Assembly (NCBI GenBank): GCA_022396035.1
Contig: JAIOXO010000011.1
Span: 1 to 52,006, forward strand
Direction: 5' to 3'
Length of the DNA: 52,006 nt
DNA from: Actinomycetes bacterium
GTDB taxonomy: Bacteria; Actinomycetota; Humimicrobiia; Humimicrobiales; Humimicrobiaceae
The notes under the pieces were generated by a model. That model saw nothing but the letters and a program-made list of their open reading frames with translations, was not told where the DNA came from and did no database searches. The position numbers and the translations under genes were made by a program. Shown one piece after another: positions 1 to 52,006 of this stretch (position 1 is its first letter; each line of letters begins with the position of its first letter).

Positions 1-199
1 GTATCCTTTTAGCTACAGGCTTTTGGGCAAGTTTTGATTCCACCTGGGAGACTATGGTCTTGCCTGTGGTTTTTAGTTTCTCAAATCTTTCTATGGTAAT
101 TGCTGATGCTGAATCAGCCATACTATTTACTGCATCTTTAACTTGTTTATGTCCATATTTTCCATATTCTGATATATTCTCAACTGAATTATTCAGCAA
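1..199 (-). CDS. Partial unknown protein, cut by the left edge
   Basis: A frame open for 66 codons runs leftward off the window. It begins at TTG 199-197, two codons after an in-frame TAG (205-203). The visible residues are hydrophilic and rich in Lys, Ser and Glu, with no membrane segment and no motif I recognise. There is no good ribosome binding site before the TTG, so this may be a gene fragment whose 5' part is lost, or a chance frame. Function is unknown. Confidence 0.3.
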   Translation of the reverse strand, partial: MLNNSVENISEYGKYGHKQVKDAVNSMADSASAITIERFEKLKTTGKTIVSQVESKLAQKPVAKRI

Positions 200-246
200 G
201 AACTAATTAAACCTGATTTAAACAGGCATGATAAGTTATGTAAATC

Positions 247-1419
247 TCAGGATTTAATTTTCCTGGCCACCAGCGGATAGAAAAACAGCAGGACAACCGA
301 TAACAGCAGGAACCCTATCTCTGCCCTGATCAGGGCGGCAATGCCTATGATATCTGCAGCTTTGCCCAGGGGTATAAGGGTTAATCCGGCCAGTCCGGCG
401 GATAAGCCCAGTATAAGAGAGGAAGCCAGTCCGATATTAGCCGGCCAAAGCTGTTGGGCAGTCCTTATGCATACCGGCTGTATGGGAATGAGAAACACCC
501 CGGCCAGGACGAAAAGGATCATGCTGGGTAAGGTATCGGGTATGAATATAAAGTAGAGGCAGGGGATGGCCATGGCTATGCTTATCTGTATTATAAGCGG
601 CCCTTTTTTAAACCGGTCATTAAGGTGGCCGGTTATAAACCCGCCGGCCCCTCCCAGGGCTCCAAACAGAAACAGCATTATGCCTATGGGAATAAGATTT
701 AATCCTGCCCGCGTGTAGTACACCGGCATATAATTGAATAGGCTTACCCACAATATGTACAGGGAGTATACAGTAAATACCAGGCTGGCTAGAAGGAATA
801 TTTTTGCTGCCCCCAACCTCTGACGGGGCAGGTTGGGGTCTATAGTTACCGGTATATGCTTATCGGAGGGCAGTTTTCTGATTAATACCCATGCGGCAAT
901 CAGGCCGCCGGCCATGGCTATGGGGGTATACTGAATGCCTATCTTTTCCAGGATAAGTATTACCGTCAGGGAACCCAGGGCAAAACCGAAATTGCCCCCG
1001 AAATTTATAAGGGAGGTGCTAAAGGTTTTCTTATTGCCTCCATAGTAGCCGGCCATGGCTGCGCTGGGGGGATGAAAGCTGGCTATTCCCAGATTGCCTA
1101 TAAATAAAAATATAAGTACCAGCAGGTAATGGGGCATCACTCCCAGCAGGCTTAAAAAGACCGAGGTTAAAATTATTCCCATAACCATAAATTTCTTCAG
1201 CCCGTACCGGTCTGAGAGCAGGCCGAAGGCCGGGGAGAACAGGCTGTTGGCTATAATGCTGGTGGCTCCCAGCAGACTTACCTGAAACAGGGAAAGGCCG
1301 AACTTGGAGACCAATAGCGGTATAAGCCCGATGTAGAAGCTCTGGTATATGTCCAGCATAAAGTGGCTGCCTGCAGAAAGGGCCAGTACCCGCTTATTAG
1401 CTTTCTGAACATTTTGCAT
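247..1419 (-). CDS. MFS transporter, fosmidomycin-resistance (Fsr)-like
   Basis: The 390-residue protein is hydrophobic throughout, with about 12 membrane helices, as expected for a major facilitator. The N-terminal HFMLDIYQSF stretch, the LLSDRYG loop after helix 2 (the MFS motif-A region) and the FHPPSAAMA segment near residue 115 resemble the Fsr/YfnC branch of drug exporters. It probably exports a small molecule by proton antiport; the substrate cannot be read from sequence. It is transcribed away from the dCMP deaminase gene. No clear Shine-Dalgarno sequence precedes the ATG. Family assignment is firm, substrate is not. Confidence 0.85.
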   Translation of the reverse strand: MQNVQKANKRVLALSAGSHFMLDIYQSFYIGLIPLLVSKFGLSLFQVSLLGATSIIANSLFSPAFGLLSDRYGLKKFMVMGIILTSVFLSLLGVMPHYLLVLIFLFIGNLGIASFHPPSAAMAGYYGGNKKTFSTSLINFGGNFGFALGSLTVILILEKIGIQYTPIAMAGGLIAAWVLIRKLPSDKHIPVTIDPNLPRQRLGAAKIFLLASLVFTVYSLYILWVSLFNYMPVYYTRAGLNLIPIGIMLFLFGALGGAGGFITGHLNDRFKKGPLIIQISIAMAIPCLYFIFIPDTLPSMILFVLAGVFLIPIQPVCIRTAQQLWPANIGLASSLILGLSAGLAGLTLIPLGKAADIIGIAALIRAEIGFLLLSVVLLFFYPLVARKIKS

Positions 1420-1555
1420 GTGGTAAATGTTTAATGGTAATAATATAACATAGCATAACCGCCGGCCTTATAGCCAGAAAAATATGGGTATGCTTATTTT
1501 TAAAAAATGGCATATTATTATAAAATGAATAAAATAATTGTAAGAAGGAAACTAT
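1420..1555. other. Divergent intergenic region
   Basis: This 136-bp spacer lies between the leftward MFS gene and the rightward dCMP deaminase/ATP synthase genes. It must hold promoters for both directions. It is A+T-rich near 1500-1540, with several TATAAT-like hexamers, but no -35/-10 pair stands out. No hairpin or RNA gene was seen. Confidence 0.4.
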
Positions 1556-2011
1556 ATGGGGGATAAAAGGCCCAGCTGGGATCAGTATTTTATAGCAATC
1601 ACCAAACAGGTTGCCACCCGGTCTACCTGCCTGAGGAGAAAGGTGGGAGCAATTGTAGTAAAGGATAAAAGGATTCTTACTACCGGTTACAACGGCGCTC
1701 CCAAAGGAACCAGAAACTGCCTGGAAATAGGAACCTGCTTAAGGGAAGAGATGGGAGTGCCTTCGGGACAGAGGCATGAAATCTGCAGGGGCCTGCATGC
1801 CGAACAGAATGCCCTGCTGCAGGCAGCTTATCATGGCGTACAGATAAAGGGAGGAGTCATTTATTGTACTACCCAGCCCTGTGTAATGTGCGCCAAGATG
1901 ATTATAAATACCGGCATCAGAACTGTTTACCATCTGGAGGATTACTCTGATCCATTATCTCTGGAGCTTATGGGGGAAGCGGGCATTGAGCTGATAAAGC
2001 TGAATTTCTAG
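1556..2011 (+). CDS. dCMP deaminase family protein (ComEB-like)
   Basis: The 151-residue cytidine/deoxycytidylate deaminase-fold protein would convert dCMP to dUMP in the cytosol for dTMP synthesis. The zinc site is complete: HAE at residues 81-83 (zinc His and proton-shuttling Glu) and PCVMC at 108-112 (two zinc Cys). The TGYNGAPKG segment at 43-51 is typical of dCMP deaminases. AGAAGGA precedes the ATG at good spacing. The gene lies directly upstream of the ATP synthase genes and may be co-transcribed with them. ComEB, the competence-locus homologue, is the same family; competence itself cannot be inferred here. Confidence 0.93.
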
Positions 2012-2033
2012 CTTTTTTATAGAAGGGAATGCT

Positions 2034-2405
2034 GTGGGTAACACCCTGGTAAAAAGAACTTTAATCATTAGCGGCCTGGTGCTGGCAGCCGTCCTTATAG
2101 GGCTGTGGTTTTTTCAGCCGGGACCGCTTTTCTGGTCGGTACTGCTCAGCTCGGTTTTGGTGTTTGGCCTGTTTGTTGCCAATCTTTACCTATATTCCAA
2201 GCTTTACGGGGACGGGGGCAAGCTTAAATTCATGTTTGCTGCTTTCTGGATAAAACTACTGGTCCTGGCCGGTGTTTTTTTTATCTTTACCCGACTGGCT
2301 TTTCTGGATATTTATTCTTTATTTATATCTTTTATAATCCTGTTTACCATATTTTTGTTTCTGGAATTGTTTCTGTTATACAAAAATGCCATGTTCAAAC
2401 CATAG
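2034..2405 (+). CDS. atpI: ATP synthase subunit I-like membrane protein
   Basis: A 123-residue protein with four predicted membrane helices sits immediately before atpB, the usual place of AtpI. Sequence conservation in this family is low, so the call rests on position, length and topology. AtpI-type proteins assist assembly of the c-ring or act in cation uptake. The start is GTG at 2034, with AGAAGGGA at 2021-2028. It lies 22 bp after the dCMP deaminase gene and 9 bp before atpB. Confidence 0.7.
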   Translation: MGNTLVKRTLIISGLVLAAVLIGLWFFQPGPLFWSVLLSSVLVFGLFVANLYLYSKLYGDGGKLKFMFAAFWIKLLVLAGVFFIFTRLAFLDIYSLFISFIILFTIFLFLELFLLYKNAMFKP

Positions 2406-2414
2406 GGTGTTCTC

Positions 2415-3412
<998 letters not shown>

Positions 3413-3434
3413 ATTTTGGAAAGGGTGTAAAAAG

Positions 3435-3938
3435 TTGGAACAATTAATAAAAATAATTAGCCCTATGAGCAGTACTATTTTTTGGCTGATTATAGTATTC
3501 ATTATTATGGTGGTAGTTTTGTGGAAGCTGGTACTCAAGCCGGTAGATAAGGTTCTAGCCAGGCGGCAGGAAGAGATCAAAGAAAAAATAAGTTCCTCGG
3601 ATAAGCAGAAGCAGGAAGCCCAAAAGATACTGGAGGATCAGAAAAAGGAGCTGGATAAAGCCAGGCTGCAGGCCAAAAAACTTATTGAAGACTCCAAACA
3701 GGAAGCCAGAAATATTAAAGAAGAGATAGAAAAAGATAGCAAGAAGAAAGCAGAAGAGATGATGGAGGATGCTATAAACAGAATAGAAAGAGAAAAAGAA
3801 AAATCATTGGAAGAGTTAAAGGATGAGGTTGCTGATATGGCTGTCAGCATTGCAGAGAAAATAATTACCAAAAATATATCAAAAAAAGAGCATCAAAAGT
3901 TAATAGAGGAAAGTTTAAAGGATATCAAAGGGGCTTAG
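3435..3938 (+). CDS. atpF: F0F1 ATP synthase subunit b
   Basis: The peripheral-stalk subunit has one N-terminal membrane helix (about residues 12-33) followed by a long Lys/Glu-rich coiled coil. It dimerises and links subunit a to delta and alpha. I place the start at TTG 3435, with GGAAAGGG ending 9 nt upstream, giving 167 residues. A longer frame from TTG 3402 would overlap atpE and add an unlikely Trp/Cys-rich leader; ATG 3465 is a shorter option. It abuts atpH with no gap. Confidence 0.93.
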   Translation: MEQLIKIISPMSSTIFWLIIVFIIMVVVLWKLVLKPVDKVLARRQEEIKEKISSSDKQKQEAQKILEDQKKELDKARLQAKKLIEDSKQEARNIKEEIEKDSKKKAEEMMEDAINRIEREKEKSLEELKDEVADMAVSIAEKIITKNISKKEHQKLIEESLKDIKGA

Positions 3939-4514
3939 ATGGGTCACAAAGTTAAGACGGCAGAAATAAAGAAAATAGTAAATGCCTTGGCCAGTCTGGC
4001 TGCAAGTGAAAACCAATTGGATTTGTTAAAAAGAGAACTGGAATGGGTTAAAGAAGAGGTAGACTACAATCTTAAATTTAAGCAACTTTTAAGGGATGAC
4101 CAGATAAAAAATTCGGAGAAAGTAAAAATTTTATTGGAGATACTGGAAGAAAAGGTTTCGTCTATTACCCAGGCTGCAGTAGCCTCTATGGCAATAATGG
4201 GATTAATGGAACAGCTGGATATTATAAATAAGCTATATGGGGAGAAGGTTTCCCAATTAAAAAAACAGCTGGATATTGAAGTAATAAGCGCAATAGAGCT
4301 GGATAAGGATACTATAGAGGATATTAAGAAAAGCCTGGATAAAAAAACCCAGAGAGAGGTAAAAATTAAGAATATTGTAGATAACAGTATTATTGGCGGA
4401 CTGGTTATAAACATTGATGATCAGGTTATGGACCTGAGCATAAGCAGAAAGCTTATTGATCTGAAAAGTAATTTAAAAGAAATAAAGCTGGAGAGTGAAA
4501 AACTTGGCAATTAG
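3939..4514 (+). CDS. atpH: F0F1 ATP synthase subunit delta
   Basis: The 191-residue protein caps F1 and joins the peripheral stalk to it. The N-terminal half is helical, and the C-terminal domain has the typical [22 protein letters not shown] signature spread over about residues 150-172. The ATG directly follows the atpF stop codon, and AAAGGGG lies about 5 nt inside the end of atpF, indicating translational coupling. Its N-terminus lacks the usual YAxAL motif, as often occurs in this poorly conserved subunit. Confidence 0.92.
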
Positions 4515-4515
4515 T

Positions 4516-6018
4516 ATGGAATCAAAAAAAATTGCAGACCTTATAAGCAAGCAGATAGAAAAATATGAGGCCAAACCCCAGATAGAGGAAGTGGGTGCTG
4601 TAACTGAGGCTGGAGACGGCATAGTAAAGATTGCTGGATTATCAAAAGCAGTTGCAGGAGAGATGCTTGAACTTCCCGGTGGTATTTATTGCCTGGCTCT
4701 AAACCTGGACCAGCATGAGATAGGGGGAGTAATTTTAGGGGAATCGGTTAAAATTCAGGAAGGCGATCTGGTTAAGAGAACAGGCAAAGTTTTACAGGTT
4801 CCGGTAGGTGAAGCTTTGGTGGGAAGGATTGTAGATCCACTGGGCATTCCCCTGGATAATAAGGGTGATATTGATACCCAGATATTTAGTCCGGTTGAAT
4901 TTAAAGCCCCGGAAGTAGTGGAAAGGCAACCGGTAAGAGAGCCGCTTCAAACAGGGATAAAGGCCATAGACTCTATGGTACCTATTGGACGGGGACAGAG
5001 AGAGCTTATAATTTCTGACCGGAGGGTAGGCAAAACTGCGCTTTTAGTGGATACTATTTTAAACCAGAAAGGCAAAGATGTTTACTGCATATTTGTAATT
5101 ATTGGTCAAAAAACTTCTCTGGTGGCCAGGATTGCAGAAAAGCTGGAGCAGGAAGGAGCCATGGACTATACTACCATAGTTGTAGCTACCGCCAAAGAGA
5201 CGGCGGCATTGCAGTACCTGGCACCCTATTCAGGCTGTGCTATGGGAGAATATTTTATGTATAACCAGAAACATGCCGTGGTTATGTATGATGATCTTTC
5301 CAAGCATGCAGTTGCTTACCGGGAGATATCGCTTCTGCTCAGAAGACCGCCTGGCCGGGAGGCATATCCCGGTGATATTTTTTACCTTCATTCAAGATTA
5401 TTGGAGCGTTCGGCCAAGCTTTCCGATGAAAAGGGTGCAGGCTCTTTAACTGCTATCCCGGTTATTGAGGTAAAGGGTGGAGATATATCCGGTTATATCC
5501 CCACCAACCTGATTTCTATTACTGATGGCCAGATTTATTTAGATACAGAGTTGTTTAATTCTGGTATAAGGCCGGCAATAAATGCAGGCATATCGGTTTC
5601 CAGAGTGGGGGGTGCAGCCCAGATACCGGCTATGAAAAAAGTAGCGCGGATGCTGAGGCTGGATATATCCCAATACCGGGAGATTGAAACCTTTGCCAAG
5701 TTTGGTACCGAGCTGGATACTGAAACCAAAAAACAAGTAACCAGGGGAGAGCGAATTGTGGAAGTACTCAAGCAGGGACAGTATCAGCCTATGGCAGTGG
5801 AAGATCAGGTAATTGCTATTTTTGCACTGACCTATGGATATTTGGATGATATAAAAGTCTCGGATATATGCAGGTTTGAAGAAGAGTTCTTAACTTATAT
5901 GCATAACAACAAAAAAGATATAATTAAAAAAATAAGAGAAACCAAAGACATAAACCAGGAATTGGAGCAGGAGCTCAAACAGGCAGTGAAGGATTTTAAA
6001 TCGGGTTTTTCTCAATAA
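4516..6018 (+). CDS. atpA: F0F1 ATP synthase subunit alpha
   Basis: This 500-residue non-catalytic nucleotide-binding subunit forms the F1 hexamer with beta. The arginine finger segment [10 protein letters not shown] and the [21 protein letters not shown] region are intact. The P-loop is unusual: SDRRVGKT at 167-174 where GDRQTGKT is nearly universal. I chose ATG 4516 ([10 protein letters not shown]) because homologues begin at this point; a GTG at 4495 overlaps atpH. No strong Shine-Dalgarno precedes 4516, so translation may be coupled to atpH, which stops one base earlier. Confidence 0.97.
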
Positions 6019-6031
6019 AGGATATTAAGCT

Positions 6032-8411
<2,380 letters not shown>

Positions 8412-8412
<1 letters not shown>

Positions 8413-8798
8413 TGGCTGAGGATAGGATAAATGTATCCATAGTTACCCCGGAAGAAGTTGTCTTCGAGGGTAAGGTTAATTATTTGGGGGTGCCTTCAGT
8501 TAAGGGCAGTATGGGAATCCTGGCCGGCCATATGCCTGTGGTATGCCAGTTGGATGTGGGTATTATAAAACTAAAATCAGAACTGGAAGAAAAATATGTT
8601 GCGGTGCAAAAAGGTTATATGGAGTTTTTTAATAATAATGCCAACATACTTACTGGAAGAGCAATTAAAACTACTTACCAGGATCGCCATAAGGCCATAG
8701 AGGAAGTAAGCAAGAGACATGACATAGTGCAAGAAATATCGGAAGAGACCAAGAAAGTAATACAGGCTATTGGTACACTGAAAAGGTTAAGAAAATGA
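8412..8798 (+). CDS. atpC: F0F1 ATP synthase subunit epsilon
   Basis: The 128-residue subunit has an N-terminal beta-sandwich with the conserved GSMGILAGHMP turn (31-41) and a C-terminal two-helix region (about 88-128) that can brake ATP hydrolysis. It starts within the atpD stop (TAATG), so translation is coupled. Its stop at 8796-8798 lies immediately beside the stop of a convergent gene, leaving no room for a separate terminator. Confidence 0.95.
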
Positions 8799-9227
8799 TT
8801 AGATTTCTGCCAGCAGGCTGTTAAGCTGCAGAAGGAAATCATAGGCGGCCTGCTTTTCCTGGTCAACGGTGGTTATATAGCCGGCACGGTCAGGCTGGCT
8901 ATCGAATCTGAATATGATGCTGGCATCAGATGATACCCTTATCTTTATATTGATTATGTTCCCGGGATCCAGCAGATACTTGCCGGTCTGCCTTTCTATC
9001 TGGTAGGCAATGCCTTTGTTTAAGGGATAGCATTTAAGGAAGGCATCATTTTTTAGAAACTCCACATAAATTATTTTTAAATTGGTAAGGATATAGGCCT
9101 TGGTCTGTACAGAATCATCTGTTTTTCTGGATTGTTCATATACCGCTTTTATGTCTTCGGCCACGGCAATGAATTTTTCTACCATCTGGTTTATCTGCTG
9201 CTGGTTTTCTTTTAACTTAATTTGCAT
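8799..9227 (-). CDS. Unknown 142-residue protein
   Basis: I do not recognise this protein. Residues 1-35 are predicted to form a charged helix (KLKENQQQINQMVEKF), followed by a mixed alpha/beta part and a C-terminal helix. There is no signal peptide, membrane segment or cysteine cluster. It looks cytoplasmic. It converges on atpC with no intervening base and lies 66 bp downstream of mgtE on the same strand. Codon use matches its neighbours, which supports a real gene. Confidence 0.6.
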   Translation of the reverse strand: MQIKLKENQQQINQMVEKFIAVAEDIKAVYEQSRKTDDSVQTKAYILTNLKIIYVEFLKNDAFLKCYPLNKGIAYQIERQTGKYLLDPGNIINIKIRVSSDASIIFRFDSQPDRAGYITTVDQEKQAAYDFLLQLNSLLAEI

Positions 9228-9293
9228 AGTTTATGCCCTTTTTATTTTTATTATAGCAGAGGCTGGTGAAAAATTAAGCCCGGCTTTAAAAAA

Positions 9294-10649
9294 TTACAGG
9301 GAAAAGATGAGCCCGGCTATGGAAAAATAGATAAGCAAACCCAGTGCATCCACCACTGTGGTAAGCAGGGGGCTGCTTATAACTGCAGGGTCCAGTTTCA
9401 GTTTGGTTAGCAAAATCGGCAGCAGAGACCCCAAAAGGTTGGCTATCATTATAATGGCTACCACCGCCAGCCCCAGGGTTATCCCCAGCAGCAGCCCTTC
9501 TTTTAATATGATTACCCTTAGCAGGAATACCACCCCCATGGATACCCCTAAAAACAGCCCGGTCAGCAGTTCCTTTTTTACTACATAAAACCATTTTCTA
9601 ATTGTAAGCTCTCCGGTAGAAAGCGCCCTTATAATCAGGGTGGAAGACTGGGTGGAGGTGTTTCCCCCGGTGCCGATAAGCACCGGTATAAAGAAACTGA
9701 GGGCAATAACCGCCTGCAGGGAGGTTTCAAAATGGGCTATTATGGTAGAAGAGATAAAGCCGGCTACCATAAGTATGGCCAGCCATCCTATCCTTTTAAC
9801 GTACAGGGTAAAAGGGGAGGCAGAAGAATACTTAATGCCTACCGGGGCCACCGCTGCTACCCTGTGGAAGTCTTCGGTGGTTTCTTCTTCCAGGACATCC
9901 AGTATATCATCTACGGTCACTATACCCATAAGCACATTATCCTTATCGGTTACCGGCAGGGCGGTCAGGTCATAATCGGCCATGATTTTTACCGCCTCTT
10001 CCTGGTCCTGGTCAGCATGCAGGTATACCATTTTTTTGTCCATAATGGCTTCTACCTTCTGATCCGGGTCTGCCAGTATAAATTTTCTCAAAGGAAGGCT
10101 GTCCAGCAGGTGCCAGTGGGCATCTACTATGTATATGATATCAATGGTCTCTACATCCTTTCCCATGCTGCGGATGTGATCAAGAACGCGGCTTATGAGC
10201 CAGAAAGGCTTAACTGCTATATAGTCGGGAGTCATAAGCCGGCCTACACTGTCTTCAGAGTAGCCCAGCAGGGCCAGGGCTTCCTTCCTTTCCTGGGGAG
10301 GGAGAGCGTTTAGAATTTTCTGGGTTACCGGCCCGGGCAGGTCCCCGAATACCTCGGTACGGTCATCGGGAGGAAGATCCAGTATTACCTGCCTAGCCCT
10401 CTGGCTGCCCAGGTTTTTAAGCAGGGCTTCCTGGTCCTGGGGTTCCAGCTGGGCAAATACCCGGGCAGCTTCTTCCTTGGGAAGAAGCCGGAAAAGGACC
10501 AGGCCGGTCTCCTGGTCAAAATCATCCAGCAGCTGTACAAAATCTGAAGGGGGAATCTGCCTCAGCAGTTCTTTTATTTCCCTCCATTTTCTGGAATCTA
10601 TGAGGCGGTTGAGTTCCTCTATCAGATTGTAATGTTCATAGGTTAACAT
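9294..10649 (-). CDS. mgtE: MgtE-family magnesium transporter
   Basis: The 451-residue protein has the full MgtE architecture: a helical MgtE_N superhelix (about 1-130), a CBS domain pair (about 135-255) that senses cytosolic Mg2+, a connecting helix and five membrane helices. The pore motif PVLIGTGGN (322-330) and the DPAVISSPLLTTVVDALG segment in the last helices, with the Mg2+-binding Asp, are present. It is a gated Mg2+ channel. It is divergent from murA. I saw no M-box-like RNA in the upstream 215 bp. Confidence 0.95.
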   Translation of the reverse strand: MLTYEHYNLIEELNRLIDSRKWREIKELLRQIPPSDFVQLLDDFDQETGLVLFRLLPKEEAARVFAQLEPQDQEALLKNLGSQRARQVILDLPPDDRTEVFGDLPGPVTQKILNALPPQERKEALALLGYSEDSVGRLMTPDYIAVKPFWLISRVLDHIRSMGKDVETIDIIYIVDAHWHLLDSLPLRKFILADPDQKVEAIMDKKMVYLHADQDQEEAVKIMADYDLTALPVTDKDNVLMGIVTVDDILDVLEEETTEDFHRVAAVAPVGIKYSSASPFTLYVKRIGWLAILMVAGFISSTIIAHFETSLQAVIALSFFIPVLIGTGGNTSTQSSTLIIRALSTGELTIRKWFYVVKKELLTGLFLGVSMGVVFLLRVIILKEGLLLGITLGLAVVAIIMIANLLGSLLPILLTKLKLDPAVISSPLLTTVVDALGLLIYFSIAGLIFSL

Positions 10650-10864
10650 GGGTCTCTTTTACTATTAAAATAAACAGGTTGAGTTTAATATATAATAAAA
10701 GCCTTATGCAGGCAATATAGTAAGATATATAATAAGATGAGTTGATGATTAAGTTTAGGATACTCAAGCTGCAGCGCGGACAGCAAAAGTGATAAGCATT
10801 TATTTTTTTTAGCTATCTTATTTGTTATAATATCCAGTACTTTGGATACATTAGGCAGATATTT
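10650..10864. other. Divergent mgtE/murA intergenic region
   Basis: This 215-bp spacer separates mgtE (leftward) from murA (rightward). A perfect TATAAT at 10826-10831 could be the -10 box for murA, with only a T-run in the -35 position. The mgtE side is A+T-rich without a clear promoter pair. I see no riboswitch-like conserved core. Confidence 0.4.
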
Positions 10865-12136
10865 ATGGCAAAATATTTGATAAGTGGCGGAAAGAAACTA
10901 AGTGGAAGCATTAAAGTGGGTGGGGCCAAGAACTCGGCTTTAAAGCTGATGGCAGCAGCCCTTCTGGCTAACGGTAAGACTACCCTGACCAATGTTCCCG
11001 CAATTGAAGATGTAAACACCATGGCCCAGGTTTTGCGTACACTGGGGGCCGGGGTGGAGTTTGACCCTGCCTTAAAAACTATGACCATAAACCCGGATTC
11101 GGTAGACAGCTTTGAGGCCCCCTATGAGCTAGTCAGGAAGATGAGGGCTTCCATACTGGTGGCAGGACCCCTGCTGTCCCGGTTTGGCAAGGTAAAGGTG
11201 GCTATACCCGGAGGATGCAATATTGGGTCGCGCCAGATAGATTTGCACTTGAAGGGTTTTGAGTTCATGGGTACCGAAAATTACATGGAGCACGGTTATG
11301 TGCATGCCTGCATAAATAATGGCTCCGGGAGGCTGAAGGGAGCACTTATAGACCTGGATTTTCCTTCCCGGGGAGCAACCGAGAATATAATGATGGCTGC
11401 CTGCCTGGCGCGGGGCAAAACGGTAATAAACAATGCGGCCAGGGAGCCGGAGATTGCAGACCTGGCCAATTTTCTTAAATCCATGGGTGCAGATATTGAA
11501 GGGGCGGGGTTTGACTGTATTACCATAAGGGGTGTAGGCCAGCTTAACGGTACCAGCTATGAGGTTATGGCTGATAGTATTGAGGCCGGCACCTTTATAA
11601 CTGCGGCTGCCCTGTGCGGCCGGGAAGTGGAAGTGGCAGGGGCAGCAGCTAAAAATTTGGAAATTTTTCTGCTTAAATTAAAGCAGGTGGGGGCAGATAT
11701 AGAGGTTCTATCCCCGGACCGGATAAAGGTAAGGGCGGCAGAAAAATTAAAGCCGGTACATATAAGCACTCTGCCCTATCCTGGTTTTCCAACCGATCTG
11801 CAGCCCATTATTGCGGTGCTGTTGGTTACCGTTCCCGGGGTTTCCATAATAACTGAAAATGTATTTGAGAACCGGTTTATGTATGTGGATGAGCTGAACC
11901 GGATGGGAGCCAATATAAAGATTGACGGACATCATGCTATAATACGGGGCACGGAACAGCTTTCAGCGGCCCCGGTTACTGCCTGTGATTTGAGGGCTGG
12001 AGCGGCCATGGTACTGGCGGGGCTGGCTGCGGAAGGTATCACCGAGGTTATGGATATATACCATGTGGAGCGGGGTTATGAAACCCTGGATAAAAAACTG
12101 GCCAGTATAGGCGCAGATATAAAAAGAGTTGACTAG
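10865..12136 (+). CDS. murA: UDP-N-acetylglucosamine 1-carboxyvinyltransferase
   Basis: The 423-residue enzyme transfers enolpyruvate from PEP to UDP-GlcNAc, the first committed step of peptidoglycan synthesis. The two repeated EPSP-synthase-like halves are complete. KNSALKL at 22-28 binds substrate, the catalytic Cys is C118 in PGGCNIGSR, and the general-base Asp lies in PGFPTDLQP. Having Cys rather than Asp at position 118 predicts fosfomycin sensitivity. It overlaps the next gene's region closely (start 2 bp after the stop), so both are probably one transcript. Confidence 0.97.
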   Translation: MAKYLISGGKKLSGSIKVGGAKNSALKLMAAALLANGKTTLTNVPAIEDVNTMAQVLRTLGAGVEFDPALKTMTINPDSVDSFEAPYELVRKMRASILVAGPLLSRFGKVKVAIPGGCNIGSRQIDLHLKGFEFMGTENYMEHGYVHACINNGSGRLKGALIDLDFPSRGATENIMMAACLARGKTVINNAAREPEIADLANFLKSMGADIEGAGFDCITIRGVGQLNGTSYEVMADSIEAGTFITAAALCGREVEVAGAAAKNLEIFLLKLKQVGADIEVLSPDRIKVRAAEKLKPVHISTLPYPGFPTDLQPIIAVLLVTVPGVSIITENVFENRFMYVDELNRMGANIKIDGHHAIIRGTEQLSAAPVTACDLRAGAAMVLAGLAAEGITEVMDIYHVERGYETLDKKLASIGADIKRVD

Positions 12137-12137
12137 T

Positions 12138-14153
12138 ATGGAAAAACAAAAGAATAAAAGATGGTTTTTCAGGATACCCAGATACGGACGGGTACTTATA
12201 ATAGTGGCCGCTTCCCTTATAGTGCTGGCGGGTGCGGCTGCAGGAGTATTCTTTTATTACATAAATTCACTGAACGAGACCATTAATGCCAGCACCACTT
12301 CAGAGATAGAAAGTATACTTGCCCCCATAGAATCCCCCCAGGAGCCGGTAACTGTTCTTATACTGGGCAGGGACAGCAGGGACAGTGAAGAAGAGGCAGG
12401 CAGGGCGGATACTATAATGCTGCTTTATCTCAGTCCGGCCAAGGTAGAGGGCACTTTGATGTCCATACCCAGGGACACTCTGGTGGATATTCCGGGGTAT
12501 GGCCAGGATAAGATTAATGCTGCTTATGCTTACGGGCAGGAAGAGCTGATGATAAGGACGGTGTCTGATTTTTTGGATGCTGATATTAACCATTTTGTAA
12601 CTCTGGACTTTAATGGATTTGTGCAGTTGATAGATGCTTTGGGGGGAGTGGATGTGGTGGTGGAAAGGCCCATGGAAGATGAAAAGAGCGGAACCTTTCT
12701 TTCGGCAGGCAACCATCATTTGACCGGGGAGCAGGCTTTGGCCTATACCCGGGACCGTTCTACCGAGCTGGGGGATATAGGCAGGATCCAGAGGCAGCAG
12801 CAGATATTTAAGGCTCTGGTGGAACAGAAGCTTAATTTAAATTATGTGTCCGACATACCCTATTATTTTAATTTGCTGGTAAAAAACACCAGGACTGACC
12901 TGGATGTTATGACCATACTCAAATATTCCAAGGCGGCGCTTTCTTTTGAGCCGGATAAATTCCAGACGGCTATCGTCCCTTCGCATCCTGAGTGGATTGA
13001 GGACGGCACCATATCGGTGCAGATACCGGATATTGAAGAGTCCAGGGCCATGTGGGAGAGGATTACACAAGGGGAGCCTGCATCTAAATATAATGCCGCT
13101 TATGCCGAGGTAAATACCCTTCCTGATTCCATGTCGGCCAACCTTACTTACAAGTTCAAGGTTACGGTAAAGAATACGGGAGTGGTGCCCTGGGAGAGAA
13201 ACGGAAAGCAGGAAGCCTTCTTTTTAGGCTATCACTGGATAGATTTTGATACCAAGCAGATGGTAGTGTTTGATGGGGATAGGACCTTTCTGCCCCGGGA
13301 ATTGGTAGAGCCGGGTGAAGAGGTTACCTTCCAATTAAACATCAAAGCTCCATCGGATTCGGGCCGCTATATCCTGCAGGTGGATATGGTGCAGGAAAAC
13401 GTAACCTGGTTTTCCTACCAGGGAGTTCCTCCCTATGAAAAGATGGTGGCAGTAGATGTTGATTATGCAGCCCTGTATGATGATTTTGGTACCACCCCCT
13501 TGTACATGAAACCGGGAGAGAGGTACCCGGTTACCATATGGGTAAAAAATACGGGATCCATAGTATGGGAAAACTCCCCCGATCTGGAAATAAACCTGGG
13601 TTACCACTGGCTGGACCGGGATACCAGGGAACCGGTAATCTGGGATAATGGCAGGAGGCTGCATATAAATGATCTGGAACCGGGCCAGGAGCTGGAGCAG
13701 GGCATAGTGGTGTTTGCCCCCGAGGAGCCGGGGAGATACCTGCTGCAGTATGACCTGGTGCATGAAAGAATTGCCTGGTTCTCGGCTGAAGGGGTGACTC
13801 CCCTGGAAATAAATGTGGATGTAGGCCAGACTGTGGACAAGTCTATTACCTCTGATACCCGCATATTTATAGCCAATGGCAATGGCATATCCGGGGTAGC
13901 TTCAAGGATGAGCTCTTATTTGAGGGTTTATGGATTTAAGATTTCCGATCTGGCCAATGCTGACAGTTTCAATTATGAAAAAACTGTTATATATTATACC
14001 AAGGAGAACAAAGATAAGGCCGACCAGCTGGCCCTGGTATTTGATAGCTACGAAAAGATCCAAATCCAACCGGAACGGTTTGAGCAGGATTACGGTCAGG
14101 ACAGCAATGTAGCGGTAATAGTGGGCAAGGATTATTTGGATAATATAGAGTAG
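12138..14153 (+). CDS. LCP-family glycopolymer ligase with two Ig-like domains and LytR_C
   Basis: The 671-residue protein has a short cytoplasmic N-terminus, one membrane helix (about 19-42) and an extracytoplasmic part. The LCP domain spans about 70-310, with LGRDSRD, RADTIML, SIPRDT and the Arg-rich AYTRDRS...GDIGRIQRQQ segment that binds the pyrophosphate lipid. Two similar beta-sandwich repeats follow (about 322-442 and 445-562), each with VKNTG...W, LGYHW and WFS marks; they resemble NBR1/FW-type Ig-like domains. A LytR_C domain (about 574-640) ends the protein. LCP enzymes move lipid-linked glycans to peptidoglycan. ATG 12138 is chosen; TTG 12129 would overlap murA. Confidence 0.9.
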   Translation: MEKQKNKRWFFRIPRYGRVLIIVAASLIVLAGAAAGVFFYYINSLNETINASTTSEIESILAPIESPQEPVTVLILGRDSRDSEEEAGRADTIMLLYLSPAKVEGTLMSIPRDTLVDIPGYGQDKINAAYAYGQEELMIRTVSDFLDADINHFVTLDFNGFVQLIDALGGVDVVVERPMEDEKSGTFLSAGNHHLTGEQALAYTRDRSTELGDIGRIQRQQQIFKALVEQKLNLNYVSDIPYYFNLLVKNTRTDLDVMTILKYSKAALSFEPDKFQTAIVPSHPEWIEDGTISVQIPDIEESRAMWERITQGEPASKYNAAYAEVNTLPDSMSANLTYKFKVTVKNTGVVPWERNGKQEAFFLGYHWIDFDTKQMVVFDGDRTFLPRELVEPGEEVTFQLNIKAPSDSGRYILQVDMVQENVTWFSYQGVPPYEKMVAVDVDYAALYDDFGTTPLYMKPGERYPVTIWVKNTGSIVWENSPDLEINLGYHWLDRDTREPVIWDNGRRLHINDLEPGQELEQGIVVFAPEEPGRYLLQYDLVHERIAWFSAEGVTPLEINVDVGQTVDKSITSDTRIFIANGNGISGVASRMSSYLRVYGFKISDLANADSFNYEKTVIYYTKENKDKADQLALVFDSYEKIQIQPERFEQDYGQDSNVAVIVGKDYLDNIE

Positions 14154-14157
14154 TTAC

Positions 14158-16026
14158 ATGAATTTTTCTAAAATTAAAAACATAGTCATACAGGTTGTAT
14201 TTGATATACTCATATTTTTTTCAGCCTTTACCCTTTCCTTTTATTTAAGGGGGCAGATAAATTTAGGGGGCCTGGCTTCACTCCCACCCCAGTATTCTGC
14301 TTATGTGTGGGAATATACCCTGATAATCATAGGGGTCAAGCTGCTTATATTTGCCGTATTCGGCATGTATAGAAAAATATGGAAATATGCCAGCTTCAGG
14401 GAGTTTATCACTATTATGCAGTGTCTGGTTTTAAGCGCTGCTATTATGATTTTTGTCTTCTATATTTTTGAAACCCCCTATTTTCCCAAATCCATCCTTA
14501 TCATTGATTTTTTGCTTACCATGATTATGGTGGCTACTTCCCGTTATTCAGCCAGGCTGTTTAATGAGCTTAAGTTTGGAAGCATTTATACCAGGAAAAA
14601 GAGGGCGTTGATTATCGGGGCCGGGGATGCAGGAGAGATGATTGCCAGAGAGATGATAAGGCAGAAGAATACCCAGTATCAGCCGGTAGGTTTTTTAGAT
14701 GATGACAAGGCCAAGCTGGGGCAGCAGATTCATGGGATAAGGGTAGTGGCCAAGACCCAGGATATCAAGAGGATTATCAAGAAGCTTTCGGTGGATGAAG
14801 TAATTATTGCCATGCCTTCGGCTTCGGGCGAGGTTAGAAAAGAGATTGCTTTTAAGGCCAGGGAAGAAGGAGTGGTATGCAAGACCCTTCCCAGCCTGTA
14901 CGAGATAATTGACGGCAAGGCCCATCTGTATCAGGTAAGGGATATACAGATTGAAGATATTTTGGGCAGGAAGCCGGTAAAGATTGATTATTCGGCTATT
15001 TTCTCCGAGTTTGAGGGAAAGTCCATTATGATTACCGGCGCTGGCGGATCCATAGGGTCGGAGATATGCAGGCAGGTTATAAGGTTTAAACCAGCCAAAC
15101 TTATTATGGTGGACCATGCTGAAAACAACATGTTTATGATAGAGCAGGAACTTACCGATGAGCATAATTTTAACAGCGCTATCCCCATAGTAACTGATAT
15201 CAGGGATAAAGAGAGCATCAGGGGGGTATTCAAAAAATACAAACCGGATTATGTATTTCATGCAGCCGCCTACAAGCATGTTCCCTTAATGCAGCTTAAC
15301 CCGGAAGCGGCCCTGCAGAACAATTTTATAGGCACCAAGTCTCTGGCCAAGCTCTGTTCACAGTTCGGGGTAAAAAAGTTTGTGATGCTGTCTACAGATA
15401 AGGCGGTAAATCCCAACAGTGTTATGGGGTTGTCCAAGACACTGGCGGAAAAGTACCTGGTCTCCAAATCCAAGACGGGGAATACCGCTTTTATCATTGT
15501 AAGGTTCGGTAATGTGCTGGGCAGCCAGGGCAGCGTGGTTCCCATATTTAAAAGCCAGATAGAAAAGGGAGGGCCGGTTATGGTCACCCATCCCAATATG
15601 AACCGGTTCTTTATGACCATTTCCGAGGCTTCCCAGCTGGTTATACAGGCCTGCGTGATGGGTTCCGGGGGAGAGATTTATGTACTGGATATGGGAGACC
15701 CCATCAATATACTGGATCTGGCCAAGAATATGATCAGGCTGTACGGGCTTATACCGGAGAGGGATATAAAGATATCCTATTCAGGTATCCGCAGCGGGGA
15801 GAAGCTGGATGAGGAGCTTACCTGCAGGGATGAAGAGCTGGTTACCACTGATTTTCCTTCAATTTTTATGGCCCAGAAAAATGGTAAGGTTAACCGGGAT
15901 GAAATGCTTAATATCCTTTTCAACATTGAAAAGGAGATTACCCTTTATGATTATGAAAACCTGTTTAAGGATTTAAAAAAGGTTCTGCCCAGTTTTGACC
16001 AAAACAAGATGTGGTACAGGCAGTAA
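14158..16026 (+). CDS. Membrane nucleotide-sugar 4,6-dehydratase (CapD/PglF/WbpM family)
   Basis: The 622-residue protein has four N-terminal membrane helices (about 10-130), a CoA-binding-like Rossmann domain (about 148-270, GAGDAGE) and an extended-SDR catalytic domain starting at ITGAGGSIGSE (292-302). The active site is of the SMK type: S412 in STDK, M423 and K427 in MGLSK, replacing the usual Tyr of SDR enzymes, as in WbpM. Such enzymes make UDP-4-keto-6-deoxy-GlcNAc, the precursor of bacillosamine/QuiNAc4N-type sugars. It sits 4 bp after the LCP gene and overlaps the phosphoglycosyl transferase gene. Confidence 0.93.
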   Translation: MNFSKIKNIVIQVVFDILIFFSAFTLSFYLRGQINLGGLASLPPQYSAYVWEYTLIIIGVKLLIFAVFGMYRKIWKYASFREFITIMQCLVLSAAIMIFVFYIFETPYFPKSILIIDFLLTMIMVATSRYSARLFNELKFGSIYTRKKRALIIGAGDAGEMIAREMIRQKNTQYQPVGFLDDDKAKLGQQIHGIRVVAKTQDIKRIIKKLSVDEVIIAMPSASGEVRKEIAFKAREEGVVCKTLPSLYEIIDGKAHLYQVRDIQIEDILGRKPVKIDYSAIFSEFEGKSIMITGAGGSIGSEICRQVIRFKPAKLIMVDHAENNMFMIEQELTDEHNFNSAIPIVTDIRDKESIRGVFKKYKPDYVFHAAAYKHVPLMQLNPEAALQNNFIGTKSLAKLCSQFGVKKFVMLSTDKAVNPNSVMGLSKTLAEKYLVSKSKTGNTAFIIVRFGNVLGSQGSVVPIFKSQIEKGGPVMVTHPNMNRFFMTISEASQLVIQACVMGSGGEIYVLDMGDPINILDLAKNMIRLYGLIPERDIKISYSGIRSGEKLDEELTCRDEELVTTDFPSIFMAQKNGKVNRDEMLNILFNIEKEITLYDYENLFKDLKKVLPSFDQNKMWYRQ

Positions 16027-16598
16027 TGTTTTACAATTATATTAAGCGCTGGCTGGATATTATTTTTTCTGTTCTGCTTTTTATTATTTTTTTGCCCCTG
16101 TGGATTATCATACCCATAGCTATCGCCATTGATTCTCCGGGAAAAGTCATTTTTACCCAGAAAAGAGTGGGGCTGGGCAGCAGATATTTTACCATTTACA
16201 AGTTTCGGACCATGAAGGAAGGAACACCGGATATCCCTACCGACCGGATGAAAAACCAGCAGCTCTACAATACCAGGTTGGGAACTTTCCTCAGGAGAGT
16301 AAGCCTGGATGAGATTCCCCAGCTGGCCAATATACTCAAAGGTGATATGAGTTTTGTGGGGCCCCGGCCGGCATTGTATAACCAGCAGCAGCTTATTGGG
16401 TTAAGGAAGGAAAAGGGAGCCGACCGGGCGAGGCCGGGGGTTACCGGGCTGGCCCAGATTTCAGGAAGGGACAGCCTGGATATACCCAGAAAGGTTGAGT
16501 ATGATGCTGCTTATGTGCAGGATATGTCTTTCTGGCTGGACTTAAAGATTGTCCTGGTAACGGTTAAGGCGGTTCTTACCGGCAAGGGAGCTAATTAG
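16026..16598 (+). CDS. Undecaprenyl-phosphate phosphoglycosyl transferase (PglC-like)
   Basis: The 190-residue monotopic enzyme has one N-terminal re-entrant hydrophobic segment (about 9-32) and the catalytic domain of the WcaJ/WbaP/PglC family, including FTQKRVG, YKFRTM, RRVSLDEIPQL, VGPRPA and RPGVTGLAQISGRD. It would transfer a phospho-sugar, likely the CapD-derived sugar, onto undecaprenyl phosphate to start a glycan. The small size matches the minimal PglC type. ATG 16026 overlaps the capD-like stop (TAATG). Its last 8 bases overlap the end of a convergent gene. Confidence 0.94.
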   Translation: MFYNYIKRWLDIIFSVLLFIIFLPLWIIIPIAIAIDSPGKVIFTQKRVGLGSRYFTIYKFRTMKEGTPDIPTDRMKNQQLYNTRLGTFLRRVSLDEIPQLANILKGDMSFVGPRPALYNQQQLIGLRKEKGADRARPGVTGLAQISGRDSLDIPRKVEYDAAYVQDMSFWLDLKIVLVTVKAVLTGKGAN

Positions 16599-18486
16599 CT
16601 TCATAACGGGTAGACTTGGCAGCTCTTTTGTGGGCATACATCAGTTTATCAGCCCTTTTCACCACTTCATTTATATCTTCTTCATCTTCCCTGGTGGTGG
16701 CAATGCCAATAGCTATGCTTATAAGATTATCGGGGTGGGTATGGTTATGCTCCTGGATAGTTTCTTGCAGCCCTTCCCTTCTTTTTTCAGCAGTAGAAGC
16801 GCTGGTGTCGGGAAGTATGGCATTAAACTCATCCCCGCCCATCCTGGCCAAAATGTCGCTTTTCCTTATAAACTTGGCCAGTATGTCTGCTACCTGAATG
16901 ATTAACTGGTCTCCTTTGGGGTGGCCGTACTGGTCATTCACTGCTTTGAGATTATTGATGTCTATAGACAATATGCTTACCGGTTTAAATCTGTCCAGCC
17001 CCTTGTTTATCCTATCTGCTTCCTGTTCAAAGTATGCACGGTTATAAACATTGGTAAGGCTGTCATGGAAGGAAAGATATTTTAACTGGTCTTCTATCTT
17101 TTTTCTCTGGGTTATATCCCTTACTATTCCTTGGCAGTATATGGGCTGGCCCTGCTCATAGATTACGGTAGAGCTTATCTCTGCATCTATTATGGTGCCG
17201 TCTTTTCTCTTAAGTTTGGTATTGAACACCTTGTTTCCATGATGAGGGCATGGGCGATCATGGGCTGATAGATAAAGTTGTTGGTCAGGATTTATGGCCA
17301 TAAGTTCCTGCTTGCTGCCGTATCCCAGCATATTGACCAGAGCCAGGTTGATATCTACAAACTTTCCCTGAGGGGTGGTTATATAAATGCCGTCCAGGGA
17401 TTGTTCAAACAAGGTACGGAATTTTTTTTCACTCTCCTTTATCCTTCTCTGGGCTCTTCTAAAAAAGGTGATGTCTCTGGCTACCAGTACAGTACCTAGG
17501 TTGCGTTTTCTGTCCTTATCAAATATAGGTGATTTTTCAAACATATAGAAGCAGGTTTTGCCTTCCTGTTTGGTTGAAGTTTCCAGCCTGGTGTTTTCAT
17601 CACTGCCTGCAAACTGCTCTACTTCAGGGTATTCTTTTAAGGTTTTATGGAAAGAACCCCCAATTTCAGGTTCTCCCACTGACAGCATTTCCAGGAAGGT
17701 GGAATTTATGTCCGCTATCCTTCCCCGGTCATCCAGAAGCATTATACCCGCGCCCAAGTTATCTACTATGCTTTCCCAGGCGATAGGAGACAGTTCTAGC
17801 AGTTTATAATGGTACAGGGCAAAGAACAGAAGTATCCCGGATAAAGTAAACATAACCGGAGTTAATTCAATCCCTATTAAAAGCTGGGGGAAAAAGGCAT
17901 AGATCAGGTTGGTAACAAAGGGTATGAATGCCAGAAGAATAAGTATCCTGGACTGGCTTCTGTAAATATGTCTGGACCTGAATAAACCGGTAAACAGAAT
18001 TATGAAAGTAATAAGTATTAGAAGATAACTGTAAGCCGCATGAGTCCAGAACCAGGGGCCATGTTCATAAATTCCATAAATGCCTGCCAGGTTGTTCTGG
18101 CCAAGACTTATCTGTGGCCAGACCAGGCCGTGTATTCGGTTGGTAGCAGCCATTATTATGGTGGCTGCAGGCATTACAAACAGCAGAATTGTTCTGGTTC
18201 TAGTAACCCATTTATCCATGTTGATATAGCGGCAGGCAAACAACAGCAGCATAACCGGCATTGTTGTAGCTCCAATATAGGTGAGTACCGAGAAAAGCTC
18301 TTTATAGAAAACTGTTTTAGCTAAGGCTTCAAATATGGCAAAGAAAGACCATATGGTAGCTGTCAGTAATAGAAAAAACAGCTCTCTACTGGCTTTAAAC
18401 TTCCGCCTTTTCCAGGTGTAATAGCTAAGAAGTCCATTAATCAGAGTTGCAGCTATTAAAGCTATGCTAAAGGCATTAAATTGCAA
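16591..18486 (-). CDS. Membrane diguanylate cyclase: 7TM - PAS - PAS - GGDEF
   Basis: The 631-residue protein has an N-terminal 7-helix membrane region (about 1-230) like the HisKA_7TM sensor module, two PAS domains (about 232-345 and 348-465) and a GGDEF domain (about 470-631). The active-site motif GGDEF is intact at 550-554. An inhibitory RxxD site (RKSD, 541-544) lies five residues before it, so product feedback is expected. It makes cyclic di-GMP in response to an unknown signal. The start is TTG 18486 with AGGGGA upstream. Its 3' end overlaps that of the phosphoglycosyl transferase gene. Confidence 0.93.
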   Translation of the reverse strand: MQFNAFSIALIAATLINGLLSYYTWKRRKFKASRELFFLLLTATIWSFFAIFEALAKTVFYKELFSVLTYIGATTMPVMLLLFACRYINMDKWVTRTRTILLFVMPAATIIMAATNRIHGLVWPQISLGQNNLAGIYGIYEHGPWFWTHAAYSYLLILITFIILFTGLFRSRHIYRSQSRILILLAFIPFVTNLIYAFFPQLLIGIELTPVMFTLSGILLFFALYHYKLLELSPIAWESIVDNLGAGIMLLDDRGRIADINSTFLEMLSVGEPEIGGSFHKTLKEYPEVEQFAGSDENTRLETSTKQEGKTCFYMFEKSPIFDKDRKRNLGTVLVARDITFFRRAQRRIKESEKKFRTLFEQSLDGIYITTPQGKFVDINLALVNMLGYGSKQELMAINPDQQLYLSAHDRPCPHHGNKVFNTKLKRKDGTIIDAEISSTVIYEQGQPIYCQGIVRDITQRKKIEDQLKYLSFHDSLTNVYNRAYFEQEADRINKGLDRFKPVSILSIDINNLKAVNDQYGHPKGDQLIIQVADILAKFIRKSDILARMGGDEFNAILPDTSASTAEKRREGLQETIQEHNHTHPDNLISIAIGIATTREDEEDINEVVKRADKLMYAHKRAAKSTRYEAN

Positions 18487-18530
18487 TATTTCCCCTTTAT
18501 TGCTTTTATGAGATTAAAACCGTAACCAAT

Positions 18531-18558
18531 ATTATAAGAAAAAATGAGGTTAGTTCAA
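18531..18558 (-). promoter_or_regulatory. Probable promoter of the diguanylate cyclase gene
   Basis: Read on the minus strand, TTGAAC (18558-18553) and a perfect TATAAT (18536-18531) are separated by 16 bp. This fits a housekeeping sigma-factor promoter about 45 bp before the TTG start of the GGDEF gene. Confidence 0.5.
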
Positions 18559-18588
18559 TACATTTACCGGTTTTTTATTTTTAGCCTA

Positions 18589-18909
18589 TTATTTCATATC
18601 CCGGGGATGGGGTGCCTTTATTACAAAGAATTCTAAAGGCTGCTGCCCTTTATTCCTGATGTCCATCCTGGTTTTAAAGGGCACATTAACTATGGTTTTT
18701 GACTGATAGGAAGCAGGCGGCTGCTGGTCCAGGGCTATATTCATAGTTCCACTTATTATTATAAGGTAGACATTGGAATTGGATTTGTGGGCAGGCAGTA
18801 TATCATCGGGATAAAGTATCATGTGGTTTATATTAACATTTTCATCATTTATTATCTTTTCAATAAGTTTCTGGTCGCTTCTATTGAACTTGTAGGTTTT
18901 CTCAATCAT
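18589..18909 (-). CDS. Small cupin-domain protein
   Basis: The 106-residue protein fits a single cupin beta-barrel (about 30-100; LPAHKSNSNVYLIIISGTM). The first cupin motif is degenerate: one His is followed by Ser where the second metal His is expected, and the Glu ligand is missing, so a metal-free or binding-only role is likely. AGGAG precedes the ATG. It lies about 100 bp upstream of the diguanylate cyclase on the same strand, which has its own promoter. The ligand and function are unknown. Confidence 0.72.
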   Translation of the reverse strand: MIEKTYKFNRSDQKLIEKIINDENVNINHMILYPDDILPAHKSNSNVYLIIISGTMNIALDQQPPASYQSKTIVNVPFKTRMDIRNKGQQPLEFFVIKAPHPRDMK

Positions 18910-18995
18910 GGTTCTCCTATCTTTATTTATAATACTGGTAGTAATTAAATCAGCAGACAGGCCAAATTACAAACCACCGGTATTTAGCTTTGTGC

Positions 18996-19024
18996 TTGTA
19001 ATAAGGATTTAACCCTTCTATGAT
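18996..19024 (+). promoter_or_regulatory. Probable promoter of the chrA pair
   Basis: TTGTAA (18996-19001) and TATGAT (19019-19024) are separated by 17 bp and lie 40 bp before the first chrA start. The hexamers match the housekeeping consensus at four and five of six positions. Confidence 0.4.
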
Positions 19025-19063
19025 AATAGAGATATATACAGCCTTTTTTAAGAGGATTAGTAA

Positions 19064-19618
19064 ATGAAAAAAACAAGACTGGACCTTTTTTTAATCTTTC
19101 TCAAGATAGGGGCGTTTACCTTTGGCGGAGGGTTTGCCATGATCCCCCTGATTGAAAGGGAGGTTGTGGAGAAAAAATGCTGGATAGATTACGAGGATAT
19201 GTGCGATATACTGGCTATAAGCCAGTCCTTTCCGGGAGCAGTAGCCATAAATTCAGCCACCATAGTAGGCTACCGGGTAGCCGGCTACTGGGGCTCTGTA
19301 CTGGCTACGCTGGGAGTGGTGCTGCCCTCTTTTGCTATCATGACTCTGGTGGCTGCCTTCTTTACCTACTTCATTAATCTGGGAGCGGTGCAGGCAGCGC
19401 TTAAAGGTATAGGAGCCTGTGTGGTGGCCCTGCTTATAGTGGCAGCTATCAGGGTGGGTAAAAGTGCCATGAAGGGTATCATATCTGTGGTAATATCGGT
19501 GGCTGCCCTGGCCCTTATATTATGGCTGGATATACACCCCATTTATACCATCATCATGGGGCTGGCTTTAGGTCTGGCCGTATACGGTATTAATGTAATA
19601 AAAAGGAAGAAGAGATGA
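19064..19618 (+). CDS. ChrA-family transporter, short-chain subunit 1
   Basis: The 184-residue protein is a single CHR domain with about five to six membrane helices. The family motifs FGGGFAMIPLIEREVV (about 20-35) and SQSFPGAVAINSATIVGYR (about 49-67) are intact. Short CHR proteins work as pairs; some export chromate, while others have unknown anion substrates. It overlaps its partner by the ATGA junction, so the two are made together. Confidence 0.92.
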   Translation: MKKTRLDLFLIFLKIGAFTFGGGFAMIPLIEREVVEKKCWIDYEDMCDILAISQSFPGAVAINSATIVGYRVAGYWGSVLATLGVVLPSFAIMTLVAAFFTYFINLGAVQAALKGIGACVVALLIVAAIRVGKSAMKGIISVVISVAALALILWLDIHPIYTIIMGLALGLAVYGINVIKRKKR

Positions 19619-20172
19619 TTTATTTAAGGCTGTTTGCTTCCTTTTTTAAAATCGGGCTGTTTAGCTTTGGCGGCGGCTATGGAATGATTCCCTTAATTGA
19701 AAGGGAGCTGGTAGCCAATGGCTGGTTTACCGCCCGGGAGTTTGTGCAGATTATATCAATATCGGAGATGACCCCCGGGCCTATAGCGGTAAATACCGCC
19801 ACCCTGGCCGGTTTTAGTGCTGCCGGCATCGGGGGTGCGGTATCGGCTACGCTGGGAGTGGTACTTCCATCTTTTATATTGATTATATCTACCGCCCATA
19901 TTATTTACCGGTATAGGTCACATCCGGTGGTAAAGAGGCTGTTGTGGGGGGTAAAGCCGGTAGTTCTGGCTTTGATAATAGTGGCGGTTGTTTTTGTGGC
20001 TGAGAATGTATGGTTTGCCGGGGCCTTAAGTTTTGGAAACATTGAGCCCGCCAGCATAATTATTACGGTGGTTAGTCTGGCCCTTTTGCTTCTGCTAAAG
20101 GTTAATCCCATCTATGTGCTTTTGGCTTCCGGGGCGGCAGGGGTGGCCCTTTATTATATGGGGATTTTTTAA
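19615..20172 (+). CDS. ChrA-family transporter, short-chain subunit 2
   Basis: The 185-residue partner of the preceding gene has the same single CHR domain (FSFGGGYGMIPLIEREL near 15-31; SEMTPGPIAVNTATLAGF near 50-67). Translation is coupled through the 4-bp ATGA overlap. The two subunits probably insert in opposite orientation to form one transporter. Chromate resistance is the known activity of the family but is not proven for this pair. Confidence 0.92.
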   Translation: MIYLRLFASFFKIGLFSFGGGYGMIPLIERELVANGWFTAREFVQIISISEMTPGPIAVNTATLAGFSAAGIGGAVSATLGVVLPSFILIISTAHIIYRYRSHPVVKRLLWGVKPVVLALIIVAVVFVAENVWFAGALSFGNIEPASIIITVVSLALLLLLKVNPIYVLLASGAAGVALYYMGIF

Positions 20173-20288
20173 TCATGGCAGGAGATTTATTTTTTTCTGG
20201 ACAAAATTATAATTTTTTATAAAATTAAGGTTACTGTGTATGTTCATATCTAATAATTTCTAATACTTTTTTATAGAGGAGAAGGTCT

Positions 20289-21353
20289 ATGTCTAAGAGG
20301 ATGAAAGTTTTTGCGGTTATTTTCTCAGTTATTATGATAATCTCATTGTCTATTCCCTCCATGGTGTTTGCTGATTCGGGAGTGGAAGCTTTTGTTACCA
20401 GGTTCTATAAGCAGTGCCTGGACCGGGGGCCTGATCCGGCAGGCCTGGCTAACTGGGTAGGCCATCTGCAGTCAGGTTATCTGGCCGGCGCCGATGTGGC
20501 CGAACGGTTCATATTTTCTGAAGAGTTCCAGGCTAAAAACACTTCCAATGAGCAGTTTTTGCAAGTTATGTATAGGGCCTTCTTTAACCGTCCCCCCGAT
20601 CCTGAAGGTTATGCCGGATGGCTGGGCCAGCTTCAGCGGGGCCAGAGCAGGAGATTTGTACTGGCAGGTTTTGTAAATTCGGTAGAGTTTGAAGCTCTTT
20701 GTGCACAGTATGGCATAAGGCCTGGCTCTATTGGCGGCGGCGACAGGGATGACCGTGATAGCGGGGGCAGCAGTGGTGCTGCCGCAACCCCGGCTACCAT
20801 AAGTGCTACCGGTAATATTACGGTGGTATGCATGGGGGATTCTTTAATTGTTAAGTCTGACTGGGTTCCCAGGTTAGCCCAGCTGCTGAGGCAGAATTAT
20901 CCCGGAGCCAATTTCAATATAATTGCCAGTGCCCAGAATGGGGAAACTGCTGCCGGCGGCTATGGCCGTTTTGATTCTACGGTGGCTGTTCATAATCCGG
21001 ATATCATAGTTATAGCTTACGGCACTAATGATGCCGGCAATGGACTGACTAATTATGATAGATATCTGAGCAAGTTGACGGATAAGGCCAAAGCTACCGG
21101 GGCTATTGTATTTTTGCAGAATTTTGGCCCCATTAAGGTCAATGAATTTCCCACCAAGTCCGATTATATGAGCTATGTTAGCAAGGTGCATGAGATTGCT
21201 TCCGAGAGGGGAGTAAGGCTTATAGATGTGCACGGGCCGCTGAATGCAAATATTTCTGCTAATCTTATAGATTGGTGCCATTATTCTTCTACCGGCTCTG
21301 CTGTGGTGGCCAATACTGTGTTCGGTAACCTGGCTTCGGTACTGGTAAAATAG
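20289..21353 (+). CDS. Secreted DUF4214 - SGNH/GDSL hydrolase
   Basis: The 354-residue protein begins with a signal peptide (about 1-28, cleavage near VFA-DS). A DUF4214 domain (about 30-142) follows, then a Gly/Ser/Asp linker (146-168) and an SGNH hydrolase domain (175-354). The catalytic blocks are visible: GDS at 183-185 with nucleophile Ser185, GTND at 245-248 and DWCH at 328-331 with the Asp/His pair. It is likely an extracellular esterase or lipase, possibly deacetylating a surface glycan. AGGAGAAGG precedes the ATG. Part of its DUF4214 is nearly identical in DNA to the next gene. Confidence 0.88.
   Translation: MSKRMKVFAVIFSVIMIISLSIPSMVFADSGVEAFVTRFYKQCLDRGPDPAGLANWVGHLQSGYLAGADVAERFIFSEEFQAKNTSNEQFLQVMYRAFFNRPPDPEGYAGWLGQLQRGQSRRFVLAGFVNSVEFEALCAQYGIRPGSIGGGDRDDRDSGGSSGAAATPATISATGNITVVCMGDSLIVKSDWVPRLAQLLRQNYPGANFNIIASAQNGETAAGGYGRFDSTVAVHNPDIIVIAYGTNDAGNGLTNYDRYLSKLTDKAKATGAIVFLQNFGPIKVNEFPTKSDYMSYVSKVHEIASERGVRLIDVHGPLNANISANLIDWCHYSSTGSAVVANTVFGNLASVLVK
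20517..20642 (+). repeat. DUF4214 near-identical segment, copy 1
   Basis: This 126-bp stretch inside the SGNH hydrolase gene matches 21732-21857 in the next gene with five mismatches that I count by eye. Flanking parts of the two DUF4214 domains are much less alike, which points to gene conversion or a recent local duplication. Confidence 0.85.
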
Positions 21354-21401
21354 GCATAAGTATAAAGCGCGGTATATCTAGATCTTTAAGGGTGGTTGTG
21401 G

Positions 21402-21413
21402 CTTTCCGGAAAG
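21402..21413. other. 12-bp palindrome between the two DUF4214 genes
   Basis: CTTTCCGGAAAG is a perfect palindrome in the 147-bp gap between the two secreted DUF4214 genes, about 100 bp before the second start. It could be a dimeric regulator site. No U-run follows, so it is not a terminator. Confidence 0.3.
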
Positions 21414-21466
21414 TAACGCTGTCTGTAATATAAATTTAGCGGTTTAGCAAAAGTGCCTGTTTACTG

Positions 21467-21472
21467 CTATAA
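21467..21472 (+). promoter_or_regulatory. Possible -10 box of the second DUF4214 gene
   Basis: A perfect TATAAT lies 28 bp before the ATG at 21501. A TTAGCA at 21443-21448 is a poor -35 at 18 bp. A second TATAAT at 21492-21497 is almost against the start codon. No Shine-Dalgarno is visible, so a very short leader is possible. Confidence 0.3.
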
Positions 21473-21500
21473 TTTATTAAAATAAAAATATTATAATTGT

Positions 21501-22430
21501 ATGCATACAATAAAGATAAAAATAGTCTCCATAGTGGTAGTGGCGTTTCTTATTTTCTTCTCTTTGCCTTCCCTGGTTTTTGCCCAAGATAGCGGTGTGG
21601 AAGAATTTGTAACCCGCTTCTATAACCTGTGCCTGGACCGGCAGCCGGACCAGGCAGGTTTAGAAAACTGGGTAAGCTATCTGGAAAGCGGAAGACTGAG
21701 CGGGGCCGATGTGGCCCGGAGATTTATATTCTCTGAAGAGTTCCAGGCTAAAAACACTTCCAATAAGCAGTTTTTGCAAGTTATGTATAGGGCTTTCTTT
21801 AACCGTCCTCCCGATCCTGGAGGCTATGCCGGATGGCTGGGCCAGCTTCAGCGGGGCAGAAGCAGAAGTTTTGTGCTGGATGGGTTTGTTGGGTCGGTTG
21901 AATTTGCCCGGCTGTGTGAGAAATATGGCATCCAGCCCGGGACTGGAGGTTATGCTGCAGCAGGAGAGACAGAAGAGCCACAGTTAAATATATGGGGTTC
22001 TGATTCATTTAGCTTTACCCTGGGCCAGGTAGTGGAATTGCTGAAGGGCGGCCATCCCCAAGCTTATAACCAGCTGTCTTTAGTTTCAAGGATAGTAGAA
22101 AGAGACCTGTCGGGTTACTCTGCATCTGCCATGGCAGATATTGACCGTATGGTGATCTATATTGACCTGGGCTCTTTTGAAAGTTTTGGCCCGGACCGGC
22201 TGAGTATAATAACGGCTACTCTTTCCCATGAGTTAAACCATATGGCCAATAGGGATCTGGCTGATTCTATGAGTATTGCCGACTTTGAAAAGTTGGCCTT
22301 AAGCCAGGAACTGGAGACCTGTTATGGCATAGGTGCTCGTTCATGGTATATTGATTATATCAGGAGAGCTATAGATAGCATATATGATTCTTCCACCTGG
22401 TGGTGGAATGAAAACGATGTGGCTGCTTAG
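21501..22430 (+). CDS. Secreted DUF4214 protein with HELNH metallopeptidase-like domain
   Basis: The 309-residue protein has a signal peptide (about 1-28, VFA-QD) and a DUF4214 domain (about 31-143). The C-terminal domain (about 162-300) holds HELNH at 243-247, an HExxH zinc-binding pattern in a helix. A Glu-rich segment ELETCYG at 270-276 could give the third ligand, as in gluzincins. I do not recognise the C-terminal family, so peptidase activity is inferred from the motif alone. It is a tandem paralogue of the preceding gene over the N-terminal half only; the two share signal, domain and spacing. Confidence 0.72.
   Translation: MHTIKIKIVSIVVVAFLIFFSLPSLVFAQDSGVEEFVTRFYNLCLDRQPDQAGLENWVSYLESGRLSGADVARRFIFSEEFQAKNTSNKQFLQVMYRAFFNRPPDPGGYAGWLGQLQRGRSRSFVLDGFVGSVEFARLCEKYGIQPGTGGYAAAGETEEPQLNIWGSDSFSFTLGQVVELLKGGHPQAYNQLSLVSRIVERDLSGYSASAMADIDRMVIYIDLGSFESFGPDRLSIITATLSHELNHMANRDLADSMSIADFEKLALSQELETCYGIGARSWYIDYIRRAIDSIYDSSTWWWNENDVAA
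21732..21857 (+). repeat. DUF4214 near-identical segment, copy 2
   Basis: This is the partner of the 126-bp segment at 20517-20642. The five differences by eye are G/A, C/T, C/T, A/G and T/C; two of them change an amino acid. Confidence 0.85.
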
Positions 22431-22596
22431 GCAGTTTTGGTTATCAGGGACCTTTCTTTTTAAATCCTTTCTGTAAGTTTAATCTATTTTACATTCTATT
22501 TTCCCCGGAAAAGGTAAATATTTAATTTAAAATATGTAGTGGTAGGGGTAAAATATACTTATAACAATGCTTATTAAATAAGAGAAGGGGATTGAA

Positions 22597-22803
22597 ATGA
22601 CATTGGTAAAGGTTACTGAACTTAAAGCATCTTCGGATAAGAGTTTTGAGGATGCTGTACAGCAGGGAATTGTACGTTCTACCAAAACCCTCAGGCATGT
22701 AAAATCTGCATGGGTAAAGGATTTTGAAGTAAGGGTAGATGAGCAGGGTCAGATTACCGAGTACAGGGTACTGCTTAAGGTTAGTTTTGTATTGGATGAT
22801 TAA
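22597..22803 (+). CDS. Dodecin
   Basis: The 68-residue protein matches the dodecin family over its full length: VKVTELKASSDKSFEDAV at the N-terminus, the TLRHVKSAW turn with flavin-stacking Trp39 and the ITEYRVLLKVSFVLDD C-terminus. Dodecins form hollow dodecamers that store or buffer FMN/riboflavin, or CoA in some bacteria. AGAAGGGG precedes the ATG. It is monocistronic, with no related gene nearby. Confidence 0.93.
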   Translation: MTLVKVTELKASSDKSFEDAVQQGIVRSTKTLRHVKSAWVKDFEVRVDEQGQITEYRVLLKVSFVLDD

Positions 22804-23042
22804 TAAGCAGTGTGTCTTTATGCTGGGGAAATAGATCTTTTTGCTGGTTATGGTTTTTTATTCTGCTTTGTTTCCATGATTAATTAAATAGAAATTTTAG
22901 CCATTGATTTGTTTGAGTTTATAAAATTACAGAGAATAACTTGCTTAACCGAAAGTCTCCAAAATTATTTTTTTAAACCTATTTATATTCTGATATAATA
23001 ATCATATAATAATGGTAGAAAAATATGATTGGAGGATATAAA
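22804..23042. other. A+T-rich spacer before the toxin-antitoxin pair
   Basis: This 239-bp spacer has no credible coding frame. Two overlapping TATAAT hexamers (22994-22999 and 23005-23010) lie close to the antitoxin start and are candidate -10 boxes. The composition is clearly more A+T-rich than the flanking chromosome. Confidence 0.4.
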
Positions 23043-23312
23043 ATGATTATAAAATCATCCACAACACTACGTAATGACTATAACGCGATAGCAAAGCTTG
23101 CCCATGAAAGACAGGAGCCGGTATATATTACAAGAAATGGTGAAGGAGATGTTGTTGTAATGAGTATAGAAGCATTTGAGCGCAGAGAAGCAATGCTTGA
23201 TTTGCGTGAAAAACTCTTGTTTGCAGAACAGCAGCGTCTTTCTGGAGAGGCTACAATTCCGCTTGATAAAGCCCATAAGCTTTTAAGGGATAAAATCAAT
23301 GAAAAAGTATAA
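23043..23312 (+). CDS. Type II antitoxin, Phd/YefM-RelB type
   Basis: The 89-residue protein has the Phd/YefM-like DNA-binding N-terminus (STTLRNDYNAIAKLAHERQEPVYITRNGEGDVVVMSIEAFERR, spread over residues 5-48) and a charged C-terminal tail that would neutralise the toxin. GGAGGA at 23031-23036 sets the start at ATG 23043; an ATG at 23025 lies upstream of that site and is less likely. It overlaps the toxin gene by 14 bp. Such antitoxins repress their own promoter. Confidence 0.88.
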   Translation: MIIKSSTTLRNDYNAIAKLAHERQEPVYITRNGEGDVVVMSIEAFERREAMLDLREKLLFAEQQRLSGEATIPLDKAHKLLRDKINEKV

Positions 23313-23622
23313 TGTAGAATTACTTCCAGCTGCATATGGAGACCTGGATGAGATATTTGATTATATTATGCCAGATAGTCTGCAGGCAGCAAATGATACT
23401 CTTGATAATATTATGAATTCTCTACGTAGACTTGAAGATTTCCCACAATCCGGAGTACCTCTTATTGACCGATCAATGAAAAAGTTCAATTTTAAAATGA
23501 TTATTATTAATCCTTATATAGTATTCTACCGTTTTATTGATGGCAAGGTCATAATTTATCGCATTTTACATTGTGCAAGGAATTATCCTCATCTGCTAAA
23601 AGAAGATATGAAGAAAATGTGA
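23299..23622 (+). CDS. Type II toxin, RelE/ParE family
   Basis: The 107-residue protein has the RelE/ParE fold signature: AAYGDLDEIFDYI at 11-23, LRRLEDFPQSG at 42-52 and the C-terminal YIVFYRFIDGKVIIYRILHCARNY strand-helix region. RelE members cleave mRNA on the ribosome; ParE members poison gyrase. The HCARNY ending is typical of the ribosome-dependent branch, but the split is not certain. It overlaps the antitoxin gene and was probably acquired horizontally with it. Confidence 0.88.
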   Translation: MKKYNVELLPAAYGDLDEIFDYIMPDSLQAANDTLDNIMNSLRRLEDFPQSGVPLIDRSMKKFNFKMIIINPYIVFYRFIDGKVIIYRILHCARNYPHLLKEDMKKM

Positions 23623-23989
23623 TTATAGCAAATTATAAGATTTAATTTCATACTGCTAATCATTTAATCTCCTTCGGTGAAATTGTCTATCAGTGGCTTT
23701 CTCTACATCTCTGATAGAAAAAATCCCATAATCTTTTAATTTATGTCTTAGATCTGGATATTTCATTTCACATTAATGTTATTTTTAGCACTCTTGAGAA
23801 ATATTTTAATCATTCTTTACCAAAATCGCAAAATAGCATGAGGTTTTACCGGTGGGGTCTAAAAGTTGTCTGTCGATGTTCAAAGATTAAATTTATTTCC
23901 TGTATTTGTGAATCAGGTATATTTTCTCAAAAAATCATTCTGAGTTAAGTTCTGCCACCACCATATAAAATGAATAAATTTTTCCTAGA
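23623..23989. other. 367-bp A+T-rich stretch without an intact gene
   Basis: This region lies between the toxin gene and the leftward membrane-protein gene. It holds a 36-codon frame (23656-23766, minus) that looks like a gene fragment, and otherwise nothing I can assign. No hairpin terminator or RNA gene was seen. Confidence 0.5.
23656..23766 (-). pseudogene. Possible fragment of an HTH/AbiEi-like protein
   Basis: ATG 23766 opens 36 codons ending at TAG 23656. The peptide YGIFSIRDVEKATDR resembles the N-terminal winged-helix segment of AbiEi-like antitoxins, but the frame stops where the domain would continue. Another short frame precedes it out of phase. It may be a remnant of a second toxin-antitoxin gene beside the RelBE pair. 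The resemblance is weak. Confidence 0.25.
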
Positions 23990-25033
23990 CTATTCGGCAC
24001 TGAACAAATAGATATATCCGGCATCTTCCCTGTAGCTATCCACTAGGCTTAACTTGGATGATTGGGGCAGGTCCTGTTCGGAGAGTATTACAACATGGTT
24101 ATAGCCGTCCCTGCTGACGGTATCTATTTCTTCCAGTACCTGGCTGTTGCTCTTTTCCGATATGTCTATAAACCTGATATCCCGGGGATAGAGGTTGTAG
24201 GCCATTTCAGACATTATGTATACCGGCTGGCCCTTAACCAGCACTGATAGATTCTGTTCCTGGGGAAGGCTCCGGCCTACCCAGGCTATAAATTTCTCAA
24301 AATCATAGAACCCCTGATAGGTAGAGGATAGGTCTTTTTGCTGGATATTGCTCTTATATGAAAGCCAGTAACTTTTAGCTGTATATATCTGGGCGGTTAA
24401 AAAATTAAGGGCAAATAGAACCAGGATAGTCAGAGATACTACAACCACCGGGTTAAACCGGGGGCTGGGCCTAAAAGCAGCATAGTATATGATAGATAGC
24501 AGAGCTCCCAGGCCCAGTATAAGGTAGGAAGGGATCAGGAACCGGTTAATATGATCCAGGGAGAATGTCTGCTTAAAATAGCTGTTAAGGTAACTGTCAA
24601 GCGCAGGCAGTCTTCTCTGGTTTAGTTTTAGGCTTTCTACTTCAAATTCTATTCCCTGTACCTGGGGTAAGCTCAAGTCTACCTGAATTATTTTACCTGC
24701 AGATCTCCAGTATGGATTCTCACCAACAGGAATGTAATAGGTATGGGTTAGGTTGTCTATGTAGATATCAAATTTTTCTACTGCCAGGGGGCTGTCCTGT
24801 TCCCAGGACAGTACCGCAGTCCCCCGGGGAAACTGGGTGTTTTGACTGTTAATGGATTTCAGTTTAGCCGCAATGAACTGCCTGGGGTTGGTATCTATGG
24901 GCTTAGCAAGGTCTATAACTGTATTATTGGAGTTTCCCAGGGTCCCGTAAAAGGTAGGGAATATAAATGGCAGCAGCAGAACTGCCAGCAGTACTGCTGC
25001 TGATATGTATATGTTTTTTTTGGTTGTCCTCAT
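23990..25033 (-). CDS. Unknown membrane protein with extracytoplasmic domain
   Basis: I do not recognise this 347-residue protein. It has an N-terminal membrane helix (about 8-28), a beta-rich outer domain (about 30-160), two adjacent helices (about 166-186 and 196-216) and a C-terminal soluble domain (about 230-347) of alternating strands and helices. The architecture is like the C-terminal part of GT-C glycosyltransferases without the catalytic helices. It starts 5 bp after the SDR gene, so the two form an operon. Given the surrounding genes, an envelope or glycan role is likely. Confidence 0.7.
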   Translation of the reverse strand: MRTTKKNIYISAAVLLAVLLLPFIFPTFYGTLGNSNNTVIDLAKPIDTNPRQFIAAKLKSINSQNTQFPRGTAVLSWEQDSPLAVEKFDIYIDNLTHTYYIPVGENPYWRSAGKIIQVDLSLPQVQGIEFEVESLKLNQRRLPALDSYLNSYFKQTFSLDHINRFLIPSYLILGLGALLSIIYYAAFRPSPRFNPVVVVSLTILVLFALNFLTAQIYTAKSYWLSYKSNIQQKDLSSTYQGFYDFEKFIAWVGRSLPQEQNLSVLVKGQPVYIMSEMAYNLYPRDIRFIDISEKSNSQVLEEIDTVSRDGYNHVVILSEQDLPQSSKLSLVDSYREDAGYIYLFSAE

Positions 25034-25038
25034 ATAAA

Positions 25039-25926
25039 TTACTGGAGCTTTAGCCTATTTACCAGTTTTTCTATTCCCTGTTCAAAGCTTAATGGCGAAA
25101 AGCCAAAATCCTGTTGTGCCTGGCTGTAGGAGTAAGTTTTATCATATTTTAACCTCTGTATCTGGTCCGGGGTAAGATGGGGATTCTTGCTCATCTTGGA
25201 ATATATGGATACTATAAAGCTGGCCAGCCCCATAGGCACTTTCCTTATTTTGAAATCCAGGCCCATCTTCTCTTTTACTATATCCAGCATCTGGGAATAT
25301 TTTATGGGTTCTTTTCCTGCCAGTTCATAGGTCTTGTTATAGGTTTTTTCATTGGCTATTACCTCCGCTATGGCAGTGGCTACATCTTCTATGTATACCG
25401 GCTGTATAAGGTTATCTCCTTTGCCAAACAGGTAGAAATAACCTTTATCTTTTATGTACTTAATCATTTTGGAAAAATTGGTATCATTTTCTGAACCATA
25501 AATCATGGATGCCCTTAAGATGGTGTAATCCAGACCGCTTTTTTCTATCATTTTCTCTGAGGCAATCTTATCCTGCTTTATTTTAGTTTCCTGTGGTACC
25601 AGAACGGTAGTAGAGCCTAAAAATACAATCCTTTTTACTCCTGCTCTGGCTGCGGAACTCAGGGTATTTTTAACATAGTAACTGTTTTTTAGATCGGTGA
25701 GGTACACTATGGCTTCTGCTTTCTTTGCACAAGAGAATATGGTGTCTGCGCTGTTCAGGTTTCCCCGGGCCAGGGTGATTTCTTTTTTAAGGGCGCTGGC
25801 TGTCTGTTGCAGTGAAGATATGTCTGTGCCTGACTTGACAAAGCACTTTACCTCATAATCTTTTTCCAGCAGTTTTTTTAAAACTGTTGGCCCTATAAAA
25901 CTGGTTGCTCCTATAAGTACAATCAT
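25039..25926 (-). CDS. NAD(P)-binding atypical SDR protein
   Basis: The 295-residue Rossmann protein starts with IGATSFIGPTVLKKLL, giving a GATxFIG nucleotide-binding loop like NmrA/NDUFA9-type atypical SDR proteins. YIEDVATAIAEVI and the C-terminal FGFSPLSFEQGIEKLV are typical sugar-epimerase-like features. The SDR Tyr-x3-Lys is not obvious, so it may bind the cofactor without classical catalysis. AGGAG lies about 10 nt before the ATG. It is first of a two-gene operon with the membrane protein. Confidence 0.82.
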   Translation of the reverse strand: MIVLIGATSFIGPTVLKKLLEKDYEVKCFVKSGTDISSLQQTASALKKEITLARGNLNSADTIFSCAKKAEAIVYLTDLKNSYYVKNTLSSAARAGVKRIVFLGSTTVLVPQETKIKQDKIASEKMIEKSGLDYTILRASMIYGSENDTNFSKMIKYIKDKGYFYLFGKGDNLIQPVYIEDVATAIAEVIANEKTYNKTYELAGKEPIKYSQMLDIVKEKMGLDFKIRKVPMGLASFIVSIYSKMSKNPHLTPDQIQRLKYDKTYSYSQAQQDFGFSPLSFEQGIEKLVNRLKLQ

Positions 25927-26050
25927 GTGACCAAACTCCTGGTAAAATTTATTTATGTAATTAATATTAATACTATAAAAATAAAGGTCAATTTTTTTGT
26001 TATATAATCTCTTGGTTTATTATATTATAAACAGAAACAACTAATTTTTT

Positions 26051-27574
26051 ATGGATTTGCTGCTGTATATAAAATATTTTATGTCTATTGCCTCTCTGGT
26101 ACTGATAGGTTATGTGCCGGTCTATTTTTTCCTGCTTAGAAAGAAGATTCTGGACCTGGAGTACAAAAATCTTTCCGGAAAGTTCTTTATAGCGTTCCTG
26201 TGTTTCTATATAGGAAGTTTTTTGGTAACCATATTTATGATAGCCCTGTCACTTTTTGGCCTGGAGTTAAGGTTTGAATATATGCTGATGTTTACCATAT
26301 TCTTTTCCTGTCTCTCGTTTTACCTGTATTTTAGCAAGAGGTTTAATTATAGGGAGAAGCTGAGGCTGAAGAGGATGATAAAGGGATCGGTTACCCTGGA
26401 GGATAACCTGAAGATTAAAAAGGGGAAGGTGGTAACAGGGTCCAGAAGGTCCAGGTTTTCTCTCAGTTTGGGCCGGCTCAGTCTGGGTACAGTATTGTTT
26501 ATGATCCTGGCCCTGCTTACTCTGGGCAGTTTTATCATAGTGGTATTCTTTACTTTCCTGTTTCCCATCCGGTTCTGGGATGCTATAGCCTGCTGGTCGC
26601 TGAAGGCCAAGGCTTTTTTTATAGATAGTGATATCTTTACTTATTATACCCAGCATGGCTATGATTTTTCCCATAACAGCTATCCCCTTTATCTGTCTTT
26701 GCTGCAGTGCTGGATCTATACCTGGATAGGCAGGGTGGATGAGAATCTGGTAAAGATTATATTTCCCCTGTTTTATCTTTCGGGTCTGTTTGTGCTGTAT
26801 CACTTCTTTAGAAAGAAGCTTAACCAGCTGCTATCCATGCTGCTGGTATTTGTTTTTTCGGTGCTTCCGGTTATTGCTGACCATGGTTACATAGAGTATA
26901 CCAATCTGCTGTTTTCGGTAGTGCTGGTGCTGGCGGTTTATTTTCTATACCTGTACCGGGTTAAGAAAAAGATAGGCAGTTACCTGCTTCTTTCAGCTGT
27001 ATTCTTTGCGCTGCTGGCCAATATCAGGAGCGAGGGCGCTTTGTTTATGGCGGTTTTTTTATTGGTAAGTGTAATTTTTACCTTTATAGATGTTATTAGG
27101 CTAAAGCATAAAGGCCGTGCTGTCCTAAATTTCTTGTATGCGGTTTTATTGTCAGCGGCGCTGGTTGCGCCTTTCTGGTTACTTAAGTACGGGCTGGGGC
27201 TGCCGGTGCTTTCTATTGAATGGCAGCAGGCTATTGGAGGAAGCAGTACCTTAAACTTGGCAGAGGCAGCCAGGGTGATGACCGGTCAAGTGCTGTTTTC
27301 AGCCTATGACTCTACCCGGGCTTTTCTGGGTTCGGGTTACGGGCCGGCCTGGGCGGTGCTATTGGTGCTGTTCTGGGTAAATGTAAAGAGGCTGTTTGTC
27401 AGGGCCAACTGGGTACCTTTTATATTTTTATTCTTAGGGTTGATTACTGTATTTTTTTCCATTGCCCTTATACCTGATTTTGCCGGTTCGGTGGAGAGAT
27501 ATCTTCTTCACATATTCCCTCTTGCCTATCTCTGGATTTTATCCAATTTACCTAATTCAAAAAGGTTGGGATAA
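26051..27574 (+). CDS. GT-C-type membrane glycosyltransferase
   Basis: The 507-residue protein has about 11-12 membrane helices. The first large outer loop holds FWDAIACWSLKAKAFF near residues 175-190, with an Asp in the place of the GT-C catalytic acid, and a HNSYPLYLSLLQCW segment typical of PMT/ArnT-like enzymes. It would transfer a sugar from a polyprenyl-phosphate donor outside the membrane. No clear Shine-Dalgarno precedes the ATG. It diverges from the SDR operon across 124 bp and is followed by a phosphoesterase gene. Confidence 0.78.
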   Translation: MDLLLYIKYFMSIASLVLIGYVPVYFFLLRKKILDLEYKNLSGKFFIAFLCFYIGSFLVTIFMIALSLFGLELRFEYMLMFTIFFSCLSFYLYFSKRFNYREKLRLKRMIKGSVTLEDNLKIKKGKVVTGSRRSRFSLSLGRLSLGTVLFMILALLTLGSFIIVVFFTFLFPIRFWDAIACWSLKAKAFFIDSDIFTYYTQHGYDFSHNSYPLYLSLLQCWIYTWIGRVDENLVKIIFPLFYLSGLFVLYHFFRKKLNQLLSMLLVFVFSVLPVIADHGYIEYTNLLFSVVLVLAVYFLYLYRVKKKIGSYLLLSAVFFALLANIRSEGALFMAVFLLVSVIFTFIDVIRLKHKGRAVLNFLYAVLLSAALVAPFWLLKYGLGLPVLSIEWQQAIGGSSTLNLAEAARVMTGQVLFSAYDSTRAFLGSGYGPAWAVLLVLFWVNVKRLFVRANWVPFIFLFLGLITVFFSIALIPDFAGSVERYLLHIFPLAYLWILSNLPNSKRLG

Positions 27575-27630
27575 AGGATTTATTTGTGGTAATATGTGTA
27601 TTTATTTTATAAGACATATTAATTGTATAA

Positions 27631-28647
27631 GTGCTAGTTTACCTTTTAATAGCTATATTGATTATTGCGGCAGCGGTGGCCTTATACCTGTATGCCTTTA
27701 GGTTTGAAACCACCAATTTCAAGCTGAGCCAGGTGGATATTTTCTTAAGGCAGATAGGCAAAAAAAGCAGGGACAGGAAAGGCAAGCCTTACCTGTCCAT
27801 ACTCCATTTATCTGATTTTCATCTCAGAAAGAATCTTAAAGGCAGGAGGATGTTTGAGTTTGTGCAAAGCCTGACCAGCCTGGAAGTGGATCTTTTGTTT
27901 ATAACCGGAGACCTGGTGGAGCAGGATAAAAATATTTCCCACCTTATAGAAATGCTGAAACCATTGAAAGCAAGGTACGGTAAATTTGCGGTTCTGGGGG
28001 TGCATGATTATTATGATAAGAAGGTTTCAGAGTTCCTAAAGAACATGTTTAAGCGAAAGAGAACCTACCATCGCAGGAATGACATTGAGAGGTTGATAAA
28101 GGAACTGGATGGCATTGGGATTAAGGTGCTGCAAAACCAGGTAGCGGAGATTGACAGCCCGGATGAAGACATCCGGGGAATCAGGGTAGCGGGTATTGAT
28201 GACCCCATTATTTTACGAAAAGATTTGGAGGCTGCTTTTGGACAGTCTAATAATATTCCTGTTGCCAAGGTTGAGAAGGATAGATACTACCAGGAAAAGT
28301 ACCCGGAGGTATTTAAGTTAAGCGATAAGAAATTCCACCTTTTGGAAGAAAAAGCCAAGCTGCTGCTGTGTTTGGTGCATACTCCGGACAGTGAGACCCT
28401 GGTGGATCTGGCAGAGCAGGGTGCAGATATTGTGTTTAGCGGCCATACCCATGGGGGACAGGTAAGGCTGCCTGGGGTGGGAGCATTACTTACCGGCTGC
28501 AAGCTCAGCCATAAGTTTGCTTCCGGGCTGTTTTATTTTAAGGAATTTGTGCTTTATGTATCCAGGGGTCTTAGCGAGGGCAGGTATTCACAGTTCAGAT
28601 TTTTTTGCCCGCCTGAGGCCAGTATCATAAGATTGTACAAGAAGTAG
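27631..28647 (+). CDS. Membrane-anchored calcineurin-like phosphoesterase
   Basis: The 338-residue protein has an N-terminal membrane helix (about 3-23) and a metallophosphoesterase domain. Metal-site motifs are SDFH at 61-64, GD at 93-94, VHTPD near 247-251 and GHTHGGQ near 267. The third motif reads GVHD at 123-126 where GNHD/E is expected, so the metal-bridging Asn is replaced by Val. It resembles YkuE/YaeI-type enzymes, which act on lipid or cell-wall phosphates. The start is GTG 27631 without a clear ribosome binding site. Activity may be altered. Confidence 0.85.
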   Translation: MLVYLLIAILIIAAAVALYLYAFRFETTNFKLSQVDIFLRQIGKKSRDRKGKPYLSILHLSDFHLRKNLKGRRMFEFVQSLTSLEVDLLFITGDLVEQDKNISHLIEMLKPLKARYGKFAVLGVHDYYDKKVSEFLKNMFKRKRTYHRRNDIERLIKELDGIGIKVLQNQVAEIDSPDEDIRGIRVAGIDDPIILRKDLEAAFGQSNNIPVAKVEKDRYYQEKYPEVFKLSDKKFHLLEEKAKLLLCLVHTPDSETLVDLAEQGADIVFSGHTHGGQVRLPGVGALLTGCKLSHKFASGLFYFKEFVLYVSRGLSEGRYSQFRFFCPPEASIIRLYKK

Positions 28648-28659
28648 AAAGGAATTTAA

Positions 28660-29190
28660 GTGAGGTTTGCATTTAGGTTTTTAGTATTGGTTTTAATTAT
28701 TTTATTGGTGTTTGGTCTTGGATGCAGCAGGGAAGTTTCGGAGACAGTAACTGAAGAGGTGGAGGCCGTAGGGGAGACGGAGGCAGAAATTGAGGAAGCC
28801 GAAGAAGAGTTGGCTGAGGCAGAAGAGGTAGCTGAATCTGATCCTGTACCCCAGGAAATACAGGATTTAATTGATGAAGCAGATGACCTTTATGCCCAGG
28901 GTTTGTATAGCGAGGCCAATAAGGCTTACCGTAATGCGGTGCTGGCAGTCGAAGATGAGGATATGGAGGGAAAGGAAGAGCTGTTAGCTGATCTGGAGGC
29001 CAAATTTGAAGAAACCCGGCAGATTGTGGATACTGCCAGGACCCATCATGGCAATGCTATGAAACTGCAGTATGAGAAGAGGTTTGAGGAAGCGATAGAG
29101 GAACTGGAAATGGCTTTAGAGATCTACCCCAAGTACCAACCGGCTATTGATGCTCTGGATACCCTTAAATCACTGGCTGGTTTACAGTAA
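28660..29190 (+). CDS. Putative lipoprotein with coiled coil and TPR-like repeats
   Basis: The 176-residue protein starts at GTG 28660, with AAAGGAA upstream. A hydrophobic signal (5-20) ends at GLGC with Cys22; the lipobox is imperfect (Gly at -3) but plausible. A very acidic Glu/Ala-rich stretch (about 28-62) follows, then TPR-like helices (DDLYAQGLYSEANKAYRNAV and KRFEEAIEELEMALEIYPKY). It is probably a surface lipoprotein that binds another protein. The specific role is unknown. Confidence 0.75.
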   Translation: MRFAFRFLVLVLIILLVFGLGCSREVSETVTEEVEAVGETEAEIEEAEEELAEAEEVAESDPVPQEIQDLIDEADDLYAQGLYSEANKAYRNAVLAVEDEDMEGKEELLADLEAKFEETRQIVDTARTHHGNAMKLQYEKRFEEAIEELEMALEIYPKYQPAIDALDTLKSLAGLQ

Positions 29191-29226
29191 TTTGTAACTC
29201 AGGTTATATGGTTATATTATTGTAAT

Positions 29227-29724
29227 ATGGCTAAATTTAAAACTGGCTGCCCTGGCCAGAATACAGGGTATTTAAAAGATTTTAATACTTCTATAGTTAG
29301 CTGTCCTCAGTGTGGGCACCAGATTGAGTTTTTTGCTGATGAGAGAAAGGTTAGCTGCCCCCAGTGCCATGCCCGGGTGTACAGGATGGACGAGCAGGTA
29401 GCTGATTATGTGGATGGCAAGCTGGTGTTCAAAGATCCTGAGAAAAGCTGCCTGGACTGGTGTGGGGCTTGTCTGGACAGCAGGGATTACAAGGAGATAG
29501 AGCAGCATAAGCACAGGCTGGAAGAGAAGAAGAAGGATTTTTCTTCTCTTATAGAGTCAGTGGATAAACAGGACCGGGAAGCTATAGAATTTTTTCTGGA
29601 GGCTTTTGCCAAATCTGCCAATAGCGGCAAGCTTATAGATGACCGGCTGTTTTCTATTTTACAGAAGAAGAATCCGGATCTTTTTGTAAGGGTCAGAAAT
29701 TATTACCTTAATTTCCTAAGGTAG
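29227..29724 (+). CDS. Unknown zinc-ribbon protein
   Basis: The 165-residue cytoplasmic protein has a two-knuckle zinc ribbon, SCPQCGHQI at 25-33 and SCPQCHARV at 43-51. A separate Cys cluster CLDWCGACLD (about 78-87) and an early Cys8 lie nearby, giving eight cysteines in all. The C-terminal half is helical and charged. I do not recognise the family. The double Cys cluster could bind two zinc ions or an iron-sulfur centre. It lies between the lipoprotein and the GerMN gene on the same strand. Confidence 0.7.
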   Translation: MAKFKTGCPGQNTGYLKDFNTSIVSCPQCGHQIEFFADERKVSCPQCHARVYRMDEQVADYVDGKLVFKDPEKSCLDWCGACLDSRDYKEIEQHKHRLEEKKKDFSSLIESVDKQDREAIEFFLEAFAKSANSGKLIDDRLFSILQKKNPDLFVRVRNYYLNFLR

Positions 29725-29759
29725 TTGTCATATTTGGTTTCAGTAGCTAATATCTTTAT

Positions 29760-30527
29760 ATGACAGCAAAAAAAAGACCAAAGAGAAGGGGCTGCTTTTC
29801 CTCGGTAGCAAGGTTTACTTTTTTTATGGTGGTTTTCTTTGCTATTGGTTTCTTTATTTTCTACGCTATTGATAATCCAGATTTACTTTCCAATTTTAAG
29901 TCCAAATTTTCCGGAAGTGGTGAGCAGGAGATTGGGGCTGCCGAGACTATGGCTGTAGAGGTTGAAGAGGTCCAGGAACAGCCACAGGTGCAGCAGGCAG
30001 AGACCCAAGAACCGGTGGAGGAGGAAGTGAGTCTCTGGGACAAAATTGGCAATTTTTTTAACCGGGGTAGCTATGGGGATGAAGGGCAGGAAGAGCTTTC
30101 TGCCAGGTTGACCATTAACTTCTATTTTGCCTCCCTGGGCCAGGAGATGCTGCTGGAGCCGGAGGAGAGAACCATTGTGGCCGGAACCAGGGAGTCGGCG
30201 TTAATTAATGCTACCAAGGAGCTTTTAAAAGGGCCCAGCAAGTCATATCTATTTCCGGTTATACCCGGAGGGACCAATCTTATTGATACCGAGGTGAATG
30301 AAAATCTGGCCAAGGTTAATCTTTCCCAGGAGTTTTTGGATAACAGCTTGGATAACCGGATGCTGGATGAGATGGTGATTTATTCTATAGTTAATACCTT
30401 GACCGAGATACCGGGAATTGAAGGCGTTATTTTTAATATTGAGGGCACCAGGATCAAGGTGTACGGCAATGTTGATTTAAGTTTGCCGGCTATAAGGAAA
30501 GAGGAGCTTATAGCGGTGGAGGAGTAG
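29760..30527 (+). CDS. Membrane-anchored GerMN-domain protein
   Basis: The 255-residue protein has a basic N-terminus, one membrane helix (about 18-38), a disordered Glu/Gln/Val-rich linker (about 55-100) and a GerMN domain (about 120-245: LTINFYFAS, ATKELLKGP, AKVNLSQEF, YSIVNTLTEIPGIEGV). GerMN domains occur in the germination lipoprotein GerM and in LpqB-type envelope proteins, and are thought to bind peptidoglycan-related partners. No other sporulation gene is present here, so an envelope role is favoured. Confidence 0.87.
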   Translation: MTAKKRPKRRGCFSSVARFTFFMVVFFAIGFFIFYAIDNPDLLSNFKSKFSGSGEQEIGAAETMAVEVEEVQEQPQVQQAETQEPVEEEVSLWDKIGNFFNRGSYGDEGQEELSARLTINFYFASLGQEMLLEPEERTIVAGTRESALINATKELLKGPSKSYLFPVIPGGTNLIDTEVNENLAKVNLSQEFLDNSLDNRMLDEMVIYSIVNTLTEIPGIEGVIFNIEGTRIKVYGNVDLSLPAIRKEELIAVEE

Positions 30528-30626
30528 GTGTTTGGGGAGTAAATATTTCTTTTTATAGCTAGGAAAGCCTGGGACATACATTAGGAGTTTTAATATATAG
30601 GTTTAGACTTATTAAAGGCTATTAAA

Positions 30627-32510
30627 TTGGCAAGGCTTAAATTAGAAAGAAAATACCTATTTGCTTATATTCTGTTATTTTTAGGCATTGCTATTATATT
30701 GCGGGAATATATAGGAGGCAGGTCCCTGTGGGTAGATGAAGCTATGCTGGCTTTGAATATGGACCGGTCTTTTATGGACCTGGCCAGGCCATTAGATTAT
30801 AATCAGACCGCACCCTTATTATTCTTGTTTCTCTCTAAATTTTTTACTTTATTATTTGGAATATCTGATTACTCTTTGAGAATAACCCCGTTACTTTTTG
30901 GGTTGGGCTCCCTTTATTTGTTTTTTCTTATCTCCAAGAGATTATTTAAACCCTTGCCAGCGGCCATATCCATGCTTCTTTTTATTACTTCATACCGTCT
31001 AATTTATTATGCTAATGAATTTAAACATTATTCTGCCGATGTATTTTTTTCATTATTATTCTTGTATTTCTTTCTGCTGATAAAAGAGAATGGCTTTGAC
31101 CTAAGAAATTGGATAGTAATAACTATAGTAGGGCTGGTCGCCATATGGTTTTCTTTTAGCGCCATTATTATAGTTATGCTGTTTGCCGCAGTTTCACTGA
31201 CATGGCTTATTAAACAAAGAGAAAAAAGAGGATTAATCTTTTTTGCGGCGAGTACAGTCCTATGGGGATTAAATATTCTGGCTGAATATGTTTTGGTTTA
31301 CCTGGGTAATCCTAATTTTTCTTTTGAGCCTCTACATGATTACTGGAGGGGAGGATTCATGCCCTTTCCTCCTACTAATATACAGGATCTGTTTTGGTTG
31401 CCTAAAACCATTAAGGATTTTTTCATTTATATTACCAATACAGATACCATACTAACTGGCAGGTTTCCGGTAATTATTGATATCTACGCTTATGTGTTTA
31501 TAGCTTTTTTTCTCTTGGGTACTATATTTCTGATCAAACACAAAAAAATTCATGTGAGTGTATATGGGTGGGGAGTAATTCTGTTGGCCTTAATTGCTTC
31601 GGCTGCAGGGGTTATTCCTTTTGGAGACCGTCTTGTACTATACCTGGTTCCTCTGGTACTGTTGGTATGCGCATATGGAATATATTTAACTTATGGGTGG
31701 GTAAAAAAAGCCCGTAAAAGTCTGGCTATAATTTTTTTAGTTGTATTATTTTTCCTGCCCTCCATACCCAAGGCGTATCATCTGGTGGAGCCTACTTACA
31801 AAGTGGAGTTAAAATCAGTTATTAATTATTATTTAGAGAACAGAAAAGAAGAAGACAAGATATATGTATATATTGACCAGGATACTTATTATCCGCCCCA
31901 GTTTTACTTCTATACCGGAGAAAATTTTGATTTTACCAATATGGAAGGTAGCAAGAAAAAGGATCTCCAACAACTGAAGGGAGAGATTTTAGGCCATGAG
32001 AGGGTGTGGACCATAGGCCCGCTTCAGGGGCTGGAGGATTACGGACAAAAATTAGATAGCTACAGTATTCAGACACTGGCCTCCAGATGGTCTTTTGATT
32101 TTTTACGGGAAGATATAGTTTATTTAAACCAGCCTAATGCTGAAATAAAGTTTTATGATTTCAGGCAGTATGAATTGGAGGATCTAATTGCACATATTTA
32201 CAAGCATGGAGGTGATATACCCAATCCGGAACAGCAGCAGCTGTGGGTAAGAAGGATTTTAACTGACCCCAATGAAATGTATGATCTAGTTCTGGAGGCT
32301 TTAGTGGAGGGTAATTCTGGTGCAACCGATAAGGAATTTGTTAGAGCTATTTATATGGGCCTTCTGCAGCGGGAGCCTGATGTCGGCGGTCTTGAATATT
32401 GGTTATCGGAGCTGGAAGCTAAAGTGGGTAGGGATAAGGTAGCTGCAAGAATTATGGATTCGGCAGAATTTAAAGCAGTGATGCAAAGGCATGGGTTACT
32501 TTTCGATTAA
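30627..32510 (+). CDS. GT-C membrane glycosyltransferase with C-terminal DUF4214
   Basis: The 627-residue protein has about 11 membrane helices. The first outer loop carries SLWVDEAMLAL near residues 33-43, where the Asp-Glu pair fits the GT-C catalytic acid site. A soluble C-terminal region follows from about residue 400. The last ~65 residues (about 560-627; FVRAIYMGLLQREPDVGGLEYWLSELE) are a DUF4214 domain like those of the two secreted hydrolases. Its start is TTG 30627 with a weak AAAGG. It likely adds a sugar from a lipid-phosphate donor on the outer face. Confidence 0.85.
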   Translation: MARLKLERKYLFAYILLFLGIAIILREYIGGRSLWVDEAMLALNMDRSFMDLARPLDYNQTAPLLFLFLSKFFTLLFGISDYSLRITPLLFGLGSLYLFFLISKRLFKPLPAAISMLLFITSYRLIYYANEFKHYSADVFFSLLFLYFFLLIKENGFDLRNWIVITIVGLVAIWFSFSAIIIVMLFAAVSLTWLIKQREKRGLIFFAASTVLWGLNILAEYVLVYLGNPNFSFEPLHDYWRGGFMPFPPTNIQDLFWLPKTIKDFFIYITNTDTILTGRFPVIIDIYAYVFIAFFLLGTIFLIKHKKIHVSVYGWGVILLALIASAAGVIPFGDRLVLYLVPLVLLVCAYGIYLTYGWVKKARKSLAIIFLVVLFFLPSIPKAYHLVEPTYKVELKSVINYYLENRKEEDKIYVYIDQDTYYPPQFYFYTGENFDFTNMEGSKKKDLQQLKGEILGHERVWTIGPLQGLEDYGQKLDSYSIQTLASRWSFDFLREDIVYLNQPNAEIKFYDFRQYELEDLIAHIYKHGGDIPNPEQQQLWVRRILTDPNEMYDLVLEALVEGNSGATDKEFVRAIYMGLLQREPDVGGLEYWLSELEAKVGRDKVAARIMDSAEFKAVMQRHGLLFD

Positions 32511-32584
32511 AGCTATGGATATATTTTTACCTATTTTGTATTATAAGAATATTTCATAAAAGGATTAAAAAAAGGAAGTAAGCA

Positions 32585-33286
32585 TTGAAACTTTCAGTTA
32601 TCATACCGGTTTATAACGAAGATAGAACCCTGGAGCAAATAATTAATAAAGTAAAACAGGTTAACCTGGATGGAATAGAGAAAGAAATCCTGGTAATTGA
32701 TGACGGCTCATCAGATGCCACTGTAAAAATATTGAAAGATAAGATTGAGCCTATAGTGGACAAAGTAATCTACAATCCCAGGAATATGGGCAAAGGCGCT
32801 GCTATCAGGGCCGGATTTAAAAATGCTACTGGAGATATAGTCATAATACAGGACGCTGATCTGGAATATGAGCCCAATGAATATCCCAGGCTGCTTCAGC
32901 CAATTTTGGATAATAAGGCGGATGTAGTGTACGGCTCAAGATTCTTGGGAGGAAGACCTCACCGGGTTCATATGTACTGGCATCAAGTGGGCAATAACTT
33001 ACTGACTAGTTTATCCAATATGTTTACCAATCTTAATTTGACCGATATGGAGACCTGCTATAAGGTATTTAGAAAGGAAGTTGTAGATTCCATAGAGATA
33101 ACTGAGAACAGATTTGGACTGGAGCCGGAGATAACTGCCAAGGTAGCCAGAGGGAAATGGAGAATATATGAGGTGGGTATATCTTACTATGGCCGAAGTT
33201 ATGAAGAGGGAAAAAAAATTAACTGGAAAGATGGATTCAGAGCAATTTATGTTATTATAAAATATGGTATTTTTAAGAGAAGATAG
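32585..33286 (+). CDS. GT2 glycosyltransferase, dolichyl-phosphate-mannose-synthase-like
   Basis: The 233-residue enzyme has the GT-A fold of family 2: [10 protein letters not shown] at the N-terminus, VIDDGSSD (37-44) and the metal-binding DAD in [14 protein letters not shown] (about 95-105). Length and the absence of C-terminal membrane helices match soluble DPM1-like enzymes that load a sugar onto polyprenyl phosphate. It would provide the lipid-linked donor for the adjacent GT-C enzymes. The start is TTG 32585 with AAAGGAAG upstream. Confidence 0.9.
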
Positions 33287-33332
33287 ACCAACTTTGACTT
33301 AATGTCATCCTGGATGAAAGGAAATAACCACC

Positions 33333-34256
33333 TTGAAGATAGTAATTACCGGAGGAGCAGGTTTTATTGGCTCCAATACTGTGGATAAGTTAATAGGTTT
33401 AGGCCATAAGGTAGTGATTATTGACAACCTTGTAACCGGTAGGAAAGAGAATATTAACCACGATGCTGTTTTTTATCATACTGACATCCGTGATGACTCC
33501 ATAAAAGATATATTTCTTAAGGAGAAGCCGGAAGTGGTCATACATGATGCTGCCCAGATAAGCGTAAGGATATCGGTAGAGGATCCCAGACAGGATGCTG
33601 ATATTAATATCTGCGGCAGCTTAAATATTATTGAAGCTGCCAGGGCAAGCCAAGCAAAAAAAATAATATTTGCTTCCAGTGGAGGAACGGTATATGGGGA
33701 ACAGGAGTATTTCCCCGCTGATGAAAAACATTCTTTAAATCCGGTGTCGCCCTATGGTGTGGCCAAGTTAGCGGTTGAGAAATACCTTTATTACTATTGG
33801 AAGAATTTTGGATTAGAATATATTGCCTTAAGGTATGGCAACATATATGGCCCCCGCCAGGATCCTCTTGGAGAAGCAGGGGTAGTAGCCATATTTTCTA
33901 AACAAATCCTGGATGGAAGAGATCCGATTGTAAATGGAGACGGTAAACAAACCAGGGATTATGTCTATGTGGGGGATGTGGTAGAGGCAAATATTAAAGC
34001 CCTGGATAATGATTTTGTGGGAGGGCTAAATATTGGTACCGGTATTGAGAGTGATGTATTAAGCCTTTTTAAGATTTTAAAGCAAATATCTGGTACTGAT
34101 GTAGAGAAAGTTCACGGCCCAGCTAAAAAAGGTGAACAGAGAAGGAGTGTTTTAAGTTATAATAAGGCTAGACAGGTTTTAGGCTGGGAGCCCACGGTAA
34201 GTTTGAAACAGGGATTGGAAAAAACTTATAATTGGTTTAAACAAAGAAAGCCATAA
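33333..34256 (+). CDS. NAD-dependent UDP-glucose 4-epimerase-like SDR
   Basis: The 307-residue extended SDR has the NAD loop [10 protein letters not shown] (7-16), the catalytic Ser/Thr region SSGGTVYG and YGVAK as the Tyr-x3-Lys pair. RYGNIYGPRQDPLGEAGVVAIF is typical of GalE-like epimerases of thermophiles and archaea. It probably interconverts UDP-glucose and UDP-galactose or the GlcNAc equivalents; substrate cannot be fixed. The start is TTG 33333 with AAAGGAAA upstream. Confidence 0.9.
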   Translation: MKIVITGGAGFIGSNTVDKLIGLGHKVVIIDNLVTGRKENINHDAVFYHTDIRDDSIKDIFLKEKPEVVIHDAAQISVRISVEDPRQDADINICGSLNIIEAARASQAKKIIFASSGGTVYGEQEYFPADEKHSLNPVSPYGVAKLAVEKYLYYYWKNFGLEYIALRYGNIYGPRQDPLGEAGVVAIFSKQILDGRDPIVNGDGKQTRDYVYVGDVVEANIKALDNDFVGGLNIGTGIESDVLSLFKILKQISGTDVEKVHGPAKKGEQRRSVLSYNKARQVLGWEPTVSLKQGLEKTYNWFKQRKP

Positions 34257-34293
34257 ATTTACTTTATATATTTTGTAATGTAAAATCGTTGCT

Positions 34294-35502
34294 ATGAACA
34301 AAGGTAAGAAAGTTTTAAACATTGTACCCACCCCCTTTTTTGCTGAGAGGGGATGCCACATGCGTATCCTGGGAGAAATGAAGGCCCTGACTAATTATGG
34401 TTATACCAATATTATAGTTACCTATCATAATGGCAGGGATGTGGCTGACTTGGACATAAGAAGGATTATTAATATTCCCTGGTACAAAAAACTGGAAGCA
34501 GGACCATCCTGGCATAAATTTTACATTGATTTACTGTTATTTTTTAAGGCTTTAGGGGTGTATATAAAAGAAAAACCGGATATCATTTACGGGCATCTTC
34601 ATGAAGGTGCGTTTGTGGGTGGCCTTATTAAATACCTGTTTACCTTTGGCAAAATACCTTTAGTATTTGATGTGCAGGGCAGCCTGACTGCAGAGCTGGA
34701 TACATTTAATTGGTTTACAGGTATAAAGAAGCCACTTAGGTGGTTTTTTTATACTTTTGAAAAGTTTATATGCAGAATGCCTGATTTTTTTATTTGTAGC
34801 TCAGTGTCTAATGGGGATATAGTAAAAGAGAGGTTCGGGGTGCCTGAGGACAGGGTAAAAGTGGTAATAGATGGGGTGCATACCGACTTCTTTGATATTG
34901 AACCTAACCAGGGCTTAAGGGAGGAGCTGAATATACCTAAAGGAGTGCAGGTAGTTATCTTTACCGGAGCTCTGCTTAAGGCCAAAGGGATAGATAACTT
35001 GGTGGAGGCTATGCCTGAGGTGCTGGAGAAATCACCGGAAACACATTTTTTAATTGTAGGTTACCCGGTGGAGGATACCAAAAAACAGGTAGATGAGCTG
35101 GGAATATCCGAGAAGGTCCATTTTACGGGAATGGTAGACTATTTTCAGTTACCCAATTACCTGTCCATAAGTGATATAGCTTTAGAACCAAAGATGGATA
35201 AGGCCGGCGAAGCCAGCGGCAAAGTTATAAATTATATGGGGGCAGGCCTTCCGGTGGTCTGTTTTGATTCCAAGAATAATAGAAGGTTTTTGGCTGATTC
35301 CGGTATATATGCAAACAATGATTCTATAGATAACTTTGTGGATAAAATTATATGGGCTATAGATAATCCTGGTAGATCTAAACAATTGGGAGATATGGCC
35401 AAGAAGAGGGTGGATGAAGTTTTTTCCTGGAATGAGAGCATAAAGGACACGGTTCAGGCATTTGAGATGTTAACCAAAGATAAGGGAGAGAAAAGTGATT
35501 GA
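34294..35502 (+). CDS. GT4-family glycosyltransferase
   Basis: The 402-residue GT-B enzyme has an N-terminal acceptor domain beginning PTPFFAERGCHMRI and a C-terminal donor domain with GALLKAKGIDNLVEAMPE and the E-x7-E element EPKMDKAGE, followed by NYMGAGLPVV. It would use a UDP- or GDP-sugar with retention of configuration. It overlaps the RmlC-like gene by 8 bp. No Shine-Dalgarno is obvious before the ATG. Confidence 0.92.
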   Translation: MNKGKKVLNIVPTPFFAERGCHMRILGEMKALTNYGYTNIIVTYHNGRDVADLDIRRIINIPWYKKLEAGPSWHKFYIDLLLFFKALGVYIKEKPDIIYGHLHEGAFVGGLIKYLFTFGKIPLVFDVQGSLTAELDTFNWFTGIKKPLRWFFYTFEKFICRMPDFFICSSVSNGDIVKERFGVPEDRVKVVIDGVHTDFFDIEPNQGLREELNIPKGVQVVIFTGALLKAKGIDNLVEAMPEVLEKSPETHFLIVGYPVEDTKKQVDELGISEKVHFTGMVDYFQLPNYLSISDIALEPKMDKAGEASGKVINYMGAGLPVVCFDSKNNRRFLADSGIYANNDSIDNFVDKIIWAIDNPGRSKQLGDMAKKRVDEVFSWNESIKDTVQAFEMLTKDKGEKSD

Positions 35503-35950
35503 CGGGGTTAAGGTAAAAAAAATAAGGGTTATCCCTGATGAGCGGGGTAGATTGATGGAGATGCTCCGCAGTGATGATGATTTGTTTATAAAGTTTGGCC
35601 AGACTTATATGACCACGGCTTACCCGGGGGTAGTTAAGGGATGGCATTACCACAAAAAACAGACTGATAACTTTGTAGTGGTCAGGGGAATGATGAAAGT
35701 AGTCCTATATGATTCCAGGGAGGATTCTCCTACCTACAAGGAAGTAAATGAATTTTTTATGGGTGAACATAATCCTATATTGCTTCAGATTCCCACTTAT
35801 GTATTTCATGGCTTTAAATGCATTAGCGAGAATGAGGCTATTTGCATTAATGTACCCACAGAACCTTATAATTACGATAAGCCTGATGAATTCAGGGTAG
35901 CACCACATAGCAAAGAAATCCCTTATGACTGGGACAGGAAAGACGGATAG
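35495..35950 (+). CDS. dTDP-4-dehydrorhamnose 3,5-epimerase-like protein (short RmlC type)
   Basis: The 151-residue cupin-fold epimerase has GWHYHKKQTDNF at about 49-60, with the catalytic His region of RmlC, and a C-terminus ending PDEFRVAPHSKEIPYDW. This short form is common next to rmlB in deep-branching bacteria and archaea. It would epimerise C3/C5 of a dTDP-4-keto-6-deoxyhexose. The start is GTG 35495, inside the end of the GT4 gene. It is immediately followed by rmlB, which supports the pathway. Confidence 0.85.
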   Translation: MIDGVKVKKIRVIPDERGRLMEMLRSDDDLFIKFGQTYMTTAYPGVVKGWHYHKKQTDNFVVVRGMMKVVLYDSREDSPTYKEVNEFFMGEHNPILLQIPTYVFHGFKCISENEAICINVPTEPYNYDKPDEFRVAPHSKEIPYDWDRKDG

Positions 35951-35959
35951 GAGGAACAA

Positions 35960-36961
35960 TTGGAGGATAGGAATTTCAAGTCACTTTTGGTAACCGGGGG
36001 AGCAGGCTTTATAGGAAGCAATTTTATAAGGTTTATGCTCAGGAAATATCCGGAGTATAAGATTATAAATTTAGATAAGCTTACCTATGCAGGTAACCTG
36101 GAGAATTTAAAAGACGTTGAGGATAGTGAAAATTACCGGTTTATTAAAGGTGATATTGCAGATACGGGGTTGATAAAAGATATATTTGGCCACAATGGTA
36201 TTGATGCAGTTATAAATTTTGCTGCAGAGTCCCATGTTGACCGTTCTATTGAGGACCCGGGTGTGTTTATACAGACGGATGTATATGGTACCTTTGTATT
36301 GTTAGAGGCTGTAAAGAGGCACGAATGTTCACTGTTTATGCAGATAAGTACCGACGAGGTATATGGCTCTATTATTAATGGTTCTTTTAAAGAAGATGAT
36401 CCCTTAAAACCCAATAGTCCATATTCTGCCTCCAAGGCAGGGGCAGAAATGATAGTTAGGTCATTTTACAAGACTTACGGTACTCCGGTAGTAGTGACCA
36501 GGACCAGCAATAATTTTGGTCCTTATCAGTACCCAGAAAAACTTATTCCCCTTTTTGTTACCAATCTAATAGATAACCAGAAGGTGCCTCTTTATGGGGA
36601 CGGCATGAATGTAAGGGATTGGATTTATGTGGATGATAACTGTTCGGCGCTGGATATAGTGTTGCATAGAGGTAACACTGGAGAAGTTTACAATATTGGT
36701 GCAGGAAATGAAAAACCCAATATATGGATTACCAAAAAAATTATTGAGATACTGGGAAAATCAGAAGACATGATTGAACCGGTTACCGATAGGCTGGGCC
36801 ATGACCGGAGGTATTCAGTAGACTGCAGCAAGATAAGGAAAGAGTTAGGATGGAGTGCCCAGACAAATTTTGAAGAGGCTCTGGAGAAGACGGTAAACTG
36901 GTATCTAAATAATGAAGACTGGTGGCGGGTATTGAAGCAAAAAGAGGAAGAGGTAAAGTAG
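35960..36961 (+). CDS. rmlB: dTDP-glucose 4,6-dehydratase
   Basis: The 333-residue extended SDR has [13 protein letters not shown] (about 14-26), the dehydratase dyad in STDEVYGS (Asp-Glu after Thr), YSASK as the Tyr-x3-Lys pair and RTSNNFGPYQYPEKLIP, all diagnostic of RmlB. It makes dTDP-4-keto-6-deoxyglucose. The start is TTG 35960, with AGGAGGAA just upstream, a strong site that decides the start. Its stop overlaps the ugd GTG by one base. No rmlA or rmlD is present in the window. Confidence 0.95.
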   Translation: MEDRNFKSLLVTGGAGFIGSNFIRFMLRKYPEYKIINLDKLTYAGNLENLKDVEDSENYRFIKGDIADTGLIKDIFGHNGIDAVINFAAESHVDRSIEDPGVFIQTDVYGTFVLLEAVKRHECSLFMQISTDEVYGSIINGSFKEDDPLKPNSPYSASKAGAEMIVRSFYKTYGTPVVVTRTSNNFGPYQYPEKLIPLFVTNLIDNQKVPLYGDGMNVRDWIYVDDNCSALDIVLHRGNTGEVYNIGAGNEKPNIWITKKIIEILGKSEDMIEPVTDRLGHDRRYSVDCSKIRKELGWSAQTNFEEALEKTVNWYLNNEDWWRVLKQKEEEVK

Positions 36962-38319
36962 TGAAGGTCAGTGTAATTGGCACAGGCTATGTGGGTTTGG
37001 TCACTGGGGTATGCTTGGCTGAGATCGGTAATGACGTTATTTGTGTAGATAAAATTGATGATAAGGTTGATACTTTAAAAAAAGGAAAAAGTCCCATATA
37101 TGAGCCTGGCCTGGAAAATTTGATAAAGAAGAATTTGGAGGCTGAAAGATTATTTTTTACTACCAGTATTCCTGAAGCGGTTGCTGAATCTGACATCATT
37201 TTTATCTCAGTAGGTACCCCGTCGCTACCTAACGGCCAGGCAGACTTAAGTTATGTAGAGCAGGTAGCAATTGATATTGGAAAATTTATTAATGGTAAGA
37301 AGATAGTAGTTAATAAAAGTACAGTACCTATTGGCTCAGGGGACTGGGTATCTATGATAATATCGGAGAGCATAGAGGCTAATAATACTAATAAGAATGT
37401 TAGCTTTGAGGTAGTGTCCAATCCCGAATTTTTAAGGGAAGGAAGCGCCGTAGAGGATACTTTCTTTCCAGATAGGATAATTGTAGGGTCATCATCTAAA
37501 CAGGCCATAGAGAGGATGCTGGGGCTTTACAGACCACTTATAGAGCAGGACTTTGACTGGCCGGAAGATGAGAGGCTTATTCCTGAGGGCCAGAAGGTTC
37601 CAGTAGTGGTAACAGACCTCACTAGTGCAGAGATGATTAAATACGCTTCAAATTCATTTTTAGCTACCAAAATTTCTTTTATTAATGAAATGGCCAATAT
37701 ATGTGAAAAAGTGGGAGCAGATGTTACCCATGTAGCCAAGGGAATGGGGCTGGATAAAAGAATAGGACCCCAATTTTTAAAAGCTGGCATAGGATGGGGA
37801 GGATCATGTTTCCCCAAGGATGTATCTGCCCTTGCTTATATTGCCGGTGAGCATGGGATAACTCCCCAGATTCTTAATTCCATAATTAATGTTAATAAAG
37901 AGCAGCGGCTTAAGATTATCCAGAAGGTACAGGATGAACTAAAGGATGTTAATGGTAAAACTGTGTCGGTTCTGGGTATATCTTTTAAGCCCAATACCGA
38001 TGATACCAGAGATGCGCCCGGTATTAGTATAATGAATAGTTTGTGTAAGCTGGGAGCTAAAGTTAGGGCGTATGATCCTATAGTGAAGGATAGGCCTGTA
38101 CTTTTAAATGAGAAAATAGAAATATGCGCTGATAAATATGATGCTTTAGAGAAGGCAGATGTACTTATACTGGCTACTGAATGGGACGAGTTTGTACAAA
38201 TAGACTTTGATCGGGTAAAGAAGCTGATGAATAACCACCTGATAATAGACGGCAGGAATATTTTTGACAGGAAAAATTTAGAGAAACAGGGTTTTAAATA
38301 TTTTGGTATTGGGAGGTGA
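36961..38319 (+). CDS. UDP-glucose 6-dehydrogenase
   Basis: The 452-residue enzyme oxidises UDP-glucose to UDP-glucuronate with two NAD+. The NAD loop VIGTGYVGL (5-13), the [14 protein letters not shown] segment (153-166) and the catalytic Cys283 in [10 protein letters not shown] are present. There is a short insertion around residues 196-212 ([16 protein letters not shown]) compared with the compact family members. GTG 36961 is chosen, overlapping the rmlB stop by one base; an upstream in-frame start would only add residues from the rmlB end. It feeds the next gene. Confidence 0.95.
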
Positions 38320-38326
38320 AGTTGTA

Positions 38327-39256
38327 ATGAAAAAAACTGCTTTGGTTACCGGAGGGGCGGGTTTTATAGGCAGCCATATATGTGACTATTTGCTGGAAAG
38401 GGATTTTAGAGTCATATGTATGGATAATCTGATTACTGGCTCTTTGGAGAATATTGAACATATAAGAAGAGAGGATTTTTTATTTATAAATCATGATATA
38501 ACAGAATTTATAGATATCAAGGAAGATATAGATTTAATTTTTCATTTTGCCTCTCCTGCAAGTCCTATTGATTACCTGCAATTGCCTATACAGACTTTGA
38601 AAGTTGGGGCATTGGGTACCCATAATATATTGGGACTGGCCAAGGTTAAGAGGGCAAAGATTATACTTGCCTCCACCTCTGAGGTTTATGGGGATCCAAA
38701 GATACATCCTCAAACAGAAGAGTATTGGGGAAATGTTAATCCTGTAGGACCCAGAGGTGTATATGATGAAGCCAAGAGATTTGCTGAAGCCATGCTTATG
38801 GCATACCACAGGCAGCAAGGTGTAGATACCTATATTGTGAGGATATTTAATACATATGGACCCAGGATGAGGAAAAATGATGGAAGGGCTATACCTAATT
38901 TTATAAGCCAGTGCTTGGAAGGGAAAAACATTACTGTTTATGGAGATGGCAGGCAGAGCAGGAGCTTCTGTTATATTTCAGATATGGTGGAGGGCATATA
39001 TAGGTTAATAAACTCTAATTATCATTTGCCTGTAAATATAGGCAATCCTGAGGAGATGACTATTCTTGAATTGGCTAGAGAAATTAAGTCTATGACTAAC
39101 AGTAAAAGCGAGATTGTATTTCAGGATCTTCCCGAAGATGACCCAATGGTTAGGAAACCTGATATTTCTAAGGTAAGAAAAATTTTGAAGTGGGAGCCTA
39201 AGGTAGAGTTTGAGAAGGGCATAGTCGAAACCATTAAATGGTTTCAGGGTAAATGA
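38327..39256 (+). CDS. UDP-glucuronate decarboxylase (UDP-xylose synthase)
   Basis: The 309-residue SDR has [15 protein letters not shown] at the N-terminus and the hallmark stretches [18 protein letters not shown] and [17 protein letters not shown], including the Tyr-x3-Lys pair. It converts UDP-glucuronate to UDP-xylose. ATG 38327 is chosen, with GGGAGG at 38311-38316. It lies 7 bp after the dehydrogenase gene that makes its substrate, so the two form one UDP-xylose branch. Confidence 0.94.
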
Positions 39257-39792
39257 TTTATTGTTAATCTTCTAATATTAATTAATTAAAATGCAAGACA
39301 GTAAAACCGAAGTAATTAAATGTTTAAAATTGTTAAAAGATCATTATTTCCTGGAGTCTAATTCAATGGTTTTTCCCAACAGCAATAAGGTAGAGAAAAA
39401 AGAGAAGACATCTGCTGGTGGTTTATAAAGTAGTTTGATTCTAAGACTAAGCTTGCAGAATTATTAGAGGAGCTAGATGATAGGCATAAGAAAATTCTTA
39501 TTTCATATTACACTTATTCTTGTCCTATAAATAAAGTTGGGGGAATGGCTGAGGAAAGTGCTAGGTACTGCTATAGGCTAAAGAAAAAAGCTTTAGAGGA
39601 AATCGTATATTTATATAAAAAAGAAAATAATTAACAATAACCTTGGATGTTGTTTGATTATGTCAGTAATATTAGTAAAATATTATAAAATGGAAGCATT
39701 CATAGATTTTTTTATTATTAAAAATTTATTTGCTAATATCCTCATTAGATCTTAATAATTAAATATAATATTTTCAGTTTGAGAGGTTACTT
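39257..39792. other. 536-bp A+T-rich region with a broken gene
   Basis: The region separates the nucleotide-sugar cluster from the A+T-rich export locus. It holds a degraded regulator-like gene (39291-39634) and, after it, 158 bp of plain A+T-rich DNA with a TATAAT at 39764-39769 that could serve the Wzz-like gene. The 11-bp inverted repeat TTATTGTTAAT (39258-39268) and its complement (39630-39640) flank the broken gene. Confidence 0.5.
39291..39634 (+). pseudogene. Degraded small regulator, sigma-region-4/ArpU-like C-terminus
   Basis: A 45-codon frame from ATG 39291 stops at TAA 39426-39428. The following 66 codons (39434-39634) are open in another frame, preceded by TAG 39431-39433, with no start codon before residue 40. 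That second part reads like a helix-turn-helix of phage ArpU/RinA or sigma-70 region 4: LLEELDDRHKKILISYY and ARYCYRLKKKALEEI. Both frames close at 39426-39433, so at least two lesions are needed, fitting an old remnant. It could also be a short unrelated frame. Confidence 0.4.
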
Positions 39793-40800
39793 ATGAATCC
39801 AAATAATGAGAATATAAAAGAGGATGAGATAGACCTTAGGGAGATATTTAGGGTTTTTGTAAACAGAAAATGGTGGTTTTTAGGGTCGGTAACAGTGGTT
39901 CTGTTATTAGGTCTCTTATATGTCTTTATGCAGCCAGTTACACATACTGCAACTTGCAGGTTTGATATTGGAAAAGATTATACAAATGATAAGCTTTCTG
40001 AATTTTATCCCATTAAAGCAAGTGAGCTAAATTTCATAAATATTGATAATACCCCTGCCTTATTTAAGACTGAGGATGTATTTAGGCCCTTGGGAGATTT
40101 GGAAGGTGTTAAAGATTATAATAAATGGCTAACATCTGATGCGGTTAGAATAGCACTGAATGAAAATACCACTATATTCAATGTTAGTGTGTCAAAGGCT
40201 GAGAAGGAACTGGCTGGTGATATTGTAATAACCCTTGTGAATAGTTTTGACGAGTTTGTAAAAAGAGACAACAAGGATGCCTTTAATAGTTTTTTAGATA
40301 CTATTAAAGAAGATGTTAAATTACTGGAAAATGAAAACAGAAATTTTGCAACTATATTAGTAGAATTTGATAAGGAGTTAGAGAGTTTATATGAACAGCT
40401 GCATAGGTTTATAGTGGATTATAATTTGAGATTGGTTGATGAGATTAAAAAGGAGAGTACTATTGACAATTACTCTTTTTATAGCTTGGTAATGCCGCCT
40501 AATAAGATACAGGTCGAAATAGCTGAGATACATAAAGAGAAAGAACTCTATAAACAGGAAATTTTTAGCAATCATAAAAAACTGATGGATTTAGAAAATT
40601 TGAAAGCAACTATTGAAGTAGATGAGGAAGTTATAACCGATAGGGTAGAGGTTTTGACAGAGGAGCCAGTTTATAAGAGTGAGAGTAATAGGAAAAGGAA
40701 TTTAATAATTATAGTATTTCTAAGTTTGATAGTTGGAGTTGTGGCAGCGTTTTTAGCTAATTACTTTCTCAATCTAAGAGGAAATTATAGAAGGAAATAA
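39793..40800 (+). CDS. Wzz/YveK-like polysaccharide chain-length protein
   Basis: The 335-residue protein has two membrane helices, near the N-terminus (about 29-52, after DLREIFRVFVNRKWW) and at the C-terminus (about 305-327). A long extracytoplasmic part with a coiled coil (about 170-285) lies between. This is the polysaccharide co-polymerase layout. No tyrosine kinase domain is fused and none is encoded nearby. It would set glycan length with a Wzy polymerase, which I do not see in the window. GAGAGG lies before the ATG. Confidence 0.85.
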   Translation: MNPNNENIKEDEIDLREIFRVFVNRKWWFLGSVTVVLLLGLLYVFMQPVTHTATCRFDIGKDYTNDKLSEFYPIKASELNFINIDNTPALFKTEDVFRPLGDLEGVKDYNKWLTSDAVRIALNENTTIFNVSVSKAEKELAGDIVITLVNSFDEFVKRDNKDAFNSFLDTIKEDVKLLENENRNFATILVEFDKELESLYEQLHRFIVDYNLRLVDEIKKESTIDNYSFYSLVMPPNKIQVEIAEIHKEKELYKQEIFSNHKKLMDLENLKATIEVDEEVITDRVEVLTEEPVYKSESNRKRNLIIIVFLSLIVGVVAAFLANYFLNLRGNYRRK

Positions 40801-40941
40801 ATAATTTTCTAATGGTATTATATAAAATAACTACCGAAACCCTTTTAAGATAATAACTGTGAAGTTTTTATTATTTAATAATATTAAATTACCATATCTA
40901 TTTTCAAGTTTGCAATTTAGAAAAAAGCTTATTAAACCATT

Positions 40942-42471
40942 TTGAAAAAAATAATTAATATTTTTAAAAAATTTAAATTTTCTCCTGGCAGAGGCCTATC
41001 CTCGAAAGCAATAAGAGGAGGGTTTTGGGTTTTTTCTTTAAGAATTACCGATAGAGTATTTAAGTTACTAAGGACAATTGTATTAGCAAGACTTTTATCA
41101 CCTAAAGATTTTGGTCTTTTTGGTATAGCACTACTGGTCTTATCAATACTTGAAACTTTTACAGAAAGTGGTTTCCAATATGCTCTGATACAGAAGAAAG
41201 GAGAAACCAGAAGTTTTTTAGACACTGCCTGGACGATTGGTTTAATTAGAGGATTCGCAATAGCGGTTATAGTTTTTTTCGTAGCAAAACCAGCTTCTAT
41301 TTTTTTTGGTGCTCCTGATGCAGAACCAATTCTTCAGGTAATTGCAGCTTCAATTATTTTACATAACTTAAAAAATATAGCAGTTTTATATTTTCAAAAA
41401 GAGCTAGAGTTTAAAAATTATTTTAAATATCAATTCGTGGGTACAATAGTTGATGTAACGGTAGCATTAACCTTGGCTCTATTATTAAAGACTGTATGGG
41501 CTTTAGTTTTTGGCCTATTAGCAGGAAATATGGCAAGATGTATAATGTCCTATATAATTGAACCGTACAGACCAAGAATAAAGGTTAATATTAGGCAAGC
41601 AAAAGAGCTTTTTAATTTTGGGAAATGGGTTCTAGGTTCGAGTATTGTGGTTTTTCTTGCAATACAAGGTGATGATATTTTTCTTGGTAAAGTATTAGGT
41701 GCTACTGCACTTGGTTTTTATCAAATGGCTTTCCGTTTTGCAAATTTACCAGGTTCAGAAATAGGTGTATTATCAAGGGTAGCATTCCCTGCTTACTCAA
41801 AATTACAAGATAATATTCCAAAGTTAAAAAATGCTTATCTAAGAACGGTAAGGTTTATTATTTTCCTTTCCATGCCACTTGCTGGAGGAATATTTATATT
41901 AGCACCGCAGTTTACGCAAATTTTCCTTGGTGAAAAGTGGATGCCCATGGTACCAGCATTAAAAATATTAGCTATTTCTGCTATGGTTAGAGTAATGATT
42001 GGTACTGGAGGAGCCTTGTTTAATTCAAGAGGTAGACCAGATCTAGATTTTAAAATGAATCTTTGTAGGGTGATTACTTTGGCTATAACAATATACCCAC
42101 TAACTATGCTATGGAAAATAGCTGGCACGTCCTTATCTGTACTTTTAGCTGTTTGCGCTTGTATCCCGGTTTGGTTTGCTGGTTCTAAAAAACAAGCTGG
42201 TCTCAGTTTCAAAGATTTTCAAGGTATACTTCTGCCCCCTTTAAGTGGAACTGTTGTAATGGCTTCTGTTATATTTATACTTGGGATGTTTTTTAACCAG
42301 TATAGCTTAGTAGGATTTTTGTTTTCTATAGTTATTGGAATTGTAGCTTTTATAGGTATTATTTTTTTATATCGTAAAATTTTACACTATAATGTTTTTG
42401 AAGACATGAAACTTATATTTAATTCTTTAGGGATAAAAAGAAAGAGGAGTTTTGAAGGTAAAAATAGCTAA
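40942..42471 (+). CDS. Oligosaccharide flippase (Wzx/PST family)
   Basis: The 509-residue protein has 12-14 membrane helices and the MOP-family N-terminus ...RGGFWVFSLRITDRVFKLLRTIVLARLLSP, with DFGLFGIALL following. It would flip undecaprenyl-linked repeat units across the membrane. The start is TTG 40942 without a clear ribosome binding site; the next in-frame starts would truncate the first helix. It overlaps the following glycosyltransferase gene by 20 bp. Confidence 0.92.
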   Translation: MKKIINIFKKFKFSPGRGLSSKAIRGGFWVFSLRITDRVFKLLRTIVLARLLSPKDFGLFGIALLVLSILETFTESGFQYALIQKKGETRSFLDTAWTIGLIRGFAIAVIVFFVAKPASIFFGAPDAEPILQVIAASIILHNLKNIAVLYFQKELEFKNYFKYQFVGTIVDVTVALTLALLLKTVWALVFGLLAGNMARCIMSYIIEPYRPRIKVNIRQAKELFNFGKWVLGSSIVVFLAIQGDDIFLGKVLGATALGFYQMAFRFANLPGSEIGVLSRVAFPAYSKLQDNIPKLKNAYLRTVRFIIFLSMPLAGGIFILAPQFTQIFLGEKWMPMVPALKILAISAMVRVMIGTGGALFNSRGRPDLDFKMNLCRVITLAITIYPLTMLWKIAGTSLSVLLAVCACIPVWFAGSKKQAGLSFKDFQGILLPPLSGTVVMASVIFILGMFFNQYSLVGFLFSIVIGIVAFIGIIFLYRKILHYNVFEDMKLIFNSLGIKRKRSFEGKNS

Positions 42472-43459
42472 CTATTTAAAACAGATTATATTAAAAAGAA
42501 AAAAGAATTTTATTGAAGTTTTACTATTAAAAATAGTTTTCACATTATATCCTATGAAGTTAAAAAAATTTAAAAAGTCTTTAATGGAATTATTATCTAA
42601 AACAAGGATAAATATAATAAGTCCTTCTGATACTACTATTGATTTTTATACAAGCATACAAGGGGGTGACTATTGGGTCAAATATGAATTAGCTAAAGCA
42701 TTCGGGAAAATGGGGTATGCTATCACAGATTTTAGTCCTGATGTTTCCATTCATTTATTTGGAATCCCTTCCGAAATACCAAAAAGTTCATATAATATTA
42801 TCTGGATATATAGTCATCCAGATTTGATCGATAAGAAAATATTAGAAAAATATGATAAGCTTTTTTGCTTATCTTCTTCATTTATTAATAAAATTAATAG
42901 AATGGGGTTTGAGTCCAATCTCCTGATAGGTGCAACAGGAAAAAAACCTATAAAAAGAAAGATAAAATATGATGTAATTTTTATTGGTAATACTAAATCA
43001 ATACAAGGAGGTAGGAAAATTGTTAGGGACTTAGGAGAAATTTGCTATAACTTTAAAGTTTGGGGTAGGGGATGGAAAGATATATTGCCACCAAAGTATT
43101 ATGGTGGACAATATTTTGATAATCAAAAACTCAATGAGCTTTATGCTTCTTCCTTGATTACGTTGAATGATCATCATGAAGATATGAGAAAAGAAGGTTT
43201 TGTATCTGTTAGAATTTTTGATATATTGGCAAGCGGTGGATTTTGTATTTCTGATAAGAATTCTGGAATTGAAGAGATATTTGAAGGCGCTGTTCCGCAG
43301 TATGAATCACCCAAACATTTAAGGGAGCTTATTAAGTATTATTTAAATAATCCAGAGAAAAGGTCAAAATTAATGGAGAAAGGAAGAAAAATAGCTCTTA
43401 AAAATACTTGGAAAAAGATAACTGATCAATTTTTAGAAGAAATAGAAAACATAAAATAA
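42452..43459 (+). CDS. CgeB-like glycosyltransferase
   Basis: The 335-residue GT-B protein has the CgeB/Glyco_trans_1_2 C-terminal module: DVIFIGNTKS near 171-180, then SVRIFDILASGGFCISDKNSGIEEIF (about 250-275) and YYLNNPEKRSKLMEKGR. The start is TTG 42452 with GAGGAG upstream, inside the flippase gene. It is similar in the C-terminal half to the N-terminal part of the next protein, so the two are paralogues. The sugar is unknown. Confidence 0.85.
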   Translation: MKVKIANYLKQIILKRKKNFIEVLLLKIVFTLYPMKLKKFKKSLMELLSKTRINIISPSDTTIDFYTSIQGGDYWVKYELAKAFGKMGYAITDFSPDVSIHLFGIPSEIPKSSYNIIWIYSHPDLIDKKILEKYDKLFCLSSSFINKINRMGFESNLLIGATGKKPIKRKIKYDVIFIGNTKSIQGGRKIVRDLGEICYNFKVWGRGWKDILPPKYYGGQYFDNQKLNELYASSLITLNDHHEDMRKEGFVSVRIFDILASGGFCISDKNSGIEEIFEGAVPQYESPKHLRELIKYYLNNPEKRSKLMEKGRKIALKNTWKKITDQFLEEIENIK

Positions 43460-43471
43460 AAAGATAATTAG

Positions 43472-45091
43472 ATGAATCAAATTTATGTAGTAGCAAAAAG
43501 GGTATTTAAAGCTTATAGAGAGAAAAGTTTTTTTAGTTTTTTAAAAAGCATTTTTGCCTATATTTTTAGGGGGTTCCAACCAAAAAAGTATAATTTTGGC
43601 ATCAACCAAGGTAGGAAAGTTTTTTATATTGATTATTTTAGCCCAGATAACTCTAATTTTTACTGGCTTAAAGCCTTCCGGAAATTTAGAAAGACGATAA
43701 CTTTCGATATAATTAGAGAAGATATGGCATTTCTTAATAAAAAAATAATGAATTTTAAACCTAATCACGTCCATTTGGGCGGTAGCGTTAAAGATAATAT
43801 GATATCATCAGAATTTCTTTCTGATCTTAAAAAAAAATTAAATTGCACTATTTCTGTGTTTTATGGAGATGCAATATATTCGTCCTATCACTGCGAGTTG
43901 GCAAAAGTTTCAAACTATATCTATATATCCAACAAGACCCATATTAAGGTAAATAAAGGAAAGGGGTTTAATAATTTTAAATATATGCCTTGCCCAACGG
44001 AGCCGGATGTGTTTAAGCATTATAAAAGTAGGAAAGCATATGATGTGCTATTTATAGGAAATAACAATCAAGTCTTACGGTTGCCTTTGCTAAAGAAACT
44101 ATCACGTTTATTCAATGTCAAAGTAATTGGATCTGCTTGGGAAAACACTGGTATTAATTTTGGAAATCCGGTTTATGGTAAGGGGTTTAGTAAATATTGC
44201 AGTAAAGCAAAGATAAATATTGGAATTCTTGATCCAAAACATACTAAACTTGAGGCATATTTTTCTAATCGTTTAATTAATACCTTAGCTACCGGTTCTT
44301 TTTATATCCAACGATATACTCCAGGGTTGGAGAAAGTTTTTACTAATAGAAAACATTTAGTTTGGTATACTAGAGAAAATGAATTAATTGATCTTATAAA
44401 GTTTTACTTAGTAAATGGAGAAGAAAGGAATAAAATTGCCATTAAAGGCCAGAAGGAAGTTTATAAGAAATATACTTATGAAAAAAGTGTAAAGAAGATT
44501 TTAATAGATTCAGAAAAAAGTGAACTTGATAAAGACTGGTGTGAAAACTTAAATAAATTATCAAAGAAAGGAGATAGATTTTCACTAGAATGGTATCAAA
44601 GTCATATTATAACAAAGGAGCTTTTAAATAGAGATGTTTTGGAAAAAAAAATTATAGATTTAGGGTGTGGAATAGGGGTAAGAGCGTACCTAGTGGCTAA
44701 AAAGAATAAAAATATTGAAATAATAGGTGTAGATGCTTCGGAATATGCAGTCCAATATGCTATCAATAACTTTAAACTCCCAAATTTACAATTTGTTGTT
44801 ACTGATATATTAAAATTACCTTTTGACGATTTAACTTTTGACAATGCGTATATGTTAGCGGTCATAGAGCACATTAAAGATACTGGAGCTCTTTTAAAGG
44901 AAGTGAAGCGAATTATAAAACCTAAGGGTAAGCTTTTTTTATCTGTGACAGAAAAAGATTATCATAGTGATCCCCATCATGTTCATGTTTTTACAAAGAG
45001 AAATTTAAAAAGTATTGTTACCGCTAATGGTTTAAAAGTTTTGGATTTATATGTCAAAGAACATATCATTTTTACAATCATTGAAATTTAA
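43472..45091 (+). CDS. Fusion: CgeB-like glycosyltransferase - SAM methyltransferase
   Basis: The 539-residue protein has an N-terminal CgeB-like glycosyltransferase (about 40-350; DVLFIGNNNQ, LINTLATGSFYIQRYTPGLEKVF) and a C-terminal class I methyltransferase (about 370-539). The SAM-binding motif I is DLGCGIG at 396-402, followed by GVDASEYAVQYA and IEHIKDTGALLKEVKRIIKPKG. It could add a sugar and then methylate it, or cap a chain end. No frameshift is seen at the joint. Confidence 0.87.
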   Translation: MNQIYVVAKRVFKAYREKSFFSFLKSIFAYIFRGFQPKKYNFGINQGRKVFYIDYFSPDNSNFYWLKAFRKFRKTITFDIIREDMAFLNKKIMNFKPNHVHLGGSVKDNMISSEFLSDLKKKLNCTISVFYGDAIYSSYHCELAKVSNYIYISNKTHIKVNKGKGFNNFKYMPCPTEPDVFKHYKSRKAYDVLFIGNNNQVLRLPLLKKLSRLFNVKVIGSAWENTGINFGNPVYGKGFSKYCSKAKINIGILDPKHTKLEAYFSNRLINTLATGSFYIQRYTPGLEKVFTNRKHLVWYTRENELIDLIKFYLVNGEERNKIAIKGQKEVYKKYTYEKSVKKILIDSEKSELDKDWCENLNKLSKKGDRFSLEWYQSHIITKELLNRDVLEKKIIDLGCGIGVRAYLVAKKNKNIEIIGVDASEYAVQYAINNFKLPNLQFVVTDILKLPFDDLTFDNAYMLAVIEHIKDTGALLKEVKRIIKPKGKLFLSVTEKDYHSDPHHVHVFTKRNLKSIVTANGLKVLDLYVKEHIIFTIIEI

Positions 45092-45117
45092 TAAAAAAAA
45101 TTATCATAGCGCTGGGA

Positions 45118-45145
45118 TGCAATTATATTGTAAATATAATTTGCA
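45118..45145. promoter_or_regulatory. Inverted repeat before the aminotransferase gene
   Basis: TGCAATTATATT (45118-45129) and AATATAATTTGCA (45133-45145) are complementary apart from one bulged A, with a 3-nt loop. The structure lies 26 bp before the ATG at 45171. It could be an operator or an RNA hairpin near the ribosome binding site. Confidence 0.4.
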
Positions 45146-45170
45146 TTAAAATATATTAAAGAGGTGTACA

Positions 45171-46277
45171 ATGATCCAAGTATTTAAACCATTTATGGGT
45201 GAAGAAGAAGTAAAAGCTGTAGAAGAAGTCATAAAGTCAGGCTGGCTAGGGCTGGGTCCTAAGACGGTAGAGTTTGAGAAAAAATTTGCAAAATATATAG
45301 GTACAAAATTTTCAGTTGGCTTGAATTCTGCAACATCGGCTTTAGACCTTGCACTTAAATTGTTACATATTAACCATGGAGATGAAGTAATTGTTCCTAC
45401 AATGACTTTTGTGTCAACTGCTCATGTTGTTACTTATAATTTAGCTACCCCCATTTTTGTAGATATAGACCCAAAATCATTATTGATTAATTTTGAAGAT
45501 CTTAAAGCAAAAATTACTTCAAGGACAAAAGCTGTTATACCAGTACATTATAGTGGGAGAGCAGTTGATATAGACAAATTAAGAGAAATTGTTGGAGAGA
45601 TTCCTATAGTTGAAGATGCTGCTCATGCATGTGGATCAATTTATAAAGATAAAAAGTGTGGAAGTCTAGGTGATATAGGATGTTTTAGCTTTCATGCTGT
45701 TAAAAATTTAGCAACAGGTGATGGAGGTGCATTAACTTTAAATAATCAGAAATGGTATGAAAGATCTAAAAAATTACGGTGGTTAGGTATTGACAAAGGA
45801 ACTTGGGATAGAACTGAACTCGATAAATCATATTGGTGGCAATATTTTGTTGATGAAATCGGATTGAAATGCCATATGAACGATATTAGTGCAAGTATTG
45901 GCTTGATCCAGTTAAAAAAATTAGACTCTATGAATACTAAAAGGAAAAAGATTGCAGAGGAATATACAAATGCTTTTAGAAATGTTGAATGGATAGAAAC
46001 TCCGCTAGATGATGACAATATTTATCAATCTTCTTGGCATATATATTGCATTAAATGTGAAAATAGAGATGAGTTAAGCTCATATCTCAAATCGAAGGGA
46101 ATTGCTACAGGAGTTCATTATAAACCAATTCATCAATATAAATGTTATGGTAATACACCTAGCTTGCCAATTGCTGAGAGAGTAGCGGAAAAAATACTTA
46201 GCTTACCAATATATCCAGGTTTATCAGACAGGGAAGTTGATTACATTATTGAATCCATTTTGAGTTTTAAAGACTGA
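45171..46277 (+). CDS. DegT/DnrJ/EryC1 PLP-dependent sugar aminotransferase
   Basis: The 368-residue fold-type I aminotransferase has GLNSATSALDLAL near 54-66, EDAAHACG near 149-156 and the PLP-binding Lys178 in SFHAVKNLATGDGG. It would aminate a UDP-4-keto-6-deoxy sugar at C4, matching the product of the CapD/PglF-like dehydratase at 14.2 kb. AGAGG precedes the ATG. It is followed by a GNAT acetyltransferase gene that could acetylate the new amino group. Confidence 0.94.
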   Translation: MIQVFKPFMGEEEVKAVEEVIKSGWLGLGPKTVEFEKKFAKYIGTKFSVGLNSATSALDLALKLLHINHGDEVIVPTMTFVSTAHVVTYNLATPIFVDIDPKSLLINFEDLKAKITSRTKAVIPVHYSGRAVDIDKLREIVGEIPIVEDAAHACGSIYKDKKCGSLGDIGCFSFHAVKNLATGDGGALTLNNQKWYERSKKLRWLGIDKGTWDRTELDKSYWWQYFVDEIGLKCHMNDISASIGLIQLKKLDSMNTKRKKIAEEYTNAFRNVEWIETPLDDDNIYQSSWHIYCIKCENRDELSSYLKSKGIATGVHYKPIHQYKCYGNTPSLPIAERVAEKILSLPIYPGLSDREVDYIIESILSFKD

Positions 46278-46363
46278 AATGGTTAGAGGTATAAAATGAT
46301 TTAAATGTTAAAAAAATAATGGTAATTTTTATTTCAATAATAAATAAAGGTTGGTGAAGTAAT

Positions 46364-46867
46364 TTGAAAATATTTCCATTAACCGAGGGGTACCTAGAGT
46401 TTGTAAGAAAGGTTAGAAATAATTCTCTTATAAATAAATATCTTTTTACTGATGCTAATATTTCAAAAGAGGACCAAGAAAAATGGTATAGACGATTCCT
46501 AAAGGATAAAAGCCATTTAGTATTTATTGCTTTTGACAATGTACCAGTTGGTTATGGACAAATAAAGAACATTGATTATTTAAAGAATTCTTGTGAGTTA
46601 GGGTTTTGTATTACCCCTGAACATCAAGGTAAAGGCTATGGGAAAATTCTAATAAAAAAATTAATTGGGTATGTTTTTAGGGAATTAGATTTAAACTATA
46701 TTTATCTAGAAGTGTTTACTGATAATATAAAGGCAATTGAGTTGTACAAGAAATGTGGGTTTGTAGAAGAAAAGATTTTAGATAAAAGAATATTAAAAAA
46801 CAGTGATATTAAAAATATTTTGGTAATGAGCTTAATGAGAAAAGGAAAAATTAATGATAAGGATTAA
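46364..46867 (+). CDS. GNAT N-acetyltransferase (PseH/RimJ-like)
   Basis: The 167-residue protein has the GNAT core, with the acetyl-CoA-binding HQGKGYGKIL at about 85-94 and the NIKAIELYKKCGFVEE C-terminal signature. PseH-type members acetylate UDP-4-amino sugars, which fits the upstream aminotransferase. The start is TTG 46364 with GGTGAAG upstream. Protein acetylation is an alternative but less likely in this locus. Confidence 0.88.
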   Translation: MKIFPLTEGYLEFVRKVRNNSLINKYLFTDANISKEDQEKWYRRFLKDKSHLVFIAFDNVPVGYGQIKNIDYLKNSCELGFCITPEHQGKGYGKILIKKLIGYVFRELDLNYIYLEVFTDNIKAIELYKKCGFVEEKILDKRILKNSDIKNILVMSLMRKGKINDKD

Positions 46868-47015
46868 AATAAAAGAATTATCATTGTAATAAAACTTGCT
46901 TAGCCTCGCATACTGTCTGGTAATATAATTATAAAAGCTTAGTATTTATCATAAAAATTGATATTAATAAAAAAATTAATTAATTCTAACCAATTCACGA
47001 GGTAGTTAAGAAATT

Positions 47016-47954
47016 ATGGATAAAGCAAAATCCCCAAAAGTTAGTGTTATTATACCTACCTATAATAGGGCTAGTTTGATACCAAGAGCTATAGAAAGTG
47101 TACTTGCTCAAAACTATAATGGTATTGAGATCATTATAGTAGATGATGGTTCAACAGATAATACTAAAGAAGTTATAAATAAATTAAAGGATAAAAAAAT
47201 AAAATATATACAGCATAAAGAAAATATGGGCGGAGCTGCCGCTAGAAATACAGGAATTAAGATGGCTAAAGCTGAATATATAGCGTTTCTTGATAGTGAT
47301 GATGAGTGGTTTCCTAAGAAACTTGAAACGCAGATAAAAGTCTTTAATGATATGAATGATGATACAGGGGTAGTTTATTCTGCTTTTTGGAAAATACACG
47401 AAGGTTGTAAAAGTTATAAACCAAACAAAATAATAAAGAAAAAAGAAGGATGGATTCATGAAGAATTGTTGAACGGTAATTTTGTAACACTCCAGGCTGC
47501 ATTATTAAAAAAAGACTGTTTTAGTAAAGCAGGATTATTCGATGTGTCTATTCAGAGGCTACATGATTGGGAATTATGGTTAAGAATATCCAGATACTTT
47601 AAATTTAAATTTATTGATGAGCCACTGGTAAATGTTTATTATACGCCTATTTCTATTTCTACTAATCACAATGCACTAATAGAATCTAGTAAAAAAATAT
47701 TAAGAAAACATTTTTCAGAGTTTAGTAAAAATAAAAAAATACTATCTAAAAGGTATTTTTATATAGGAAAATTTATGGCTGAAGCCCATGATACGAAAAA
47801 TGGGAAAAAATATTTTAAAAAAGCGATAAAGGCCAATCCTTTAAATATGCAAGCTTATTTATTGTTCTTAAATTCTTTACTGGGCGGAAAATTGTATACA
47901 TCTAATTATAGAATATTGAAATTTTTAAAAAGTAAAGTAAGGAATATCCAATGA
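47016..47954 (+). CDS. GT2-family glycosyltransferase
   Basis: The 312-residue inverting GT-A enzyme has SVIIPTYNRASLIPRAIESVL, VDDGSTDNT and the metal motif in AFLDSDDEWFPKKLE near 92-106. DWELWLR near 185-191 is the usual acceptor-domain mark. GAGG lies before the ATG. The gene overlaps the next GT2 gene by the ATGA junction, indicating coupled synthesis. Confidence 0.92.
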   Translation: MDKAKSPKVSVIIPTYNRASLIPRAIESVLAQNYNGIEIIIVDDGSTDNTKEVINKLKDKKIKYIQHKENMGGAAARNTGIKMAKAEYIAFLDSDDEWFPKKLETQIKVFNDMNDDTGVVYSAFWKIHEGCKSYKPNKIIKKKEGWIHEELLNGNFVTLQAALLKKDCFSKAGLFDVSIQRLHDWELWLRISRYFKFKFIDEPLVNVYYTPISISTNHNALIESSKKILRKHFSEFSKNKKILSKRYFYIGKFMAEAHDTKNGKKYFKKAIKANPLNMQAYLLFLNSLLGGKLYTSNYRILKFLKSKVRNIQ

Positions 47955-48934
47955 AGCATCCTTTGGTTTCTATAATTACCCCTGCCTATAATAGCGAAAA
48001 GTTTATATCTACCTGTATTGAAAGTGTTATAAATCAGACTTATAGATATTGGGAGCAAATAATTATAGATGATGGTTCTGATGACAGAACTCCTGAGATA
48101 ATATCTCGTTACAATGATAAGAGGATAAAATATTTTAAACAAAAAAACCTTGGAATACATAGGTTACATGAAACTTATAATAAAGCCCTTAATATTTCAG
48201 AGGGTTCTCTCATCGCTATTCTGGAAGGAGATGATTATTGGCCGCTCAATAAATTGGAAAAGCAAATACCTGTATTTGAAAATAATGAGATTATTTTATC
48301 CTGGGGAAGAGGTTTACAAGTAAATGAAAATAATGAAATAATAGAAAAGATTAGGTTCCATAATTTAAGTAGATCTGTTCTAAATAATTATCCAATTGGT
48401 ATAGCCATAAATAAGTTATTATTAGATAATTTTATTTCTCCTTCTTCTACAATAATGATAAGAAAAAATTCCTTAATGTCTATTGGGGGCTTTAAGCAAT
48501 ACCCAAATTCATATTGCGTAGACTTACCAACTTGGTTGGAACTTGCTTTAAAGGGTAGATTTTTTTACAAGAATGAATTATTAGGTTATTGGAGGAGACA
48601 CCCAGATCAAAATACTAATCGCCGAAAAATTGAATTGATTAAGAACCGTGTACGCTATAAACTATATTTTGTTGATTCCCTAGATGCCAAACAGAGAAAT
48701 AAATTAAAAATAAAAAGGAAAATTATTGAAGCAAAACACCACATTCAAATGGGAAGATTTTTTATTTTAAACAAAAAAAGGAAAGAAGCGAGAAAGGAGT
48801 TTATATTAGCATTCCAAAAAGGATCTTTTACCTTAAAATTAAAAGCTATATTAGGTATGATGGTTAGTTGTTTTAGAAGAACTAATATTGAATATTTAAA
48901 CAAAATGTTTGTAAAAATAAAAAATTCTTTTTAA
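47951..48934 (+). CDS. GT2-family glycosyltransferase
   Basis: The 327-residue enzyme has SIITPAYNSEKFISTCIESVI, IDDGSDDRTPEII and the divalent-metal region AILEGDDYWPLNKLE near 88-102. LPTWLELALKGRFFY follows, then a Lys/Arg-rich C-terminus that may bind the membrane surface. It is coupled to the preceding GT2 by a 4-bp overlap. The sugar is unknown. Confidence 0.92.
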   Translation: MKHPLVSIITPAYNSEKFISTCIESVINQTYRYWEQIIIDDGSDDRTPEIISRYNDKRIKYFKQKNLGIHRLHETYNKALNISEGSLIAILEGDDYWPLNKLEKQIPVFENNEIILSWGRGLQVNENNEIIEKIRFHNLSRSVLNNYPIGIAINKLLLDNFISPSSTIMIRKNSLMSIGGFKQYPNSYCVDLPTWLELALKGRFFYKNELLGYWRRHPDQNTNRRKIELIKNRVRYKLYFVDSLDAKQRNKLKIKRKIIEAKHHIQMGRFFILNKKRKEARKEFILAFQKGSFTLKLKAILGMMVSCFRRTNIEYLNKMFVKIKNSF

Positions 48935-49112
48935 ATTTTTATTTCTCGTATATACAGAACGTATATCTAATAGTAAGTTTGGCCAAGGGTGTAAAAGATA
49001 AGTTTATGTTTGATATACAATTATTTGAAAATCCTAAATATTAATAAAGGCAAAGGTAAGAATTTAGTAAGAATATATTTAGAAATTATTATTTTAAAAA
49101 GGTGGAAAATTT

Positions 49113-50423
49113 ATGCCCGTTAAAAATTTATTTAAAGATCTTGAAAATAAAAATAAAAAAATAGCATTAATAGGGTTAGGTTATGTAGGATTTCCTTTGC
49201 TTATGAATTTAAGTAAATACTTTAAAACAATAGGTTATGATATAGATGAGACGAAAGTTAAAAAGCTAAAGAATAAAAATAATATAGTTGAAAAGAATAA
49301 TGAAGGTACTATAGACTGTGTAATAACCTCGGATGAAAAGAATTTAGAGACTGCAAATTTTTTTATAATAGCAGTACCAACACCGATAGATAAACATAAT
49401 GATCCAGATCTTAGCGCAGTTCTAAATGCTACTAGGATTGTTGGTAAGAATATGCCTAAGAACTCAATAGTTGTTTATGAGTCAACTGTATACCCTGGTG
49501 CTACTGAGGAGGTGTGTATCCCTCTCCTCGAAAAAGTATCAGGATACAAAAATAAAACTGATTTCCATATAGGATATTCACCTGAAAGGATAAATCCTGG
49601 TGATAAAATACATACTCTAGAAAATATTGTAAAAGTTGTTTCAGCACAGGATAGGTTAACATTAGATATAATTGAAAAGGTTTACTCTAAAATTATTGAG
49701 GCGGGTACATATAGAGCAGAGAGTATTAAAATTGCTGAAGCAGCAAAAGTAATTGAGAATATTCAGAGGGATTTAAACATAGCACTTGTTAATGAGTTTG
49801 CAATAATATTTTCAAAATTAGGACTTGATACAACAAAGATTATTAATGCAGCTAACACTAAGTGGAATTTTTTAAATTTTAAGCCAGGATTGGTAGGAGG
49901 ACACTGTATTGGTGTAGATCCATACTATTTAACCTATAAAGCTCAAGAGCTTGGATATCATACAGAAATAATTCTAGCTGGAAGAAGAATAAATGATAAT
50001 ATGAGCAATTTTATTGGCAATGAAATATTGAAGAGGTTATTAAATAACCATGATTCTATAGGTAGATTAAAATTAGCTCTATTTGGGGCAACTTTTAAAG
50101 AAAATACACAAGATGTAAGGAATTCTAAGATAATTGATTTATATAATTATTTTATCCAGTATGGAATTAACGCTTTAATTTATGATCCTGTAGCGGATAG
50201 AACAGAGGTATTAGAAAATTATAATATTAATCTTATAGAGTATAATCATATAAAAGATATAGATGCAGCAGTTTTCTGTGTTGCTCATGATTGTTTTAAA
50301 AATATTGATTTATTAGAATTAAAATCTAAGTTTAGAAATAAGAAGCCTTATATATTTGATATAAAGGGAATATTTCAAGAAACAATAGTTGAGGAAATTG
50401 GATATAGATACTGGAGGTTATAA
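49113..50423 (+). CDS. UDP-N-acetylhexosamine 6-dehydrogenase (WbpO/TviB-type)
   Basis: The 436-residue enzyme has the NAD loop ALIGLGYVGFPL (18-29) and the catalytic Cys265 in GGHCIGVDPYYL, the marker of the WbpO/TviB/WecC branch. ESTVYPGATEEVC and AKVIENIQRDLNIALVNE also fit this branch. It would oxidise UDP-GalNAc or UDP-GlcNAc to the uronic acid. A WbpP-like epimerase follows at once, giving the WbpP-WbpO pair known from O-antigen loci. AAAGGTGG lies before the ATG. Confidence 0.94.
   Translation: MPVKNLFKDLENKNKKIALIGLGYVGFPLLMNLSKYFKTIGYDIDETKVKKLKNKNNIVEKNNEGTIDCVITSDEKNLETANFFIIAVPTPIDKHNDPDLSAVLNATRIVGKNMPKNSIVVYESTVYPGATEEVCIPLLEKVSGYKNKTDFHIGYSPERINPGDKIHTLENIVKVVSAQDRLTLDIIEKVYSKIIEAGTYRAESIKIAEAAKVIENIQRDLNIALVNEFAIIFSKLGLDTTKIINAANTKWNFLNFKPGLVGGHCIGVDPYYLTYKAQELGYHTEIILAGRRINDNMSNFIGNEILKRLLNNHDSIGRLKLALFGATFKENTQDVRNSKIIDLYNYFIQYGINALIYDPVADRTEVLENYNINLIEYNHIKDIDAAVFCVAHDCFKNIDLLELKSKFRNKKPYIFDIKGIFQETIVEEIGYRYWRL
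50413..50417 (+). promoter_or_regulatory. Shine-Dalgarno site pointing to an AUA start
   Basis: GGAGG lies inside the end of the dehydrogenase gene and is 8 nt before ATA 50426-50428. No ATG, GTG or TTG is in the epimerase frame between the in-frame TAG (50404-50406) and TTG 50528. The site supports initiation at AUA. Confidence 0.55.
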
Positions 50424-50425
50424 CA

Positions 50426-51436
50426 ATAGAAAACATATCTTTAAAAAATAGTCCAGAAGTTAAAGATTTAAATATACTTATTACTGGAGTAGCAGGATTT
50501 ATTGGTTCCAATCTTTTAGAATTCTTTTTGAAAAAAGATTTTAGGGTAGTTGGAATTGATAATTTTTCAACAGGTACTGAGAGTAATATTGATATTGCTA
50601 TAAAAAACGCATCTAGATATAGGAAAGATTTAAATTTTACCTTTGTGAAAGGAGATATAAGAAGTTATAAGGATTGTGAGAAAGTTACAAGAAAAATAGA
50701 TGTGGTATTCCATCAAGCTGCGCTAGGTTCAGTACAGAGATCCCTGGAAGAACCAATTGAAGTTAATGAAGTAAATGTATGTGGAACTATGAATATGCTG
50801 AAAACTTCAATTGACAATAATGTAAAAAAATTTATCTTTGCTTCATCTTCATCTGTATATGGGGATTCAGAGAAATTGCCTAAAATAGAAGAAATGCCAC
50901 TTAATCCAAAATCAATATATGCTGCTACAAAAGTAGCTTCTGAGTATTATGTAAGGTTGTTTTATAGACTCTATGGACTTAAAACAATATCACTAAGGTA
51001 TTTTAATGTTTTTGGAAAAAGACAGAACCCGGACTCAATATATTCTGCAGTAATCCCTATATTTTTAAAGAATTTAAGCTTAAATAAGAAACTCTCAGTA
51101 TTTGGAGATGGAGAACAAGGTAGGGATTTTACCCATATAGACAATGTTGTTTATGCTAATTTACTTTCAATGGTTTCTCAAAATCATAAAACGTATGGCA
51201 ATTTTTATAATGTAGCTTGTGGGGAGATAATTAGCTTAAATGAAATGATTAAATTCTTAGAAAAAAAATTGAATAGAAAAATAGATGTTTTTTATAAAAA
51301 TAAAAGGAAAGGAGATGTTGATAAAAGCTTAGCATCTTTAAAGAAAATAAGGGAAGATCTTGGATATAAACCGGTGAAAAAATTCTATAGAGGATTAGTT
51401 GATTTAATAAAGGTATTACAATTGGGAAATGCCTAA
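50426..51436 (+). CDS. UDP-GlcNAc/GalNAc C4-epimerase (WbpP-like), probable AUA start
   Basis: The extended SDR has ILITGVAGFIGSNLLEF (about 17-33), HQAALGSVQRS, ASSSSVYGD, YAATK as the Tyr-x3-Lys pair and LRYFNVFGKRQNPDS, all typical of WbpP/Gne. The NAD loop lies upstream of the first ordinary start codon (TTG 50528), so translation must begin earlier. ATA 50426, 8 nt after GGAGG, gives 336 residues with the 15-20-residue leader common in WbpP. A sequencing error remains possible. It is next to the WbpO-like gene, its usual partner. Confidence 0.88.
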   Translation: MENISLKNSPEVKDLNILITGVAGFIGSNLLEFFLKKDFRVVGIDNFSTGTESNIDIAIKNASRYRKDLNFTFVKGDIRSYKDCEKVTRKIDVVFHQAALGSVQRSLEEPIEVNEVNVCGTMNMLKTSIDNNVKKFIFASSSSVYGDSEKLPKIEEMPLNPKSIYAATKVASEYYVRLFYRLYGLKTISLRYFNVFGKRQNPDSIYSAVIPIFLKNLSLNKKLSVFGDGEQGRDFTHIDNVVYANLLSMVSQNHKTYGNFYNVACGEIISLNEMIKFLEKKLNRKIDVFYKNKRKGDVDKSLASLKKIREDLGYKPVKKFYRGLVDLIKVLQLGNA

Positions 51437-51655
51437 AGTCGAAGGTTCTATTTGGAAACAAAACTCATTGGAAATCATGGCTATTTTTGAATGATAAATG
51501 AAGGATATATACTCAAAAAATAAGAGAGTAGATTTTTTTATATATATAAAAATTATATAGAGAGAATATACTTTTTAAATTGAAAGAATTAAAAAAAGAT
51601 ATGTAAATTCTATTTAATTTCTTTAAAATAATATGTTTTAACCTTTTAAGCTTGG
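51437..51655. other. A+T-rich spacer after the epimerase gene
   Basis: This 219-bp spacer is very A+T-rich and has no credible coding frame or hairpin. It may hold the promoter of the next, incomplete gene. Confidence 0.4.
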
Positions 51656-52006
51656 ATGGAGTTGAATAATATTAGTATTTTAGAAAGTAATAAAATTCCT
51701 ATATATTATTTTCTTAAAGCTGGGGAGTATGGACATAGGTATATATTTAGAATAACATATGAGAACCAAAAGAATGCAGAAGAAGATTTTAAAAATTGCT
51801 CTAATAAAAAAAGTAGCCAACAGATAAAAAAAGAAATACTACTTATCCAAAATTATTGGAAATGTTATCCCCTTCACTATTTTAGATATTATTTATATAA
51901 AAAAGAAAAACAATTAAGTGATAAAGCACTGTTGAATTATATACCAGAATTCTTTTTCTATAGAGTTTATCTGCCTTTTTATGATGATCGGCGATACAAA
52001 GTTTTA
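51656..52006 (+). CDS. Partial gene, possibly sugar-transfer-associated ATP-grasp protein
   Basis: A frame of 117 codons opens at ATG 51656 and runs off the right edge. Residues about 72-117 (NYWKCYPLHYFRYYLYKK, then NYIPEFFFYRVYLP) resemble the N-terminal part of sugar-transfer-associated ATP-grasp proteins found in polysaccharide loci. The match is by general pattern only. There is no clear Shine-Dalgarno. The ATP-binding part would lie outside the window. Confidence 0.45.
   Translation, partial: MELNNISILESNKIPIYYFLKAGEYGHRYIFRITYENQKNAEEDFKNCSNKKSSQQIKKEILLIQNYWKCYPLHYFRYYLYKKEKQLSDKALLNYIPEFFFYRVYLPFYDDRRYKVL

Follow-up and report, generated by a model that had tools for sequence, protein, structure and literature searches.

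The window, a stretch of 52,006 nucleotides analysed over its whole length, is the complete contig C11 of the G000 genome (1.6 Mb, 40 contigs, 98% complete), of which 1,599,474 bases, all but 55, were read and 1,313 coding frames called. At the contig end, from 45000 to 52006, lies a polysaccharide block of 28% G+C, the first 40 kb and the genome as a whole each having 42%, as expected of an acquired island. This part of the contig carries a nucleotide-sugar dehydrogenase followed on the same strand by an epimerase, which we refer to as wbpP (Table 1). The former (49113-50423) is a TviB/WbpO-like UDP-sugar 6-dehydrogenase, with the TviB model as its best match at 412.9 bits, under the cut-off of 592. 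The epimerase matches PF01370 (E 1e-59), has the extended-SDR fold and retains the complete SDR motifs (TGVAGFIGS, SSSSVYGDS and YAATK); its closest solved relatives are WbpP, WbgU and TviC (E about 1e-77 to 1e-75). These UDP-GlcNAc(A) 4-epimerases are likewise paired with a TviB/WbpO-like dehydrogenase. The NCBIfam TviC model is the best of all models for the epimerase, but at 275.8 bits it stays under the equivalog cut-off of 760, and the substrate assignment is putative.

The epimerase frame runs TAG(50405) ATA CTG GAG GTT ATA ACA ATA(50426) GAA AAC ATA TCT TTA and holds no ATG, GTG or TTG between this TAG and TTG 50528, which is residue 35 when numbering begins at ATA 50426. The dinucleotide-binding loop, residues 20-29 in the same numbering, lies within the codons ATT ACT GGA GTA GCA GGA TTT ATT GGT TCC AAT. 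Homology to the solved WbgU and WbpP begins at residue 17-18, so that a protein begun at TTG 50528 would lack beta-1 together with the dinucleotide loop; this codon, inside the Rossmann fold and lacking a Shine-Dalgarno, was rejected. A usable Shine-Dalgarno, GGAGG, is embedded in the last codons of the dehydrogenase (RYWRL*), in front of ATA 50426. The earlier note had described a WbpP-like epimerase whose loop precedes the first ATG/GTG/TTG and had placed GGAGG 8 nt before ATA 50426; on re-reading, its frame, loop, spacing and first canonical codon are all correct, and the assignment to the WbpP/TviC-like 4-epimerases is supported. In what follows AUH denotes an AUU, AUC or AUA start codon.

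Table 1. Features of the dehydrogenase-epimerase junction, in positions of the window, and candidate AUH starts in other genes of the G000 genome
Feature	Position	Strand	Basis or remark
Nucleotide-sugar dehydrogenase, TviB/WbpO-like, ATG start	49113..50423	+	NDP-sugDHase subfamily model above cut-off
Upstream in-frame TAG closing the epimerase frame	50405..50407	+	Sequence reading
Shine-Dalgarno GGAGG, 8 nt before ATA 50426	50413..50417	+	Sequence reading
Proposed AUA start codon	50426..50428	+	Same column: AUA in G019; UUG in G021, G026 and G034
UDP-N-acetyl-hexosamine(uronate) 4-epimerase, WbpP/TviC/WbgU-like, 336 aa	50426..51436	+	Profile and structure-relative matches
TGVAGFIGSN dinucleotide-binding loop, upstream of first canonical start	50483..50512	+	Translation
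TTG, first ATG/GTG/TTG of the epimerase frame	50528..50530	+	Rejected as start
infC, ATT start candidate			G000
infB, ATT start candidate			G000
rsmD, ATT start candidate			G000
ruvB, ATT or ATC start candidate			G000
nadE, ATA or ATT start candidate			G000
hypE, ATC start candidate			G000
ABC exporter, ATA start candidate			Read in G000 only
TolB-like protein, ATT start candidate			Read in G000 only; signal-peptide-like N-terminus and Shine-Dalgarno
TPR/SLT lipoprotein, ATT start candidate			Read in G000 only; signal-peptide-like N-terminus and Shine-Dalgarno
MOSC protein, ATC start candidate			Read in G000 only

The epimerase is found in only six of 35 family genomes, and for wbpP itself AUA is observed in two of these six. 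The second is G019 (locus L004), from another genus, in which the protein is 64% identical and the frame intact; its junction reads TAA ATA CTG GAG GTT ATA AAA ATA AAT TTA GAT, with no canonical start and with ATA in the same column. Three sisters (G021, G026 and G034) have TTG in the exact column of ATA 50426, and G015 has a TTG start behind a longer spacer. The leader downstream of the start column is similar among the relatives (ENISLK, NLDSLK, ELSNLK, NLDQLT). The junction thus combines a conserved N-terminus with no AUG, GUG or UUG before it, a usable Shine-Dalgarno and a start column matched in relatives, and wbpP very probably starts at AUA 50426. This bears out the earlier note, which had taken AUA 50426 as the best start and had named comparison of the same junction in related genomes as a check; with ATA in G019 and TTG in four others, a base error or a frameshift joining an upstream start is unlikely.

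Other explanations of the junction fare less well. Initiation elsewhere in the frame, at another near-cognate codon (CTG 50411, GTT 50417, ATA 50420 or ATA 50435) is improbable. The conservation of CTG GAG among relatives might seem to favour it, as might the overlap of ATA 50420 with the dehydrogenase stop (ATAA), but CTG GAG is shared because these codons overlap the RYWRL* end of the dehydrogenase, and it is therefore no evidence for a CTG start. Neither CTG 50411 nor ATA 50420 has a Shine-Dalgarno within workable distance, and the TTG column of the sisters is matched by ATA 50426 only. Less probable still is a sequencing or assembly error that hides a true ATG (or GTG/TTG). The assembly is of metagenome type, and a single base change from ATA to ATG would yield a standard start; however, ATA recurs at this column in a separate assembly, from another genus, which makes such an error unlikely, and dozens of independent assemblies carry AUH in rsmD, nadE, ruvB and infC (below), with an interchange of U, C and A that errors would not produce. 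Loss of the start, leaving a pseudogene or a fragment expressed only from TTG 50528, would explain why a canonical start is missing in front of the domain, but we regard it as highly improbable given an intact 336-codon frame with full SDR motifs and an equally intact AUA relative at 64% identity. Fusion of the two proteins through a frameshift near the dehydrogenase end, an idea invited by the closeness of that end (50423) to the epimerase start and by the overlap of its last codons with the epimerase frame, can practically be dismissed, as TAG 50405 closes the frame and confines any shift to the last six codons, and the sisters, in which the stop has another position or, in G015, the spacer is long, start at an ordinary TTG.

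The AUA assigned to wbpP is not isolated, as candidate AUU, AUC and AUA starts recur in the genome and in the family, core genes included. For each coding frame we sought a coding signal, or a Shine-Dalgarno followed by AUH, upstream of the first canonical start, and about 11 genes including wbpP (near 1%) have a candidate AUH start with a conserved N-terminus upstream of the canonical one (Table 1). For nadE, hypE, infB, rsmD, infC, the ABC exporter and the MOSC protein, the match to the family model already starts ahead of the first canonical codon, and among 318 orthologue pairs between G000 and 400 kb of G002, infB and rsmD need AUH in both genomes. A census of the genome by Shine-Dalgarno only showed no enrichment of ATH over other codons, and the case for AUH starts therefore rests on homology. 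Translational coupling does not set the AUH-start genes apart and was rejected on that ground: they lie no closer to a preceding stop than genes do in general, and of 781 background genes 331 likewise have an upstream stop close to their first canonical start.

Several further loci came up in the scan. An apparent AUA start of prfB (C1 minus strand 167644-168690) was discarded, as it fits the well-known prfB frameshift layout, and C1-:115626, C9+:529 and several single-codon cases beside ATG were dropped as unsupported. At C1 minus strand 115626-116099 lies an SDR gene with its N-terminal part in another frame, through a frameshift or a sequence error. The window itself holds an ABC transporter frame (30594-32510) in which ATA stands 8 nt after AGGAG, with the first TTG 10 codons further on; AUA may be the start here too. 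In truB (G000 C2 about 48862-49782; L127 8862-9782) the MEKINLSHTNGIFLANKRSKISSYDLIREIKKVFF frame meets a run of nine T and then a stop, with the remainder (FFLNKIGHAGTLDPLA...) in another frame; G002 (C3 about 52957-53882) has an identical layout with the 9-T run, which looks like conserved slippage.

Conservation of the start column was followed in 29 family genomes, with codons for infC, ruvB and nadE read by eye from sequence contexts, and is strictest in rsmD. There the column is AUH in 29 of 29 (ATT in 12, ATA in nine, ATC in eight), usually directly after a stop, although in G017 and G018 a canonical codon occurs within the Shine-Dalgarno, 2-3 codons upstream. In all 25 outgroup genomes, drawn from the class and phylum, rsmD has a canonical start, and in 22 of them ATG, GTG or TTG occupies the same column; the exceptions have ATG one codon earlier (G060 and G046) or five codons earlier (G054). 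A tree built from concatenated RsmD, RuvB and NadE implies at least seven third-base changes in the family codon, none of them to G. This retention of AUH, with U, C and A swapping but G never appearing, suggests that a weak start is selected for.

Other genes show the same codons with less constancy. In nadE, AUH is present in 22 of the 29 genomes, ATG or GTG in six and GTA in one; the last, G029 (L393), has GTA in the start column behind AAAAGGAGTAAAAAA, and its close relatives have ATA. For infC the count is 23 of 29, the remaining six being genus g7 (L330, L335, L336, L339, L343 and L345), in which TTT or TTC stands in the start column behind AGGAGGTGTAAT and sisters have ATH; near the Shine-Dalgarno of these six loci there is no in-frame ATN start. 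Among the 28 family genomes classified for ruvB, 17 have AUH and 11 ATG, the latter figure including G019 and G005, in both of which upstream alternatives exist. ATT occurs in infB of five related genomes, most other family genomes having ATG or GTG, and hypE has AUH in G000, G002, G003 and G007 and mostly ATG in others.

An altered initiator tRNA was considered as the cause and rejected. The sole candidate gene (L166) looks ordinary, its anticodon being CAU and its anticodon stem having three G-C pairs, and AUH is therefore most simply read through a mismatch at the third position, as happens on infC of E. coli. As a separate observation, across all contigs of G000 there are only two tRNA genes with a CAT anticodon (the initiator in L166, the other in L204), and ATA is the commonest isoleucine codon of this genome at 46.6 per thousand; either a tRNA-Ile gene with a CAT anticodon is missing, or it lies in a gap, or the second CAT gene is misnamed.

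The family IF3 is full length, and all 29 sequences lack the arginines that correspond to R147 and R168 of E. coli. We take these two to belong to five functional arginines of the IF3 C-domain; a literature search on Arg147 and Arg168 gave nothing usable confirming a functional role. Both arginines are present in the E. coli, Geobacillus and T. thermophilus chains and in outgroup G045, these three solved structures and G045 being the sequences in which Arg147 was read. Arg168 is found in at least 20 of 26 outgroups, as judged by the DNA pattern G-R-x-M-x-[ML], which in each of these lies where the IF3 match ends and includes an arginine codon. The absence of these arginines and the AUH starts are correlated, and may represent one evolutionary event at the base of the family.

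Comparison across these genomes makes it highly likely that AUA 50426 is the start of wbpP, read by the ordinary initiator tRNA behind a strong Shine-Dalgarno, and is one case of a family habit, in which a minority of genes would start at AUU, AUC or AUA. During initiation on wbpP, GGAGG in the last codons of the dehydrogenase would place AUA 50426 in the P site, where the CAU anticodon of the initiator tRNA would pair with a third-position mismatch and formyl-methionine would be inserted; ribosomes terminating at the dehydrogenase stop, 2 nt before AUA, may help. The products of AUH genes would be expected at a low level, because IF3 partly rejects such starts in the bacteria studied, and to be responsive to the stringency of initiation. 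For wbpP, the earlier note had proposed that AUA could hold expression below that of the partner dehydrogenase.

This last property could have consequences for the initiation machinery itself. RsmD methylates G966, which is stacked on C34 of the initiator tRNA, and loss of RsmD relaxes initiation fidelity (PMC7949028). Given this role, the weak starts of rsmD, infC and infB are suggestive of feedback, and we put forward the hypothesis that AUH starts subject these three genes to feedback on initiation fidelity. A broader proposal is that the whole family has a relaxed and regulated start-codon system, in which IF3 would have lost R147 and R168, retained in other members of the phylum, weak AUH starts would form a standing class in about 1% of genes, and infC, infB and rsmD would make up a feedback loop on start-codon stringency, with wbpP, nadE and ruvB tied to it. 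We offer this only tentatively, as less likely than not. The question whether bacteria wire initiation-fidelity genes together via near-cognate starts is now testable, and the family-specific IF3 changes are a concrete molecular lead. More practically, genes with AUU, AUC or AUA starts are invisible to standard gene finders.

Taken alone, the AUA start of wbpP is a further example of an already known type of start; what goes beyond it is the family-wide AUH class, obligate in rsmD, alongside an altered IF3. The classic counterpart is infC with its IF3 autocontrol, which likewise has AUH behind a strong Shine-Dalgarno (AUU in E. coli, ATC in Streptomyces, AUA in S. aureus), whereas here AUH is also found on wbpP, rsmD, nadE, ruvB, infB, hypE and others. 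An earlier report of an AUU start likewise recovered the full-length protein only by assuming AUU, but concerned one gene in one species, without family-wide conservation. In Streptomyces the GTC start of sigR is IF3-repressed, and IF3 fidelity mutants raise its expression (PMC5472188); this case is likewise actinobacterial and joins a non-standard start to an extended ribosome-binding site, but is a single gene with GUC, whereas the third base here varies among U, C and A. Further precedents are the AUA starts of S. aureus infC, ccpN and citZ, mapped by Ribo-Ret, of which ccpN and citZ give about 10-30% of AUG in reporters (PMC13009471). In ccpN and citZ too AUA opens a metabolic or regulatory gene, and ccpN has a strong extended Shine-Dalgarno. 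The S. aureus starts were mapped by ribosome profiling and ours are deduced by comparison; that study reports four non-canonical starts in the S. aureus genome, against about 11 candidates here (PMC13009471).
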